Below, piece by piece: positions 1 to 64,000 of a DNA stretch of 64,000 nt (its first letter is position 1; the number at the start of each line of letters is the position of its first letter). The notes below the pieces were generated by a model. That model searched no databases, was not told the origin of the DNA, and was given only the letters and a program-made list of their open reading frames with translations. The stretch covers positions 1-64,000 of the forward strand of contig CALKLO010000023.1 in the NCBI GenBank assembly GCA_937991945.1, given 5' to 3'. The translations under genes were made by a program, and so were the position numbers. Source of the DNA: an uncultured Granulosicoccus sp. (lineage in GTDB: Bacteria > Pseudomonadota > Gammaproteobacteria > Granulosicoccales > Granulosicoccaceae).

Positions 1-16
1 CACTTAACACCGGGCA

Positions 17-55
17 ATAAAAAAGCCGCTGCAAACGATAGCTTGCAGCGGCTTT
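17..55 (-). terminator. Rho-independent terminator of the BMP transporter operon
   Basis: A 13-bp perfect inverted repeat (22-34 and 43-55) with an 8-nt loop is followed on the minus strand by a run of six T. It lies about 40 bp beyond the stop codon of the substrate-binding protein, so it should end the nucleoside transporter transcript. Confidence 0.9.
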
Positions 56-95
56 GTATGTGGCGCTAAACACGCCTACATAAACAAAAAAAGGC

Positions 96-1184
96 TTACT
101 TGGGTAAGTCGCCTTGAACGCCTTCTACGTAGTAGTTCATACCCAAAAGCACACCATCGTCCAACACTTCACCAGCGGCTACGACTTCTTCGCCTTGTTG
201 ATTGTTGATAGGTCCTTGAAACGGATGCATAGTGCCATCAACGATACCTTCACGAACTACGTCAGCGGCAGCTTTTACATCAGCCGGTACAATCTCGCCG
301 TATTCAGCAAAACCAACTAAACCTGTAGAAATACCACCCCATGTGTCAAGTGAAGCCCATGTGCCGTCCATAACTGCTTGTGTACGCTCGACGTAGTAGT
401 TGTCCCAGTCATCAATGATAGAGGTCAACTGTGCTTTAGGAGCGAAGGCTGACATATCTGATGCCTGTCCAAAACCCATAACACCACGCTCTTCTGCGAC
501 TTGCAAAGGCGCTGGTGAATCTGTGTGCTGAGTAATGATGTCAACACCTTGATCGATAAGTGCCTTAGCTGCATCAGCCTCTTTACCTGGGTCATACCAT
601 GTGTTTACCCAAACAACCTTAACTTCAGCATCAGGGTTAACTTTACGCATAGCAATAGTGAACGCGTTGATTCCACGAACCACTTCAGGGATAGGGAATG
701 ATGCGATGTAACCCACTGTGTTGGATTTAGTCATCATGCCAGCCATTGTGCCAAGTACCGCACGACCTTCGTAAAAACGAGCGCTATACGTTGTGACGTT
801 ATCGCTACGCTTGTATCCAGTTGCATGTTCGAACTTTACGTTAGGAAAGTCTTTCGCGACTTTCAACGTCGGGTTCATGTAGCCGAATGATGTAGTAAAA
901 ATCAGATCGTGACCTGTGCTTGCTAGCTTACGAATAACACGCTCAGCATCAGCACCTTCAGGAACGCTTTCTACGAAAGTTGTTTCAACGCTTTCACCAA
1001 ATTTAGCTTCGATCGCTTGACGACCGATGTCGTGGCGGTAAGTCCAGCCATGATCTCCAACCGGGCCTACATAGACAAAACCAACCTTAGTTGGGTCTGC
1101 AGCAGTGGCGCTAAATGCGAGTGCTGATAGCGTTGCCGCAGCCACCACTGTTAATGCACGTTTAACGTTCGCGTTTAATGACAT
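96..1184 (-). CDS. BMP-family nucleoside ABC transporter substrate-binding lipoprotein-like protein
   Basis: Periplasmic binding protein of the BMP/PnrA family, which delivers purine nucleosides or related bases to an ABC importer. The 362-residue product starts with a signal peptide (basic MSLNANVKRA, hydrophobic core, likely cut after SATA near residue 28). There is no lipobox cysteine, so it is probably a soluble periplasmic protein. The mature start KVGFVYVGPVGDHGW is typical of the family. It is the last gene of a four-gene minus-strand set (ATPase, two permeases, this protein) and is closed by a strong terminator. A divergent guanine deaminase supports purine substrates, but the exact ligand cannot be read from sequence. 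A GGAG-like ribosome site precedes the ATG. Confidence 0.9.
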   Translation of the reverse strand: MSLNANVKRALTVVAAATLSALAFSATAADPTKVGFVYVGPVGDHGWTYRHDIGRQAIEAKFGESVETTFVESVPEGADAERVIRKLASTGHDLIFTTSFGYMNPTLKVAKDFPNVKFEHATGYKRSDNVTTYSARFYEGRAVLGTMAGMMTKSNTVGYIASFPIPEVVRGINAFTIAMRKVNPDAEVKVVWVNTWYDPGKEADAAKALIDQGVDIITQHTDSPAPLQVAEERGVMGFGQASDMSAFAPKAQLTSIIDDWDNYYVERTQAVMDGTWASLDTWGGISTGLVGFAEYGEIVPADVKAAADVVREGIVDGTMHPFQGPINNQQGEEVVAAGEVLDDGVLLGMNYYVEGVQGDLPK

Positions 1185-1227
1185 GTAACTCTCCTATTGA
1201 GCAAGACGGCCTAGTTTATGTCGGGAC

Positions 1228-2151
1228 CTAGGTAGTCGGATGAAATGGTTGTCCAATACTGGCTGGCGCGTTTCGGCGAATTCTTCCCCTATTACGCGAG
1301 ATCAAGACCAGCACGAGTATGGTTGTGACGTAGGGTAGCATTGACATTAACTGCGAAGGAACATTTATTCCCAAGGCCTGAGCATGAAGTTGCAGAATGC
1401 TAATTCCACCAAACAAATAGGCACCTAAGAGAAGCCTTCCTGGTTGCCAAACGGCAAAAACTACGAGTGCCAAGGCTATCCAGCCACGCCCTGCACTCAT
1501 GTTCTCACCCCACATAGGTGTGTAGACCAGCGATAAATAGGACCCTCCAATACCCGCACACGCCCCACCAAAAAGGGTGGCGCAATATCTAACGCGTATC
1601 ACCTTCAAACCCAAGGCGTGGGCCGCATCGTGAGAGTCTCCAACAGAGCGCAAAACCAGCCCTGCGCGAGTTCGATTTAAAAACCAAGCAACCGCTGCAA
1701 CGAGTACAAACGAGCCATACACTAAAATGTCATGGCTAAAAAGCAATTGCCCAACAACCGGTAAGTTGCTCAGCATAGGGATGTTTAAGCTAGGCAACCC
1801 TTCAAAGGCTATTCCGACTAATGACTGACCAATAAGCGCGCTTAAGCCGACACCGAAAATAGTCAAAGCCAAACCGGTAGCCACTTGTGATGACTGCAAG
1901 CTAAGCGTTAGAAATGCAAATAGCAGCGCCATAAGCATGCCAGCCAACATGCCCGCCACAATAGCGGCCATACCACTACCCGTATGGTGCGCTGTTGCGA
2001 AACTGCAAACAGCACCCGCCAACATCATGCCCTCAACTCCCAGATTGAGCACGCCAGCTCGCTCCACGACTAGCTCACCGATAGCGGCATACACCAGAGG
2101 CGTGGCTGCGGTAATGATCGTTAAAATAGTAAGGATGAGTATTTCGTTCAT
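1228..2151 (-). CDS. ABC transporter permease, nucleoside type (NupQ/YufQ-like)
   Basis: Inner-membrane permease of the BPD_transp_2 family, 307 residues, with about eight to nine hydrophobic segments. The conserved region GELVVERAGVLNLGVEGMM (residues about 25-43) is characteristic of the second permease of BMP-dependent nucleoside importers such as YufQ. It overlaps the upstream permease by 4 bp (ATGA), which implies translational coupling. It should form a heterodimeric channel with that partner, energised by the two-domain ATPase at 3206-4765. Family identity is clear; the substrate is inferred from neighbours. Confidence 0.88.
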   Translation of the reverse strand: MNEILILTILTIITAATPLVYAAIGELVVERAGVLNLGVEGMMLAGAVCSFATAHHTGSGMAAIVAGMLAGMLMALLFAFLTLSLQSSQVATGLALTIFGVGLSALIGQSLVGIAFEGLPSLNIPMLSNLPVVGQLLFSHDILVYGSFVLVAAVAWFLNRTRAGLVLRSVGDSHDAAHALGLKVIRVRYCATLFGGACAGIGGSYLSLVYTPMWGENMSAGRGWIALALVVFAVWQPGRLLLGAYLFGGISILQLHAQALGINVPSQLMSMLPYVTTILVLVLISRNRGRIRRNAPASIGQPFHPTT

Positions 2152-3209
2152 GATTGACGCTTCCGGGTTATCCGGTAATTAATCAACACATCGGTTGCCA
2201 ATAGGAAAAACAGCAACATACCTTGGAACACGCCCGTTACAGCAAGCGGTAAGTTCAGCGTGATTTGTGCAGACTCACCCCCCAAGTACGATAACGCCAT
2301 AACGAGCCCTGCAAACAAAACACCGACTGGGTGAAGCCGCCCCAAAAACGCCACGATAATAGCGGTGAATCCATAACCTGGTGAGATGTTGGGTAGCAAT
2401 TGTCCAATTGGCCCTGCCACTTCAAACAACCCTGCAACTCCTGCACACCCACCGCCTAGCAGTAAGGCCACCCATACCAAACGGTTTTGACTAAAACCTG
2501 CATGCGCACCCGCTCTAGGAGCTGCACCATTTACGCGCAGCGCAAAACCTAATAACGTTTTAGACAGCAATAACCAGCCAGCCACTACAACCCCTAACGC
2601 AACTAATGCCCCTATGTGCAATCGAGTGCCACTGAGTAATCGGGGTAACAAAGCTGCATCGTGAAATAGACGAGACTCAGGAAAGTTAAATCCGTCAGGG
2701 TCACGCATAGGACCCGATACTAGCCACGACAACAAGAGTGCCGCAACGTAGGTAAGCATAAGACTTGTGAGTATTTCATTGACGTTGAAACGCGTCTTTA
2801 ACAATGCAGGTACTGATGCCCAGAGCATTCCACCCAAGATACTAGCTAATATCATTAGGGGTAGTACAAACCATTCATCTACTTCATAAAAATATAATGC
2901 AACTGCAGCACCCGCAATACCTCCCAGAATTAATTGGCCTTCTGCGCCAATATTCCACACCTGCGCTCTAAAGCCTATAGACAGTGCAACGCCAATGATA
3001 ACTAGTGGTGCAGCTTTAACACCGAGCTCTGCCAACCCGTATACGGTGCTTATTGGTTCAATAAAAAATGCATGAAATGCCTCAAAGATGGGCACGCCTA
3101 ACAGTGCGAATAATAAAAGACCGGACAACAAGGTCAGTACAAATGCTATTAGTGGCGCTAAATACCCCATTAAACGAGAAGGATGCGCACGTCGTTGCAA
3201 GGCGATCAT
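2148..3209 (-). CDS. ABC transporter permease, nucleoside type (NupP/YufP-like)
   Basis: Inner-membrane permease, 353 residues, paralogous to the downstream permease. It shows the family region QVWNIGAEGQLILGGIAGA (residues about 85-105) and the coupling-loop stretch FNVNEILTSLMLTYVA. It overlaps the ATPase gene upstream and the second permease downstream by 4 bp each, so the three genes are read as one unit. With the other permease it forms the membrane channel of the importer. Confidence 0.88.
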   Translation of the reverse strand: MIALQRRAHPSRLMGYLAPLIAFVLTLLSGLLLFALLGVPIFEAFHAFFIEPISTVYGLAELGVKAAPLVIIGVALSIGFRAQVWNIGAEGQLILGGIAGAAVALYFYEVDEWFVLPLMILASILGGMLWASVPALLKTRFNVNEILTSLMLTYVAALLLSWLVSGPMRDPDGFNFPESRLFHDAALLPRLLSGTRLHIGALVALGVVVAGWLLLSKTLLGFALRVNGAAPRAGAHAGFSQNRLVWVALLLGGGCAGVAGLFEVAGPIGQLLPNISPGYGFTAIIVAFLGRLHPVGVLFAGLVMALSYLGGESAQITLNLPLAVTGVFQGMLLFFLLATDVLINYRITRKRQS

Positions 3210-4765
3210 GCGTCGGCTCCAGAATCTGCGTTAAGCGCCTGACGATCGATGCTCTCACCTCCCATTAACAGTCCTACCTGTTGCACTGTCACACGGGAGG
3301 TTTGATGAAAGTTGGACAAGCGACCCGCACATAACGCACCAATACGATCAGAAATTTGCATGAGCTCGTCCAAGTCTTGAGATACCAGCAGCACAGCAGC
3401 CCCCTCATCCGCCAATGTTCGTAGCGCATCATGAATAGCGCGCGCAGCACCAGCATCAACACCCCAGGTGGGTTGTGAGACCACCAAGACATTTGGCGCC
3501 TGCAAAATTTCTCTACCGACTATAAATTTTTGTAAGTTGCCGCCTGACAGGCTGCCCGCTAGCGACGCTGGACCATTACATTGCACATTAAAGCGTTGAA
3601 TGATTTCGTTAGCAAATTTGCGACTTCGCCTGTACGACACCAACCCTGCTATACGCAGCGCCTTACGATGATGAGCCGTTAAGAATACATTTTCAGTTAA
3701 TGAAAGCGTTGGTACGGCAGCGTGCCCCAACCTCTCTTCGGGTACGCAACACAACCCACGTTTACGACGCTCACCCGCCCCTTGTCGACCTATCGCACTA
3801 TCGTGAAGCGAAATCGCATCGTCTAAGTGCGCAAGAACTTCTCCAGCGATCACTTGCATGAGTTCATCTTGACCATTGCCAGCCACGCCGGCGATGCCAA
3901 CAATTTCACCCGCGCTAATGGATAAGTTAATACCCTGAAGGGATATACCGTTTTGATCCAGGGCCGGGTAATTCAACTGCGATAACGAGAACAAGGTCTT
4001 GCCAGTCTTGCTTTGCTCTCTTAATACCGCTTTGGGAATGTCACTACCCATCATCAACGCCGCTAAGCCTTGTGCAGTTTCCTCACGCGGATCGGCAGTG
4101 GCGACTTTTCTCCCTCCTCGCAATATTGTGGCGTCGTGACACAACTTACGAATCTCCTCTAATTTATGGCTTATATAGAGAATAGCCATGCCTTCTTCCG
4201 CCAAACGCGACAAGGTGGCAAACAACTCATTCACCTCCAACGGGGTGAGGACCGAGGTGGGCTCATCCATGATCAAAACCTTTGGGTTTTGCAACAAACA
4301 GCGAACAATCTCAATGCGCTGTCGCTCACCCACTGACAAGGTAAACACTGATCGATCGGGATCTAGAGGTAAGCCGTAGCGAGTTGAGACAGTAATTATT
4401 TTATTTCGCAGATCCGAATCGGCATCGGCATCCATGCCCAATGCGATATTTTCAAGCACCGACAGAGACTCAAACAAAGAAAAGTGCTGAAAAACCATCG
4501 CAATACCCAGCTCTCGGGCAACAGCAGGTGAGCTGATATCAACAGGCTTTCCCTGCCAATGGATGCTGCCTGAATCTTGTGCGAGTAACCCGTATAGAAT
4601 TTTGACCAAGGTGCTCTTACCCGCACCGTTTTCACCCAATAAGGCATGTACCCGGCCAGCACTGAGACTAATATCGATGGAATCATTCGCCAAGCACCCG
4701 GGATAGGCCTTAGAGATACCCACCATTTCAACCAGCGCAGGAGTTTTTGTTGGAGTATCCATCAT
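3206..4765 (-). CDS. ABC transporter ATPase, two nucleotide-binding domains (NupO/YufO-like)
   Basis: Cytoplasmic energising subunit, 519 residues, with two fused ABC domains as in ribose and nucleoside importers. Domain 1 has Walker A GENGAGKST, signature LSVGERQRIE and Walker B VLIMDEPTSVL. Domain 2 has a degenerate P-loop (GVAGNGQDEL), signature LSGGNLQKFIVGRE, and SQPTWGVD where DEPT would be expected. That asymmetry is normal for this family and suggests one catalytic and one non-canonical site. It is the first gene of the operon; the ATG lies 108 bp from the divergent guaD start. Confidence 0.92.
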   Translation of the reverse strand: MMDTPTKTPALVEMVGISKAYPGCLANDSIDISLSAGRVHALLGENGAGKSTLVKILYGLLAQDSGSIHWQGKPVDISSPAVARELGIAMVFQHFSLFESLSVLENIALGMDADADSDLRNKIITVSTRYGLPLDPDRSVFTLSVGERQRIEIVRCLLQNPKVLIMDEPTSVLTPLEVNELFATLSRLAEEGMAILYISHKLEEIRKLCHDATILRGGRKVATADPREETAQGLAALMMGSDIPKAVLREQSKTGKTLFSLSQLNYPALDQNGISLQGINLSISAGEIVGIAGVAGNGQDELMQVIAGEVLAHLDDAISLHDSAIGRQGAGERRKRGLCCVPEERLGHAAVPTLSLTENVFLTAHHRKALRIAGLVSYRRSRKFANEIIQRFNVQCNGPASLAGSLSGGNLQKFIVGREILQAPNVLVVSQPTWGVDAGAARAIHDALRTLADEGAAVLLVSQDLDELMQISDRIGALCAGRLSNFHQTSRVTVQQVGLLMGGESIDRQALNADSGADA

Positions 4766-4823
4766 GTCGTTTGATAATAACGCTCTTTAAGACATAGGGG
4801 CATTTTTAGGGCACCCTTAAGAT

Positions 4824-4847
4824 CACCTGAGCGAAGTCGTTCAGGTG
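4824..4847. promoter_or_regulatory. Inverted repeat in the divergent transporter/guaD promoter region
   Basis: CACCTGA (4824-4830) and TCAGGTG (4841-4847) form a perfect 7-bp inverted repeat with a 10-nt spacer, in the only intergenic space shared by the importer operon and guanine deaminase. It could be a regulator site controlling both, or an RNA hairpin in the guaD leader. It does not resemble the E. coli PurR box. Confidence 0.4.
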
Positions 4848-4879
4848 CCGACATTCTATACCCAGCATCGAGTTTGACA

Positions 4880-6181
4880 ATGGCAATTTGCACTACGGCT
4901 ATCCGTGCCAATTTTCTTCACTGCCTGTCTAATCCAGACACACAAGGCTCAGAAGCTCTGGAGTATATTGAAAACGGTATTCTACTGATCGAAAACGGCA
5001 AGATTGTGGCCTGTGGCCCTGCTGATTCAATCACCGTATCAAATAATGCAACGGTTGTTGATCTTGGCAACAAGCTGGTTATGCCAGGCTTTGTAGACAC
5101 CCACATTCACTATCCTCAAGTTGACGTAATGGCCAGCTACGGCACTCAGTTGCTAGATTGGCTAGAGCGCTACACGTTTCCAGAGGAGTCTCGCTATGCC
5201 GACAAGGATATCGCTGAAAAAACGGCGGCATTCTTTCTCGACGAATTACTCAAAAATGGAACAACCACCGCTCTCGTTTTTGGAACGGTGCACCCGGAAT
5301 CCGTAGACGCGTTCTTTACCGAGGCAGCCGCTCGAAAGCTTCGCATGATCTGCGGCAAGGTCATGATGGATAGAAATGCCCCTGACAATTTATTAGACAC
5401 ACCGGAGTCATCTGGGCGTGACACTCAGCGCCTTATCGATGACTGGCATGGCAAGGATCGATTAGGGTATGCAGTGACACCACGATTTGCGCCAACGAGC
5501 ACGCCAGAACAACTTCAAGTGGCACAGCAGCTACTCAACGATAACCCTACTGTTCATCTGCATACTCATATGGCAGAAAACGCCAGCGAATGTGACTGGG
5601 TAAGAGAGTTGTTTCCCGATGTACAAGACTACTTAGCCGTGTACGAAAAATTCGACTTAGTGAGAAAACGATCTGTATTCGCCCACTCCATTCATTTATC
5701 AGACAATGCTTGGAAGCGCCTTGCAAAAGCTGAGGCGGCAGTTTCTCATTGCCCATGCTCCAACCTTTTTATTGGTAGCGGACTATTCGATTTACGAAGT
5801 GCTCAAAAACACGCTGTAAAGCTGGGACTAGGCACTGATGTCGGTGGCGGTGATAGCTTTTCATTACTTCGTGCAAGCAATGAGGCCTATAAAATACAAC
5901 AACTACAAAAGCACACTCTCACCCCTGAGCATGCGTTTTACTTGATGACTCTAGGGGGTGCACAAGCTCTGGACCTGGACTCGCACATCGGTAATTTTGA
6001 ACCAGGAAAAGAAGCTGACTTTATAGTGATTGATGAACACGCAACGCCTTTACTCAGTAGACGAGCATCAGCTCAAAGCCATTGGCGCGATCGGCTATTT
6101 ACGTTGCTGATGCTTGGCGATGATCGCAGCATTGAGCAAACATGGATCATGGGTGAACGACATATACCCAGCGGTGAGTGA
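4880..6181 (+). CDS. guaD: Guanine deaminase
   Basis: Amidohydrolase-superfamily enzyme that deaminates guanine to xanthine and ammonia in the cytoplasm. Zinc-site motifs are visible in order: GFVDTHIHYPQ (HxH), HTHMAEN, HSIHL and GLGTDVGGG. The length of 433 residues is normal. I prefer the ATG at 4880; a TTG two codons upstream (4874) is also in frame. It is divergent from the BMP-type nucleoside importer, so imported purines probably feed directly into this step. Its end faces the cysB-like gene with only 17 bp between. Confidence 0.93.
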   Translation: MAICTTAIRANFLHCLSNPDTQGSEALEYIENGILLIENGKIVACGPADSITVSNNATVVDLGNKLVMPGFVDTHIHYPQVDVMASYGTQLLDWLERYTFPEESRYADKDIAEKTAAFFLDELLKNGTTTALVFGTVHPESVDAFFTEAAARKLRMICGKVMMDRNAPDNLLDTPESSGRDTQRLIDDWHGKDRLGYAVTPRFAPTSTPEQLQVAQQLLNDNPTVHLHTHMAENASECDWVRELFPDVQDYLAVYEKFDLVRKRSVFAHSIHLSDNAWKRLAKAEAAVSHCPCSNLFIGSGLFDLRSAQKHAVKLGLGTDVGGGDSFSLLRASNEAYKIQQLQKHTLTPEHAFYLMTLGGAQALDLDSHIGNFEPGKEADFIVIDEHATPLLSRRASAQSHWRDRLFTLLMLGDDRSIEQTWIMGERHIPSGE

Positions 6182-6198
6182 ACAACACCAACACTCAA

Positions 6199-7182
6199 TC
6201 AATACTTAGGAAGTTCTAAATCCTGAAAAAGTGCGAGACGTTCACGAACAGTGGTTGTCTCTAACGCTTGACTGACGAGCTCAGCACTCAAATGTGGCGC
6301 AAAACTTTGAATAAAGTCGATCATAAACGGGCGCAGCTGCCGCTGGCGACGCATGCCAATATGAGTCGTACTACGTTCGAAAAGATGCGAGGCGTCAAGC
6401 AACTTCAGATCGGTATCCAATGCGGGCTCGTAAGCCATTTGCGCAATTATGCCGACACCTAAACCAGAGCGAACATACGTTTTTATGACATCGGTATCTG
6501 CAGCCGTTAGTACGACATCAGGCTCAAGCCCACGGCTTCGAAATGCTTTGTCTAACTGGGACTGTTCATTAAATCCAAACACATACGTTATTAATGGAAA
6601 GCTTGCCAATGCCTCTAAGGTTAGGCTGCCCAGCTGCGCAACTTTAAACAACGCATGATCGGGCTTAACAACCACTCCTCTGTTCCAATGCGAGCACGGC
6701 ATCATCACTAAGTTGTCGTAGTGATGCAAACCTTCGGTTGCAATGACAAAGTCGACCTCGCCACTGTCCACCATAGTGGACATTTGTTCAGGCGTACCTT
6801 GATGTAAATGAATTTTTACACGCGGGTATCGCTCACCAAAGGCTTCTATGATGGCTGGCAACACGTACCGTGCTTGGGTATGTGTTGTCGCAAGCCTTAG
6901 CTCTCCACTGTAAGGGTCCGCGTGCTGCTGCCCCAGATTTTTAATGTCATCGGTGCCTGCAAGAATTTTTTCGGCCACAGGAATGATGTCTTCACCTGCA
7001 GCGGTGATCGCAATTATTTGCCGACCACTACGCTCGAACAATTGCACACCCAACTCTTCTTCGAGCTGCTTTATTTGCTTACTGACACCAGGCTGCGATG
7101 TGTACAACGCCAGAGCGGTTTCAGACACATTTAAATTGTTACGCACCATTGCGACTATGCACCGCAACTGTTGAAGCTTCAC
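6199..7182 (-). CDS. cysB: LysR-family regulator, CysB-like
   Basis: Transcription regulator of 327 residues. The N-terminus MKLQQLRCIVAM with the helix-turn-helix SQPGVSKQIKQLEEELG is typical of CysB/Cbl, and the effector domain (residues about 90-300) contains the TTHTQARYVLP sulfate/thiosulfate pocket stretch. CysB family members activate sulfur assimilation genes in response to acetylserine and sulfate. No sulfur assimilation gene is adjacent here, so the role is inferred from the family. It is convergent with guaD and lies 8 bp downstream of the flavin reductase gene on the same strand, so the two could be cotranscribed. Confidence 0.82.
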   Translation of the reverse strand: MKLQQLRCIVAMVRNNLNVSETALALYTSQPGVSKQIKQLEEELGVQLFERSGRQIIAITAAGEDIIPVAEKILAGTDDIKNLGQQHADPYSGELRLATTHTQARYVLPAIIEAFGERYPRVKIHLHQGTPEQMSTMVDSGEVDFVIATEGLHHYDNLVMMPCSHWNRGVVVKPDHALFKVAQLGSLTLEALASFPLITYVFGFNEQSQLDKAFRSRGLEPDVVLTAADTDVIKTYVRSGLGVGIIAQMAYEPALDTDLKLLDASHLFERSTTHIGMRRQRQLRPFMIDFIQSFAPHLSAELVSQALETTTVRERLALFQDLELPKY

Positions 7183-7190
7183 AGCGAGGC

Positions 7191-8237
7191 CTACGTTGTC
7201 GTAGTGTCTGCGTCGACACCGAGACGCTCGTGCATTAAAGGGCTTGTGGTTGTGTACTGAACGTTAAGCTTCATGTCTGGTTCAAACTGTTGTTTGATGG
7301 CATATGCAGCCATTGCTGCTTCATGAAAACCACTTAAAATAAGCTTCTTTTTACCTTTGTAAGTATTGATGTCCCCAATGGCGAAAATGCCCTTTACCGA
7401 TGTTTCAAACGTGGATAAATCAATGGTGATCATTTTACGTTCGAGTTCAAAACCCCAATGCTCAATAGGTCCAAGCTTCGGAGACAAACCAAAAAATACG
7501 AGCAAATCATCGACAGGCAATGTCACTTGGGTTTTTTCCTCATCACGAAGTGTGAAGCTAACGCCAGTCAATATTTCGTCTTGTTCAGTAAATCCGTTTA
7601 GCGTGCCCATGAGGACATTGGCTTCGCCAGCGGCAGCCATCGCATTGAGTTTATCCACTGAAGACTGCGCTGCACGGAAGCGTTCTGTACGATTGACAAG
7701 CGTAAGACTTTTGGCTGCTGGCGCTAGTTGAATCGCCCAATCCAGAGCAGAGTCCCCACCACCTAAAACCACGATGTCTTTGCCAGCATGTTGCAAGGGA
7801 TCACGTACCCGGTATAGCAACTGCGTGTTTTCATACTTTTCAATATCGGGTATGCGCACTCTAACCGGTGTGAATGAACCTGCACCCGCCGCAACAACAA
7901 CGGCTCGGCATTCAAATTCAGTACCCGCTGACGTCTTGAGATAAAAATCCTCTTCGCCGCGTTTTTCTAAGGTATCCACCGATTGGTCTAAATGCATACC
8001 AGGGTTAAACGGAGATATTTGCTTTAACAAATTATCGGTAAGCTGCTGACCGGTGCACTCAGGCACTGCAGGGATATCAAAAATAGGCTTATCGGGGTAG
8101 AGCTCCGTACATTGTCCACCCGGTTGTGGCAACGCATCTATAACGCAAGCACTTAGCCCTTGAAGACCCAGCTCGAACACCTGAAAAAGGCCAACTGGAC
8201 CCGCACCCACAATCACTACATCGGTCTTGATAGTCAT
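7191..8237 (-). CDS. Ferredoxin/flavodoxin-NADP+ reductase, thioredoxin-reductase-like (YumC type)
   Basis: Flavoprotein of 348 residues with an FAD-binding VVIVGAGPVGLFQVFEL motif near the N-terminus, a second dinucleotide motif VVLGGGDSALDWA (residues about 155-167) for NADPH, and a C-terminal GIFAIGDIN FAD contact. The CxxC redox pair of true thioredoxin reductases is absent, which points to the YumC-type ferredoxin-NADP+ reductase. It lies just upstream of the cysB-like gene. Sulfite reduction needs reducing power, so a link to sulfur metabolism is possible but only an inference. Confidence 0.8.
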   Translation of the reverse strand: MTIKTDVVIVGAGPVGLFQVFELGLQGLSACVIDALPQPGGQCTELYPDKPIFDIPAVPECTGQQLTDNLLKQISPFNPGMHLDQSVDTLEKRGEEDFYLKTSAGTEFECRAVVVAAGAGSFTPVRVRIPDIEKYENTQLLYRVRDPLQHAGKDIVVLGGGDSALDWAIQLAPAAKSLTLVNRTERFRAAQSSVDKLNAMAAAGEANVLMGTLNGFTEQDEILTGVSFTLRDEEKTQVTLPVDDLLVFFGLSPKLGPIEHWGFELERKMITIDLSTFETSVKGIFAIGDINTYKGKKKLILSGFHEAAMAAYAIKQQFEPDMKLNVQYTTTSPLMHERLGVDADTTTT

Positions 8238-8255
8238 GCCGAACTCCTTTGAAAT

Positions 8256-8882
8256 CTAGGGTTGTTCTATCACTTGGAGAAAGTATCGAAAACCGACACC
8301 AAGCGTCACTTCATCAATAAAATCAAAACCAGCATACGCTTCGCCGGGCCCCAATGGTACGGAGATGCCAGCTCCAAAACCAAATTCTGTGCTGGCATCA
8401 GCGCCACCGAATTCAACGTTCAAGCGATGAAAACCCACGCTTGCGTAGCCACCGACACCCTCTTCAGCAAGACCACTGACTAATAGCTCAAATGAAGAAC
8501 CCGTTATATTGAGACTACGCCCCGCCACCGTATAGCTAGCAGCGTGATAACTGGCTTTAAACGCCATATCCAGTTTCTCGTTTATACGTTGATCAGGAAG
8601 ATGTATGAACATTCCTAAACCAAAAGGTGTGCCTTCTGAACTACCAAATTGGCTATTACCAACATCTCCAAACACAACAACTTTAGAGGACACCCGCGAA
8701 TTTAAGCGGATACCAAAGTGTTGGTAGTCAACGCCACCCAAACTCCCAGAAACAACCCCGGCCTCGACCGACATGGGGCTGTAGCTGGCAGGATCTGCAG
8801 ATCGCCCATTAAGCAAACCCAGGTACTCAGCAGAGACCTGCACAGAGCTAACCAAACACCCGATCAACAAGACAAAGCGCAT
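8256..8882 (-). CDS. Secreted outer-membrane beta-barrel-like protein of unknown function
   Basis: A predicted 208-residue protein starting MRFVLLIGCLVSSVQVSA, a signal peptide with probable cleavage after VSA. I chose the ATG at 8882 because an upstream in-frame start at 8939 lies inside prfC, and because a G-rich ribosome-site-like stretch precedes 8882. The mature part alternates glycine and aromatic or hydrophobic residues and ends GVGFRYFLQVIEQP, as expected for short antiparallel strands. It resembles small YfaZ-like outer-membrane proteins, but I do not recognise a specific family. It follows prfC by 28 bp. Confidence 0.6.
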   Translation of the reverse strand: MRFVLLIGCLVSSVQVSAEYLGLLNGRSADPASYSPMSVEAGVVSGSLGGVDYQHFGIRLNSRVSSKVVVFGDVGNSQFGSSEGTPFGLGMFIHLPDQRINEKLDMAFKASYHAASYTVAGRSLNITGSSFELLVSGLAEEGVGGYASVGFHRLNVEFGGADASTEFGFGAGISVPLGPGEAYAGFDFIDEVTLGVGFRYFLQVIEQP

Positions 8883-8910
8883 GCCCCCCAACAGGCAGGG
8901 CCGCCACTCT

Positions 8911-10506
8911 TTAGTTAAAGACTTGTTCACGAGTTGCAAGAAACTCTACATCGGGCCAACGCTCTTGAGACATGCTTAAGTTGACGCGTGTTGGCGCCAG
9001 GTAAACTAATTCACCGGCATGGTCGTAGGACAAATTCATATCAAGCTTTCGAGTGAAATCGACGAGCATTTTCTCGTCAGTGCAACGAATCCAACGCGCT
9101 TGCTGAACACCTATCGTTTCGAACTGGCATTCAACCTTGTACTCATCACGTAACCGCTGGGCGACCACTTCAAATTGCAAGACGCCGACCGCACCCAGTA
9201 TTAAGTCGTTTCTGACTATTGGCTTAAATAACTGAGTTGCCCCCTCTTCGCACAACTGACTTAAGCCTTTTTGTAGCGCTTTCATCTTCAAAGGGTCTTT
9301 GAGCACAGCTCGGCGAAACAGCTCGGGTGCAAAGTTAGGAATGCCCGTAAAAGCGAGCTCCTCACCTACGGTGAACGTATCGCCGATACGAATGGTGCCG
9401 TGATTGTGCAAACCAATAATGTCACCGCTAAACGCTTCTTCGACGTGCCCACGATCGGCAGCCATGAATGTCAGCGCATCATTAAGTCTGACGTCTTTGC
9501 CCAGCCGAACATGTCGAACCTTCATACCTTTTTTGAAGGTACCTGAACAAATGCGCACAAATGCCACACGGTCACGATGCTGCGGATCCATGTTTGCCTG
9601 AATTTTGAACGCGAAGCCTGTGAATTTCTCTTCTAGCGGTTGCACCTCACGGGTAACCGTTGAACGAGGCTGCGGCCCTGGAGCAAACTGAACGAAATCG
9701 TCAAGAAGCTCCGCGACACCAAAGTTGTTTATCGCTGAACCGAAATACACAGGTGTTAACTCACCCGCAAGATAAGCTTCTTGATCAAACTCATGACACG
9801 CGCCTTGCACCAACTCGAGCTCTTCTCGCAGCTCGTCTGCCATATCGCCTAAAATTTCATCGAGCTTAGGATTATCAAGACCTTCGACAACCTCACCTTC
9901 TTGAACTTTGCCACCGTGTGTCGCTGAATAAAAATGCACCTTACCCGTACGTAGGTGATACACCCCTTTAAAGCGTTTACCCATACCAATGGGCCACGTT
10001 ATAGGCGCACACCGAATATTGAGCATTCGCTCTACTTCATCCATCAGCTCAATTGGGTCGCGTCCTTCTCGATCCATTTTATTGATGAACGTCATAACAG
10101 GCGTGGTTCGCAAACGACAGACATCCATCAGTTTCTCTGTTCGTCCTTCGACCCCTTTGGCCACATCGATGACCATTAGCGCGGAATCTACGGCGGTCAG
10201 TGTGCGATAGGTATCTTCTGAGAAGTCCTCGTGTCCTGGCGTATCCAGCAAATTAACGATGTGATCGCCATAGGGAAATTGCATAACTGAGGAAGTTACG
10301 GAGATTCCCCGCTCTTGCTCCATGGTCATCCAATCGGAGGTTGCATGACGGGCAGCCTTACGCCCCTTGACCGTACCGGCAAGCTGAATAGCGCCACCGA
10401 ACAACAAGAGCTTTTCTGTGAGCGTGGTTTTACCCGCATCCGGATGCGAAATTATCGCAAAGGTGCGTCGTTTATTAACGTTTTCGGCGAGATTGGCGTC
10501 AGCCAT
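8911..10506 (-). CDS. prfC: Peptide chain release factor 3
   Basis: Translational GTPase that recycles release factors 1 and 2 from the ribosome after termination. The 531-residue length matches RF3. G-domain motifs are present in order: [12 protein letters not shown] (P-loop), GISVTSS (switch I region), [11 protein letters not shown] and NKMDREGRD. The start ATG at 10506 begins [16 protein letters not shown]. Its neighbours are housekeeping genes. Confidence 0.96.
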
Positions 10507-10597
10507 TGACCTTACTGTCCTGGGAGTTTCTTCAGCTAACGCTGTAGGCGTCAGTATACCTTCTGATGCAGGCCTAATGCCCGCCGAAATCGTCCGT

Positions 10598-11068
10598 TTA
10601 GCGGACTAGGTTGCGTGCCATGACGAGTGCGTCTTCACGGCCATTTCGCGAATCGTAATAACCCTTGCGCAATCCTATCTCGTTAAAACCCGACATCTGG
10701 TACAAATCAACTGCTCGAGGGTTAGAGGGCCGGACTTCCAAAAACACAATATTGGCGCGACGCTGCGTCGCCTCCTGTATCAGGTGTTCCAACAAGACTC
10801 TTGCATGGCCCCGCTTCTGCCAGGGTTCATCGATGCACAGATTGAGAATATGCGCCTCATCTGCGCCAATTTGCATCACACCATAACCAATAATTTCGTT
10901 GTTCAGTATGACCAGCTGGCAGATATACCCAGACTTCACACAGTCACGAAAAATCGAATCACTCCACGAGAATTCATAATTACGGCGCTCCATCGTCCCA
11001 ATAAACGACACATGGCGATCGTACATAGGCTCGAAGGACAACTGCGATTGACCGGACGGACTATTCAT
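10598..11068 (-). CDS. rimI: Ribosomal protein S18-alanine N-acetyltransferase
   Basis: GNAT-fold acetyltransferase that acetylates the N-terminal alanine of ribosomal protein S18. The 156-residue form from ATG 11068 ([19 protein letters not shown]) matches the usual RimI length; the longer open frame runs into the next gene upstream and is unlikely. The acetyl-CoA loop appears as [19 protein letters not shown], and the C-terminal [18 protein letters not shown] is typical of RimI. It follows the possible holD-equivalent gene by 13 bp, echoing the holD-rimI pair of enterobacteria. Confidence 0.9.
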
Positions 11069-11081
11069 GAATAAACGATGC

Positions 11082-11771
11082 CTACAGAACCGACTGCAAA
11101 GCCTGCAATGCAAACCACGCTTGCCGCTTGAGTTGATTCTGCTGGATGAGTAAGTCGGGATGTGGGATACGCCAAACCGGCAAAGGTGGCTGCTCAAGCC
11201 TGACGTGATGATCGTCAGCGGTTTTCAGTTCTTGCATGCCATCCCAGCGCTTAACCAAGAGCAAGACCGCTTTTGTTTGCACATGGAACAATTCGTTAAC
11301 CGATGAGACTCGCTGTACATTATTAGGCGGCTGATCAGGATTAGAAGCGGCAGCCAAAACACACAACTTGCGCTTTGCTAGCGGCATATTAATCGCTCGC
11401 ATCATGAGCTCGAACAATTGCGCAGACTCTGTATTAAAAGCGGATCGCACAGGCTCTACAGGGTTATCGCCATCGGCAGTCTCTACAACAACTAATAGTG
11501 GCGCATCGTCGTTGCCAGAGTAAGACTGCGAACCCGCACGAACAGCCATTTGAACAACGGCTTGCTGCGGCAACCATAGCTTTACATCGCCTAACGCGTG
11601 CGGCGCAGGTGTCGATATTGCTGGCTGAGCTACTGGCTGAGCTACTGGCTGATCAATAGTTTGCTCTGCCAGCGGTGAAGCGGAAATAGTTTCAGGTGCA
11701 TAAGCCTTGGGGACCCAAGGAACGATCCCCATGGCCTCCAAGCAATGCTGTTGTCGGGCAGAAAAGCTCAC
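11082..11771 (-). CDS. Uncharacterised protein in the holD position upstream of rimI
   Basis: A 229-residue soluble protein that I do not firmly recognise. The N-terminus RQQHCLEAMGIVPWVPK resembles the opening of DNA polymerase III psi subunits (an LxxMGIxxW-type helix that binds chi). It is followed by a Pro/Ala/Gln-rich linker with repeated QPVA units (residues about 38-50) and a compact domain from residue 60 (LPQQAVVQMAVRAG to the end). Similar linker-plus-domain proteins sit before rimI in other gammaproteobacteria. A role as a divergent HolD is inferred from position and the N-terminal motif only. It lies 4 bp after the pssA stop. Confidence 0.5.
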   Translation of the reverse strand: MSFSARQQHCLEAMGIVPWVPKAYAPETISASPLAEQTIDQPVAQPVAQPAISTPAPHALGDVKLWLPQQAVVQMAVRAGSQSYSGNDDAPLLVVVETADGDNPVEPVRSAFNTESAQLFELMMRAINMPLAKRKLCVLAAASNPDQPPNNVQRVSSVNELFHVQTKAVLLLVKRWDGMQELKTADDHHVRLEQPPLPVWRIPHPDLLIQQNQLKRQAWFALQALQSVL

Positions 11772-11775
11772 TTAC

Positions 11776-12546
11776 TTACTTAACGCCACGCGCTGTTTTG
11801 CCGCGTTTCCTCTGCAAGCGAAACAAGAAATAGCCAGGCCCCGATAGACCGTACAGCACGGCAGCAATGAGAATCATTTTTGGCGGATCTACGGCCGTCA
11901 CAACAAATAACAACAACAGACCTAGCAACATGGCAAACGGGACTTTCTTGTTGGTACCTAAATCTTTGAAGCTGTAGTACGTCAAGGTGCTGACCATGGC
12001 AATACCACTGAACAGTGTCATTGCTCCGATGAGAATCACCAAATCAGGACCGCTCTGCCCCATCTCAACCATTACCCAAACAAAACTTGCCAGAATGGCG
12101 GCCGCTGCAGGACACGCTAGCCCTTGAAAAAATCGCTTGTCAGCTGTGCCCACTGCCACGTTGAAGCGCGCTAAACGCAACCCACAACAAGCAGTGTAAA
12201 CAAAACAAATGACCCAACCCAGTTGCCCGTAATGCGCTTCAGTCAGACTTGACAGCGACCAGGTGTAAACCAAAAACGAGGGAGCCATACCGAATGAAAT
12301 CATATCGGCCATGCTGTCGTACTCAGCGCCAAACGCTGTGGTGGTGTTGGTCATACGCGCTACCCGACCGTCAAATCCGTCGAGGATCATAGCCACCAAA
12401 ATAGCGATGGCGGCGGCACGGTAGTCGCCGTTGTAGGCCAATATAATGCTGTAAAAACCAGCGAATAGCGCGCTAGTTGTAAACAGATTGGGCAGCAAAT
12501 AAATGCCGCGCGATGGCCGTTTAGTCTCGCCGGTTGACTCAGCCAT
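11776..12546 (-). CDS. pssA: CDP-diacylglycerol-serine O-phosphatidyltransferase
   Basis: Membrane enzyme making phosphatidylserine, the precursor of phosphatidylethanolamine. The CDP-alcohol phosphotransferase signature is seen as DGFDGRVARMTNTTTAFGAEYDSMAD, split here as DGFDGRVAR followed by GAEYDSMAD. Several hydrophobic segments follow. I chose the ATG at 12546 (MAESTGETKRPSRGIYLLPN), giving 256 residues; the longer frame adds a stretch without homologous character. It follows ilvH by about 100 bp in the common ilv-pssA arrangement. Confidence 0.93.
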   Translation of the reverse strand: MAESTGETKRPSRGIYLLPNLFTTSALFAGFYSIILAYNGDYRAAAIAILVAMILDGFDGRVARMTNTTTAFGAEYDSMADMISFGMAPSFLVYTWSLSSLTEAHYGQLGWVICFVYTACCGLRLARFNVAVGTADKRFFQGLACPAAAAILASFVWVMVEMGQSGPDLVILIGAMTLFSGIAMVSTLTYYSFKDLGTNKKVPFAMLLGLLLLFVVTAVDPPKMILIAAVLYGLSGPGYFLFRLQRKRGKTARGVK

Positions 12547-12648
12547 TAGTAGTTGTCTCGTATCATAGAGCGCTAGTGTAACGCCAGAAACCCTTCTTAC
12601 GCGAGCATGCCCCCAATGGAGCATGCTCGGTCAAAGACTAACAGCCTA

Positions 12649-13146
12649 TTAAGGCTTTAGGCTTTTGTCGCCACGGGCGATACCCGTTGCGCCTGAACGC
12701 ACGACTTCAATCACGTTATCGCGGCCAACGGCATCCAAAAATGCTGAGAGCTTGTGATCGTCACCTGTCAATTCAATGACGTAACTGGATTCAGTGACGT
12801 CGAGTATGCGACCACGAAAAATATCATTCAAGCGTTTAAGTTCCTCACGCCCTTGGTCAACCGCTCGCACCTTCACTAGCATGATTTCACGCTCGATGAA
12901 CTGCACTTCTGTCAGGTCAGTCAATCGGACCACATCAACAAGTTTGTTCAATTGCTTGATGATTTGCTCGACAACACGCTCTGTTCCTATCGAGACGATA
13001 GTCATTCTGGACAGTGTTGGATCGTGCGTAGCAGCAACCGTTAACGACTCTATGTTGTAACCGCGAGCACTAAATAATCCAGCAACCCGAGACAGAGCAC
13101 CTGATTCGTTTTCCATCAAAACTGATATTACGTGCCTGCGCTTCAT
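12649..13146 (-). CDS. ilvH: Acetolactate synthase small (regulatory) subunit
   Basis: Regulatory subunit of acetohydroxyacid synthase, which confers valine feedback control on the large subunit. The 165-residue product has the N-terminal ACT domain (HVISVLMENESGALSRVAGL, ending near residue 75) and the conserved C-terminal half. It overlaps the large-subunit gene by 4 bp, so the two subunits should be made in step. Confidence 0.95.
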   Translation of the reverse strand: MKRRHVISVLMENESGALSRVAGLFSARGYNIESLTVAATHDPTLSRMTIVSIGTERVVEQIIKQLNKLVDVVRLTDLTEVQFIEREIMLVKVRAVDQGREELKRLNDIFRGRILDVTESSYVIELTGDDHKLSAFLDAVGRDNVIEVVRSGATGIARGDKSLKP

Positions 13147-14861
13147 GCCAACTCCCGTGCCGGGTTCAGTCGCATCTCATGATGCCCCTTACCCGCCTCA
13201 ATCATCGGGTACACATTTTCGCCTTGGTCTGTTTGAAAATCCATGAAGACCAAACGATCTTTCATAGCGAACGCTTCTTCCATGGCAGCATCAACATCTT
13301 CAGGGTTTTCGATCTTCATGCCAACGTGGCCATAGCTTTCAGCCAACTTTACGAAGTCAGGCAACGCATCCATGTATGAATGCGAGTAGCGCTTGTCGTA
13401 GTTGAATTCCTGCCACTGTCGAACCATGCCCATGTAGCGATTGTTCAGGTTGATGATTTTGATCGGTGTACCGTATTGCAGACAGGTGGAAAGCTCCTGA
13501 ATACACATCTGGATACTTGCTTCACCCGTGATACACGCCACCTGCTCATCAGGAAACGCTAACTGCACACCAATAGCCGCGGGTAATCCGAAGCCCATGG
13601 TGCCCAATCCACCTGAGTTGATCCAGCGACGTGGCTTATCAAATCCGTAGAACTGCGCAGCAAACATTTGGTGCTGCCCAACATCAGACGTCACGTATGC
13701 ATCGCCTTTTGTCGTACGCCACAAAGACTCTACAACAGCCTGAGGTTTGATGAATTTGGAAGTCGTGTCATACGCTAAGCAATCAACGCTGCTCCAGTTT
13801 TTGATGATCGACCACCACTCTGCAAGGTCTGCTGGGTCTGCGCGCTTGTTTGTATCCTTGATTAGAGGAATCATGGCATCGAGTACAGAGCCAACGTTGC
13901 CGACAATGGGCACATCAACCGTTACTGTTTTAGAAATAGACGCAGGATCTACATCAATATGAACAATTTTGGCATGCGGGCAGAAACTGGAAGTCTCGCC
14001 AGTCACGCGGTCATCGAAGCGCGCGCCAATAGCGATAAGAACATCGCAGTCGTGCATGGCCATGTTGGCTTCGTAGGTACCGTGCATACCCAGCATGCCA
14101 AGGTTTTGCTTATTGGATGCTGGAAAAGCACCAAGCCCCATCAATGTCTGTGTAATGGGATAACCTAATAATTCTGTGAATTCAGTCAGTTGTGCTGCTG
14201 CATTGCCCAAGACAACGCCGCCGCCTGAATAAATCATAGGACGCTTAGCAGACAATATAAGGTCGACCGCTTTACGAATTTGCCCAGGATGCCCTTGAAC
14301 TGCAGGACTGTATGAACGCATGTTGACGCTCTTTGGGTATTCGAAAGGTACCTTGACGCCAGGTGTTGTGAAGTCTTTTGGAATATCGACAACAACAGGA
14401 CCAGGACGACCCGTGGTGGCTACATGGAAAGCCTTTTTAATGGTTTCAGCAAAGTTCTCAAGCGAATCAACCAAAAAGTTGTGCTTCACACAAGGACGCG
14501 TGATACCAATGCAATCAACTTCTTGAAACGCATCACTACCGATGAATTTACTATTGACCTGACCCGATATGACTACCATGGGAATCGAGTCCATAAATGC
14601 TGTGGCTATGCCTGTCACCGCGTTAGTAGCCCCTGGGCCAGATGTCACTAATACGACGCCGGGCTTACCCGTTGCGCGAGCGTAACCATCGGCTGCATGG
14701 GTCGCACCTTGTTCGTGTCTGACCAAAATATGCTTGACCGAGTTTTGCTCATACAGAGCATCATAAATATGCAGTACAGCCCCACCCGGATAACCAAAAA
14801 TAAATTCCACGCTCTCCTCTTTGAGTGCTTGGATTAAAACTTCTCCACCTGATAATTCCAC
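13143..14861 (-). CDS. ilvI: Acetolactate synthase large subunit
   Basis: Thiamine-diphosphate and FAD-dependent enzyme making acetolactate and acetohydroxybutyrate for valine, leucine and isoleucine synthesis. The 572 residues contain the N-terminal pyrimidine-binding domain with the catalytic Glu region (LVRHEQGATHAADGYARA), the middle FAD domain, and the C-terminal ThDP site (GEASIQMCIQELST, then NNRYMGMVRQWQ). GEAS replaces the more usual GDGS at the metal-binding loop. The start is GTG at 14861 with AGAGGA eight bases upstream. The small subunit gene overlaps its end. Confidence 0.94.
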   Translation of the reverse strand: MELSGGEVLIQALKEESVEFIFGYPGGAVLHIYDALYEQNSVKHILVRHEQGATHAADGYARATGKPGVVLVTSGPGATNAVTGIATAFMDSIPMVVISGQVNSKFIGSDAFQEVDCIGITRPCVKHNFLVDSLENFAETIKKAFHVATTGRPGPVVVDIPKDFTTPGVKVPFEYPKSVNMRSYSPAVQGHPGQIRKAVDLILSAKRPMIYSGGGVVLGNAAAQLTEFTELLGYPITQTLMGLGAFPASNKQNLGMLGMHGTYEANMAMHDCDVLIAIGARFDDRVTGETSSFCPHAKIVHIDVDPASISKTVTVDVPIVGNVGSVLDAMIPLIKDTNKRADPADLAEWWSIIKNWSSVDCLAYDTTSKFIKPQAVVESLWRTTKGDAYVTSDVGQHQMFAAQFYGFDKPRRWINSGGLGTMGFGLPAAIGVQLAFPDEQVACITGEASIQMCIQELSTCLQYGTPIKIINLNNRYMGMVRQWQEFNYDKRYSHSYMDALPDFVKLAESYGHVGMKIENPEDVDAAMEEAFAMKDRLVFMDFQTDQGENVYPMIEAGKGHHEMRLNPARELA

Positions 14862-15325
14862 CGTGTAATTCCTCTAATCTTAAGATTCGTAGCGGGTGTG
14901 CTGATCATTGAGCACGCACCGTTACTGAGTTTTAATGAGTGACACCGAACCTTTTACGCATTGAACTGACTTAGGAGTCAATGGTATTGGAAGATATCGC
15001 AAAAGTGCTGCAGAGGCGGCTGGCAACGAAAAAGTTCTAGTCTGCATCAGGCGGTGGTGGGTTTAACCGCCTAGACCTCACATCGAAAGGTAACTCGAGT
15101 GAGCGATGGGAACTGATTGCCGGGCCGGATTGTGTCGAACCCCTTACACCAATGGAGTATAACGCCTCACGGCAAATTTCGGGAGGGGTGAATAGAGCTC
15201 ATGATAGATTGGCACGAACCACGCAGCACAGCTGGCAGGAAACGGTAAACTGTACATAGTCGACCCACTTAAAATCGATACTCAATCCAAAGAAAGACAC
15301 TTAAAAAACCCACGAAAACGTTAAC
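14862..15325. other. Intergenic region with inverted repeats between ilvI and the M48 protease gene
   Basis: This 464-bp divergent gap must hold the promoters of both flanking genes. Two hairpin-forming repeats are visible. One is GGCGGT/ACCGCC (15050-15055 and 15066-15071), with perfect arms and a 10-nt loop. The other is a longer imperfect repeat around 14894-14921 just before the ilvI start. I looked for a leader peptide rich in Leu, Val or Ile in front of ilvI and found none, and neither hairpin has an adjacent T run. Attenuation of the classical ilv type is therefore not supported. Confidence 0.4.
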
Positions 15326-16819
15326 GTGCCCTCAGTCTTCCTCCATAGTGTTACTCGCATCCAAAAACGGATAATTGCCTTCGCTCGCTTCCAGCAGAGT
15401 GCGGCTATCTTCTGTGGATTTTTACTCGCACTCGCATTAAGCGCCGTTCAGGCACAGCAAAATCTGCCTGACATGGGCGAACCTGCCGACAGCGCCCTAT
15501 CGCCTGTCGAAGAGCAGCAGCTAGGCGCACAGTTCATGCGCCAAATTCGTGCTCAGCTACCGCTAATCAGAGATGTACAGCTCAATGAGTACATTCAAAA
15601 TTTGGGGAACCGACTGGTATTAGCGTCTGGTAAAAGCGAATCGCAAAATTTCACGTTTTTTCTCATTGATGACCCGCAGATAAACGCTTTCGCCATACCC
15701 GGTGGTTACATTGGCGTAAATTCGGGCCTCATTGACGCCATGGTTCAAGAAGAGCAATTGGCTAGCGTTGTTGCTCACGAAGTCGCCCACGTTACTCAAC
15801 GACATCACGCTCGCGCCTTTGCGACGGGTAATAGAGCAACTCTGAGTACGGCTGCGGCAGTGCTAGCGGCCATTCTTATTGGCCAAGCGTCTCCTCAAGC
15901 TGGCCAAGCTGCTCTTGCAGCGGGTCTTGCAGCAAGTCAACAGTCTGCCATTAACTTCACTCGGAGCAACGAAGTCGAAGCTGATCGTATTGGTATCGAA
16001 ATACTGACCAATGCGCAATACGACCCACGGGCAATGGCCGAAACGTTCGACATCATGAGACGAAAGAACTCTCTTAACACCTCAGCTGGACAACTGGAGT
16101 ATTTGCGCACTCACCCTCTGGATAACAACCGTATTGCAGAAGCCACTGATAGAGCCGCTAGTAAACCCAACACACCCAGGGTGTCAGGCTTTGATTATCC
16201 ATTATTTAAAGCGCGCCTTAGCATTCTCAGCTCTACCGACACAGGCCAACTCAAACGCGCTTACCTGGCAGCGCATTTAGAGTCTCCCAGCGCCCAAAGC
16301 GCTTATGCATTGGCACTGATTTACCAATTGGCTAATCGGGCTGATGATGCCAAAGTATATATGGCACAACTGGATAAGCTGGTGACAACACACCCTATGG
16401 TCGAACTCCTAAGGGCGGATATTAATAGTCTGGACAATAAAAAAAGTGACGACGCCTTGCTTGCCACCCTGTCGGATCTCTACCCGGATCGATACTCGAT
16501 TGTTGAAAAGCGTTTAGATCAACTCATCAGAGATAGACGATTGAATGAAGCCTCTGTAGCGGTCAAACACTACCTACGAGATAGCCAACCAAGCAACCCA
16601 CTTGCTTGGAGGCAACTAGCCAATATACAGCAGCGCTTACAAGATAAAGCGAGCAGTCATGAGTCGTTGGCTAAGTATTTTGAAGCGATCAACGAGTTGG
16701 GGCGTGCAGCAAGCCAACTCGAACTTGCTCTGCTGGAAGTATCACCTACCTCTCAAGACAAGGTTCGCCTCGACGCAAGTCTTCGTGACTTGCGTGCGAA
16801 GGCGACACGCTTTAGATAA
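15326..16819 (+). CDS. bepA: M48-family periplasmic metalloprotease with C-terminal TPR region (BepA/YfgC-like)
   Basis: Zinc metalloprotease of the periplasm involved in outer-membrane protein quality control. The 497 residues have a long signal sequence (hydrophobic stretch about 25-43, cleavage after VQA), then the M48 domain with HEVAH (His151, Glu152, His155) and a downstream SNEVEAD stretch holding the third ligand. A C-terminal helical TPR-like part runs from about residue 290, as in BepA/LoiP relatives. The start is GTG at 15326, with no strong ribosome site, so the exact start is uncertain. Its end faces pckA at 16 bp. Confidence 0.88.
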   Translation: MPSVFLHSVTRIQKRIIAFARFQQSAAIFCGFLLALALSAVQAQQNLPDMGEPADSALSPVEEQQLGAQFMRQIRAQLPLIRDVQLNEYIQNLGNRLVLASGKSESQNFTFFLIDDPQINAFAIPGGYIGVNSGLIDAMVQEEQLASVVAHEVAHVTQRHHARAFATGNRATLSTAAAVLAAILIGQASPQAGQAALAAGLAASQQSAINFTRSNEVEADRIGIEILTNAQYDPRAMAETFDIMRRKNSLNTSAGQLEYLRTHPLDNNRIAEATDRAASKPNTPRVSGFDYPLFKARLSILSSTDTGQLKRAYLAAHLESPSAQSAYALALIYQLANRADDAKVYMAQLDKLVTTHPMVELLRADINSLDNKKSDDALLATLSDLYPDRYSIVEKRLDQLIRDRRLNEASVAVKHYLRDSQPSNPLAWRQLANIQQRLQDKASSHESLAKYFEAINELGRAASQLELALLEVSPTSQDKVRLDASLRDLRAKATRFR

Positions 16820-16829
16820 GACCTTATTT

Positions 16830-16845
16830 CTCGGTTTATACCGAG
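16830..16845. terminator. Small hairpin between the convergent bepA and pckA genes
   Basis: CTCGGT and ACCGAG form a 6-bp stem with a 4-nt loop that includes the pckA stop codon. It could serve as a weak bidirectional terminator. There is no T run on either side, so confidence is low. Confidence 0.35.
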
Positions 16846-18458
16846 GGACCAGCGCTGACTAAATCAAGACCACTTTGAGTGTCTGTGTATTGCGCAAAGT
16901 TCTTCACAAACAACTTAGCCAAATCATCAGCCTTAGCTTGCCATTCTTCCGAACTGTCATACGTGTTGCGCGGATCTAAAAGATGCGCCTCAACACCCGA
17001 CAACGACGTTGGAACTTCGAGGTTAAACGTTGGAATAACTGTGGTTTCACATTCATCTATTGAACCGTCAAGAATCGCATCAATGATGGCTCGCGTCGCT
17101 TTAATAGAAATGCGTTTACCGGTGCCGTTCCAACCTGTATTGACAAGGTAAGCCTGCGCTCCAGACCCTTCCATTCGCTTACCCAATTCATCTGCGTACT
17201 GCGTTGGATGCAAGCTTAAAAAGGCTTTACCAAAACACGCCGAGAATGTTGGCTGCGGACTAGTAATGCCCAACTCAGTGCCCGCAAGCTTTGCAGTAAA
17301 ACCAGATAAAAAGTGATACCGAGTTTGCTCTGCCGTCAACTTGGATACCGCAGGCAAAACGCCAAACGCATCGGCGGTTAAGAAAATAACTTTGCTAGCG
17401 TGCCCAGCTCTTGATACCGGCTTAACAATGTTGTCGATGTGATCAATGGGGTATGAGACACGCGCGTTTTCGGTCTTGCTTCCATCATCAAAATCGATGG
17501 TCCCGTCGTCCCGAACAACCACGTTCTCTAACAATGCGTTTCGACGAATAGCCCCATAGATATCAGGCTCCGCTTCCGCGCTTAATCGGATGGTTTTCGC
17601 ATAACAGCCACCTTCGAAATTGAAGACGCCATCATCATCCCAACCGTGTTCGTCATCGCCAATTAGACGTCTTTTTGGATCCGTAGACAAGGTCGTTTTA
17701 CCTGTGCCAGATAATCCGAAAAATACAGCCGTATCACCCTGCTCGCCCACGTTGGCAGAACAATGCATAGACGCGATACCTTTTAATGGCAGCACGTAGT
17801 TCATGTATGAGAACAGACCTTTCTTCATCTCGCCGCCGTACCAAGTGCCGCCGATGAGCTGCATTTTTTCGGAGAAATTAAAAGCAACGAAATTTTCTGA
17901 ATTTAAGCCGTGCTCTTGCCATTTATCATTCACAACCGACGCGCCGTTCATGACGACAAAGTCTGGCTCGTAATTTTCCATTTCAGAGGCAGTTGGTCTG
18001 ATAAACATATTGGTTACAAAGTGAGCCTGCCAAGCAACCTCAGTAATGAACCTGACACCTAGGCGACTGTTGGCGTTAGCACCACAGTAGGTGTCAACAA
18101 CGAATAATCGTTTACCTGTTAAATGAGTGCTAACCAATGTCTTAAGGTCGCCCCAGACGCTCTCAGAAATTGGGTTGTTATCGTTTGATCCTGAATCCGC
18201 CCACCACAAAGTATCTTGGGTAACGCTGTCCTTAACGATGTACTTGTCCTTAGGGCTTCGCCCAGTAAAAGCGCCAGTATCAACGGCAACCGCACCGTTG
18301 GCTGTCAAAACGCCTTTCTCCAGCTCTTGAAGGTCGTCGCGAAGCTCCTCTTCGAACAGTTGCTCGTAAGATGGGTTGTGCAACACTTCAGAAGTGCTCG
18401 CAATACCGTACGGTGTAAGGTCTAAACCGAAATTCAGAGGTTGAGCCGGTTGATTCAT
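16836..18458 (-). CDS. pckA: Phosphoenolpyruvate carboxykinase (ATP)
   Basis: Gluconeogenic enzyme converting oxaloacetate and ATP to phosphoenolpyruvate. The 540-residue length matches ATP-type PEPCK. Visible motifs are the substrate-site [12 protein letters not shown] (residues about 64-75), the kinase-1a P-loop [11 protein letters not shown] (about 248-258) and the metal-site [20 protein letters not shown], read in two parts. The start ATG at 18458 is preceded by a 419-bp regulatory region with a 12-bp palindrome. A non-sugar carbon diet agrees with the aromatic catabolism operon elsewhere in the window. Confidence 0.96.
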
Positions 18459-18751
18459 CTAACTACTCCAGGATCTGTTCAAAGCGAAATTTACGGGAGG
18501 TAAAACGATCTACACCGCCTAGCGCTGTATGCGTTAGCGGCCCCAATTCGACGAACTATACTTGACCCAGCCCCTCCAGAGTGTGAACAAAACACCTAAA
18601 TTAGTTGTAAAAACAGTCACTTGACCACTTGTTACATGTATCTTGTAATTTTACTACATATCAAAACGAACGATAAAACTTACGCATGTTGTTGCTGCAA
18701 TAAGGATTAAGGGGCGGCGACATTGTCGCGAGGGGGGGAATTGAAGCGGTA

Positions 18752-18763
18752 GCAACCGGTTGC
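18752..18763. promoter_or_regulatory. Perfect palindrome GCAACCGGTTGC upstream of pckA
   Basis: A perfect 12-bp palindrome with a central CG flanked by AAC and GTT, the general shape of LacI/GalR-family operators. It lies about 290 bp upstream of the pckA start. No LacI-family gene is in the window, so the binding protein is unknown. Assignment as an operator is inference from symmetry. Confidence 0.4.
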
Positions 18764-18817
18764 AGAAAGTTTTTTCTGTAATTTCAATTCATACGTGAAT
18801 CTGTAGGGTGATTCACG

Positions 18818-18849
18818 AAAAAACGGGGCTAAATAGAATTCACTTAGCC
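18818..18849 (-). terminator. Putative rho-independent terminator of the TSP3/OmpA gene
   Basis: On the minus strand GGCTAA and TTAGCC form a 6-bp stem, followed within three bases by six T (18818-18823 on the plus strand are A). It begins about 30 bp after the stop codon at 18878. Confidence 0.6.
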
Positions 18850-18877
18850 TGATACAAATAGAGGGGATGGTTCCGAT

Positions 18878-21800
18878 CTATTGAACAGCGAATTCAACAC
18901 GGCGATTAGCTGAACGGCCTTCTTTCGTTGCATTGCTTGCACGAGGATTTGATTCGCCAAACGCTTGAGGCTTTAGGCGTGAACCTGCAATACCTTGATC
19001 AACGAGGTATCGAGATACTGAGATAGCGCGACGCTTTGACAGTTGAAGATTGTTAGCTGCAGGACCTTGGTTATCAGTGTGCGCTTCAACGGTAACAATC
19101 ACATCTGGAAATTCTCGAAGTGTTTGTGCAACGCCCTGTAGAACGAGTAGCGAGTCAGCGGTGAGTTGGTCAGACGCTGTTTGGAAATTAATGCCTTCAA
19201 TAACGCCGTCGAAGATTGCGCAACCGTCAGCTTTCACTGGAGATCCACGAGGTGATGTTGGGCACAGGTCAGAGTAGTCAGCAACACCATCAAAATCGGA
19301 GTCTAGAGGCAATGGCTGTAGCTCTGCGACAGGTTCAACACCTACCGCTGCAACTGTCGGAGTTGTTTCAATAGGCGCTGCTAGAGGCGGCGTGCTGCGA
19401 CCTGAATTATTGCCATCGAAACGATAGACAACGCCTAGCTGTGCATACTTTGCATCTGTTTCGTGAGCTGTCAGTTCGCCGCGCACGGCAAAGCCGTTGT
19501 CGAGGCCATACTCCACCCCCAGACCAGCTAAAACGTGTAAATCGTTTACACGTCGGTATTCAACTTCACTGACGTCATTTTGCAATGCGCCCAAACCGAG
19601 TCTGCCAAAAGCTGACAGACCGGTTCGGCGTGAACGATCGCGAGGATCGTTAATGCCGTAATAAAGGGCACTAACGCCTGCAACCGAATACCCGACAGTA
19701 CCTGCCGGGCTCAGTGTCGCCTCGCCCAAATCGGCGAGGTGACCTTCAACACTAAAACGGTTGGATAGATCATATCCAACCGTTGCAGAAAATCCAGCAC
19801 TACCGGAATCGTTAACGGAGGTGCCAATGACACCGTCCGTATTAGGATCCAACTGGCTTGTTAGTACTCCGCCACCGACGTACAGACGTCTTTCGAAGTC
19901 TGGGTCGGGGGTTGAGTTTCTACCAAAATCCATATCAAGACCTAGCGAGCTGCAGCCTGAAAGAACTGCTGTACTGGCGACAATTGCCGCCTGTACAGTC
20001 TTACGTCGCTTTGCACGGAAGCCTAAGAACATCAGACTTCCACCCAGCAGGAACATAACCGTAGGATCAGTTTTAGTAGTGGCTCCTATTGAACCAATAC
20101 TGCACCCTACTGCAGAACCACCTAAGCCAGTTTCAATCAACCCTGAGACGCTGCCGCCTGTGTTTTGATTAACGTCAGGCACACCGTCGTTGTCGGTATC
20201 CGGTAAATCAACAGGAGTGCCCTGAACCAGATCACCACCACTACCGTCACTGAATGGACCGGCGAAACCGTTTCCATCACTGTCAGGATCAGCGCTATCA
20301 ACAACACCGTCGTTGTCAGAATCAGGACCTGCTACGAAATCAGCATCAAAAGCGTCATCGATTCCGTCGCTATCCGTATCACTACCACGAGTTAGATCAA
20401 CATCGTTACTGTCAGGGATACCATCCATGTCAGCATCGCTAAGCAGGTCGCTGCGGGCATCACCGTTACTGTCAGTACCACCAGCTTCGACTAAATCACT
20501 AATACCGTCGTTATCACTGTCCAAATCAGTACTGTTCGGATTTCCATCGTTATCAGTATCCGTTTGAGCCGTTGGATTAGCAGCTACGTTGTCGTCTAAA
20601 CCGTCGCCATTAGCGTCAGTGAAGTTATCAACTTGTCCAGAATTGTCCTGGTCCATTGAAGAATCGGCCATTTCTACAAGATCAGAAAGTCCGTCTTGAT
20701 CACTATCCAAATCGCGAATATCAGGTATTCGATCACTGTCCGTGTCTCTCAATACAGTACCGCGTGACACCATGGAGTCATCAGCACCATCACCGTTTAG
20801 ATCAGTGAATGGAGTGATACGACCATGAGAGTCAGCACTTGGGTAACCAGATTCCAACACATCAAGTAATGAATCGTTATCTGAATCGAGATCGAGCATG
20901 TCTACAACACCATCGTTATCTGTGTCCAGACGAGCATCGCTAGCACCTACAGCAAGACCAAATCCATCAACGCTTGCAGCAGTAGATAGACGTCCACTGT
21001 TAGAAATAGAGTCACGACCTGCTTCCAGTGCATCATAAACACCGTCGTTGTCACTGTCTAAGTCTAGGAAATCAGGGACTGAATCGCCGTCAGTATCAAT
21101 AGCTGTTTCGCGGCTATCTAGAACACCGTCGTTATCACTATCGCGATCTAAGTAGTTAGCAACACCATCACTATCACTGTCGCCAGTGCCTTCGACTAGA
21201 TCAGCGATGCCGTCGTTGTCGTCATCAGGATCGAGTGAATTAACAATGCCGTCGTTATCAGAATCGACAGTGCCTGGGACTTCAGGAGTAGAACCGCTTC
21301 CGTCACCACCAAATTGCACTGAGTTATCTTGGTAGTCAGCAATGCCATCGCCGTTAGAGTCAGCAGGGTTTAGAGGATCGGAACCCGCTTCAACCGTGTC
21401 TGAAACTCCATCGTTATCTGAATCAGTTTCACGATAGTTGTCTGCACCGTCAGCATCTGAATCTGTCGGAGAGCTAGGGTTTCCGCCTGACTCAACGCGA
21501 TCAAGGATGGTGTCTGAATCCGAATCGGTATCACGGAAGTCCATCTGGCCATCGCCATCAGTATCAAACAATGGCAATGCTGAAGCTTGAATGCTGTCAT
21601 CAACACCTTTGCCATCCACGTCTGAGAAACCATCTATACGGCCATCAGAATCACTGTCTGTACCACCTGCTTCAACGATGTCGAAGATTCCATCACCGTC
21701 ACTATCGAGGTCTCTGAAATCTGGAATACCGTCGTTGTCGACATCTGCGTAAGAGTACGTCAGTTCGCAAGAATCAACATAAGTCTCAATGATGTCAGGG

Positions 21801-23023
21801 ATACCGTTGCTACCCACTGCAAAAGAGATGTCTATTGCACCGTTAGGAACTTGGTCCAGTGCGAAAACTGCCGCTGTATCAAGACGCGCTTCTAAGTTGT
21901 CAAGAATACCGTCGTTATCACTGTCCAGGTCATGAACGTCAGGAGTACCGTCGTTATCAGTATCTACTGAACTTGCATCAGGAAAACCGTTACCGTCTGC
22001 ATCAACGCCACCTTCGTCAACATCGAGAATACCGTCGTTGTCATCATCAAGGTCGTATTGGTTAGCAATACCATCACCGTCTGTATCAGGACCAGCCGTG
22101 ATATCAGGTGTTGTCGCTATGTCTTGATAATCAGGAATGCCGTCAGAATTGCTGTCAGTTGGAGACAATGGGTTCGGACCTGCTTCAACCTTGTCGCCTA
22201 CGCCATCACCGTCACTATCAGTTTCACGGTAGTCGGCTGCGCCGTCGTAATCTGAATCATTGGGAAAGCTAGGGTTACCACCACCTTCAACGCTGTCAGG
22301 GATTCTGTCAGAGTCTGAATCTAGGTCACGAAAATCCTTCTCGCCGTCGCCATCTGTGTCGAACAATGGCAATGCCGTGGACTGAATAGTGTCATCAACA
22401 CCTTTGCCATCTGCGTCAGAGAAGCCATCGATGCGACCGTCAGAATCGTTATCAATGCCGCCTGCTTCAATAATATCGAAGATTCCATCACCGTCACTGT
22501 CAGTGTCTCTGTAGTCAGGGACGCCGTCGTTATCAGTATCAGAGATGCTGTAGGTCAGCACGCCTGAATCAGAGTTGGTCTCTATTATGTTAGCAACGCC
22601 GTTGCTACCAACCGCTACGGAGATATCGATCGCACCATTAGGAACTTGGTCCAAAGCGGTGACTGCATCGCTATCAAGACGTGCTTCCATGTTGTCTAGG
22701 ATACCGTCATTGTCACTATCCAAATCGTGCACATCAGGTGTGCCGTCATTGTCAGTATCAATAGAGCTAGCATCTGGAAATCCGTCTCCGTTAGCGTCAA
22801 CGCCACCTTCTGAACTATCAAGGATTCCGTCGTTATCGTCATCTAGATCGAATTGATTGGCAATACCATCGCCGTCGGTATCTGGGCCATCTGCAGACTG
22901 CGCAAAGGCTCCGGCGGAAACAGTACCCAACGCTAGACTAATGGCAACTGCCAATACGCTAGGTAGTACCGAAATTTTCGAGCCCGGCTGGGCTAAAAGT
23001 CTATGTAAATTATAATTAATCAT
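18878..23023 (-). CDS. Giant TSP3-repeat protein fused to a lipoprotein-like OmpA-family barrel protein
   Basis: A predicted 1381-residue envelope protein from ATG 23023, preceded by GGAAG. An in-frame start 22 codons upstream (23089) lies in a structured leader. Order of parts, in residues from ATG 23023: signal peptide (about 1-43, ending SAGAFA); about 900 residues of Asp-rich calcium-binding thrombospondin type 3 repeats (DxDxDGxxD pattern), including a 265-residue tandem duplication; a sorting-signal-like block near 973-1010 (GCSIG, DPTVMFLLGGSLMFLGF, RAKRRK); immediately after it a second secretion-like segment ending in lipobox LSGC (Cys near 1024); an outer-membrane barrel-like domain starting RRLYVGGGV; a short TSP3 unit (DSDFDGVADYSDLCP); and a C-terminal OmpA peptidoglycan-binding domain with LSKRRAISVSRYL. 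The frame is open throughout. Two ancestral genes seem joined here. It shares its last third with the next two genes. Confidence 0.85.
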   Translation of the reverse strand: MINYNLHRLLAQPGSKISVLPSVLAVAISLALGTVSAGAFAQSADGPDTDGDGIANQFDLDDDNDGILDSSEGGVDANGDGFPDASSIDTDNDGTPDVHDLDSDNDGILDNMEARLDSDAVTALDQVPNGAIDISVAVGSNGVANIIETNSDSGVLTYSISDTDNDGVPDYRDTDSDGDGIFDIIEAGGIDNDSDGRIDGFSDADGKGVDDTIQSTALPLFDTDGDGEKDFRDLDSDSDRIPDSVEGGGNPSFPNDSDYDGAADYRETDSDGDGVGDKVEAGPNPLSPTDSNSDGIPDYQDIATTPDITAGPDTDGDGIANQYDLDDDNDGILDVDEGGVDADGNGFPDASSVDTDNDGTPDVHDLDSDNDGILDNLEARLDTAAVFALDQVPNGAIDISFAVGSNGIPDIIETYVDSCELTYSYADVDNDGIPDFRDLDSDGDGIFDIVEAGGTDSDSDGRIDGFSDVDGKGVDDSIQASALPLFDTDGDGQMDFRDTDSDSDTILDRVESGGNPSSPTDSDADGADNYRETDSDNDGVSDTVEAGSDPLNPADSNGDGIADYQDNSVQFGGDGSGSTPEVPGTVDSDNDGIVNSLDPDDDNDGIADLVEGTGDSDSDGVANYLDRDSDNDGVLDSRETAIDTDGDSVPDFLDLDSDNDGVYDALEAGRDSISNSGRLSTAASVDGFGLAVGASDARLDTDNDGVVDMLDLDSDNDSLLDVLESGYPSADSHGRITPFTDLNGDGADDSMVSRGTVLRDTDSDRIPDIRDLDSDQDGLSDLVEMADSSMDQDNSGQVDNFTDANGDGLDDNVAANPTAQTDTDNDGNPNSTDLDSDNDGISDLVEAGGTDSNGDARSDLLSDADMDGIPDSNDVDLTRGSDTDSDGIDDAFDADFVAGPDSDNDGVVDSADPDSDGNGFAGPFSDGSGGDLVQGTPVDLPDTDNDGVPDVNQNTGGSVSGLIETGLGGSAVGCSIGSIGATTKTDPTVMFLLGGSLMFLGFRAKRRKTVQAAIVASTAVLSGCSSLGLDMDFGRNSTPDPDFERRLYVGGGVLTSQLDPNTDGVIGTSVNDSGSAGFSATVGYDLSNRFSVEGHLADLGEATLSPAGTVGYSVAGVSALYYGINDPRDRSRRTGLSAFGRLGLGALQNDVSEVEYRRVNDLHVLAGLGVEYGLDNGFAVRGELTAHETDAKYAQLGVVYRFDGNNSGRSTPPLAAPIETTPTVAAVGVEPVAELQPLPLDSDFDGVADYSDLCPTSPRGSPVKADGCAIFDGVIEGINFQTASDQLTADSLLVLQGVAQTLREFPDVIVTVEAHTDNQGPAANNLQLSKRRAISVSRYLVDQGIAGSRLKPQAFGESNPRASNATKEGRSANRRVEFAVQ
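21299..22888 (-). repeat. 795-bp in-frame tandem duplication within the TSP3 gene
   Basis: Two consecutive units, 22888-22094 and 22093-21299, encode matching 265-residue segments. Both open with GPDTDGDGIANQ and keep the same order of landmarks: DASS.DTDNDGTPDVHD, LDQVPNGAIDIS, SDGRIDGFSD and PDYQD or ADYQD. Equivalent codons are exactly 795 bp apart (for example 22132 and 21337). The copies differ at many residues, so the duplication is not recent. Confidence 0.9.
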
Positions 23024-23069
23024 GTGCTTCCATCTATAAAGACAAACAGTCCATTTAAGAATAGTGTTT

Positions 23070-23110
23070 CCTTGTACTCCGGACACCAACTCTATTCCGG
23101 TACCTCAAGG
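23070..23110 (-). promoter_or_regulatory. Nested hairpin in the leader of the TSP3 gene
   Basis: Two nested pairings are possible: an outer stem CCTTG (23070-23074) with CAAGG (23106-23110), and an inner stem CCGGA (23079-23083) with TCCGG (23096-23100). It sits about 50 bp upstream of the chosen ATG, probably in the untranslated leader, where it could affect translation or mRNA stability. No known riboswitch was recognised. Confidence 0.35.
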
Positions 23111-23220
23111 TACGATAACAGTTTATAACGGTACTTCGCACGACCCCTAGCAACACAAACTAGCTTAGTTCACGAATTGTCACTCTTCACTTCAGCGACA
23201 TTGCGGGGACACTCACAAAA

Positions 23221-25143
23221 CTACTTTGGCCAACTGGCCAATACTCGAATTTCTACACGTCGGTTACGTGCTCTGTCTGCCTCAGTCAAATTTTGTACCA
23301 AAGGCAATAGCCCACCATAACCTTCTGCTCGCATTCGTTCTTGCTCAATACCACTTGCAACTAAATAATTGAGAACTGCTTCCGCGCGCTTTATGGACAA
23401 GCTCACATTTTGTGCTTCATCACCCACATCATCCGTATGCGCCATAATCGCAATCGCGACCGAAGGATTCGCTAATAACTCCTTTAATAAGGGCTTTAAC
23501 GCAGCATCACTCGCGCCATCTAACGTATCAACACCCGACGAAAACGTTATGCCGTCGACTATGCCTGATATTGTTAAGCCTGGCGCGTAGCCTGGAACGG
23601 GTAGCGCTTTTTTTATAGATGGAATATTTTGTGACGTAGTTTTTATTTTCTCTTTTGTTGGAACACGGCTTCTTGATGTTACCTTCGTAGGTGTTGTCAT
23701 TAACAATGATGACGATAGATTTGCTCTCGAAGCAATCTTTGATTCCGGCACTTTGTTGCCTGACCATAACTCTCGAGGATGCCCTACTCTTTTAGCGTTA
23801 CCTGAATAAACGGTAACGATTGGTACTTCTTTTTTAACGCCTAAATTCGATGTGTTAACCACTTCAGGTTTTACTAAGGCATCTCGATCTGGAAGTGTTA
23901 TCAATTCCACGCGCCTATTTTGGAGTCGCCCCTGTGCAGATTCATTAGAAGCAATAGGCTCTAACTCACCCACTCCAAGTGCTTGAAGCTGTAGCGGATT
24001 AACACCTCGGCTATGCAGATAGCGAACGACGGCTTGCGCTCGCCGAATCGAATGCGCTAGGTTTCTTTCCTCCAACCCTTTGGAATCTGTGTGTGCTTTT
24101 ACCTGCACTCGAGCTTCAGGAAAAGCTAACAACGTTTGTGCAACGTTATCGAGTTGTTCACGCGCTGCGGTGGAGAGCAAATGTGAACCAGTTGTAAACG
24201 TTACAGCTCGGAGAACTTCATCAAATAAACCACAACCGTCACTACCCACAGTGACAAATGGCCGCGTATTCGAGCAACCGTCTTCACTGTCCAACACACC
24301 GTCTGAATCTTGATCGTCCGCCCGAACAGTCGGACGCCATCGATCAGCCAACGTGTGCTGCATGAGTTTCTTTTGTTCCAAATTTAGCAATCGTTCAGGT
24401 GTAAGAACCGGCGTTTGCGTTTCAACTTGAATGACGGGTGCAGGCTCACTTGGCGCAACAGCCGCAAGCACCGGTTCAAGTGGCTGATTAACAACAGATG
24501 ACTGTTGAGAAGGAACGCCAAACCGGTAAATAGCGCCAATACCTGCAAAAGAAGCATCGCGATCATAGCGAGTTACTTCAGCACGGATCCCCAAGCCGTT
24601 GGAAAAACCATACTCAGCACCCAATCCAACGATAGGCACTGTTCCACGAAATTCGAGTTCTTCAACAACTGATTCTTTACTTAGCGAGCCATAACCAAAG
24701 CGTGCGTAAGCCGAAACACCTTCACGACGTGAGCGCATCCGCACACCATTCAAACCATAAACTAACGCGCTTATGGCGGACGATGAAAATTCAACATCGG
24801 TAGCGGCTTCGCTGAGCGATGAAGCGCCTAGTGAAGCCACATCGAATTCCACAGCAAGCATATTGTGAACGTCATATCCCAAACGCACTTGCGTACCAAC
24901 ATCGTTAGCAGAGTCCACCTCGAAAGGGGTACCACGTGTTTGAGGTTCGAGCCGGGATTGCCCAAACGATGCCCCCGCATAAAAGCGGGAGGCAAAGTCG
25001 GTTGTATTTGATGGCAGGTCGACCGAGGCCTGCCTAGATACCGATTGGCATCCTAAAAGGACTACGCAAAGCATCGATACCGCAAGTGATCGGCACGTAA
25101 GGCGTCCGAAAAAGCAGGTCGAAACCTTGAACGTTTGCATCAC
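23221..25143 (-). CDS. OmpA-family lipoprotein with two tandem OmpA C-terminal domains
   Basis: A 640-residue predicted outer-membrane lipoprotein. The N-terminal signal ends in lipobox LLGC (Cys near residue 32). Residues about 50-210 form a barrel-like domain (FYAGASFGQSRLEP to GIGAIYRFG) closely resembling that of the neighbouring genes. A short TSP3-like motif DQDSDGVLDSEDGC precedes the first OmpA domain (about 310-425, with HTDSKGLEERN and RAQAVVRYLHSRG). After a basic Ser/Thr/Lys linker a second OmpA domain (about 525-640, with HTDDVGDEAQN and RAEAVLNYLVASG) follows. Two peptidoglycan-binding domains in one chain are unusual. The start overlaps the upstream gene by 4 bp (ATGA). Confidence 0.85.
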   Translation of the reverse strand: MMQTFKVSTCFFGRLTCRSLAVSMLCVVLLGCQSVSRQASVDLPSNTTDFASRFYAGASFGQSRLEPQTRGTPFEVDSANDVGTQVRLGYDVHNMLAVEFDVASLGASSLSEAATDVEFSSSAISALVYGLNGVRMRSRREGVSAYARFGYGSLSKESVVEELEFRGTVPIVGLGAEYGFSNGLGIRAEVTRYDRDASFAGIGAIYRFGVPSQQSSVVNQPLEPVLAAVAPSEPAPVIQVETQTPVLTPERLLNLEQKKLMQHTLADRWRPTVRADDQDSDGVLDSEDGCSNTRPFVTVGSDGCGLFDEVLRAVTFTTGSHLLSTAAREQLDNVAQTLLAFPEARVQVKAHTDSKGLEERNLAHSIRRAQAVVRYLHSRGVNPLQLQALGVGELEPIASNESAQGRLQNRRVELITLPDRDALVKPEVVNTSNLGVKKEVPIVTVYSGNAKRVGHPRELWSGNKVPESKIASRANLSSSLLMTTPTKVTSRSRVPTKEKIKTTSQNIPSIKKALPVPGYAPGLTISGIVDGITFSSGVDTLDGASDAALKPLLKELLANPSVAIAIMAHTDDVGDEAQNVSLSIKRAEAVLNYLVASGIEQERMRAEGYGGLLPLVQNLTEADRARNRRVEIRVLASWPK

Positions 25144-26336
25144 AGCACACGCAAGGACACACGGTTGTTCAAGCGACGACTTGCAGCTGAGCCATCGTTA
25201 AAGCGAGGCTCAGTAGAACCAAACGCTCGTGCTCTTAGGCGTTGCACATTGACACCCTGAGCAGCCAAAAATCGAGCGACTCCCATGACACGTTCTCTTG
25301 CGAGTTGCATTGCGCGACCAGGCTCTGCGTAGTCTTGAGTATGAACCTGAAGCTCAATCACTAATCGAGGATGATCGTTCATTGATACCGCCAAACTTTG
25401 CAGTAAATACTCTGAGTCTGGGGTTAAGAACGCACTATCAGCTCCAAACTCTACACCCTCAACGACACCTGAAAACAATGCGCAGCCTTGAGCATCTGTT
25501 GGCTCGCCCGCTGCTGGTGCATCGCACTGCCCAGAAGAGGCCACAGGAAAACCGGCGTTGAAGTCGGCGTTTTGATCAGTCCCAAACGGATCTACAGAAT
25601 CCATGGAATCAGTAGCAAACGGATCTTCGAAATCAGGATCGCTGAATCCACCATTGTTGTTGTCGTAGCTTTCGAATTCGTCTGCCCTTGATTGAGGGCT
25701 CGGCGTAGTCGGCGCGACAGGATCTGGCACACTCGCGCTAAACCCACCGCCGGACGTGACATCATCTTTTGATCGCCAGTAAACAGAAGCCATAGCCACT
25801 TGTGCATCACCATCAAAGCTAGACACTTCAGCACGAAGACCAAAGCGAGAACCCAAAGGATATTGCACACCTGCACCAATCCAGACCGCCGTATTGTCAG
25901 CCTCGTTAAGTACGATACCCGACTCGTTGGTGATGCTGTTTAAGCCCAAACGGACATAGCCGGAAAGCCCTGCTTGTCTGGCATCAATTCCGCGATTACG
26001 GTAAACGTACGCAATACCACCCACAGAAGCTGCGGTGTATCCGATATATTGATCGCCGGTTAGACCCGCTTCACCCAAATCAGTATAAGCCGCCTCAGCG
26101 CTAAGCCAGTCGTTGATATCCAACCCTAGGTAGACGCTAGCAGCCTGACTTTGCTCTTCTTCCAATGCGAAGGAGCTAGAGGCTGTATCGGGGCTGAGAT
26201 TTGATATTCCCCCTCCTACGCCGACATACCATGCTCCACCGGCAGCTGCCACTGAACTTGCGAGCAGTAAAGAGCCGCTCATGCCAATGGCTAAGGCGAT
26301 CGTATGTTGTTTTAATCCCGTCATTCTGAGACTCAT
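25140..26336 (-). CDS. OmpA-family outer-membrane barrel protein
   Basis: A 398-residue protein and the first of three related minus-strand genes. A signal peptide (cleavage near AAA-GGAWYVG, residue about 33) precedes an eight-strand-like barrel domain (YVGVGGGISNLSP to VAMASVYWRSKDD). A flexible Asp/Asn/Pro-rich linker (about 205-275) follows, then an OmpA C-terminal domain with LVIELQVHTQDYAEPGRAM and a final RRLNNRVSLRVL. Its HTQD replaces the usual HTD of peptidoglycan binding, so diaminopimelate contact may be altered. It overlaps the downstream gene by 4 bp. A structured leader with a T run lies upstream. Confidence 0.85.
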   Translation of the reverse strand: MSLRMTGLKQHTIALAIGMSGSLLLASSVAAAGGAWYVGVGGGISNLSPDTASSSFALEEEQSQAASVYLGLDINDWLSAEAAYTDLGEAGLTGDQYIGYTAASVGGIAYVYRNRGIDARQAGLSGYVRLGLNSITNESGIVLNEADNTAVWIGAGVQYPLGSRFGLRAEVSSFDGDAQVAMASVYWRSKDDVTSGGGFSASVPDPVAPTTPSPQSRADEFESYDNNNGGFSDPDFEDPFATDSMDSVDPFGTDQNADFNAGFPVASSGQCDAPAAGEPTDAQGCALFSGVVEGVEFGADSAFLTPDSEYLLQSLAVSMNDHPRLVIELQVHTQDYAEPGRAMQLARERVMGVARFLAAQGVNVQRLRARAFGSTEPRFNDGSAASRRLNNRVSLRVL

Positions 26337-26647
26337 TTGTCTGGTTTAAAAACCGAGTACTCAGCATTTAACACGCCAAAACCACCATTTTTGAGTAATG
26401 GTTCCCTTTTTTAGGCAGGTTATTTACGGGTAAGTATCCATCGGTGAGCCCACCTACCGAAGACGCCCAGAAAAAAGGTAGCCGTCCCTGGCCGCGTTCG
26501 GTGTCCTTACCTGCAAGTACCACTTGGAGGAGGTGCAGTGTGATCTGCATCACATAACTGCAACTGTATTAAAGGCGCTAGAGAGGCAAGAGTCAACAAA
26601 AACGGATGCGATATCACCGATTAAGCGTTACACCGCCGCACCTCACA
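26337..26647. other. Leader region upstream of the OmpA cluster
   Basis: This 311-bp gap between the TVP38-family gene and the first OmpA-family gene (both minus) contains the structured element at 26429-26511. Short open frames cross it, but their translation looks incidental to the RNA pairing. No other gene is supported. Confidence 0.5.
26429..26511 (-). ncRNA. Candidate structured leader RNA (riboswitch or attenuator) of the OmpA cluster
   Basis: On the minus strand an outer stem GGTAAG/CTTACC (26506-26511 with 26429-26434) encloses several local hairpins. One is TCGGT/ACCGA (26456-26460 with 26441-26445), whose sequence CGGTAGG to ACCGATGG recalls the P3 arm of class I cyclic-di-GMP riboswitches. 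Alternative pairings exist: AGGTA/TACCT just before a run of T (26471-26476 are A on the plus strand) and CTACC/GGTAG (26477-26481 with 26454-26458). The last two exclude each other and the hairpin, as in an attenuator. The conserved GACGCAAAGCC core of the cyclic-di-GMP class is absent, so class identity is not established. Confidence 0.4.
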
Positions 26648-27304
26648 TCAGAACTCTTTATCGCGTTGCGAATGTCGCCGATAAACCAATAACCCAATCA
26701 GTATTGAAATCACCATAAGAACCGCACTTAAAATCAACTGAGTATTAGAACCCAACCTAATTCCCGAGCCCAACAAGGCAAACACCAACATTTGCGGCAC
26801 ATAACCGACGGCTGATGCGCTCATAAAGCTTATCAGCGGCATGGACGTAAAGCCGACACACACGTTAGTTAGCAAGTTGGTTCCCAATGGCTGCAACCGC
26901 AATGCAAGGACTTTTGCAAACACATCGTCCTTGACCAGCCCATTGAGAGTAGAAATAAACTTTGGGTAGCGTTGCCCTATGTGCCTTGCCAAAAATCGCC
27001 TCGACACACGAACGGTTAAATAACATCCGAGCAGTGCAGCGCACAGAGATAAAACGACTCCCATGCTCACGCCGTAAGCAATACCTGCAATAAAAGCCAC
27101 CAATTGGCGTGGCAACCCTATTGAGGTCGCTAGCATTCCGACAAGCACAAAAACACCCATGCCAAGCGCGCCTTTGGATTCCAAGGCAAGACCCCATTGC
27201 TCTGCGGGTATCCACTCGGCGGGCGGGAATACAATAGAACCCACGACAATGATCACTAATAGCAGGAGCAACCCTACTCCAGCCATACCGGGCAACTTAG
27301 GCAA
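26648..27304 (-). CDS. TVP38/TMEM64-family (DedA-superfamily) membrane protein
   Basis: A 218-residue inner-membrane protein with five to six hydrophobic segments. The family signature appears as GLPRQLVAFIAGIAYG followed by GVVLSLCAALLGCYLTVRVSR, and FISTLNGLVKDDVFAKVLALRLQPLGTN, read in parts, covers the re-entrant region. Members of this superfamily are linked to lipid scrambling or membrane homeostasis; the substrate here is unknown. It stands alone, divergent from the FAD/GcvT dehydrogenase and separated by 287 bp in which I recognise no gene. Confidence 0.8.
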   Translation of the reverse strand: MPKLPGMAGVGLLLLLVIIVVGSIVFPPAEWIPAEQWGLALESKGALGMGVFVLVGMLATSIGLPRQLVAFIAGIAYGVSMGVVLSLCAALLGCYLTVRVSRRFLARHIGQRYPKFISTLNGLVKDDVFAKVLALRLQPLGTNLLTNVCVGFTSMPLISFMSASAVGYVPQMLVFALLGSGIRLGSNTQLILSAVLMVISILIGLLVYRRHSQRDKEF

Positions 27305-27591
27305 TTTGAATACTCACTTGTCGGATCCGGTACGCGTATGCAATGACATGCCCGGAGTATAGAAATTGAACTGTTCTCGCGTAAGCATGCTCACCGCAAC
27401 CTGTCATGGCATCAAATCTGCCCTTTTTCGCGCTACATTAGCATCGAAAAGCAGTACCTGTCGCAACTGGCTAGACGAGCGGCGTCGCGAGCTGGGTCGG
27501 ACCCGTTCATTCAACAGAATTACACGATATAGTCAGTTTTTATTTGTTCGGGCGCGCAGCACACTGCTCCCACTTTATAGAGTTCTCTCCC

Positions 27592-30156
27592 ATGGCAAGT
27601 TTTCCATCCAGCGCAAGTGTCGTCATTATTGGACAAGGCGGCATCGTAGGCGCCTCAGTTGCCCATCACCTCATTGAACGAGGCTGGGACAATATCGTCG
27701 GTATCGATAAGTCAGCCGTACCAACTGATGTCGGGTCGACGGCGCATGCCTCTGACTTTTGTTATGCCACCGCGCACGACAACATGACGTGTTACACCAC
27801 TAAATACAGTATCGACTTTTTCGAAAAGTTGGGTCGGTACGAAAAAGTGGGTGGACTGGAAGTAGCCAGAGTCGGTGATGACGATCGTATGGCAGAGCTC
27901 AAACGAAAAGTGGCCTCAGGCAAAGCCTTTGGCACAAACGCTTACATGATCAGCGCCGCTGAAGCCAAAGAAAAAATGCCTCTATTAGAAGAGAGCATGA
28001 TTCAAGGCGCATTGTGGGACCCTGATGCAGGGCTTGTCGCACCTCGCTCTCAAGTGGTAACCGGCGAAATGGTCGAAGCGTGCGAGAAAACCGGCAAATT
28101 ATCAGTCTTCGCGAACACCTCCGCTAACGCCCTGGATATTAAAAACGGTCGCATAGTCGGTGTGGAAACAACGCGAGGCTATATCAAGGCAGACCATGTC
28201 GTTGTATGCGCAGGCTTATGGGGACGCCTGATTGCACAAATGGCCGGTGAGGATCTTCCCGTTATGCCTGTCGATCACCCGCTACTGTGGTTCGGCCCGT
28301 ACAACGAGTTTGAAGGCACGGGTAAAGACATTGGCTACCCCTTGTTACGTGATCAAGGCAATTCAGCGTATTTACGCGATACCGGTGATCCGAAAACCTC
28401 CGAAGGCGGCATGATCGAATGGGGCTACTACGAAGAAAAAGAACCACGCATGTGTCACCCGCGAGATCTTTTAGAAAAAGAAGATGCACGCCTATCACCG
28501 TCACAACGCGATTTAGAGATGGAACAAATCATGGAGCCTTTAGAGCGCGCCATGGAGCTCACGCCTATTTTGGGTGAGCTGGGCTATGACGAGAAGCGCT
28601 CATTTAACGGCCTGCTTCAAGTCACCGCCGATGGCGGCCCCTCTGTTGGTGAGTCCAGCAAAGTTCGCGGCTTGTGGTACGCAGTCTCTGTATGGGTAAA
28701 AGACGGACCCGGCACCGGCAAAGTCATCGCCGACTGGATGACGGATGGTCGTACTGAGATTGATCACAGTGGCATCGATGTATCGCGCTACTACCCCTTC
28801 CAGCAAGAAGAGCAATATATTCACGATCGTTGCTACGAAACAGCATTCAAAATCTATAACCCTGCCGTTCACACTCGCGAGCCTTACGGCAAAGGCCGTG
28901 GTGTTCGCACCAGTCCTTTTTATGAAAGAGAAGAAGCGCTGGGCGCCTACTTCATGGAAGCTGCTGGCTGGGAAAGAGCACACGGTTATGCGAGTAATGA
29001 ACATTTACTAGAAAAATTTGGTGACAAAGTTCCTGTCCGTGAAAACGAATGGGACAACCGTCACTTCTGGCGTGTATCCAATGCAGAACACCTACAACTG
29101 ACTGAAGACGTGGGCATGGTTAACCTATCTCACTTTGCCATTATTGATGTGACAGGCGATGACGCCGAAGCCTTGATGGAGTATGTCTGTGTTGCCAAGG
29201 TGGGTGGTGACACCGCAATTGGTAAAGGTATTTACACACACTTTTTAGATCATGTCGGTGGCGTACGAGCTGACTTAACTGTCATAAGAATGGCCGAAAA
29301 TCATTTCCGCGTGATGGACGGCGGCGACTCCGGTGCTCGCGATTTAGTCTGGTTACAACGCATGCGTGATGATCACGGCTTTAATGCAGTTGTTGAAGAC
29401 AAAACAACAGAAAACTCTTGCCTTGGCATTTGGGGACCTAACGCTCGAACCACGCTGCAAAAAGTCATTAGTGAACCCGATGCAATAACCCATGAAAACC
29501 ATCCGTTCATGGCAGTTAAAACAATCACCATCAATGGCGTCAACGTAGCAGCCTTTAGAATTTCGTACGTTGGCGAGCAAGGCTGGGAGTTGCATTTCAA
29601 ATATGAAGATGGCTTAGCCGTGTGGGATGCTCTGGCAGCCGAAGGTGTAACGCCTATCGGTGTCGAGACCTATGCAAACAGTCGACGCATGGAGAAAAGC
29701 CTGCGCTTACAAAACGCAGACCTACTCACTGAATACAACTTGCTTGAAGCAGACCTTGCGCGCCCTAAAGTTAAAGCGGCTAATTTCCATGGGAAGGAAG
29801 CTTACGTTGGGCATCGCGAACTGGAACATCAAGTGGCGTACCTATGCACATTTACCATGGTCAATAACATCGACAGTGAGGGTGTAGCACGCTACCCCGT
29901 CGGTATTAGCCCCATCATGGATTCAGCAACGGGTGAAACCATCGTTGATGAAAAGGGTCGTCGCTCTTACACAACCAGTATTGCCTATGGCCCGACCATC
30001 GGTAAGAACATTGCCTTAGGGTACTTACCGTATGCGCACTGCGAGGTGGGCAAGGAATTTTTAATGGAATACTTTGGCGAGCAGTACCCCATCAAAGTCG
30101 AGTCAGTGGGCTACAAACCGATGTACGACCCACAAAATCTAAAACCTAAGTCATAA
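27592..30156 (+). CDS. FAD-dependent dimethylglycine/sarcosine dehydrogenase-like protein with GcvT module
   Basis: An 854-residue two-module enzyme. The N-terminal half is a DAO-type flavoprotein: VVIIGQGGIVGASVAHHL for FAD, then GSTAHASDF, equivalent to the STxHA region where related enzymes attach FAD. The C-terminal half (about 430-854) is the folate-binding GcvT domain (GWELHFKYEDGLAVWDAL and a GcvT C-terminal barrel). Such enzymes oxidatively demethylate N-methyl amines and hand the one-carbon unit to tetrahydrofolate. The substrate (dimethylglycine, sarcosine or another methylated compound) cannot be told from sequence. I chose the ATG at 27592; 16 upstream codons are open but lack family character. 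It faces the hmg operon, with a strong hairpin between. Confidence 0.85.
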   Translation: MASFPSSASVVIIGQGGIVGASVAHHLIERGWDNIVGIDKSAVPTDVGSTAHASDFCYATAHDNMTCYTTKYSIDFFEKLGRYEKVGGLEVARVGDDDRMAELKRKVASGKAFGTNAYMISAAEAKEKMPLLEESMIQGALWDPDAGLVAPRSQVVTGEMVEACEKTGKLSVFANTSANALDIKNGRIVGVETTRGYIKADHVVVCAGLWGRLIAQMAGEDLPVMPVDHPLLWFGPYNEFEGTGKDIGYPLLRDQGNSAYLRDTGDPKTSEGGMIEWGYYEEKEPRMCHPRDLLEKEDARLSPSQRDLEMEQIMEPLERAMELTPILGELGYDEKRSFNGLLQVTADGGPSVGESSKVRGLWYAVSVWVKDGPGTGKVIADWMTDGRTEIDHSGIDVSRYYPFQQEEQYIHDRCYETAFKIYNPAVHTREPYGKGRGVRTSPFYEREEALGAYFMEAAGWERAHGYASNEHLLEKFGDKVPVRENEWDNRHFWRVSNAEHLQLTEDVGMVNLSHFAIIDVTGDDAEALMEYVCVAKVGGDTAIGKGIYTHFLDHVGGVRADLTVIRMAENHFRVMDGGDSGARDLVWLQRMRDDHGFNAVVEDKTTENSCLGIWGPNARTTLQKVISEPDAITHENHPFMAVKTITINGVNVAAFRISYVGEQGWELHFKYEDGLAVWDALAAEGVTPIGVETYANSRRMEKSLRLQNADLLTEYNLLEADLARPKVKAANFHGKEAYVGHRELEHQVAYLCTFTMVNNIDSEGVARYPVGISPIMDSATGETIVDEKGRRSYTTSIAYGPTIGKNIALGYLPYAHCEVGKEFLMEYFGEQYPIKVESVGYKPMYDPQNLKPKS

Positions 30157-30159
30157 GCA

Positions 30160-30188
30160 TACTGGGGTGTGTTTTACACACCCCAGTA
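30160..30188. terminator. Bidirectional hairpin between the dehydrogenase and hmg operon
   Basis: TACTGGGGTGTGT and its perfect complement form a 13-bp stem with a 3-nt loop, directly after the dehydrogenase stop and 9 bp beyond the maiA stop. The gene ends converge here. It lacks a T run, but the stem is strong, so it may end both transcripts or protect their 3' ends. Confidence 0.6.
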
Positions 30189-30197
30189 GCAGACTTG

Positions 30198-30842
30198 TTA
30201 TGTGGCGTCTGGCTGATTTTCAGGCAGGCCCTGCACGAATACTGGTAGCTCAAGACAGGCGTTAACAATACGCTCAATGGTGGGATACGCATCAATGGGC
30301 ACATCAAAACGGCGATTGTTTATAGCCTGTGATACCAAACAAATATCCGCAATCGTGATGCTATTGCCATGGCAGTACCGCCCTGTTTCAGCCTCGGATG
30401 CTAACCGCGTTTCCAACGCTGCAAAACCTTCATTAGCCCATCGCTGAAACCATGCTTTAACGGCCTTGTCATCAGCCCCTAACTCCTCACGCACGTATTG
30501 CAGTATTCGCAAATTATTCACCGGGTGAATATCCATTGCGACTATGTGCGCTAATGAGCGAACTCTAGCCCGCTCCATCGGTGTTGAGGGTAGCAATGCT
30601 GGCTCTGGATGTACTTCATCCAAGTATTCCAGAATAGCCATAGACTGAGAGATAACGCCATCCGGAGTTTCTAACGATGGCACTAGACCTTGAGCATTGA
30701 GACTCAAAAATGCCTCACTCTTATGTTCTCTCTTTAACAACGCATAAGAGGCATATTCGTAATCCACGCCTTTCATCGCCAGCGCAATACGAACCCGTAT
30801 GGACGTCGATGAACGAAAGTAGTTGTGCAGTATCGTTGGCAT
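30198..30842 (-). CDS. maiA: Maleylacetoacetate isomerase (zeta-class glutathione transferase)
   Basis: Glutathione-dependent isomerase converting maleylacetoacetate to fumarylacetoacetate, the penultimate step of homogentisate breakdown. The 214 residues have the thioredoxin-fold N-terminal domain with YFRSSTSIRVRIALAMKG, containing the SSxSxRVR glutathione site of the zeta class, and the all-helical C-terminal domain with NSITIADICLVSQ. It is the last gene of the operon, 8 bp after fahA. Confidence 0.93.
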   Translation of the reverse strand: MPTILHNYFRSSTSIRVRIALAMKGVDYEYASYALLKREHKSEAFLSLNAQGLVPSLETPDGVISQSMAILEYLDEVHPEPALLPSTPMERARVRSLAHIVAMDIHPVNNLRILQYVREELGADDKAVKAWFQRWANEGFAALETRLASEAETGRYCHGNSITIADICLVSQAINNRRFDVPIDAYPTIERIVNACLELPVFVQGLPENQPDAT

Positions 30843-30850
30843 GAGTGGTA

Positions 30851-31864
30851 TCAGCCTTTTAGTTCTTCAACCGACTGATAGATATCGCCAAACAAAGAGT
30901 TACCGTCAGCATCATTCATGTGTATTCGCACCGTGTCACCGAACTGCATAAAGGCCGTTGAAGGCTTACCATCGTTAATCGTCTCGATCATACGAATCTC
31001 GGCTATGCACGAATACCCAACCCCACCTTGATCGATAGGCTTACTCGGCTCACCTTCCATTTTGTTACTCACCGTGCCAGACCCAACAATGGTACCTGCA
31101 CTCAATGGTCGAGACTTAGCGGCATGGGCAACAAGCGTTGGAAAATCAAACGTCATGTCTACACCGGCTTCAGCTTTGCCAAAAGGCTTTTCGTTATATT
31201 CAACAAGCAGAGGCAGATGGAGTTTTCCGTCTGCCCAAGCACCGCCCAGTTCATCAGCGGTTATAGCCACAGGTGAAAAAGCTGAGGAAGGCTTACTTTG
31301 AAAAAATCCAAAACCTTTACCTAGCTCTGCAGGAATAAGCGCACGCAAAGACACATCGTTGACCAACATCAGTAAACGAATACTATCGGCTGCTTGTTCT
31401 TTAGTTGCTCCAAAAGGCACATCACCTGTGATTACCGCAATTTCTCCTTCCATATCAATACCCCAGTCAGTGGTGGGCATTTTAATGGCATCGCGGGGTC
31501 CTAGAAACGTATCGGATCCACCTTGATACATGAGAGGATCTGTCCAGAAACTAGCGGGCACTTCAGCGCCACGGGCCTTGCGCACGAGCTCTACATGATT
31601 CACATAAGCCGAACCATCAGCCCATTGATACGCTCTTGGCAGTGGAGACTCTACAGCCGACTGGTCAAAAGCCTGCCCCATGCTTGTGTCTGCATTGAGT
31701 TTATCGGACAACGATTGAAGCTTAGGTGACATCGCATCCCAGTCGTCCAACACCGCTTGCAACGTTGAGGCAACATCAGTGGCTTCGATATAACGGGCTA
31801 GATCTTTGGAGACGACAACGAGTTGGCCATCACGGCTTGAGTTACGTTTTGTTGCTAGTTTCAT
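30851..31864 (-). CDS. fahA: Fumarylacetoacetate hydrolase
   Basis: Hydrolase splitting fumarylacetoacetate into fumarate and acetoacetate. The 337-residue product carries the FAH catalytic domain: DMEGEIAVITGDVPFG (metal ligands Glu/Asp), VNDVSLRALIPAELGKGFGF, SAFSPVAITADE and GSGTVSNK. It is the shorter bacterial form. It overlaps the small DUF2783-like gene by 4 bp. Confidence 0.93.
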   Translation of the reverse strand: MKLATKRNSSRDGQLVVVSKDLARYIEATDVASTLQAVLDDWDAMSPKLQSLSDKLNADTSMGQAFDQSAVESPLPRAYQWADGSAYVNHVELVRKARGAEVPASFWTDPLMYQGGSDTFLGPRDAIKMPTTDWGIDMEGEIAVITGDVPFGATKEQAADSIRLLMLVNDVSLRALIPAELGKGFGFFQSKPSSAFSPVAITADELGGAWADGKLHLPLLVEYNEKPFGKAEAGVDMTFDFPTLVAHAAKSRPLSAGTIVGSGTVSNKMEGEPSKPIDQGGVGYSCIAEIRMIETINDGKPSTAFMQFGDTVRIHMNDADGNSLFGDIYQSVEELKG

Positions 31865-32064
31865 GATTCAGTCATACCAGATTGTGCAAGCCTAATGGCT
31901 TCCTTAATAGTTGAAGAGTCGCCTACTTGATTCATCAGTAAAAGCACCATACGTGCATTAAACCTGTGGGCTTGTTCTTTGGTCATTCCCTCCATGGCAT
32001 CTAACAACTTGGCATAGATGTCATCGGCTTGAGGGCCTAAGTTATTGTCGGTGATAAGACTCAT
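31861..32064 (-). CDS. Small DUF2783-family protein, probable partner of the FAD hydroxylase (MhaB-like)
   Basis: A 67-residue soluble helical protein (MSLITDNNLGPQADDIYAK start, ATG 32064). The length, the LGPQADDIYAKLLDAMEGM pattern and position match DUF2783. Genes of this type accompany FAD monooxygenases in homogentisate clusters; in Pseudomonas putida the comparable small coupling protein of 3-hydroxyphenylacetate 6-hydroxylase is MhaB. I infer the same role here. The start overlaps the hydroxylase stop (ATGA) and its stop overlaps fahA, so all three are translationally coupled. Confidence 0.65.
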   Translation of the reverse strand: MSLITDNNLGPQADDIYAKLLDAMEGMTKEQAHRFNARMVLLLMNQVGDSSTIKEAIRLAQSGMTES

Positions 32065-33686
32065 GAGGCAACTGCTGTACGTTGTGATCCGCATGCTTTG
32101 CTCAATGCTGCCGCGACACTCTCTACATTGACAGCCCTTGAAGGCCAGCGTGCCGCTATGTGTTGATCGGGTCGAATGAGAAAAGCACCTTTGCCGTAAC
32201 GGTTGTGCGCATAGTCATTTCCCTCAAGCTTTACAACTGACAAAGATTCGATAGAGGTCATTTCATCAGGCGCGTCGCAATCAACCAATAGCAGTGTAAA
32301 ACTATTACCTAGATTGTTGAGTAGCCACCCGTTGTTATCGGTGGGAAGATCAGGTGCTGCTTTACCGTTTAGTGAGTGGATGCTTAAGGGCTCATCAGCA
32401 TCCTCTACTTGGGGCTCATCGCTTTGCAATGTCATGCCATCTAAAACACACGGTGTCGATAACCGCCCAGAATTTATTAAACTTCTGGCGAACGGTAAAT
32501 CGCCTGCAAGATCTAGAATTTCATCTCGGTATAAACGTTCCATGTCGCTATTAGGGGACATGAATCGTGTGGCTTGTGCTGAGTTTTTGATGTTTTCACT
32601 GGCACCGTGTCCGCGCTCTTCTTCGTACGTTTGTAATAGGCTTTGCGGTGCTTCACCCTTAACTACCAAGGCCAACTTCCAGCATAGGTTGTCAACATCG
32701 TGCATACCACCGTTGCCGCCTCTTGCGCCAAAGGGAGAAACGACATGGGCACTGTCGCCCACAAATAGCAACCGACCATGTACAAATTGATCGAGCTTGG
32801 CACAACTAAATTTGTAGACACTCACCCACGACAATTCAAAGGGTTCGTCACCGACTATTTCCTTGATTCGTGGAATGACTTTATCTGGCTGACTCTCGGC
32901 GACCGGGTCAGCATCAGCACCGAGTTGTAAATCGATACGATAGATATTATCGGGTTGCTTGTGCAGCAGCGCCGATTGCCCCTCATGAAACGGCGGCTTG
33001 AACCAAAACCATCTTTCGGGGTTATTTGCGTCAGGGAATGGATTACCCTGCATTTCAATATCCGCAATAAGAAAGCGCTCTTCAAAGGTTTGGCCCTCAA
33101 AGGATAGCCCCATACGTTTGCGAGTTGGAGACCCTGCCCCGTCGCACGCCAACACATAATCTGCCGTAAGACTATAAGGACCTTCAGGTGTTTCTATGCA
33201 TAAGCTAACGTTATCATCTGCGATGACATGATCAACGACTTTATGCTTAAAGCGCAAATCGATGAGATCAGGAAATTCCTGTGCTCGTTCAACTAAATAT
33301 TGCTCTACGTGATATTGCTGCAAATTGATGAAGGCTGGCATTTTGTGCCCAGCTTCTGGCAATAGGTCAAAGTTATAGACTTCATCGCTGCCATGAAATA
33401 ATCGTCCGGTTTTCCACGTCACGCCTTTTTCCAGCATGCGCTCACCTACTCCCAGGCGATCATAAATTTCCAAACTACGTTTTGCCCAACAAATAGCGCG
33501 CGACCCCACGGACACCACGTTATTGTCATCAAGTACAACAACAGCAATACCCTGCAAGGCTAGATCTATCGCCGCAGACAACCCGATGGGGCCTGCCCCC
33601 ACTATAGCAACGCTATAGTGGGTATCAGTGTTTCCGGATAGTTCTGGCGGTGTTTTAAAATCAAACGCTGGGTATTGCTGCGACAT
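32061..33686 (-). CDS. FAD-dependent aromatic hydroxylase (MhaA-like, hydroxyphenylacetate hydroxylase candidate)
   Basis: Class A flavoprotein monooxygenase of 541 residues. Motifs in order: YSVAIVGAGPIGLSAAIDLA (FAD binding, from about residue 25), LACDGAGSPTRKRMGL (DG region, about 175-190) and LFVGDSAHVVSPFGARGGNG (GD motif, about 300-320). A degenerate thioredoxin-like C-terminal domain is consistent with the MhpA/PobA-like group. Its location behind hmgA and next to the MhaB-like gene suggests it makes homogentisate from 3- or 4-hydroxyphenylacetate; substrate choice is inference. It lies 4 bp after the MBL-fold gene. Confidence 0.78.
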   Translation of the reverse strand: MSQQYPAFDFKTPPELSGNTDTHYSVAIVGAGPIGLSAAIDLALQGIAVVVLDDNNVVSVGSRAICWAKRSLEIYDRLGVGERMLEKGVTWKTGRLFHGSDEVYNFDLLPEAGHKMPAFINLQQYHVEQYLVERAQEFPDLIDLRFKHKVVDHVIADDNVSLCIETPEGPYSLTADYVLACDGAGSPTRKRMGLSFEGQTFEERFLIADIEMQGNPFPDANNPERWFWFKPPFHEGQSALLHKQPDNIYRIDLQLGADADPVAESQPDKVIPRIKEIVGDEPFELSWVSVYKFSCAKLDQFVHGRLLFVGDSAHVVSPFGARGGNGGMHDVDNLCWKLALVVKGEAPQSLLQTYEEERGHGASENIKNSAQATRFMSPNSDMERLYRDEILDLAGDLPFARSLINSGRLSTPCVLDGMTLQSDEPQVEDADEPLSIHSLNGKAAPDLPTDNNGWLLNNLGNSFTLLLVDCDAPDEMTSIESLSVVKLEGNDYAHNRYGKGAFLIRPDQHIAARWPSRAVNVESVAAALSKACGSQRTAVAS

Positions 33687-33690
33687 AAAA

Positions 33691-34641
33691 TTACCCCTGT
33701 AAATCAGTCCAAAGTTGCTTGTCCCGCTCAGCCGTCCAGATACGTGGTGTATCTAGATCGCGAGCTTCGTCATAGGCACGTGCCACGTTGAAAGGCAGGC
33801 AATGCTCATAGATAGCGTAATCACCAAACTTATCGTCACATGAAGCACGACAGGCATCCCATGCTTCTTTTAATGAGCCTCCACCTAAGGCCACTCGTGC
33901 AACCGGTGCATACGTTGACTTAACAAAGTCAGCGGTTAAATCTAGAGCTTCGTTGACCCTATGTGAGCCAACCAAAGCATCACCACGACCAGGGGCAATG
34001 GCATCGACGTCGAATTGACGAATGGCTTCTAACGTTCCTGGCCAATCATGGAAATGCGCATCACCGCAATAACACGCTGATTTGTACTCAACAATATCAC
34101 CGGTAAACATGACGTTTTGATCGGGTACGTAGGCAACAATGTCACCGGCCGTGTGAGCACGACCTAGATGCATGAGATCAACACGTCGCTTTCCCAAATA
34201 AAAGGTTTGACGCTGGTTGAACGTCTGAGTTGGCCAAGTCAATCCTTTGATTTCTTCGTGCCCTTGAAATAAGCGCGGAAAACGATCGAACTCTGAATCC
34301 CAATCTTCTTGACCGCGCTCTACGACCATAGCGCGGGCTTTTTCAGACATGATGATGTCCTGAGCCATATAGGCTTCCGCACCCAATACACGCACTGCGT
34401 GATAGTGAGAAAGCACAACATGTTTGATCGGCTTGTCGGTTACTGACTGTACTTTCTCAACCACCATTCGCGCTAAGCGTGGCGTGGCTTGAGCGTCAAC
34501 GATCATAACGCTGTCATCACCAATGATGACGCCAGTATTGGGATCGCCTTCAGCAGTGAACGCCCAGAGATCCTTGCCTACTTCAGTAAAGGATACTTTC
34601 TTTTCAGCTAGATCCCCTTGGGATGCAAATGCCTTGCTCAT
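33691..34641 (-). CDS. MBL-fold protein with altered metal ligands, in the hmg operon
   Basis: A 316-residue metallo-beta-lactamase-fold protein of unknown role. The usual HxHxDH appears as HYHAVR (residues about 98-103), so the Asp and the second His are replaced. The third-strand His and the bridging Asp remain (AHTAGD and FTGDIVEY). The usual C-terminal PGHG is PGRG. It may bind one metal, or a different ligand set. An additional [15 protein letters not shown] segment contributes Cys and His near the site. It overlaps hmgA by 4 bp, so it is likely to act on a pathway intermediate or by-product. Confidence 0.72.
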
Positions 34642-35945
34642 GTGTTTGTCTCTTGTTTCGGAAAATTACGTTTTAAATCTTTCCAGCAATCTACGTAGTC
34701 GTCTTGAAGACCGGGTAGTTCACTAGCGTAGCGTGTGACTTTTTGCGCGTAGCGTGTTTCGAACATAAAAGCTAAGGTGTTCTCAAGCTTCACCGGTGTA
34801 AGCGCGGCTGATGAAGCCTTTTCGAATCCAAAGGCATCTGGCCCATGCGGTAGCATTTGATTATGCAAACTGGCGCCACCGGGTACAAAGCCCTTCTCTT
34901 TGGCATCGTATGCACCTTTAATGAGCCCCATGAATTCACTCATGATGTTTCGGTGATACCACGGTGGACGAAAGGTATTCTCAGCAACCATCCAACGCGG
35001 GGGGAAAATAACAAAATCGATGTTAGCCGTGCCTGTTTGCTCTGTCGGGGATGTCAGCACCGTAAATATGGAGGGATCAGGATGATCAAAGGCGATGGCA
35101 CCTACTGGCGAGAATGTCGCTAAGTCGTATTTATACGGCGCGTAGTTTCCATGCCAAGCCACCACATCTAGTGGCGAGTGACCAATCTGGGTGCCATGAA
35201 ATTCACCACTCCATTTATAAATAACTCGACAAGGCACCTCTTTGTCTTCATAAGCGGCTACGGGTGTTTTGAAGTCCCGTGGGTTCGCTAAGCAATTAGC
35301 GCCTATCGGGCCCCGCTCTGGCAGCGTTAAGGGCGCGCCATAATTTTCACACAAGTAACCGCGAGCGCTGCTCTCCTGACAATCTACTCGAAATGTCATT
35401 CCTCGGGGTACCACGGCAATCTCGCCGGGGGCAACATGCATACGCCCAAGCTCCGTAAAAATAGCCAGCGAGCCTTGCTGCGGGACAAACAACAGTTCGC
35501 CATCCGCAACGCACATATAGGTGTCTGGGTCGTTAGTGTTGAAATCATAAATATGAGCAGCCATGCCTGTATGTGTTTGGACATCACCGGCAGTCGTCAT
35601 TGTATTAACGCCTGCTGCAAAGCTCGTATTCGGCTGAGCCTGTGGAATAGGGTCCCAACGGTACTGCCCCAAAGGCAGTGCTGAACTTTCACGCTGAGGC
35701 GCTGAGCTCCAACGGGCAAACTCTACGCCTTCGAAACGTGTGGTGTGCAGAACACTGGGGCGTATTCTGTAAAGCCAAGAGCGCTCATTTTGTCCACGAG
35801 GGGCTGTGAATGCCGAGCCCGAGAGCTGCTCCGCATACAACCCGAAAGCGCAGCGTTGAGGGCTATTTTGCCCTTGCGGCAATGCTCCAGGGAGTGCTTC
35901 GGTTTCAAAATCGTTACCAAAACCTGATTGGTACTCGAGCTCCAT
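34638..35945 (-). CDS. hmgA: Homogentisate 1,2-dioxygenase
   Basis: Iron(II) dioxygenase cleaving the homogentisate ring to maleylacetoacetate, 435 residues. The start [20 protein letters not shown] is typical. The iron-ligand region appears as [16 protein letters not shown] (His and Glu) and [12 protein letters not shown] (third His), with the substrate contact NDPDTYMC upstream. First gene of the operon; its predicted promoter overlaps a perfect MarR-type palindrome. Confidence 0.96.
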
Positions 35946-35968
35946 AGTCGCCCCTACTAGTCAATTAA

Positions 35969-35982
35969 GTTACAATTGTAAC
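35969..35982. promoter_or_regulatory. Perfect palindromic operator GTTACAATTGTAAC between hmgA and marR
   Basis: A perfect 14-bp palindrome in the 63-bp divergent promoter region. It covers the predicted -10 box of hmgA. A second half-site GTAAC lies at 35993-35997. The size and AT-rich centre are typical of MarR-family operators, and the adjacent MarR gene is the obvious ligand, so repression of the hmg operon is expected. Confidence 0.7.
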
Positions 35983-36003
35983 CATTGATTTTGTAACTAT
36001 CAA
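35975..36003 (-). promoter_or_regulatory. Predicted sigma-70 promoter of the hmg operon
   Basis: On the minus strand TTGATA (35998-36003) and TACAAT (35975-35980) are spaced by 17 bp, a near-consensus pair, about 30 bp from the hmgA start. The -10 box lies inside the palindrome, so a bound repressor would block RNA polymerase directly. Confidence 0.6.
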
Positions 36004-36008
36004 CGCGA

Positions 36009-36470
36009 ATGAGCCACACAACCGATACGCTGGTATTAGAGGAATTCCTGCCATTTAGGCTCAACCGCCTGTCAGAGTCCATTAGCTTAAAATTCGCCCA
36101 GCACTACAAACGCGAATACGGCATGACACGCCCTGAGTGGCGGGCATTGGCAGCTCTAGGCCAGCACGGCGAATTAACCAGCACACAAATCGGTAAATTC
36201 TCCACCATGCATAAAACCAAGGTGAGCCGTGCAGTACAGGCGTTGAGCAAAAGAGGTTGGCTACATCGCCAGAGAGATGACAATGACCGCCGTGTTGAAT
36301 ACGTAAAGCTGACGCCTAACGGCCGCAAAAATTACGTGAAAATTGTCGAGCTAGCGCATGCGTTTGAAGAAGAACTGACCGCGTCCATGGATGAGTCAGC
36401 GAAGGCTACCGTGCAGAGCGCTCTAAAGCTGCTTGAGGAACTAGAGCAGCCTACTGCACCATCAAAATAA
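36009..36470 (+). CDS. MarR-family transcription regulator of the hmg operon
   Basis: A 153-residue winged-helix regulator. The DNA-binding part is seen as LTSTQIGKFSTMHKTKVSRAVQAL followed by the wing RQRDDNDRRVEYVKLT, each read within the full domain at residues 30-110. It is divergent from hmgA and separated by 63 bp containing the palindrome. By position it should repress the operon until an aromatic intermediate binds. It differs from the IclR-type HmgR known from Pseudomonas. Confidence 0.85.
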   Translation: MSHTTDTLVLEEFLPFRLNRLSESISLKFAQHYKREYGMTRPEWRALAALGQHGELTSTQIGKFSTMHKTKVSRAVQALSKRGWLHRQRDDNDRRVEYVKLTPNGRKNYVKIVELAHAFEEELTASMDESAKATVQSALKLLEELEQPTAPSK

Positions 36471-36488
36471 CAACGGCCTAAGAGCAGA

Positions 36489-36707
36489 CTAAGCCTCTGC
36501 GCGCAGGTGCTCGATAAACTCTTCAGTCAACGCATTGTTTGGCGCTAAGTGGATGCTTTTCTTATAGGCTCTTACGGCTGCCAGCGTTTTAGTGCTAGCC
36601 AAACCATCTATGGCGCCTTGATACAGCCCCATAACCTTCATGGTTTCCTGAATCATCATGACTTCACCTGTTGTCGCTAGCGGAGATCCGCGATCATTAA
36701 CACTCAT
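36489..36707 (-). CDS. Small peptidoglycan-binding-domain-like protein
   Basis: A 72-residue protein. Residues about 20-55 (MKVMGLYQGAIDGLASTKT then LAAVRAYKKS) match the pattern of peptidoglycan-binding domain 1: a GxxxGxxDG turn followed by TxxAVxxY. No signal peptide is seen. A shorter form from the Met pair at 36656-36659, preceded by AGGTGA, is equally possible and has the better ribosome site. It starts 19 bp after the stop of the giant surface protein gene on the same strand and may be cotranscribed. Confidence 0.5.
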   Translation of the reverse strand: MSVNDRGSPLATTGEVMMIQETMKVMGLYQGAIDGLASTKTLAAVRAYKKSIHLAPNNALTEEFIEHLRAEA

Positions 36708-36726
36708 ACAGCGAATGATAAACTGT

Positions 36727-39700
36727 TTAGTGCTTTAAGCCTACAGCTCGTGCGAACCTTGCAGCCATGGATGGACTTGACGGCGGCACAACCTCAGTCA
36801 TCTCACCCGATTGATTAACAATCGACTCTAGCGACTCATCATCGTTGTCATTGTCCTCAACCACTGAACCCAGCACCGGCAGTGGATCAACAAATCGCCA
36901 AGCTGGCAAAGAGGAGAGCACACTGCCCATTAATGTTCCACCTCGAATCAACCAGATAAGGTACCCCACCGAGAGTCCGGTTGATATCCCAGTCGAGGTG
37001 CCGAACAAAGCGCGCATAGCGGCTGATCGTTCCTCATCAGGGTATTCCTTGTTATCCATAGCCACTGAAAGCAACGCGTTCTGTGCGTTAAATGCGGCTT
37101 GAGAGTCAGCGAACAACTCAGATAAATTTTGTAGATCTACTGACGTATCAAGTTTGGATGACCCATTTCCATCAGAACCTGCCCGGTTATCAGAATCTAG
37201 CTGTGCAAGCTCCAGCGCACCAAAAGAATCCAACGGTTTAATCAAATCATGGAGATCAACTTTCTGATCCAGTAGCTCATCACGTAGATCTTGGGCCCGC
37301 TGCGCAGCATCTGCCAAAATAGTATCTTGCAATTCAAGCGCAGTATCAGCACCACTGCCAGGCGTTAACGTTACAGACGTTACCGCAGGCGCAGCAGGAT
37401 TCAACAAAGCGCCAAGATCAATATCAATATCATCCGGCCCCACATTTAAAACCGGTGCAGCCTCGCCCAACTCAGGCTCCAACTCTTCAGGCTCAGGTTC
37501 GGCTTCGGGTTCTATAACTTCTGCTTCGATACTCGGTTCAAAGTACAGTTTTATAGTTACTGTATTCGTGCCGCCCGCCCCATCATCTATGTTAATTGTA
37601 ATATCGAGTGGCTTAACCTCTTCCGAAATAGGGTCGAGTACAGCAAACTGTCTAGACTCAGCATTAAAGTCTAACCAGGCAGGTAATTCACTACCGTCAA
37701 CGAGCGTAGCTGAATAGGTGAGACCATCAACTTCATGGTCCTGATCAACCACCCAAGCACTTTCAAACGTATAGCCGTCTCCTTGGACTTCATTAGCGAC
37801 AGCGGCAAGATCAATTAGAGGTGCATCGTTGATATCGACAATCTGCAACGCCTCCTCTTGTTGAACGCCTTGATAGACGGGATTACGCTCAACATCAGGG
37901 TTTGTATCGACAGCCACAATTTCTAAATTGATAACACCTGCTGTATTCGTGTCTTCCTCAAAATCTAAGGACTCTCCTGATTTTAGCCGCACTATATAGC
38001 TACCTTCTCCATTAGCTATTAGCTCAAACCGATCATCGGCAATAGAGAGTGCAACCACGTCGCCGGTATCAGCATCAGAATAATCAATCCTGCCAATGAC
38101 AACGCCTTCGGTGTTTTCTTCTATCGGTATTTCGCTGGGTACAAAGGTAATGACAGGTAAATCGTTAGTACTTTGTATATCGAACGTTAAGGTTGATTCA
38201 GAAGAACTTGCAACACCGTCAGTTACACTAAACATATAGTCATCGGTAAACCCTGCAATGTCCGGCTCTGCACCACTGTGCTCATAGACAACCAGACCAT
38301 TCGCAAGATCGCTGAGGGTGAAAAACGTGTTGGCTTCACCATTAACGAGTATCTGCCCTTTGGCATTCTCAGAGCTTGTGTGAAATATTCTTAGATCTTC
38401 ATCAGTCGCATCGTTGTCTGAAATACTGAAATCATCTGATTGAAAAACATACTGACCACCTTCATCAACTAAAAAACCATCCGGTACAAGAGCAATACTA
38501 GGTTCATCATTAATTGGCGTAACAGATATTCTTAACAACTGATCTTCGGTTTTTGATATTCCATCTGACAATCTGAATGCCAGTTCGATATTTTCTGATT
38601 CCGAACCATCGTGTCTGTACACGACGTTTCCAACTAATAAATCTCTATAGCTAAACGTAAGGTATCCATCCTCATCAATTTCTTGTGTTGTATACAATAC
38701 CGACACAGTTCCATTAGAAGCATCAGTTGCTCGATAGCCCAACACCCAGTCGCTAGATGGCGTGTCCGAATCACTAACAATCAGGTTAGCAATAGTCAGA
38801 ATGAGCTCACCGCCCTCTTCCATCTGCATGGGTTCAGCACGCATTTCAGGTGGGTTATTGACTCCCGTCAACACCACATCCAAGGCTACTGGACCAGACA
38901 CACCACCTTGAGGATCCGTCGCTACGAATAGGAGACTATAAGTTGTATTCTCATTGATTGAATCATTGACGCTAGGCGTGTAAGTAACAAAGCTATTGTT
39001 AAGATCAATTTGAGTGAAGGTATCAGTGGTAGACAATAATTGCGTATTGCCTACGTGTATTGATCCGTGATCTGGCATTACTGCCAAATTATAGAATACC
39101 TGCTCAGTCCCTAAATCAGGATCATCAATCACTAAGTTTTGATTGCTTATCGTAACCGTTTCGTTCTCATAGACTGAAATAGGAGTGGTCGTTAATACGG
39201 GCGAATCATTCACCAAAATAAAATCAAAGTCGATGGTAACCGAACCGGATTCATTGTTTTCACTAGCACCATCAAACATCTGAAAACTCAAACTGCTAGG
39301 GGCAACCTCAGAACCATCATGTTCGAAAACAACATTACCCGCTGATAACTGTGCACCGGTAAACGAGACTGACTCAACACCATCAACTGTGAATACACCT
39401 GCCGTCACGGCAGACAACAAATTGTAGACAAGATCATCTGCAGGTGTTTCTGGATCGCTTCCCATGAGTAAACTAGGACTCAACACATGTACGCCACCTT
39501 CCTCTAAACCCATGAGAAGGGAACTACCCTGAGCATCAGTTGCAATAGTCAACGATGGCGCATCATTAACAGCATTGATTGAAACATCGTATTTAAATCG
39601 ATCACCACTATTTAAACCGTCAGAGATTTGAAATTCTATTTGATCTTCAGTGGACTCGGATCCATCATGGCGATAGACCACAACATCATCGTTTATATCT

Positions 39701-42700
39701 TGCTGTGTGAATTGTACAGTCGGAATACCGTTTAACAAAACCTCCCCACTAACGGGAGCTGTTGTTACCGTGTAGACAATCTCATTCAATGCTGAGTCTG
39801 CATCGGTCGCGCTAAGCTGAAGCTCTTCTATCAGTTTCTCAGAGCCTTCGTTTAAATTTAACGCATTGTTCGTTTGAACAACTGGCAGATCAGTTACAGG
39901 CAACGTCTGAAGAGTTGCTACATCACTGATGGACTCGCTGTGAACATAGCGACTTCCAGTGACATGACTCTGCTCATCAATACTCGTAATACTGGAGGCT
40001 ACGTTTGACACCCAAACCAATGTGTCTTCTGAATTTGCATAGGCGATACCACCGGGCCCATCATCTGGGGCCTGTGTACTGTATTGAGAATAGGTGTCGC
40101 TATCAATATCATAATGGCTAATGAGATCAGATGCCGTTTCTGTCCAGTATACTTCCGTACCTTCTGAATTGATCGTCACTGAATTCGCTACAACAGAATC
40201 AGAGATGACTACTATTGAGTTGGATGTCGCATCGAACAATCGAATTGAGGCGGATACGTCACCACCGCCCTGCTCCACCCACGCTAGTTGGCTACTGTTT
40301 GCGTTGAAAGCAATACTGCTAGGGTTTGCAATGATGTCACTTGGATCTAAGGCTGATGAAAACGATCCGTTGTTGTCAATAACAACCACAGGGGGCGTTG
40401 CCAAGTTGTTCAAATCATACCGTTCTATGCGCGGGGTAGCTCCGGCAAACGATATATATAAATGAGCGGCAGCAGAATCTAAAGCTAGTCCAGTAGCCGC
40501 AATAAGATTGGGCAATAAGGTACTTTGTCCGCCTATTCCATCCAGCGATGCTGTTGACACCTCTGTATTGCCATTGGCAAGCCAATAAATAGCCGCTTGA
40601 GATTCGTGCACGCGTAACGCTTCAATGCCAGGTGCTGCAGTAACGATAGGCTGAACATTCGTAAAATCTAAATCAGATCGAAATATATCTCCATTGGTAT
40701 CAGCCCACACGACAACTGAATCCGTGGAGTTAAATTCTGATGACCCGATGTCGCTTACCTGATCACGGCGTTGGCTTTGAGCGTCCTGTGCATTGGCAGC
40801 TGACACCATTCCCGCATTAATCGCCTGACTACCTTCAACTAAATTATGAACTTTGACTATGCCATCAGCTGTAGCAGCCAAAGCACTTAGTTGAGCTGCC
40901 ACCGCTTGAGCATCGGTATTTACAATATCGGTAGACTCAGGAGTGAGTTCAGTGCCTGCGTCATAGTCAAACAGGTTAAAACCCTGTGACTCGACATTGC
41001 CCGCCAGAACATGTTGAGTACCGATAACCACATGCGATGACCCCGCGGCAGCAGGCGATATAAAGTCATTGTTTGACAGTATTGAGCTATCGAGATCAAG
41101 CACACCACCATCGGACAACACAGCCGCTCCATTCAGAATGGCTTGATTATCAACAAACGTGACATTCGATACCGTTGCCGATTGATCGGTGTAGAGCGCA
41201 CCTGCCGACACTGATTGATTACCAGAAAAAGTCACATCAGACACAGTAAGCACACCACTGGTGTCATGATGCACCGCGCCGCCCTTAGAATTTAAATCAA
41301 CATTAAGAGTGGTGTTCCCATCAAACGAACTACGCACAATGTGGATATCAGAAGTGCCGGCTACCGCACCACCGTCACCTGTAAAGCCCGCAGCGTCAGG
41401 GGTATCAGTCGAATTGCCGGTAAAGCTTGAATCTCGTATTGTTAAGGTTTGGCCCTGCGCATAAACAGCACCGCCGTCATTCTCAGATTGATTACCTGTG
41501 AACTGGCTGGCTTCAATCGTAAGCGCGCCTTCACTATAGAGAGCGCCACCGAAGCCAGCACTACTGTTGTTGATTACCTCGGTACGCACGACGGTTAAAC
41601 TGCCAATTGTAGCTACCGCGCCTCCATCGAAACTACTCACATTATTTTCTATGACGGTGTCAGTCAATACAACATCGCTATCAGAATACACAGCCCCGCC
41701 AGAGCCTTGCGTGTAATTTGCATCGGACAACGTGACGTTACTGAGCTCTAAAGTCCCGTCAACAGCCGTAATTATTCGGGTATCTGCGGCGGCTTGGCTA
41801 ATCGACGTAGGCGCAGCCTCTGTACCTAAGCCCAGAATTATAGTGTCCTCAGACACTGCCAAGTCACCCGTTTTCCCATCAGAGGGTCCGCTGGGTAACA
41901 AGCTCAACGTGTAATCACCACTGGGCAATCGTATGGTGTCTATGTCATCAAAGTTTTGAGCAACATAAACAGCCTCTCGCAAAGAGACTTCAAAATTATT
42001 AGCCAATTGATAAGACATCAGGCTACCAACATCCCAGGTGTCTTGTATAACGTTTGAAAACTTATCGTCAAACGTATCAACCGTAACGACACCCAAGGTG
42101 TGCGACCACTCTCCTTTTAATGACTCATCGGATTGCCAGTGGGTTTGTATAGCACCCGTAGCGTACTCTAGATCCCAATCTGCATCAGCACTCTCATGAC
42201 CGGTTTTATCGGTACTGGCGGCCACATCAACGCCCGTAATGTGCGCGAGTTGATCGACGAAATGCTCGCCCTTCTCACCACTTGCAACATCACATCCTAA
42301 CAATAGGATATCGCCATCAGCACTCAATGCATCAGACCAACGTGCAATGGCAGCTTTATCGTTCAACAAGTCTTGCTCATCAACAGACTCAGACCCCAGA
42401 TAGAGCTGACCACTACTACCGTGCGATACGATCTGTACCGACGATAGGTCACCGTAGGCAGCCAAGGTCTCTGTGACTAACAACAACGCATCGGCATTAG
42501 CCTCGATGACAACCACGTCAGTTGTATCGTTGTTGATAGCAACGCTCAAAACGTCGACATCTGGCACGGCTGAATCTAGGAAGACAACATGCTTGATCGA
42601 CAGCTCAGATGCACTGGGTGCATGTCGGACATCATTGATCGTTAAAGCGTCGTCTGCATCAAACAATAACGCAGGACTCACTGAAGGCGGGATATCTAGC

Positions 42701-42933
42701 TCATCAGGCAACAGTAACGGCAGTAAGCTGGCGACAGAATCGGCTGAATACAGGACGCGTGGCTCAAGAATTTCAACAACAGGTAACTGACGGGCACTTG
42801 CCGGTCGCGCACGACCAGAGCGTACCTGAGCTAGAGGGGATTTTTTCCACGTCTGTCGCCAATTAGCCATATATGTCGGACTAGTGAAGTTGAAATATCC
42901 GCCAATCGTCTTGCACTGGGCGGTCTCACTCAC
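36727..42933 (-). CDS. Giant LEPR-XLL/DUF4347 surface protein with beta-helix and cadherin-like repeats
   Basis: A 2068-residue protein; parts in order: N-terminal LEPR-XLL motif LEPRVLYSAD (residues about 56-65); DUF4347 domain (about 113-270, with VQIVSHGSSGQLYLG and ILLLGCDVASGEKG); an SLREAV-started right-handed beta-helix with repeated GGAVYS/GGAV turns (about 320-720); a propeller-like part (about 740-1030); five or more cadherin-like units with the VxYxHDGSE pattern (about 1045-1780); a Pro/Glu-rich stretch; a low-complexity region; and a late hydrophobic segment LSVGYLIWLIRGGTLMG with SSLPAWRFVDPLPVL (about 1980-2010). Such proteins occur in marine gammaproteobacteria and are thought to be exported adhesins or surface scaffolds. 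The start is GTG at 42933, without a clear ribosome site; ATG 42870 is an alternative. Confidence 0.8.
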   Translation of the reverse strand: MSETAQCKTIGGYFNFTSPTYMANWRQTWKKSPLAQVRSGRARPASARQLPVVEILEPRVLYSADSVASLLPLLLPDELDIPPSVSPALLFDADDALTINDVRHAPSASELSIKHVVFLDSAVPDVDVLSVAINNDTTDVVVIEANADALLLVTETLAAYGDLSSVQIVSHGSSGQLYLGSESVDEQDLLNDKAAIARWSDALSADGDILLLGCDVASGEKGEHFVDQLAHITGVDVAASTDKTGHESADADWDLEYATGAIQTHWQSDESLKGEWSHTLGVVTVDTFDDKFSNVIQDTWDVGSLMSYQLANNFEVSLREAVYVAQNFDDIDTIRLPSGDYTLSLLPSGPSDGKTGDLAVSEDTIILGLGTEAAPTSISQAAADTRIITAVDGTLELSNVTLSDANYTQGSGGAVYSDSDVVLTDTVIENNVSSFDGGAVATIGSLTVVRTEVINNSSAGFGGALYSEGALTIEASQFTGNQSENDGGAVYAQGQTLTIRDSSFTGNSTDTPDAAGFTGDGGAVAGTSDIHIVRSSFDGNTTLNVDLNSKGGAVHHDTSGVLTVSDVTFSGNQSVSAGALYTDQSATVSNVTFVDNQAILNGAAVLSDGGVLDLDSSILSNNDFISPAAAGSSHVVIGTQHVLAGNVESQGFNLFDYDAGTELTPESTDIVNTDAQAVAAQLSALAATADGIVKVHNLVEGSQAINAGMVSAANAQDAQSQRRDQVSDIGSSEFNSTDSVVVWADTNGDIFRSDLDFTNVQPIVTAAPGIEALRVHESQAAIYWLANGNTEVSTASLDGIGGQSTLLPNLIAATGLALDSAAAHLYISFAGATPRIERYDLNNLATPPVVVIDNNGSFSSALDPSDIIANPSSIAFNANSSQLAWVEQGGGDVSASIRLFDATSNSIVVISDSVVANSVTINSEGTEVYWTETASDLISHYDIDSDTYSQYSTQAPDDGPGGIAYANSEDTLVWVSNVASSITSIDEQSHVTGSRYVHSESISDVATLQTLPVTDLPVVQTNNALNLNEGSEKLIEELQLSATDADSALNEIVYTVTTAPVSGEVLLNGIPTVQFTQQDINDDVVVYRHDGSESTEDQIEFQISDGLNSGDRFKYDVSINAVNDAPSLTIATDAQGSSLLMGLEEGGVHVLSPSLLMGSDPETPADDLVYNLLSAVTAGVFTVDGVESVSFTGAQLSAGNVVFEHDGSEVAPSSLSFQMFDGASENNESGSVTIDFDFILVNDSPVLTTTPISVYENETVTISNQNLVIDDPDLGTEQVFYNLAVMPDHGSIHVGNTQLLSTTDTFTQIDLNNSFVTYTPSVNDSINENTTYSLLFVATDPQGGVSGPVALDVVLTGVNNPPEMRAEPMQMEEGGELILTIANLIVSDSDTPSSDWVLGYRATDASNGTVSVLYTTQEIDEDGYLTFSYRDLLVGNVVYRHDGSESENIELAFRLSDGISKTEDQLLRISVTPINDEPSIALVPDGFLVDEGGQYVFQSDDFSISDNDATDEDLRIFHTSSENAKGQILVNGEANTFFTLSDLANGLVVYEHSGAEPDIAGFTDDYMFSVTDGVASSSESTLTFDIQSTNDLPVITFVPSEIPIEENTEGVVIGRIDYSDADTGDVVALSIADDRFELIANGEGSYIVRLKSGESLDFEEDTNTAGVINLEIVAVDTNPDVERNPVYQGVQQEEALQIVDINDAPLIDLAAVANEVQGDGYTFESAWVVDQDHEVDGLTYSATLVDGSELPAWLDFNAESRQFAVLDPISEEVKPLDITINIDDGAGGTNTVTIKLYFEPSIEAEVIEPEAEPEPEELEPELGEAAPVLNVGPDDIDIDLGALLNPAAPAVTSVTLTPGSGADTALELQDTILADAAQRAQDLRDELLDQKVDLHDLIKPLDSFGALELAQLDSDNRAGSDGNGSSKLDTSVDLQNLSELFADSQAAFNAQNALLSVAMDNKEYPDEERSAAMRALFGTSTGISTGLSVGYLIWLIRGGTLMGSVLSSLPAWRFVDPLPVLGSVVEDNDNDDESLESIVNQSGEMTEVVPPSSPSMAARFARAVGLKH

Positions 42934-43236
42934 ACAAATCGGCTATGACAGACGTTTCTTCAGCTCTTCAACATCCCAATCAGGTTACTAAAAGATCGGT
43001 ATTTATTTCAGTTAAGCATCAGCAGACGAGCGATGGTTGCTACGGCACCACTTACTGCAGGTTTCTGTTGCCTTATGGCGGATACTCATGCCCATAAAAA
43101 CATTGCAGCGTTTGTGCACCATGCACATGGCGGGTAACCGTTATTCCGTTTTAAAGGCACCGCTCGAGACAAGATAAATGCCTGCTCAGTGCCCTACAAC
43201 GCCTTAAGCACTACAAACGAATTCTGCTGGACGCCC
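42934..43236. other. Gap upstream of the giant surface protein gene
   Basis: This 303-bp gap separates the ThuA lipoprotein gene from the giant gene, both on the minus strand. It should contain the giant gene's promoter. I see no clear hairpin, repeat or gene. Confidence 0.4.
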
Positions 43237-44454
43237 CTACTCGTCGAGCCCAGCTGCATAGCGTAACCCGCCTAACAGATGTGCTCGGAAATCGGGTTCT
43301 GCGTAGCTCGCACTGGTGTGGCCACCACCGGTATACCAAGAACGGCCTCCATCATAAACATGGTACCAAGCGCTAGGGTGATCAGCACCCATCCCTCCTC
43401 CAACGTAGGAGGTTTCGTCGAGAGTAAGCAATACGTTTACCTGTGACCGAGGATTAATACTGTAGTCATACCATTCGTCAGTACGACTCCATGTCGGCCC
43501 CAAGTGTGATGTGGATGAATGGCTAGCATCTTCGACAAATTGAGTCGCTGTTTGTATGACCGGGTGACGCTCGAAATAGGCACCAACAAGTTCGCCATAC
43601 CATGGCCATTCGTACTCAGTATCACTCGCGGCATGAATACCAACAAACCCACCGCCCGCTTGTATATATCGCTCGAACGCAGCTTGCTCATCAGCATTTA
43701 ACACATCGCCCGACGTTAGAACCCACGCAACTGCATCGTAGTTGGCCAAATTTTCATCAGTAAAAACAGTAAGAGAATCGCCCGCTTGATCCGTTTGAAT
43801 ATTGACCGATGCGGCTAATTCTTCGAGCGCTGCCAAGGCATCTTCGATGGCGTCATGACGAAAGCCGAGTGTTTCACTAAAGAACAACACACGACTCATA
43901 TCCGATGCATAGGTTCCTGCAATCAATTCGTCAATGTTGCTGATGCCATCACTATCGTCATCCCATGCAGCCGTATTGAATTGATCTGCAGTAACTTGGT
44001 ATACCTCAAACTCATTGGTTCCAGTTGTAAAACTTTGTTCAAAGGTGCCTAGCGTGATGTCACCGTTGGCATCAAAAAATGTGACTGTTAAGACGTGCTC
44101 AGTGTTGGTTGGCAACTCATCACTGACCGACCAAAATTCATCGCCTACCCACTGAGCTGCTAGATTTCTATCATCCCAAACTACGCCAACTTGCAGCGCA
44201 TTTGATTGGTAACTTGGGACTTCGATATTGAACTCTACATCTGTGATGTTCTGCACTAATGGATCAGACACAACGGAATCGGAATCGGAATCGGAATCGG
44301 AATCGGAATCGGAATCGGTCGAATTTTGAACGACAGGGTCTTGAAGTGCAGTAGACGCTGGAGTAGCACTAGTACCTGAGCATGCTGACAGGACCAGCGA
44401 GACTAGTATCAGTACGTTAGCAACCTGAAAAGACGGTAAGTTCGAAATATGCAT
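43237..44454 (-). CDS. ThuA-domain lipoprotein
   Basis: A 405-residue predicted lipoprotein from ATG 44454, with AGGA well spaced upstream; the open frame extends a few codons further. The signal ends in lipobox VLSACS (Cys near 24). A (DS)n acidic stretch of seven perfect hexanucleotide units follows, then a beta-sandwich-like region and a short Asp-rich EF-hand-like motif (DDDSDGISNIDE). The C-terminal part from about 180 is a ThuA domain: RVLFFSETLGFRHDAIEDAL, GGGFVGIHAASDTEYEWPWY and a final GGGHTSASYAEPDFRAHLLGGL, read in segments. ThuA-domain proteins act near sugar metabolism, but the reaction here is unknown. Confidence 0.8.
   Translation of the reverse strand: MHISNLPSFQVANVLILVSLVLSACSGTSATPASTALQDPVVQNSTDSDSDSDSDSDSDSVVSDPLVQNITDVEFNIEVPSYQSNALQVGVVWDDRNLAAQWVGDEFWSVSDELPTNTEHVLTVTFFDANGDITLGTFEQSFTTGTNEFEVYQVTADQFNTAAWDDDSDGISNIDELIAGTYASDMSRVLFFSETLGFRHDAIEDALAALEELAASVNIQTDQAGDSLTVFTDENLANYDAVAWVLTSGDVLNADEQAAFERYIQAGGGFVGIHAASDTEYEWPWYGELVGAYFERHPVIQTATQFVEDASHSSTSHLGPTWSRTDEWYDYSINPRSQVNVLLTLDETSYVGGGMGADHPSAWYHVYDGGRSWYTGGGHTSASYAEPDFRAHLLGGLRYAAGLDE
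44275..44318. repeat. Hexanucleotide tandem repeat (GGAATC)7
   Basis: Seven perfect copies of GGAATC run from 44275 to 44316, plus a partial GG. In the coding strand they read GATTCC and encode an (Asp-Ser)7 tract just after the lipoprotein signal. Slippage would change the tract by whole dipeptides without frameshift. Confidence 0.95.
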
Positions 44455-44747
44455 ATCGTGTCCTGGCGCGACTACCAAACGTAGGTCGCTCGTTCAAAAT
44501 ACAATCTATTCGACCAGTATATGTGGTTACAGCTGTATTCATCAGATAGATAATGAACAATTGTTTCGGTACTAGTACCGTTACGCATACAGCACGTTCA
44601 GACTTCACACTTTGCCGCAGCATAACCCGATATCTTGAGGCATTTCCCAACGGGCATTGCCTGAGCAATAGACAACAGGCGCTTTGAGCGAAACCACTGA
44701 TTTTAGTGGACGATTTTGCGACAATGCCCGCTTATCAATAAGGCCAA

Positions 44748-46448
44748 CTACGTATAGCCAGTGAGTAGCTCCGCAAGGACCTCATAACCATTAACACGAT
44801 TAAACTCTTCCGGTGTCTGACCTTGTTTGTTTCTTGCATGAATATCAGCACCTGCAGATACAAGAAAATCAACCATAGATTTATAGACATCGTACTGCGG
44901 TTCATCGTGTAAAAAATACCCAATGATATGAAGCAACGTATTCCCTTGTTCCGTTTTCTTGTGCACCAATGCGGGTGTTTTTTCAATTAGTGTTCTTGCT
45001 CTACTTTCATATGCACAACAAACAACATCGACTATTGCATTAGATGTATCGAGCAACGAACGCATTGCGTCATAACACGCATTGTAGGATGCGAAACCCA
45101 CCGCCAGACTCTGGTGCGAGGTATCTCGTATATTTGTACTCGCACCCAAGCTCAACAATACCTGTATCGCCTTAGCATTGTTGCTTAGAGCGAAATGATG
45201 CAACAGTGTCCGCCCGTGTTTTGACTGAGCATCAATATCAAAACCGCGTGCAATCAAAAGTTCAACTATACGCAGACTGGCATTCTCAGCCGTTGCATGC
45301 AAAATAGTAGCGTCTTCAGTTAACGATGGATGAGCATCGAGTAGGGAAACTATGGCGTCATCCTCTTCTCGCACACACGCTACTACGAATTGATCCCTAC
45401 TATCAAATTTTTCACCCACTGCACCGTATTCTTCTAACAGCTTTACAACGGCTGTACGCCCTGAGAGCTTTGCATTGGAATGAACCGGCCGGCCATTGTA
45501 GGTACTACAGGTATTAGGATTAGAGCCCGCATCTAAAAGCATCTTTACACGAGCATAACGATTGCTATCTACAGCGCTGGATAATTGATAATCGAGGGTC
45601 GATACCTGCACATCAGTACTCGCATTATTATCATCAAGACGATGATTCGCATTCAAACCCTGTTTCAACAGCAGGGCTAGCCACTTATCCCCACTATCCG
45701 TAAACATCGTATTGTAAAGACCTTGCCCTTCATTCGGATTAGCACCCGCATTGAGTAGCAACATAGCCATGTCATCCGCGTACTGATGCGGCGGCTGGTT
45801 TGCTCCTTGCTCGCCCTCGCCCATAGCTCCTGTCAATGCGCTAAATCGATAAACTTCGTTCAACACCCTGTGCGAGTCAGGATCGGCACCGCAGTCTAGC
45901 AATTGCTTAACGATGGCTAGCGATTGCTTCTTATCGTCTGGCTCACCTACTCGGCTATACAACACATACAACAAGGGCGCAATGTTGAACGGACCACCCG
46001 ATGTCGTGGCCAACGTAGGGTCTGACAACAAAAACCTGGACACAGCAGCTGCGTTGTTTGCAACTAACGCTGTGAATAATGTGTGCTCAGCGATATCAGG
46101 AAAAGCGTCAAGTAGTTTGCGAGCACGTTGATAGTTACGCAGGCTATCAGCGCTGTTGTAGTGCACACTACCCAGCTCAATAAACAGCGTAGATTTCTCA
46201 GTAATGTTTTTTGCAGAATCGCTAGCGAGTTCTATTGCGTCGTTAAGCTCTGCCCAATCAAAATACCCATAGCGTTGAGCGATAACCCATTGTGCATCTC
46301 GAAGCCCAGCAAATTCTTTCGGATTAGGATGATACAAATCAACTAAGGATAGAGCCTGCTCTTCTCTATCACGTACGTGTTTCAATAAATTGTTAGCTTC
46401 TTTTTTCAGCAAGCTAATATCAAGCGACTCTGATGGAGCATGCGTCAT
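44748..46448 (-). CDS. Ankyrin-repeat protein
   Basis: A 566-residue protein without signal peptide or membrane segment, presumably cytoplasmic. A helical N-terminal region (1-100) precedes about nine ankyrin-type units, recognisable as LLDCGADPDS, LLNAGANPNE, MLLDAGSNPNT, LIARGFDIDAQSKHGRTLLH, LLSLGASTNIRD and FLVSAGADIHARNKQGQTP. Ankyrin arrays mediate protein binding; partner and role are unknown. It lies 2 bp downstream of rluF on the same strand, so the two are probably cotranscribed. A short CCACT/AGTGG hairpin (44694-44709) lies beyond its stop. Confidence 0.85.
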   Translation of the reverse strand: MTHAPSESLDISLLKKEANNLLKHVRDREEQALSLVDLYHPNPKEFAGLRDAQWVIAQRYGYFDWAELNDAIELASDSAKNITEKSTLFIELGSVHYNSADSLRNYQRARKLLDAFPDIAEHTLFTALVANNAAAVSRFLLSDPTLATTSGGPFNIAPLLYVLYSRVGEPDDKKQSLAIVKQLLDCGADPDSHRVLNEVYRFSALTGAMGEGEQGANQPPHQYADDMAMLLLNAGANPNEGQGLYNTMFTDSGDKWLALLLKQGLNANHRLDDNNASTDVQVSTLDYQLSSAVDSNRYARVKMLLDAGSNPNTCSTYNGRPVHSNAKLSGRTAVVKLLEEYGAVGEKFDSRDQFVVACVREEDDAIVSLLDAHPSLTEDATILHATAENASLRIVELLIARGFDIDAQSKHGRTLLHHFALSNNAKAIQVLLSLGASTNIRDTSHQSLAVGFASYNACYDAMRSLLDTSNAIVDVVCCAYESRARTLIEKTPALVHKKTEQGNTLLHIIGYFLHDEPQYDVYKSMVDFLVSAGADIHARNKQGQTPEEFNRVNGYEVLAELLTGYT

Positions 46449-46450
46449 TG

Positions 46451-47257
46451 TTAAGTACCTTCACCATTAGCTGGCATAACAGACACAGTGGAGGCTGACG
46501 TATTTTCGAGTACCTGGTACATGTCAGCTAGCTCGTCTTCCGATAGATCACGCCATTCACCCGTGGGAATAGCACTGAGTGCAATATTCATGATACGAAC
46601 GCGCTCTAGCTTATGAACCCTAAAACCAAAGTGCTTGCACATACGACGTATTTGACGATTAAGCCCTTGAACCAACGTAATGTTAAAAACAAAGTGTGAT
46701 TCTTGAAATACTTTGCATGGCTTAGTAACGACACCGAGCATGGGTACTCCGGCGCTCATACCCAAAATAAAGTCATCAGTAATGTCTTTGTTTACGGTAA
46801 CCCTGTATTCCTTTTCGTGATGGTTACCGCCATTCAAAATTTGATTGACCAAACTACTTTTATTAGTGAGAAATATAAGCCCTTGGGAGTCTTTATCTAA
46901 GCGCCCTATCGGAAATATCCGAGACCTGTGACCAATGAAGTCAACAATATTGCGTTTATCAGTGGGAGCTGCGGTGCAAACAACACCAACGGGCTTATTG
47001 AAAGCCAGAAAAATCACTTCATCGTCAGCTAAGGGCTCGATGACTACACCTTGCAGTGTGATGGTATCGCTCAGGGTGACATGGTCACCGAATATTGCGA
47101 GCTTGCCATTAATCAATACATCACCTTGTGCGACATGCAGATCTGCCGCTTTTCTCGAGCAGATACCGCTTTCGCAGATGTATTTATTGATACGGATTAA
47201 TGAGTCGGAAGAAATAGGCTTCTCGGCGTGCAGGCTTAAACTGACTGCCAACATCAT
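46451..47257 (-). CDS. rluF: 23S rRNA pseudouridine synthase, RluF-like
   Basis: RNA-modifying enzyme of the RsuA/RluB/E/F family, 268 residues. An N-terminal S4 RNA-binding domain ([19 protein letters not shown]) is followed by the catalytic [15 protein letters not shown] motif with the active Asp, and [17 protein letters not shown], read as the family's C-terminal motif. The overall pattern is closest to RluF, which modifies U2604 (E. coli numbering). The first Met pair is followed by a non-homologous 20-residue stretch, so the true start may lie a few codons in. Confidence 0.85.
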
Positions 47258-47342
47258 AATTGAAGATAGACTCGCCGGCCTAGTTTTGATAGCGGGCCAT
47301 TACCTGCAATGACCCTCTAAACGCATGAGTGTTTTAGCAAAC

Positions 47343-47543
47343 CTACGAGCTAGCAAAGTCTAAAGAATTGTCAGTGCGTGAGTGCTTGCGTCTGTCGTAT
47401 TTGCCTTCCCAAGGATTTTCACTCAATCCTCTGTCTCCTGACACAAAAGCCCAAGGATCTGCCAACTCCAATTTGTCGCCACCCTTTAATTGCTCATTAA
47501 GCGGGTTGCTATTTATTTTTCCTTCTCGTGAAACTCTGTTCAT
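47343..47543 (-). CDS. Hypothetical 66-residue hydrophilic protein (doubtful)
   Basis: An open frame with ATG at 47543 coding a charged product (e.g. DPWAFVSGDRGLSENPWEGK). It has no signal, no membrane segment, no recognisable domain and no ribosome site. A similar-sized frame lies on the other strand. It may be chance. Confidence 0.25.
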   Translation of the reverse strand: MNRVSREGKINSNPLNEQLKGGDKLELADPWAFVSGDRGLSENPWEGKYDRRKHSRTDNSLDFASS

Positions 47544-47861
47544 AGCGGTTTGTTCTATCTGCGAAATTTATGCGCCATGATCGCTCTCAATCCCTTGAGA
47601 CTCTGTGATGAGCCCACGTCTTTTTCCAACCCCAAATGCACACTGGCGAGCAATTTTGTTCTCGCGGTGTCAAGACAGGTGATTAATCAGCAGACATTTT
47701 CGTCTGCAATGCCGATCTATACAGGGGGCGACTTATAGAAAAAAGGCAAGGAGATGCACTTGCTTTAAAGGGGACGGAGAAGCGCTGCAAGCGATGTATT
47801 CATTTTGATTAATAAGTGCTTCAGGTTAGAAGCGACTACTGTTTTAAGTGGTTGGGGAAAA
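47544..47861. other. Gap between rluF region and tRNA-Lys
   Basis: A 318-bp stretch with no gene I can support and no clear terminator. Short frames are present, but none has coding character. Confidence 0.4.
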
Positions 47862-47937
47862 TGGTGGGGCGTGCTGGGTTCGAACCAGCGACCACCTGAT
47901 TAAAAGTCAGATGCTCTACCAACTGAGCTAACGCCCC
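47862..47937 (-). tRNA. tRNA-Lys (anticodon TTT)
   Basis: A 76-nt cloverleaf on the minus strand including an encoded 3' CCA. The acceptor stem is GGGGCGT with ACGCCCC. The D-arm reads GCTCAGTTGGTAGAGC, the anticodon arm CTGACTTTTAATCAG with anticodon TTT, and the T-arm GCTGGTTCGAACCCAGC. It follows cpoB, an arrangement common in Pseudomonas and relatives. Confidence 0.97.
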
Positions 47938-48050
47938 CACAACCTTTTCCCTAGCTAGTGCTAAGCGGCAGCTGGTTACTCAAGCTTGCCGAGGGCGAAT
48001 CATACCCCATAAATTATCGCTAGTGGGTACTTTGAGTCACCTAAAAGTAC

Positions 48051-48998
48051 TTACTGACCATCTCTGCTCATTTTCTGCAGTCTTTTACGTGCAAGAACGG
48101 CTGCAGAACGGCCTGGGTACTCATTTTGGACGCCAGTGAGTATGTCTCGTGACTCGCCAAATCGGCGCTGCTCATACAACGCGAAGCCAATTTTTAACCG
48201 CGCATCTGGCACCTTAGTGCTATTGGGGAAAGAATTGACTACAACACCGAAGTTACGCAGAGCAGAATCGAAGTCTCTTTGGGCGTACATTGCCTCACCC
48301 TGCCAGTACCAGGCATTGTCCGAATACGGACCGTCTGGGAAGCTGACCAAGAACTCATTGAACGAGCGCACTGCACTGTCGTTTTGGCCACGCACTAATA
48401 AGTCGTAGGCACGGGTGTAGCCTGCCTTTTCTGCTTGCGTTGCCGTGTCTCTGAGCTGACCGGTTGGTGGCCTCGGACCGTTGCCAAATTCTGCCGAACT
48501 GGGCGACGGTATGGACGAGCCTCTTTGCGACACAAACACCGCAGGCGCTTCTGCAGCACTCTCAACAGCACGGGACGCTGTACTTGGCCCTGACGGGTCT
48601 TGAGCGGCGTCATCTAGAAAGTCGCCCTCACCGACACCACCTTCCGACAAAGCGCCCTCAGCGTTCAGAAACTCCAGTGAATCACGCGATTCTTCTAAGT
48701 CAGTAACACGACGGTCTGTGTCAGCGTACAAATCAGAGCTTCGCTTGGTGAGCTTATCAATTTCGTTGTTTAAGCTTTCGATTTCACCGCGCAGTGATCT
48801 AATTTCACGCTGCAAGGAATCGACTCGCTGCAACTGCTCAAGCAGTGATTGATCGAGCACACGTTCAATGCGAGCCAAACGCGCATCGACTGATCTCAGA
48901 GACAGCTTATCTTGAGCTAGCGCAGCAGTTGGACCCGATAGAAGCACGCCGCATAAGATCCAACTCGCCTTACGACGCACTGTGACCAATTCAAACAT
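48051..48998 (-). CDS. cpoB: Cell division coordinator CpoB (YbgF)
   Basis: Periplasmic Tol-Pal partner coordinating outer-membrane constriction with peptidoglycan synthesis. From ATG 48998 it has 315 residues: a signal peptide ending AALA, a coiled coil (about 35-110, LARIERVLDQSLLEQLQRVD onward) for trimerisation, a low-complexity linker, and a TPR domain (about 195-315, with YTRAYDLLVRGQNDSAVRSF). The start codon overlaps the pal stop by one base (TAATG), arguing for this start over an in-frame extension into pal. Confidence 0.9.
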   Translation of the reverse strand: MFELVTVRRKASWILCGVLLSGPTAALAQDKLSLRSVDARLARIERVLDQSLLEQLQRVDSLQREIRSLRGEIESLNNEIDKLTKRSSDLYADTDRRVTDLEESRDSLEFLNAEGALSEGGVGEGDFLDDAAQDPSGPSTASRAVESAAEAPAVFVSQRGSSIPSPSSAEFGNGPRPPTGQLRDTATQAEKAGYTRAYDLLVRGQNDSAVRSFNEFLVSFPDGPYSDNAWYWQGEAMYAQRDFDSALRNFGVVVNSFPNSTKVPDARLKIGFALYEQRRFGESRDILTGVQNEYPGRSAAVLARKRLQKMSRDGQ

Positions 48999-49540
48999 TA
49001 GTTTTGGATCGCTGCTTCGTAAATGATATTTACGCGTCGGTTTTTCGCCCAAGCATCGTTGTTATGGGCGTCATCGACGGGGAGTTCCTCTCCGTAGCTG
49101 ACTGTGCGAGTTTGCTGCGAAGACACACCTTGTAACTGCAACATGCGCGCTATCGTTTTAGCACGGGCCTCGCCTAAAGCGATGTTGTACTCACGCGTGC
49201 CTCGCTCATCGGTATGACCCTCTAGCCGGACATTGCCTGCTGGGTTCTGCGCCAGATAGCGTCCGTGTTGAGCCACGATGTCTAAAAATTCAGCACGCAA
49301 CTCTGACTGGTCGTAGTCGAAGTAGATAACGCGATCAACAGGCGCCCTGCCCGCAATGGAATTCGGATCAACATTTTCGTAATTTTGCACACCATCAATG
49401 GTGACTGGACGAACAACGGCACTGTCGTCAGTCAACTGCACGGTGCGTTGAGCTGCATCATCTCCTCGCTGTGGCACTGAACCACAAGCACTAACAACCG
49501 TGGCAGCCAAAGCAAGCGTTAAAAGGGAAATTTTGTTCAT
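48998..49540 (-). CDS. pal: Peptidoglycan-associated lipoprotein Pal
   Basis: Outer-membrane lipoprotein of the Tol-Pal system, 180 residues. The signal ends in lipobox VSACG (Cys about 19). The OmpA-type peptidoglycan-binding domain follows: VIYFDYDQSELRAEF, RLEGHTDERGTREYNIALGE and KNRRVNIIY. It binds TolB and peptidoglycan. Overlaps cpoB by one base. Confidence 0.96.
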   Translation of the reverse strand: MNKISLLTLALAATVVSACGSVPQRGDDAAQRTVQLTDDSAVVRPVTIDGVQNYENVDPNSIAGRAPVDRVIYFDYDQSELRAEFLDIVAQHGRYLAQNPAGNVRLEGHTDERGTREYNIALGEARAKTIARMLQLQGVSSQQTRTVSYGEELPVDDAHNNDAWAKNRRVNIIYEAAIQN

Positions 49541-49566
49541 GAGTTAAACCTCAATATACTGAGAAA

Positions 49567-50895
49567 TTATTGCGAGTAAGGAGACCAAGAGGGTTCGCGA
49601 ACCGAACCGCCATCATCCAATGTCAGGCTTTGTGAAACGCTGCCGTCTAGGGATAGAGCCCCCAAAGTACCGCGACCATTTTTCTCGGTAGCAAAGATGA
49701 TCATCTGACCGTTAGGCGAGAAACTCGGAGAGTCGTCAAGAGTCCCTTGCGTCAAAGTCTGAAAAAGCCCAGTCGGTCTATCGATAACGCCTATTTGAAA
49801 GCCCGACCCTGCGCCGTGTACAAAGGCAATACTATTGCCGTCAGGCGAAACCGTGGCACTGGCGTTGTAGTTACCTTCGAACGTAATGCGTTTCGCACGC
49901 CCACCCCTGGAAGACACTTCGTAGAGTTGGGGGCCTCCGCTTCTATCCGAGGTAAAGATTATTGTATTGTCGTCAGCCCACACAGCTTCAGTATCTATAG
50001 CAGCGCTATCGGTTATACGTCGAAGCGATCCATTGTCCAGCTGAACAACATAGATATCTGCACTGCCTTCGTAGGAGAGTGTAATGGCTAGCCTCTCGCC
50101 GTCCGGAGACCAGCTCGGCGCGCCATTGATTCCCTCGCGAGAGATAACTTTGATACGACTACCCAACTGTCGGTTTTGCACATAAATAGCTGACTGGGTT
50201 CTGTTCTCAAAGGAGACGTAGGCAATACGAATTCCGTCGGGTGCCCATGCAGGAGACAGTATGGGTCGCGGTGATGTGAGCATTGCTTGAGGGTTTTCAC
50301 CATCAGCATCAGCCAGTTGCAACTTGTACGTGCGTGCACCCACTTTACCGGCAACAGAGACAAATGCTATTTGAGTATTAAAGGCACCTGGAATGCCTAG
50401 AATTTCTTCGTATACTTCGTCAGATATCTGATGCGCAGCACTTCGCAGTGTTTGATCAGTGACTTGAAAACTAAAACCCGATAACAAAGACTGCTGAAGC
50501 ACATCAAAGAGTTGAAACTCTACAACGTAACCTGCACTCACTGGACGCATACCACCAATAAGTAAAAAATCAGCCCCGGACAATCGCCAGTTTGCGAAAC
50601 GAGGTACGTCTCCACTCACTGGGGTTGAGACGAGATCTTCGCGGTTCAACGCAGCAAAGTTACCGCTTCGTTGTAGATCGGACGTAATGATTGCGGCGAT
50701 GTCTTCCGGAGAAGATCCAGAGCCTGTCCAACCAAACGGCACGATAGCAATAGAAATTGCGTTTTCACCACCCTGGGTGATCTCTATGTCGATGGCCGCC
50801 TGCGCAGGCAAGGCAATACAGCCCAACATCAGCAGTACCGACACAGTCCATAACTTTAAATGTGCTTTGTAATGCAAGGCTACAGTGTCCAACAT
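49567..50895 (-). CDS. tolB: Tol-Pal system beta-propeller protein TolB
   Basis: Periplasmic protein of 442 residues linking Pal, TolA and other envelope proteins. A signal peptide (cleavage near PAQA) is followed by the TolB N-terminal domain (IDIEITQGGENAISIAIVPF) and a six-bladed propeller with repeated SPAWAPDG, APSWSPDGERLA and PSFSPNGQMI blades. It is 26 bp upstream of pal. A 111-bp gap separates it from tolA. Confidence 0.95.
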   Translation of the reverse strand: MLDTVALHYKAHLKLWTVSVLLMLGCIALPAQAAIDIEITQGGENAISIAIVPFGWTGSGSSPEDIAAIITSDLQRSGNFAALNREDLVSTPVSGDVPRFANWRLSGADFLLIGGMRPVSAGYVVEFQLFDVLQQSLLSGFSFQVTDQTLRSAAHQISDEVYEEILGIPGAFNTQIAFVSVAGKVGARTYKLQLADADGENPQAMLTSPRPILSPAWAPDGIRIAYVSFENRTQSAIYVQNRQLGSRIKVISREGINGAPSWSPDGERLAITLSYEGSADIYVVQLDNGSLRRITDSAAIDTEAVWADDNTIIFTSDRSGGPQLYEVSSRGGRAKRITFEGNYNASATVSPDGNSIAFVHGAGSGFQIGVIDRPTGLFQTLTQGTLDDSPSFSPNGQMIIFATEKNGRGTLGALSLDGSVSQSLTLDDGGSVREPSWSPYSQ

Positions 50896-51006
50896 AGGTT
50901 ATTAATTGACAGATCCTAAACCATCGCTAGCTAAAACGGTTTACCTAATCGGGCTCAGGGGAAAATTAACAGGCGCACTTAGCGACTGTTAAATGACACA
51001 CCCGTG

Positions 51007-52737
51007 CTATCTGGGCTTGAAAACGATATTAACAATTCGATCGAACAGTTTCGAGTCAGGCGCTCTAGGCAACGGTGATGAAGCCCACACAGCATTTTCA
51101 ACCGATTTTCGCATCGCTGCATTGTCACCATCACACGCACCTACTGTTACGTTCAGAACCTCCCCTACAGGAGATTGCAATACGCTAACAGTACAGTTCA
51201 CTTGACCACGTAGCCCAGCAGGCTTTCGCCAATTGCGCTCAACGCGTTGCCTAATCGCATTTCTATAGAGTGACTCAAGACGAGCAAGTTCACGCTGTTG
51301 TCGCTGAGCCGCTATCGAATTCTCTTCAGCGGCAATTGCGGCTAAACGTTCTTGCTCAGCTTTATCTGCGGCAGCCTTGGCTTCTTGCTTAGCTCTCGCC
51401 TCTTTTGCCCGAGCAGCCTCTTTACGAGCTTCTTCCTCTTTACGGGCTTTTTCGGCAGCCTCATCGCTCTTGCGCTGTTCTTCAGCCGCTTTCGCCTCAG
51501 CTTCTTCGGCCAAACGCTGCTCTTCTGCAAGCCGTTTTTCTTCAGCCAAACGCGTTACTTCTGCTTCACGCCGCTCTTCTTCTATTCTCGCTTGTTGAGC
51601 AATCTCAACCTGACGTTTTTCTTCCTCAAGTTTTGCCACCTGATCAGCGAGTCGTTTCTCTTCAGCAACACGGGCGACTTCTACCTCTTGGCGAGCCAGC
51701 TCCGCAGCCGCTTGCTCTCGTTCAGCCTGCTCTTTAATTGCTATTTTTTCAGCTTCTGCGGCAGCCAGCTCTTGCTCGAGTTTCAAGCGTGTAGCCTCTG
51801 CCGCCGCTTTTAGTCGTGTCGCTTCAGCGCGTTCTTCGGCTTCTTTAGCTTCGCGTTGTTCTAGCTCAATGCGTTCTTTTTCTTGTTGAGCTTTTCGTGT
51901 TTCTTCCTCAGCCTGAGCTTGTTCTTCCTCAGCCACACGAGCAGCCTCTTCAAGACGAGACTTTTCTAGCTCAGCTATTCGAGCCTCTTCTTCTAGTTTT
52001 GCTTTTTCAGCAGCTGCCGCAGCTTTTTCTTCATTGGCTTGTCGTGCCTCTTCTTGCAGCTTACGGGTTCGCTCTTCAGCTTCACGTTGAACCTCAGTGA
52101 GGCGCTCTCGCTCCTCATCCGTTTTTACACGGGCGTCTTCGATGCGCTGGGTTTCTCTTTGCAACTGCTCTTGCGCCGCACTGATACGCTCTTCTTCTCG
52201 CAAGCGCTCCTGCCGCAAACGCTCCAGCGTAGCTTCTTTTTCCAGCACTTGTCGCTCAGTGAGATTCGCCTCTTGTTCTCGTAGGGCCTCTACTTGCGCT
52301 TGCTCAGCTGCTGCATTTGCACGCTGCAACTCACGCTGCCTCTCAAGCTCTATGGCTTGTTCTTGCAACGCTTTAATTCGGGCTGCTTCGTCTTCGGATT
52401 CTGAACGTTGCTGCTCTGTCAGCTCCTCTGCTTCTTTTAATCGAACTTCGGCCGCACGTCGCGCAGTTTCTAGCGCAGAGACAGTCGCTTCCAGCGCCTG
52501 CTGTTCGTCAATCGCCTGCTGTGCTCGCTGTTCTTCTAGAGCCTGGAGCCTATCGACCTCAGCTTGGATATCTGCCTCACTAACGGCTACCGCTTGAATT
52601 GGTGCTTCACCGGCTACTTCAAGACCGGGTGACTCTGGCTTCTGGCTGATTTGGTACACCAGCGCTGCAACGAGTCCACCGTGCAGTAGCAAGGAGAAAA
52701 ATACAGCGACTGGATATTTGCGCAGTAAGGTAAACAT
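51007..52737 (-). CDS. tolA: Tol-Pal inner-membrane protein TolA
   Basis: Single-pass inner-membrane protein spanning the periplasm. A 576-residue version, well above E. coli TolA (about 420). A membrane anchor at about 10-31 (VAVFFSLLLHGGLVAALVYQ) precedes a very long Ala/Glu/Arg/Lys helical domain II (about 50-470), then the C-terminal domain III (RVERNWRKPAGLRGQVNC to IVNIVFKPR) that contacts TolB and Pal. Extra length is all in domain II. It follows tolR by 4 bp. Confidence 0.94.
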   Translation of the reverse strand: MFTLLRKYPVAVFFSLLLHGGLVAALVYQISQKPESPGLEVAGEAPIQAVAVSEADIQAEVDRLQALEEQRAQQAIDEQQALEATVSALETARRAAEVRLKEAEELTEQQRSESEDEAARIKALQEQAIELERQRELQRANAAAEQAQVEALREQEANLTERQVLEKEATLERLRQERLREEERISAAQEQLQRETQRIEDARVKTDEERERLTEVQREAEERTRKLQEEARQANEEKAAAAAEKAKLEEEARIAELEKSRLEEAARVAEEEQAQAEEETRKAQQEKERIELEQREAKEAEERAEATRLKAAAEATRLKLEQELAAAEAEKIAIKEQAEREQAAAELARQEVEVARVAEEKRLADQVAKLEEEKRQVEIAQQARIEEERREAEVTRLAEEKRLAEEQRLAEEAEAKAAEEQRKSDEAAEKARKEEEARKEAARAKEARAKQEAKAAADKAEQERLAAIAAEENSIAAQRQQRELARLESLYRNAIRQRVERNWRKPAGLRGQVNCTVSVLQSPVGEVLNVTVGACDGDNAAMRKSVENAVWASSPLPRAPDSKLFDRIVNIVFKPR

Positions 52738-52741
52738 GCTG

Positions 52742-53191
52742 TTAACGCGCAGGGTCCGACATTAAACCAATTTCAGGTGCACCTGCTAACTGCAGAGTGA
52801 CCATCGCTTGCATTATTTGTCCGTAATCAATGCTCTTATCACCGGCAACCAACACACGACGACTAGGGTTCAATCGCAGCACAGCAGTCGCTAGACGCAG
52901 AATTTCTTCACGAGCTAAAGGCGCTTCTGGATCTTCACCCACATTCAGAAACCACTCACCTTCGCTGCTAACCGACAAAATCAGTGGCTCAGCAGAATCT
53001 CCCACATCGGAGATAGGAGTCGCGGCAGCATCGGGTAAATCAATCTCAACGCCTGTTTGCAATAGCGGCGCAGTAATCATAAAGATCACCAACAACACCA
53101 GCATGACGTCAATGTAGGGAACAACATTGATTTCAGCCACTTGCCGACGAGTCCGACGACGGTTACGAAATTGCGGAACCGCTCTAGCCAC
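52742..53191 (-). CDS. tolR: Tol-Pal system protein TolR
   Basis: ExbD-family inner-membrane protein, 149 residues, forming the proton-driven motor with TolQ. A single membrane segment carries the conserved protonatable Asp in VVPYIDVMLVLLVIFM (about residues 25-40), and the periplasmic domain follows. It precedes tolA in the normal tolQRA order. Confidence 0.95.
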   Translation of the reverse strand: MARAVPQFRNRRRTRRQVAEINVVPYIDVMLVLLVIFMITAPLLQTGVEIDLPDAAATPISDVGDSAEPLILSVSSEGEWFLNVGEDPEAPLAREEILRLATAVLRLNPSRRVLVAGDKSIDYGQIMQAMVTLQLAGAPEIGLMSDPAR

Positions 53192-53236
53192 GTGGCGCTC
53201 CTTTACTGTGCAATCGACTGTTGGCTAACGACAACA

Positions 53237-53938
53237 CTACGATGTCTCAGTATCTTGTTGACCCGTACGTCGAATGGCTTGCCGTTGAAGCACCGTGGAA
53301 AATTCTTCAGCAAAATTTTCATACCGATTAAGCAGACGATCGACGTCTGTTGCGAACCGGTTATAAAAAATAACCGCAGGGATCGCCGCAAACAAGCCAA
53401 TGGCCGTAGCGATAAGCGCCTCAGCGATACCTGGAGCTACCATCGCAAGAGTTGCTTGTTGCACATTACCTAGAGCTGTAAACGAGTTCATGATGCCCCA
53501 TACGGTTCCAAACAAACCCACGTAAGGGCTGATTGAACCAACGGTTGCTAGAAACGGCAAATGATTTTCGACAATATCAGCTTCGCGCGAGACGGCAATT
53601 CGCATAGCCCGAGCAGAGCCATCCATGATGATTTCATCACTGTTAGTTTTTCGTCGCAGACGACCAAATTCAGAAAAACCAGCTTCGAAAATTCTCTCGA
53701 GGCCATCGAGTGTTCCACGCCGCATCGTCAGTTTTGAATACGTACCTGAGATATCAGACGAGCCCCAGAAGTCTTGTTCGAAATCTTCAGCCATACGCTT
53801 TGCACGGCTTAACTGACGTGACTTGCCTAGGATCAGTGCCCAAGACATGATCGATGCTATGGCGAGTATGACCATCACAGCCTGTACAACAGGGCTGGCA
53901 TCTATAATTAGCTGAAGGATAGACAATTCAGAATTCAC
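53237..53938 (-). CDS. tolQ: Tol-Pal system protein TolQ
   Basis: ExbB-family channel subunit of the Tol motor, 233 residues, with three membrane segments. Conserved features include LATVGSISPYVGLFGTVWGI (second segment) and GIAEALIATAIGLFAAIPAV (third segment, with polar Thr and Ser lining the channel). Its start overlaps ybgC by about 11 bp. Confidence 0.95.
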   Translation of the reverse strand: MNSELSILQLIIDASPVVQAVMVILAIASIMSWALILGKSRQLSRAKRMAEDFEQDFWGSSDISGTYSKLTMRRGTLDGLERIFEAGFSEFGRLRRKTNSDEIIMDGSARAMRIAVSREADIVENHLPFLATVGSISPYVGLFGTVWGIMNSFTALGNVQQATLAMVAPGIAEALIATAIGLFAAIPAVIFYNRFATDVDRLLNRYENFAEEFSTVLQRQAIRRTGQQDTETS

Positions 53939-54332
53939 GAGTCATTGCCTCTTTAATTTTTGATGGTATTGCGCAAGGACTCAATGTGTCCGCATCAACA
54001 CAGACCAATTTCACAGACGCCTCGGTCAACAGCTTGTCGTCACGCATTATGGGTTGCTTACAAATCACACTGGCGGATTTCAAAGTCACTAAATTGGCAC
54101 ACACTGTTAGTTGGTCATTAAACTTAGCTGGCGCATGAAAGTCGATCTGCACCGATCGAACAACAAATAGCTTTCGATGTTTGTTTTGCCATTCATCTAG
54201 CTCCACACCACATGCTCTTAGCCACTCGGTTCTTGCACGCTCCATGAACCGCAAATAATTAGCGTAATAAACGATACCGCCTGCGTCGGTGTCCTCTATG
54301 TAAACCCGAACGGGCATCGAATATTGCAACAT
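53928..54332 (-). CDS. ybgC: Acyl-CoA thioesterase YbgC of the Tol-Pal operon
   Basis: Hot-dog-fold thioesterase of 134 residues, cytoplasmic. The catalytic motif EDTDAGGIVYYANYLRFMER (residues about 10-29) has the Asp and is typical. First gene of the Tol-Pal operon. It overlaps tolQ and is preceded by a good sigma-70 promoter. Confidence 0.94.
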   Translation of the reverse strand: MLQYSMPVRVYIEDTDAGGIVYYANYLRFMERARTEWLRACGVELDEWQNKHRKLFVVRSVQIDFHAPAKFNDQLTVCANLVTLKSASVICKQPIMRDDKLLTEASVKLVCVDADTLSPCAIPSKIKEAMTREF

Positions 54333-54438
54333 GCGATAGTATTACAGACAAGTACTCGAAAATACAGGCACAAAGAATCTTATCGCAATGAAATTTTTAA
54401 CAAATTCCGCTGCCAAGACTTGAGCCTATCCGATTCCG

Positions 54439-54467
54439 ATTATACCGCCACTGCATAAATAGGACAG
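54439..54467 (-). promoter_or_regulatory. Predicted sigma-70 promoter of the ybgC-tolQRAB-pal-cpoB operon
   Basis: On the minus strand a perfect -10 TATAAT (54439-54444) lies 17 bp from a weak -35 CTGTCC (54462-54467), about 107 bp upstream of the ybgC start. Confidence 0.6.
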
Positions 54468-54478
54468 CTCCTTTCGGG

Positions 54479-55492
54479 TTATCGCTCTACGACAGCCGGC
54501 GCTTCTAAACCAAAATGTTTGTAGGTATGCGGCGTGACTACCCTACCGCGCGGCGTTCTCATGAGTAAGCCTTGCTGAATCAGATACGGCTCAATCACCT
54601 CTTCGAGTGTCCCTGTCTCTTCGCTGAGTGCAGCCCCAAGGTTATCGATACCAACAGGACCTCCATCAAACTTGTGAATTATCGCGTTCAATAAGCGACG
54701 ATCCATTGCGTCTAAGCCCAGTCTGTCAACGTTTAACAGGTTCAAAGCTAGATCCGCCGTCACCGAATCGATGGTGCCGTTTGCTCGAATATCGGCATAA
54801 TCTCGCACACGACGCAACAGACGATTGGCTATTCGCGGCGTGCCACGCGCACGCCTCGCAATCTCAATACAGCCCTGATCATCAATAGGCACTTTGAGTA
54901 GGCGGGCAGATCTGGCAACAATTCCAGCAAGATCAGCTGTTTCATAAAATTCTAATCGCTGAACAATACCGAACCGATCTCGCAACGGCGCTGTCAACAA
55001 ACCGGCACGCGTGGTTGCACCCACCAAGGTAAATGGCGGCAAATCTATCTTAAAAGAGCGTGCGCTCACCCCCTCACCGGTCATGATGTCAATTTGATAA
55101 TCTTCCATCGCTGGGTACAAAACCTCCTCCACCAGAGCGCTCATCCGATGAATTTCATCGATGAACAGCACATCATTGGCTTCTAGGTTCGTCAATATCG
55201 CAGCCAGATCACCTGGCCGCTCAAGGACAGGTCCTGAGGTATGCAGAATGCGGACATCCAACTCATTGGCAATAATATTAGCCAGAGTCGTCTTACCCAA
55301 CCCCGGCGGACCGAATACTAAGACATGGTCTAACGCCTCTTCACGCATTTTTGCCGCAGCGATGAATAAATCCATCTGCTCGGTAACCGCACGTTGCCCG
55401 TGATAGTCAGCCAACAACTTGGGACGCATGGCGCGCTCTTGCGCATCCTCATTACGCACCTCGCCCACTAGCAATCGATCAGTCTCTGTCAC
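54479..55492 (-). CDS. ruvB: Holliday junction branch-migration helicase RuvB
   Basis: AAA+ motor of Holliday junction migration, 337 residues. Walker [12 protein letters not shown] (about 60-70), Walker [10 protein letters not shown], sensor motif GATTRAG and arginine-finger region [13 protein letters not shown] are visible. The C-terminal winged helix ends [13 protein letters not shown]. It follows ruvA by 40 bp. Confidence 0.97.
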
Positions 55493-55532
55493 GATGCGCT
55501 CTCTCCTAGCCTGATCACTTCACGATAAATCA

Positions 55533-56132
55533 TTATTTAGTAGCGCTTCGTAATGCTGAACGAATCATTTGCTCGACCGTTTGTTCAGGACTAGCACCTT
55601 TGTCCAATAAACGGGTTGCTTCAGCAGGCTTGTACCCCAACGCCTCAAGCGCCTCCTCTGCTTGCGAACGGGCGGATAAATCATCTGGTGCGTGTGAGCT
55701 GCCGCCTGATGAACTCATCCCAATGCCTAATGTTTCGACTTTGTCTTGTAACTCAATCAGCAGTCGCTCAGCCGTTTTTTTACCAATGCCTGGCACCCTA
55801 ACAAGCGCTGCGACATCTTTTGAGGCAACGCAGTTTATGAATTCCTCGGTACTCAAACCTGACAAAATTGCTAACGCAACTTTGGCCCCGACACCATTGA
55901 CTTTAAGCAGAGCTCGAAATAGCACGCGCTCAGTTGCCGTGGCAAAACCGAACAACAGGTGAGCATCATCTCGGACCACTAAATGGGTATACAAAGACAC
56001 CGTTTCACCAAGAGCTGGCAACGAATAGAACGTGGACATGGGAGCATCCACCTCATAGCCCACGCCTTGTACATCCACCAATAACCCGGGTGGATTTTTT
56101 TCCAGCAACTTGCCAGTAAGACGACCAATCAT
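55533..56132 (-). CDS. ruvA: Holliday junction DNA helicase subunit RuvA
   Basis: DNA junction-binding subunit, 199 residues. N-terminal OB fold [20 protein letters not shown], two helix-hairpin-helix motifs (VNGVGAKVALAILS, VPGIGKKTAERLLIEL), and a C-terminal domain III that binds RuvB. It overlaps ruvC by 4 bp. Confidence 0.96.
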   Translation of the reverse strand: MIGRLTGKLLEKNPPGLLVDVQGVGYEVDAPMSTFYSLPALGETVSLYTHLVVRDDAHLLFGFATATERVLFRALLKVNGVGAKVALAILSGLSTEEFINCVASKDVAALVRVPGIGKKTAERLLIELQDKVETLGIGMSSSGGSSHAPDDLSARSQAEEALEALGYKPAEATRLLDKGASPEQTVEQMIRSALRSATK

Positions 56133-56695
56133 CGACGCAACCCTCTTCCTCGAACTCGTTTTCTTGGCGTTATGCCCAAGCCGTTTTTGGCAAGTGCTGC
56201 ATTAGCCACTCTAGAATGCGCATGGCATATAGCTATCGCAAGTCCATCTGCCGCATCCACTTGCAATACATCAGGCATTTGTAATAAAGCGCGCACCATA
56301 GCCTGCACTTGGTGCTTGTCCGCAGCACCAGACCCAGTGACCACTTTTTTGACTAATCGAGGAGCATATTCAGCCACTGAAAGTTGCCGCGACACCGCAG
56401 CGGTAATAGCCGCACCGCGCGCCTGCCCAAGCTTTAACGCTGACATCGGATTGTTACTCAAGAACACCTGCTCAATAGCAACTTCTTGAGGCTGCCATTG
56501 GGTGATCACCTCACTCAAGGCGCTATGAATATGACCCAGACGCTCGGGAAAGCTATCGCCTTTCACACGGATATGTCCGTGTGCTAAGTGAAAACTACGC
56601 GCCCCATCAGATTCAATCAGCCCGTAACCGGTTATGACAGATCCCGGGTCGATTCCCAATACACGAATCAACCCATTGGGGCGTGGCGTAATCAC
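56129..56695 (-). CDS. ruvC: Crossover junction endodeoxyribonuclease RuvC
   Basis: Holliday junction resolvase, 188 residues. Catalytic acidic residues lie in [15 protein letters not shown] (Asp), [12 protein letters not shown] (Glu) and [13 protein letters not shown] (Asp pair). A short basic extension ends [17 protein letters not shown]. It overlaps yebC and ruvA by 4 bp each. Confidence 0.96.
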
Positions 56696-57429
56696 TCGTA
56701 GGCTTCGCCCGGTATTTCTGCATTGGTGAAAACATCCTGAACATCGTCAAGGTCTTCTAATGCATCAATTAGCTTCAGTAATTTTTGCCCTTGCTCTACA
56801 TCGAGCTCTACCGAGATACCAGCGCGCATGGTGACTTCAGAGTGCTCAGCTTCCAGCTTCAACGCAACCAATGCCTCTTTGACATCGACAAACGTTTCCT
56901 CGGTTGTGAGCACTTCTATTGAACCGTCTTCTTCGGTGACAATGTCTTCAGCACCTGCTTCTAATGCAGCTTCCATGACGGTGTCTTCGTCGGTGCCAGC
57001 AGGAAAATTGAGAACGCCCTGCTTTTCAAACAAGTAGGACACTGAACCCTGGGCGCCCATATTACCGCCATACTTGGTGAACGCATGCTTCACTTCAGAC
57101 ACGGTGCGGTTACGGTTGTCAGTCATGGTATCGACCATGATGGCTACGCCATTGACACCATAACCTTCGTACCGGTTCTCCTCGTACGCAACATCCTCAA
57201 GCTCACCGGCGCCTTTCTTAATGGCACGATCGATGGTGTCTTTGGTCATGTTGCCGCCAAGCGCCTTATCAACGGCCAGCCGCAAACGCGGATTGGAGTT
57301 GAGATCAGAACCGCCCATTTTCGCGGCAACGTTTATTTCTCTAATAAGCTTGGTAAACAGCTTGCCACGCTTTGCATCCTGCGCGTTTTTGCGATGCTGA
57401 ATATTGGCCCATTTACTATGTCCGGCCAT
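56692..57429 (-). CDS. yebC: YebC/PmpR-family protein
   Basis: Protein of 245 residues from ATG 57429 ([20 protein letters not shown]), the invariant start of the family; an open extension upstream has no conservation. YebC-family members assist translation of difficult peptide sequences and/or act as DNA-binding regulators. It is in the usual yebC-ruvCAB order. Confidence 0.95.
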
Positions 57430-57509
57430 GCACTGCCTCTTGTTGTGAAGTAAATCAAGTGGATGAATCGTTCTATTGTCGCCCATTTGGCGCCTGAAAA
57501 CCGAACGCT

Positions 57510-58157
57510 CTAGGACCGAAACCTGCCGTTTAACAAAAAATTAGCTACATACTCAGCGCAACGACGCGAGAATATCAATGCTGAATGGGACAAAGGCAGC
57601 GAAATGCGATCTGCAGCCTTGTCCAACAATGTCTCACATTCCAGCACCACACCGTCGCTTTCGTCATCCGTTGGGTACAGCAATGCCGACATTCCGAGCC
57701 GGCCTTTACCTGTGATTATACCCAGTGGCCTGTCGAGGGTAAATGCTGGAGCGCCACCAAGCAAACCTTTCTCAACAGAGCGCCCCAATAATGGCCTTAG
57801 CACCCGTACTTTGTGCAATCGCTTGGCAACCGAACTGCCCTTCACAGGAGAACCGATAAGAACGACTTTGCCCAGAGCCAACTCTGGATGCTGATTCAGC
57901 AGGTGCAAAATCACAATACCGCCCAGACTATGCCCCACCAAGTTGACTCTTTTCGCCCCTAGCACACCAATTTCATCGAACAGATGTTGTGCGTTTTCAG
58001 AAGGATTGCGACTTAAAAAATCATAGCTGATGGTTTTTGTTCGAAAACCTTTGGACTCGAGCATTTTGCCCATGACACGCATCAAAGGGCCTTGCATCCA
58101 CAAGCCGTGAACCAACACGGTAACCTCGTCTCGTGATCGGATGAATCGTCGTTTCAC
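57510..58157 (-). CDS. Alpha/beta-hydrolase, lipase-like
   Basis: A 215-residue soluble hydrolase. Nucleophile elbow GHSLGG at about residues 74-79 with Ser76, and an oxyanion-type HGLWMQGP near the N-terminus. The pattern resembles small triacylglycerol-lipase-like esterases and the PGAP1/permease-like group. It is inserted between nudB and yebC with 11 bp to nudB, an insertion in an otherwise standard order. Substrate unknown. Confidence 0.8.
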
Positions 58158-58168
58158 CAGAATATCCG

Positions 58169-58636
58169 TTAGCCTTCAGCTTTTAGAATGTTTTGGAGGG
58201 CCGCCCGGTTCGTTCTTGACGAGACTGTGGCGATGGCATCCACTATGGGTAACCACTGATAATCGACATGCTCAGAAGGACTTAAAACAACATCGACTTT
58301 TTCTGGCAATTGAACACTGAATTCATGTTCAAGGTTGTCGATAACCCCCGGCGCATATCGCTTACGCCAAGCAGGTCTAATTGGAAACACCCGCTGCACA
58401 CGATGATCGACGACGTCCTGCACAATACCCGTTTCTTCAAACAGTTCTCGCTGAGCAGCATCGTTGGGACTCTCCGCCCTTTCTAGACTCCCAGTGACAG
58501 ACTGCCAGAACCCCACAGGGCTCTGACGGCATATCAATAGAACGTCCAAATCAATCGTATAAATAACAACCAGAACAGACTCAGGTCGTTTAAAAAGCGA
58601 CCTAACTTGCGAAACTGGTAGTTCTTTATCAGGCAT
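58169..58636 (-). CDS. nudB: Dihydroneopterin triphosphate diphosphatase
   Basis: Nudix hydrolase of 155 residues from ATG 58636 ([20 protein letters not shown]). The Nudix box appears as [20 protein letters not shown] followed by TGI, with the catalytic REL..EE. In E. coli NudB takes part in folate synthesis. The start overlaps the aspS stop by 8 bp. A longer open frame upstream lies inside aspS and is rejected. Confidence 0.9.
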
Positions 58637-60446
58637 CAGTTGGCTTAGGTGCAGCCACTTTGGCCTTAGTACGCAGATGCAAGTCTTTAAGCTGCTGATC
58701 AGAAACAGCACTTGGAGCACTCGTCAGCAGACACGAAGCGCTTTGCGTCTTAGGGAATGCCATGACATCACGAATGCTGTCAGCGCCTGTCATCAACATG
58801 ACGAGTCGGTCGAGACCAAAAGCGATTCCACCGTGTGGCGGCGCGCCATATTTGAGTGCTTCTAATAAGAACCCAAACTTATCGTTAGCTTCAGTTTCGT
58901 CGATACCCAACACATCCAAGGCCTTTTGCTGCATTTCGCTGCTGTGAATACGAATGGATCCACCACCGACTTCAGTACCGTTCAGAACCATGTCATAGGC
59001 ACGGGACAAACACTGACCAGGATCAGCATCTAGCTCGGACTGCCACTCATCTATGGAACCCGCTGAAGGGGCTGTAAACGGGTGATGCAATGCCTGCCAG
59101 CGATCTTCTCGCTCGTCATGCTCAAACATCGGAAAATCAACAACCCACAATGGACGCCAAGCATCTTCGACCATACCCATTTTGTTGCCCACTTCTACGC
59201 GCAGAGCACCTAGAGCCGCTTCAACGACAGATGTTTTGTCAGCACCAAAGAAGATCAGGTCGCCATCTTTTGCACCTGTTTTCTCAATGATGGCTGCCAA
59301 CACATCGCTCGGGAAGAATTTCACAATGGGTGATTGCAGACCTTCAGCACCCGCAGCAATGTCGTTGCACTTAATGTACGCAAGACCTTTGGCGCCGTAA
59401 CGGGAAACAAATTCTGTCAGGACATCAATTTCCTTACGAGAGAGCCCGTTACCACCCGGTACTAACATGGCCGCAACTCGCCCCTTCGGATTTTTCGCAG
59501 GCTCCGCAAAGACTTTAAAATCAACCCCTGCGACCAAATCGGATATCTCAGTCAATACCAACGGTATACGCAGATCAGGCTTATCTGAGCCATAGATATG
59601 CATAGCATCGGCGTATGTCATTCGTGGGAATGCAGTTGAGGCGTCGCCACCCAGCTCCACATCGAGCACGTCTTTAAATAACGACTTCATCATGGATTCC
59701 ATGCTGCCCATGATTGTGTCTTCATCAATGAAGGACATCTCGATATCCAGCTGAGAGAACTCAGGCTGGCGATCGGCGCGCAAATCTTCATCACGAAAGC
59801 AACGCGCGACCTGATAGTAGCGATCAATGCCGCCCATCATGAGCAGCTGCTTGAACAGTTGCGGTGATTGCGGCAATGCATAGAACTCACCCGGATGATT
59901 TCGGCTAGGCACTAAGTAGTCTCGCGCGCCTTCTGGCGTGGCACGAGTCAGCATCGGCGTGTCGACTTCGATAAATCCGTCGTCCTCAAGCGCATGCCGC
60001 AGCTGTCGAACCACGCGGGCTCTAAGCCTGAGCTTTTCTTGCATCTCGGGGCGTCGAATATCGATGTAGCGATAACGCAGTCGATTCTCTTCGGAGACAT
60101 TCGTGTCATCCAACTGAAAAGGAGGCGTCAATGCGCGATTCAGAATCTCCAGCTCGTAACCCAAGACTTCAATCTCACCGGTGGTCATATCCGGGTTGAT
60201 CGTGCCCTCAGGTCGATTACGTACTTTGCCGGTTATGCGAAGCACGAATTCGTTACGCACTTCTTCAGCACGCGCAAAGGTTTCTTCTCGATCGGGATCA
60301 AACACAATCTGGACTAGTCCAGTGTGGTCTCGCAAATCGATAAAAATGACTCCGCCATGGTCACGTCGGCGGTGAACCCAGCCACAAAATGACACTGTCG
60401 TGTCCAGCTGATCTCGGGTAATGACCCCACAGGGGTGTGTGCGCAT
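58629..60446 (-). CDS. aspS: Aspartyl-tRNA synthetase
   Basis: Class II aminoacyl-tRNA synthetase, 605 residues from ATG 60446 ([20 protein letters not shown]). It has an N-terminal OB fold ([20 protein letters not shown]), motif 2 region [20 protein letters not shown] and motif 3 [18 protein letters not shown] insertion domain is present, as in bacterial enzymes. In-frame upstream Met codons extend into the divergent promoter and are not preferred. Confidence 0.96.
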
Positions 60447-60540
60447 GAAGACCTCTAACGGCAAAAGCGACAATTGTAGATAGTTATCTGCCGCGCAACC
60501 AGCGATAATCCAATTCCTTTTCATACTCAACGGTAAATTT

Positions 60541-61533
60541 ATGTCCAAGTATCACGTCTACGGCGTGGGTAATGCCCTTGTCGATCTTGAATATGAGATC
60601 CCAGAAGCCCTTTTGGGAGAACTCGGTGTCGACAAAGGTCTCATGACACTTATCGAAGAGGACAGGCACCACGAGTTGCTTGAAAAACTCAGCGGCATTG
60701 AGTCAAGACCTTGTGGTGGCGGCTCTGCAGCCAATACGATCACAGCAGTGGCTCAGCTCGGCTCCGACGCTTTTTACTCGTGTAAGGTGGCTGATGACTC
60801 AACTGGGCAGTACTTTTTAGACGATTTAACAGCCAATGGCGTGCAGACAAATTTGGTCGTTGGGCAATTGGATTCAGGACACACCGGCAAATGTATCGTG
60901 CTGGTTACCCCAGACGCTCAGCGCAGCATGAGCACCTTTTTGGGCATCACTCAGAAAATAAGCGTCGCTGAAATGGACGAAACGGCCTTGGCCGACTCAG
61001 ATTACGTGTATATCGAAGGCTATTTAGTACCTGAGGCGAATGCTCGAGCTGCTGCTGTGCTATCGCGAGAGATAGCAGTGGCCAAAGGCGTCAAAACATC
61101 ACTCACGCTTTCAGATGCCAACATGGTCAACTTTTTTAAAGACGGCTTGATGGAAATCATCGGCGATGGCGTTGACCTGATCTTCAGTAACGAAGACGAA
61201 GCTAAATTGATGTTCGGTACCGATGACATCAACGAATGTGTTGCTGGCCTAAAAACCGTTTCCCGCCAATTCGCTATCACTCAAGGGGCCAACGGCGCAC
61301 TGGTTTTTGATGGTGAGAAATTGCACGACATTCCAGCCCAACACGTTGTAGCCGTTGACACCAACGGAGCTGGCGATATCTATGCAGGCACATTCCTTCA
61401 CGCGCTCAGCCAAGGCATGGCATTTGAACGCTGCGCTGAAATGGCAGGGTTTGCAGCAACGACACTCATCCAACAGATGGGCGCCCGTTTAACTCGTGAG
61501 CAAATGCAAGAGGTGGGCAAGCGTTTTGCCTAG
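60541..61533 (+). CDS. PfkB-family carbohydrate/nucleoside kinase (adenosine-kinase-like)
   Basis: Ribokinase-fold kinase of 330 residues. The start [14 protein letters not shown], the substrate glycine stretch [15 protein letters not shown] (about 57-71) and the anion-hole catalytic motif [17 protein letters not shown] with Asp (about 275-291) are clear. Sequence character is closest to bacterial adenosine-kinase-like members, but the substrate is not certain. Divergent from aspS by 94 bp. The next gene overlaps its end. Confidence 0.85.
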
Positions 61534-62191
61534 TTGGCTCTCCCTACCGGATCGCTGTCCAGCCTCTCTCGCACTTATTGGGGTGACGTTTGCCGTCTAC
61601 CTTGCACAAATAAGCACGCAAGGAGCAGTGACTAACTTTGGCATGCTGTTCGGCCCAGCCGTTCAGCATGGCCAATGGTGGCGTCTGATCAGCTCCGGGT
61701 TTATGCACGGAGGCTTATTACATATTGCCTTCAATATGTATCTGCTTTATGTGCTTGGCCCTCAGCTAGAACGTCTTTTCGGCAGCCTTCGTTTCCTATT
61801 GATCTATTTTGGCGCCATGCTAGGTGGCTCATTATTAATCATGATATTCGATTGGGATCAATCAACACTGGGCGCCTCAGGCGCCGCCTTAGGTTTAGCT
61901 GGTGCCATGGGCGTTGCTCTACACGAGCGCGGTGTTAGCCCAAGGCAGTCTCCGATAATGGGCTTAGTTGTGCTCAACCTTGCATTACCGTTACTGGTGC
62001 CAGGCATATCATTTTGGGGACATTTTGGCGGAATATTTTTCGGTGCATTTATGGGTTATGCACTGATTTGGGTACCCAATCGATCACGGACTGTTAGCTT
62101 GCAAAAATCACTATCAACAGGCACAGGTGCTGTCGTTATCTTCGCTGTGTTGGCTTATGCATTTGGCCGAATGGGCGGGCTTTCCATTTAG
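61496..62191 (+). CDS. Rhomboid-family intramembrane serine protease
   Basis: Inner-membrane protein of 231 residues with about six membrane segments. The catalytic Ser is in TLGASGAALGLAG (GASG), and the catalytic His in SFWGHFGGIFFGA. An HxxxN stretch in HGGLLHIAFNMYLL matches the oxyanion/L1 region. The ATG at 61496 overlaps the kinase gene by 38 bp; a TTG at 61526 is an alternative. Substrate unknown. It is a possible candidate for processing membrane-anchored proteins, without evidence of a partner. Confidence 0.85.
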   Translation: MSKCKRWASVLPSWLSLPDRCPASLALIGVTFAVYLAQISTQGAVTNFGMLFGPAVQHGQWWRLISSGFMHGGLLHIAFNMYLLYVLGPQLERLFGSLRFLLIYFGAMLGGSLLIMIFDWDQSTLGASGAALGLAGAMGVALHERGVSPRQSPIMGLVVLNLALPLLVPGISFWGHFGGIFFGAFMGYALIWVPNRSRTVSLQKSLSTGTGAVVIFAVLAYAFGRMGGLSI

Positions 62192-62196
62192 TTACG

Positions 62197-62222
62197 AAAG
62201 TGGGGAAATTCCGCCCCACTTT
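62197..62222. terminator. Hairpin after the rhomboid gene
   Basis: AAAGTGGGG (62197-62205) and CCCCACTTT (62214-62222) form a 9-bp stem with an 8-nt loop, starting 6 bp after the stop codon. The T run is short, so termination may be incomplete. Confidence 0.55.
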
Positions 62223-62387
62223 AGTGCGCTGCTGTATTAGGCTATATGTTGAAGGGCGAGTAACCTTGCGGCACCGTTACAAAAGAGAACACGTGATCAT
62301 TATTGTTCTCACGTAACCCCCTGCTGGCAGGGTATCTGCAGCCCCGCAACCAATAGTCTTTGACCTTCCTTTTAGGAGCGTAACGCC

Positions 62388-64000
62388 ATGTCTGATCCGC
62401 AAACGGGTCTGCACGCAGGTGTCTCTAGTCAGCAAAACCTCATAAGTGCCATTTTGGAGTCGTTACCGCGCTCCTTATCCGATAATCATCGAGAGCAGCT
62501 TGAGGCGTTTATCCCCGCCTATTTTAAGCAAGTGCCCGAAGAAGAGCTATCCAGCATTAGCGCGGATGATCTCGCCGGCACCGCCATGTCTCATTGGCAA
62601 TTAGCCCGAACAGCCATTGAGCAATCTCCTCATGTGTTGGTGTTTAACCCTTCCTTTGATTCTCATGGTTGGCAGAGCGCTCATACGATCATTCAAATTG
62701 TCGCCAAAGATCAACCGTGGTTGGTCGCCTCGCTGCAAGCAGCGTTAGACAAAGCCGAATTGGCGATACACCATATTATTCACCCCATCATGCATGTGAG
62801 TAGAGATGCGAAAGGACAATGGTTGGGTATCGACGCAGCACAGCCAGGCGAGTCGTTAATCCATATCGAAATCGATGCGCAAAGTGAAGAAAACCAAGGC
62901 TCCGTAAGAGTGCTTTTGGATCAGCTATTCACATCATTGGCTGTCATCAGCCACGATGCAGAATCAGTACGGCAACACATGAAAGACGTCTCAGCCTCGC
63001 TAGAAAGCGAAGAGCAAGCCGACTTCGTAAGCTGGCTTGACGAAAAGCAGTTTGCTTGGATGGGTTACGCGGAATTACTACCCGAAGATGGGTTTGCCAC
63101 CATGCAAAATACCTTAGGTATTCTGGATGGCGAAGCACTGGAAGCGAGTTGGAAAACCAGCGATGTACTGCCTGACGGCTACGACGCTCAAAAACTAGAA
63201 TCTGTATTTGATAACGATGAGCTAGTGGTATGTAAGTCGGGAATAACCTCGCCGATCATTCGCAATGAACCTGCTGATCTGATCATCCACGCTCAGCGTG
63301 ATGCTGGCGGTAAAATCACCTTATTACGCTGCAGTGTTGGCCTGTTTATCTCAGGATTACAACACGAGGCAGTTCGTAATATTCCTTGGATGCGTAACCG
63401 AGTAGAACGTGTACTGCAAGCATCAGGAACAGACTTAGAATCTCATGATGGCAAGGCACTAGCGTCCATTATGCGTGGACTCCCACGCGACATGCTCATG
63501 CAAACGCGCAGCAGCGAGTTGCTAAAAATGGCGGGTGGAATTGTCAGCCTGCAAGAGCGCCAGCAAGTACGTCTGTTTTACTCAAGCGATGCACTAGGAC
63601 GTTTTTGCAATTGCTTGGTTTATATCCCTCGCGATGCTTACAGTCGAGATTTACGACTGAGTATCGAACACATTCTCAAAACTCACATTAACGGTGCAAG
63701 TGCAGGCTTTGATATACGCTTCTCGTCTGAATCAAACTTAGCCAGATTGCACTTTGTTATCCAAAAATATCCTCCTTTTCTAGCTGATATAAATTGGGTC
63801 GCTATTAGTCAGTACATTCGAAACGCTAGTGTCACCTGGTACGACAAACTGGAAACGACGTTAAGAAAACGTCACGACGAAATCACGGCTATCCGTCTGC
63901 AAAGTCGGTACAGCAATGCATTTCCTTCTAGCTATCGAGAAGATTACTCGGCACGTGCCGCCGCCGCCGACATCGACTTCATTGAAAATCATGTGCCAGA
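62388..64000 (+). CDS. gdhB: NAD-specific glutamate dehydrogenase, large type (5' part, cut by window end)
   Basis: The window ends within this gene; about 537 codons are present with no stop. The start ATG 62388 has AGGAG ten bases upstream. The product begins MSDPQTGLHAGVSS and contains the N-terminal regulatory region of the 1600-residue class, including FVSWLDEKQFAWMGYAEL, SVGLFISGLQHEAVRNIPW, LPRDMLMQTRSSEL and LFYSSDALGRFCNCLVYIPR. These match the ACT-like N-terminal half of bacterial NAD-GDH. It oxidises glutamate to 2-oxoglutarate; the catalytic domain lies beyond the edge. Confidence 0.92.
   Translation, partial: MSDPQTGLHAGVSSQQNLISAILESLPRSLSDNHREQLEAFIPAYFKQVPEEELSSISADDLAGTAMSHWQLARTAIEQSPHVLVFNPSFDSHGWQSAHTIIQIVAKDQPWLVASLQAALDKAELAIHHIIHPIMHVSRDAKGQWLGIDAAQPGESLIHIEIDAQSEENQGSVRVLLDQLFTSLAVISHDAESVRQHMKDVSASLESEEQADFVSWLDEKQFAWMGYAELLPEDGFATMQNTLGILDGEALEASWKTSDVLPDGYDAQKLESVFDNDELVVCKSGITSPIIRNEPADLIIHAQRDAGGKITLLRCSVGLFISGLQHEAVRNIPWMRNRVERVLQASGTDLESHDGKALASIMRGLPRDMLMQTRSSELLKMAGGIVSLQERQQVRLFYSSDALGRFCNCLVYIPRDAYSRDLRLSIEHILKTHINGASAGFDIRFSSESNLARLHFVIQKYPPFLADINWVAISQYIRNASVTWYDKLETTLRKRHDEITAIRLQSRYSNAFPSSYREDYSARAAAADIDFIENHVP

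Follow-up and report, generated by a model that had tools for sequence, protein, structure and literature searches.

The gene described here lies at 18878-23023 on the minus strand of the 64,000-nucleotide stretch of DNA analysed (the window), and all features given below are on that strand. It is an open reading frame of 1381 aa which, as read from the ORF, is free of stops from 23023 to 18881. The chain opens with an N-terminal export signal peptide (aa 1-41, 22901..23023) recognized by hydropathy; aa 17-33 form the most hydrophobic 17-residue stretch of the whole chain, and the cleavage site, between AFA and Q, was placed by eye. The following putative surface domain (aa 42-960, 20144..22900) is rich in TSP3-like D-x-D-x-D-G motifs. 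The original prediction of a TSP3 surface part holds for the repeats, which are plain by eye in the protein, but not for the profiles: in a Pfam search both TSP_3 and TSP3_bac stayed under their cut-offs, and the assignment rests on the sequence with weak Pfam TSP3 and NCBIfam MtsC matches.

Behind this domain lies an internal sorting tag of the JDVT-CTERM type, TGLGGSAVGCSIGSIGATTKTDPTVMFLLGGSLMFLGFRAKRRK (aa 965-1008, 20000..20131), identified by a match to NF033191 with an E of 3.5e-5 and by a family Cys-tail profile. Its block GCSIG...DPTVMFLLGGSLMFLGFRAKRRK (20107-20000) holds, in order, Cys974, DP, a helix and RAKRRK. Cys974 (20102..20104) is the predicted point of lipidation and of cleavage by MrtJ, a prediction based on its invariance among homologues. 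The tag is followed by a second, internal signal-peptide segment, TVQAAIVASTAVLSG (aa 1009-1023, 19955..19999), inferred from a hydropathy peak and from the cleavage motifs of homologues, and by the lipobox LSGC (19952..19963), whose Cys1024 is the predicted first residue of a C-terminal lipoprotein. In a 17-residue hydropathy scan the tag helix and the second segment are the strongest hydrophobic segments after the N-terminal signal peptide. A basic n-region, a hydrophobic stretch and a lipobox (RAKRRK-TVQAAIVASTAVLSGC) together meet the definition of a lipoprotein signal, yet this one is not at the precursor's N-terminus, beginning at about residue 1002; in split orthologues it is N-terminal. 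An internal sorting signal followed by an internal lipobox (19963-19952) in an open frame, as originally proposed, is thus what the locus contains.

The rest of the chain is an outer-membrane protein. An 8-stranded beta-barrel (aa 1046-1201, 19421..19888) is predicted by the AlphaFold2 model, which has eight strands in this region, and by Foldseek matches to solved OmpA barrels, with only a weak match to OmpA_membrane (Pfam). A short TSP3-like linker, DSDFDGVADYSDLC (19262..19303), leads from the barrel to the OmpA domain; it is assigned by sequence, the TSP_3 stretch at 1241-1258 being under the cut-off. The OmpA peptidoglycan-binding domain (aa 1280-1374, 18902..19186) is matched by PF00691 (E 2.9e-20; 72.9 bits, gathering score of 27.2 met) and, in Foldseek, by the C-domains of OprF, YiaD and Pal. 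Upstream are genes for a lipoprotein-type barrel with two OmpA domains (23221..25143) and for an OmpA-barrel protein with a signal-peptidase-I-type signal (25140..26336), the latter overlapping the next gene by 4 nt. Their likeness to the C-terminal half of the fused gene had been noted at the outset, and barrel identities of 41% and 32% support it. In relatives, a double-OmpA gene of 600-725 aa likewise stands upstream of the fused or split gene.

The internal tag, its predicted protease and the second signal

On the tail itself NF033191 scores 21.7-24.2 bits (E 2.2e-5 to 1.3e-4). The suggested check against CTERM profiles therefore gave a divided answer: the tail is the top NF033191 match genome-wide, but remains under the 27-bit cut-off of the profile. 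A fused relative in another genome reaches 31.8 bits, and the best tail has an E of 2.7e-13. Since 37 of 40 tails at the same position in homologues (fused, or on their own) match JDVT-CTERM at E<=0.1, the tag block is beyond chance. The family Cys-tail profile finds the internal tag and nothing else in the genome. The Cys is invariant in all 34 Cys-type tails and in 27/27 aligned fused proteins, contrary to the possibility, raised beforehand as a refutation, that homologues would lack the sorting motif. All elements of JDVT-CTERM (invariant Cys, DP, helix, basic end) are present, but the tag is not at the extreme C-terminus, with 373 residues after it compared with 0-38 after terminal tails.

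The genome encodes MrtJ (NF033192, 106.6 bits against a cut-off of 75) with the active-site motifs EExxxR and HxxxN, and also the secretin GspD. MrtJ is present in 16/16 genomes with Cys-type tails beside or within such OmpA genes and in 2 of the 20 having only Cys-less tails (Fisher 4e-8; 1e-4 with families as units). In genomes without MrtJ the corresponding internal position is taken by a tag of another kind that lacks the Cys, and the Cys of the fused protein is kept only where MrtJ exists. Among Cys-less tags at the equivalent internal or split position, 14/31 match TIGR03501 at E<=0.1. In Granulosicoccaceae MrtJ adjoins an OmpA-barrel gene; in other families the tagged gene, the OmpA gene and the MrtJ gene are neighbours, MrtJ following the OmpA gene at a distance of about 1 kb. 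A rhombosortase is also encoded in the window genome.

The second segments of homologues end in a lipobox or in a signal-peptidase-I-like site, the latter mostly AxA-like. A lipobox was found in 21 of 39, where shuffles give an expectation of 1.3.

Fused and split relatives

Besides the window protein, about 40 fused proteins of Granulosicoccaceae and about 28 from 12 other gammaproteobacterial families have the same open frame across the junction, and those of the other families rule out a one-off fusion. The architecture, the invariant Cys, the DP, the basic loop and the second signal are conserved across many species. Where it could be measured, dN/dS at the junction is 0.10-0.17, which marks its codons as subject to purifying selection.

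Orthologous loci also contain the two proteins as separate genes. In split orthologues of the same genus, gene 1 stops directly after the tail and gene 2 starts in another frame, several of the pairs sharing a 4-nt overlap (ATGA), so that the same elements form a true C-terminal tag and a true N-terminal signal. This agrees with the proposal that two genes merged with both signals kept. Fused and split forms interleave on the tree, and the two states therefore look functionally interchangeable.

A polyprotein model and its alternatives

Because the same pair of proteins is encoded in relatives by a single fused gene or by two genes that overlap, the reading we favour, and consider probable, is that the gene encodes a polyprotein from which MrtJ and LspA release, in a 1:1 ratio, an adhesin anchored by a lipid and the barrel/OmpA protein that partners it. 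The architecture, its conservation, the split orthologues, the presence of MrtJ and GspD and the correlation of the Cys with MrtJ can be read from the sequences. Both cleavages, including that by MrtJ near Cys974, are inferred, as are the lipid on Cys974, the surface location and the adhesion; there are no protein data. In this model the TSP3 part would be exported by Sec as far as the tag helix (aa ~986-1001), which would act as a stop-transfer segment and leave RAKRRK in the cytoplasm. Export would resume for the OmpA part at the segment aa 1009-1023, which would serve as a lipoprotein signal within the chain. Cys974 would probably be lipidated and the chain cut beside it by MrtJ; Cys1024 would be lipidated by Lgt, with LspA cutting before it. 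The predicted products are a surface protein of ~930 aa with a lipid at its C-terminus, for which type II secretion is the probable route to the surface, and a barrel/OmpA lipoprotein of ~358 aa that may hold the outer membrane and the peptidoglycan, while a hairpin of ~50 aa would be discarded. The two would be cognate partners acting 1:1, in the manner of TraA, an adhesin, and TraB, which combines barrel, TSP3 and OmpA parts. Several points count against the model. The experimentally tested CTERM tags in the literature consulted are all at the extreme C-terminus, and use by MrtJ of a tag with ~370 residues after it has not been shown; the tail's own score is below the profile cut-off; and the in-frame ATG at aa 998 could be an internal start in this gene and in that of the genome G015.

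Such an internal start would let ribosomes begin again within the tag helix (MFLGFRAKRRKTVQAAIV..LSGC), giving the OmpA lipoprotein as a product of its own and leaving the long fused chain as a minor or failed form. From aa 998 onward the sequence makes a textbook lipoprotein signal, and the ATG is preceded by a Shine-Dalgarno match of 4 nt in the window and of 7 nt in G015 (GGAGGTAGCCTGATG). Nevertheless, neither the start position nor the ribosome site is conserved: in 6/41 fused genes this part of the sequence contains no ATG, and in many no start codon is preceded by a Shine-Dalgarno match of at least 4. The Gly-Gly-Ser codons that mimic a ribosome site encode a helix feature common to split orthologues, and fused chains are still expected from the upstream start. 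A universal internal start is rejected for want of a conserved start or Shine-Dalgarno site; for the window gene it is unlikely without being excluded. Alternatively, the lipoprotein site alone may be cut, LspA freeing the OmpA part while the tag, without MrtJ, does no more than hold the TSP3 part at the inner membrane. The score of the tail under the NF033191 cut-off would fit, and cleavage of internal signal peptides is reported for viral precursors (PMC5113920). This possibility appears improbable, as it leaves aside that the Cys of fused proteins occurs only where MrtJ exists and that MrtJ-less genomes have a Cys-less tag in its place.

A two-domain membrane protein that is never cleaved, with the hairpin as permanent anchor, can appeal to the absence of direct evidence of processing. 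However, only ~22 residues join the second helix to the barrel, too short, as inferred from the AlphaFold2 model and hydropathy, to reach from an inner-membrane hairpin to the outer membrane; cleavage motifs in the second segments exceed chance, and orthologues are two separate proteins. We regard it as very improbable. A stop codon masked by a mistake in sequencing or assembly, which was named at the outset as what would overturn the fusion, could be suspected in a fragmented draft of 158 contigs, yet the chance of it is negligible, since the junction is likewise open in ~40 proteins of relatives and 28 of other families. The comparative data refute a missed stop: many independent assemblies have an uninterrupted frame here, and purifying selection acts on the codons of the junction.

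Returning to the polyprotein model, it seems reasonably likely that the gene belongs to a class widespread in gammaproteobacteria, in which a nominally C-terminal tag works internally together with an internal signal peptide, and in which the adhesin and the barrel/peptidoglycan anchor belonging to it are both released from one precursor through the combined action of a signal peptidase and an intramembrane sorting protease. The tag type, MrtJ-type Cys or rhombosortase-type Gly-Gly, would be exchangeable according to the host protease.

Relation to known systems

The MYXO-, JDVT- and GlyGly-CTERM have been treated as protein-ending tags; here they lie inside the chain, with a complete protein following, in about 13 families. 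If processed, these precursors would represent a recurrent bacterial polyprotein strategy that fixes a 1:1 supply of adhesin and outer-membrane anchor. A genus with both fused and split orthologues is a ready natural experiment. In the literature consulted, a search for polyproteins of bacteria that carry internal signals turned up only viral examples or nothing to the point. The cytochrome b/c1 precursor of Bradyrhizobium is a precedent.

The bunyavirus Gn/Gc polyprotein (PMC5113920) similarly has a stop-transfer helix, a short cytosolic stretch and an internal signal peptide, and yields two envelope proteins from a single precursor, but it belongs to a eukaryotic virus, uses host signal peptidase and has no sorting tag or lipidation. 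The JDVT-CTERM/MrtJ pair (NF033191/NF033192) shares with the window protein the Cys motif, DP, helix, basic end and a dedicated protease in the genome, and differs in that the window tag is internal. Its neighbourhood is described in print as just MrtJ and one tagged protein (PMC11980579); our results point to barrel/OmpA proteins as the missing partners. The Cys-less tags of other genomes, which stand at the equivalent place in fused or split proteins, resemble the GlyGly-CTERM/rhombosortase system, a tag type other than that of the window protein.

The closest parallel in arrangement is TraA/TraB of Myxococcus xanthus, which serves outer membrane exchange. The genes are adjacent with a 4-base overlap, as in several split orthologues, and the partners act 1:1 (PMC3325183, PMC12045341). 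Like the putative adhesin of the window, the surface adhesin TraA carries a Cys-type CTERM tag, and cleavage by MrtX near such a tail has been demonstrated experimentally (PMC11980579). TraB has a signal peptide, an outer-membrane barrel, a short TSP3 linker and an OmpA domain, an order met by the window protein with the linker match under the Pfam cut-off. The window protein is not TraB itself (NF033763 gives 101.5 bits, at positions 351-498 only, against a cut-off of 700), and its domain content rules out TraA, which has a variable (PA14-like) domain and Cys-rich repeats in place of TSP3-like repeats. In myxobacteria the two are separate proteins with MYXO-CTERM and MrtX, whereas here they are joined, with JDVT-CTERM and MrtJ; the logic of TraA/TraB would thereby extend past the myxobacteria.

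Tag and lipobox within one chain

The open reading frame on the minus strand at 23023–18878 encodes a product of 1381 residues, in which an export signal (aa 1–41) is followed by a long TSP3-like repeat region and a JDVT-CTERM-type tail with GCSIG, DP, a helix and RAKRRK (aa 965–1008, window 20131–20000). A second hydrophobic segment ends in LSGC (aa 1021–1024, window 19963–19952) and leads into an outer-membrane barrel, which a short TSP3-like linker connects to an OmpA domain. The AlphaFold2 model of this C-half (mean pLDDT 77, pTM 0.46) contains eight strands and an OmpA fold with a disordered linker between them, and matches the solved structures of OmpA, OprF, YiaD and Pal.

The tail scores 21.7–24.2 bits against the JDVT-CTERM profile NF033191, below the cut-off of 27, and taken alone is therefore merely a sub-threshold match. 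The original prediction of a sorting-signal-like block inside the chain is borne out by the homologues, where 37 of the 40 tails at this internal position reach E≤0.1 against JDVT-CTERM. All 34 Cys-type tails, from fused proteins and split gene pairs together, match at E≤0.01, and in a fused relative from genome G213 the tag exceeds the cut-off inside a long protein (31.8 bits). The tag Cys is invariant across 27 aligned fused proteins. At the junction dN/dS is 0.10–0.17 in three fused pairs; between the window gene and that of G015, synonymous sites there are saturated (pS 0.81, pN 0.20). A lipobox occurs in 21 of 39 second segments, with 1.3 expected from shuffling. The contrast is weaker for lipobox or AxA (35 of 39, 20.3 expected) because AxA is a loose motif. 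Measured tails are followed either by 0–38 residues or by 337–396 residues of OmpA protein, with one exception, interrupted by a contig end.

Fused, split and absent forms

Fused orthologues (G000, G015, G006, G001 and others) and split ones occur in the same genus, and the separate genes sought at orthologous loci were thus found, in eight genomes. In five of these (G023, G018, G024, G011, G013) the tail stops a few residues past the basic stretch and an ATGA overlap starts the OmpA lipoprotein; the overlap is longer in G007, G019 and G026. In further species, G002, G003, G017 and G021, a separate OmpA lipoprotein directly follows the double-OmpA gene, with no tagged protein between them. The tree of C-halves has at least three changes for fused and at least two for split on well-supported branches, and therefore the two states have interconverted. 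Such interconversion makes most sense if both forms yield the same mature products.

The two genes transcribed immediately ahead of the window gene are OmpA-barrel paralogues, the nearer a lipoprotein-type barrel with two OmpA domains, and overlap each other by 4 nt (window 25140–25143). Many relatives have a double-OmpA gene of similar length ahead of the fused or split gene, which may point to a conserved envelope locus of three genes.

A wider search of 369 gammaproteobacterial genomes yielded about 28 additional fused proteins, judged by eye, in 12 other families, in the order tag, signal segment, barrel. In several families the gene order is tagged gene, OmpA gene and the gene of MrtJ, the JDVT-CTERM protease. 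All three are seen in G346 and G112, and a distance of about 1 kb separates MrtJ from the OmpA gene in G078, G340, G351, G099, G218 and G246. In G213 (contigs C258 and C131) a fused JDVT-tag/OmpA gene leaves the end of one contig, and the other opens with an OmpA end followed by mrtJ; this is probably an operon of fused gene and mrtJ broken by assembly. Elsewhere, fused OmpA modules terminate open frames of about 12,000 (L073, G028:C70) and 7,500 residues (L076, G005:C94), among the longest bacterial ORFs.

Tag type and protease

Of the 369 genomes, 53 have an MrtJ match above the cut-off. Where such an OmpA gene contains or adjoins a Cys-type tail, MrtJ is present in 16 of 16 genomes; where all tails at this place are Cys-less, it is present in 2 of 20 (Fisher p 4e-8; 1e-4 with families counted). 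These p-values are merely indicative, because the underlying table was compiled manually from related genomes. As far as sequence can tell, the tag type follows the protease present in the genome. The Cys-less tails are GlyGly-CTERM-like, with 14 of 31 matching at E≤0.1, and rhombosortase is present in those MrtJ-negative genomes of the table that were checked. The window's genome encodes both MrtJ and rhombosortase; a profile search found the internal tail as its sole Cys-type tail, and the same profile found none in four MrtJ-negative genomes.

In three fused proteins of MrtJ-positive species (L068 and L071 of G015, L072 of G019) the internal tag is now GlyGly-CTERM-like, with the lipobox-like segment after it and the OmpA part retained. 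Judged from sequence alone, this is tag swapping within a polyprotein.

An OmpA-barrel gene usually immediately precedes mrtJ in Granulosicoccaceae. For instance, at G000 C25:95549–97182 (L005, L025) mrtJ directly follows an OmpA-barrel gene whose product has an ordinary signal peptide and lacks a CTERM tag, a pair that recurs in most Granulosicoccaceae searched. The arrangement suggests that the neighbouring gene encodes a cognate barrel for the protease or for its substrate. G000 also carries a second adhesin/OmpA pair, in split form (C35:2740–6348, L002), where a protein with DSGTADSGSTDGAA repeats ends in a GG-type tail and its gene overlaps the start of an OmpA-barrel gene encoding 368 aa.

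Putative processing and known systems

The MrtJ relative MrtX of myxobacteria cuts near the tag Cys and the protein is surface-anchored, probably through lipid and type II secretion (PMC11980579). If the internal tag underwent MrtX-like steps and Lgt/LspA acted at the lipobox, two mature proteins would result, leaving a hairpin remnant. By analogy, processing of the window gene's product as a polyprotein is probable, in the absence of protein data. The barrel starts about 22 residues past Cys1024, and therefore an uncut inner-membrane hairpin is inferred to be hardly compatible with an outer-membrane barrel. The secretin GspD is encoded in the window's genome (606.6 bits). The window gene could still be translated from an internal start at the ATG of aa 998, which is preceded by a ribosome-site match of 4 nt (7 nt in G015); the site, however, is not conserved. 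Internal tags may already have been noted in earlier work.

The closest functional analogue of the two halves is TraA/TraB of Myxococcus, whose overlapping genes encode an adhesin with a tag and a partner built of barrel, TSP3 and OmpA parts (PMC3325183). TraA and TraB work 1:1 (PMC12045341), and fusion would make sense as a natural means of fixing such a 1:1 supply.
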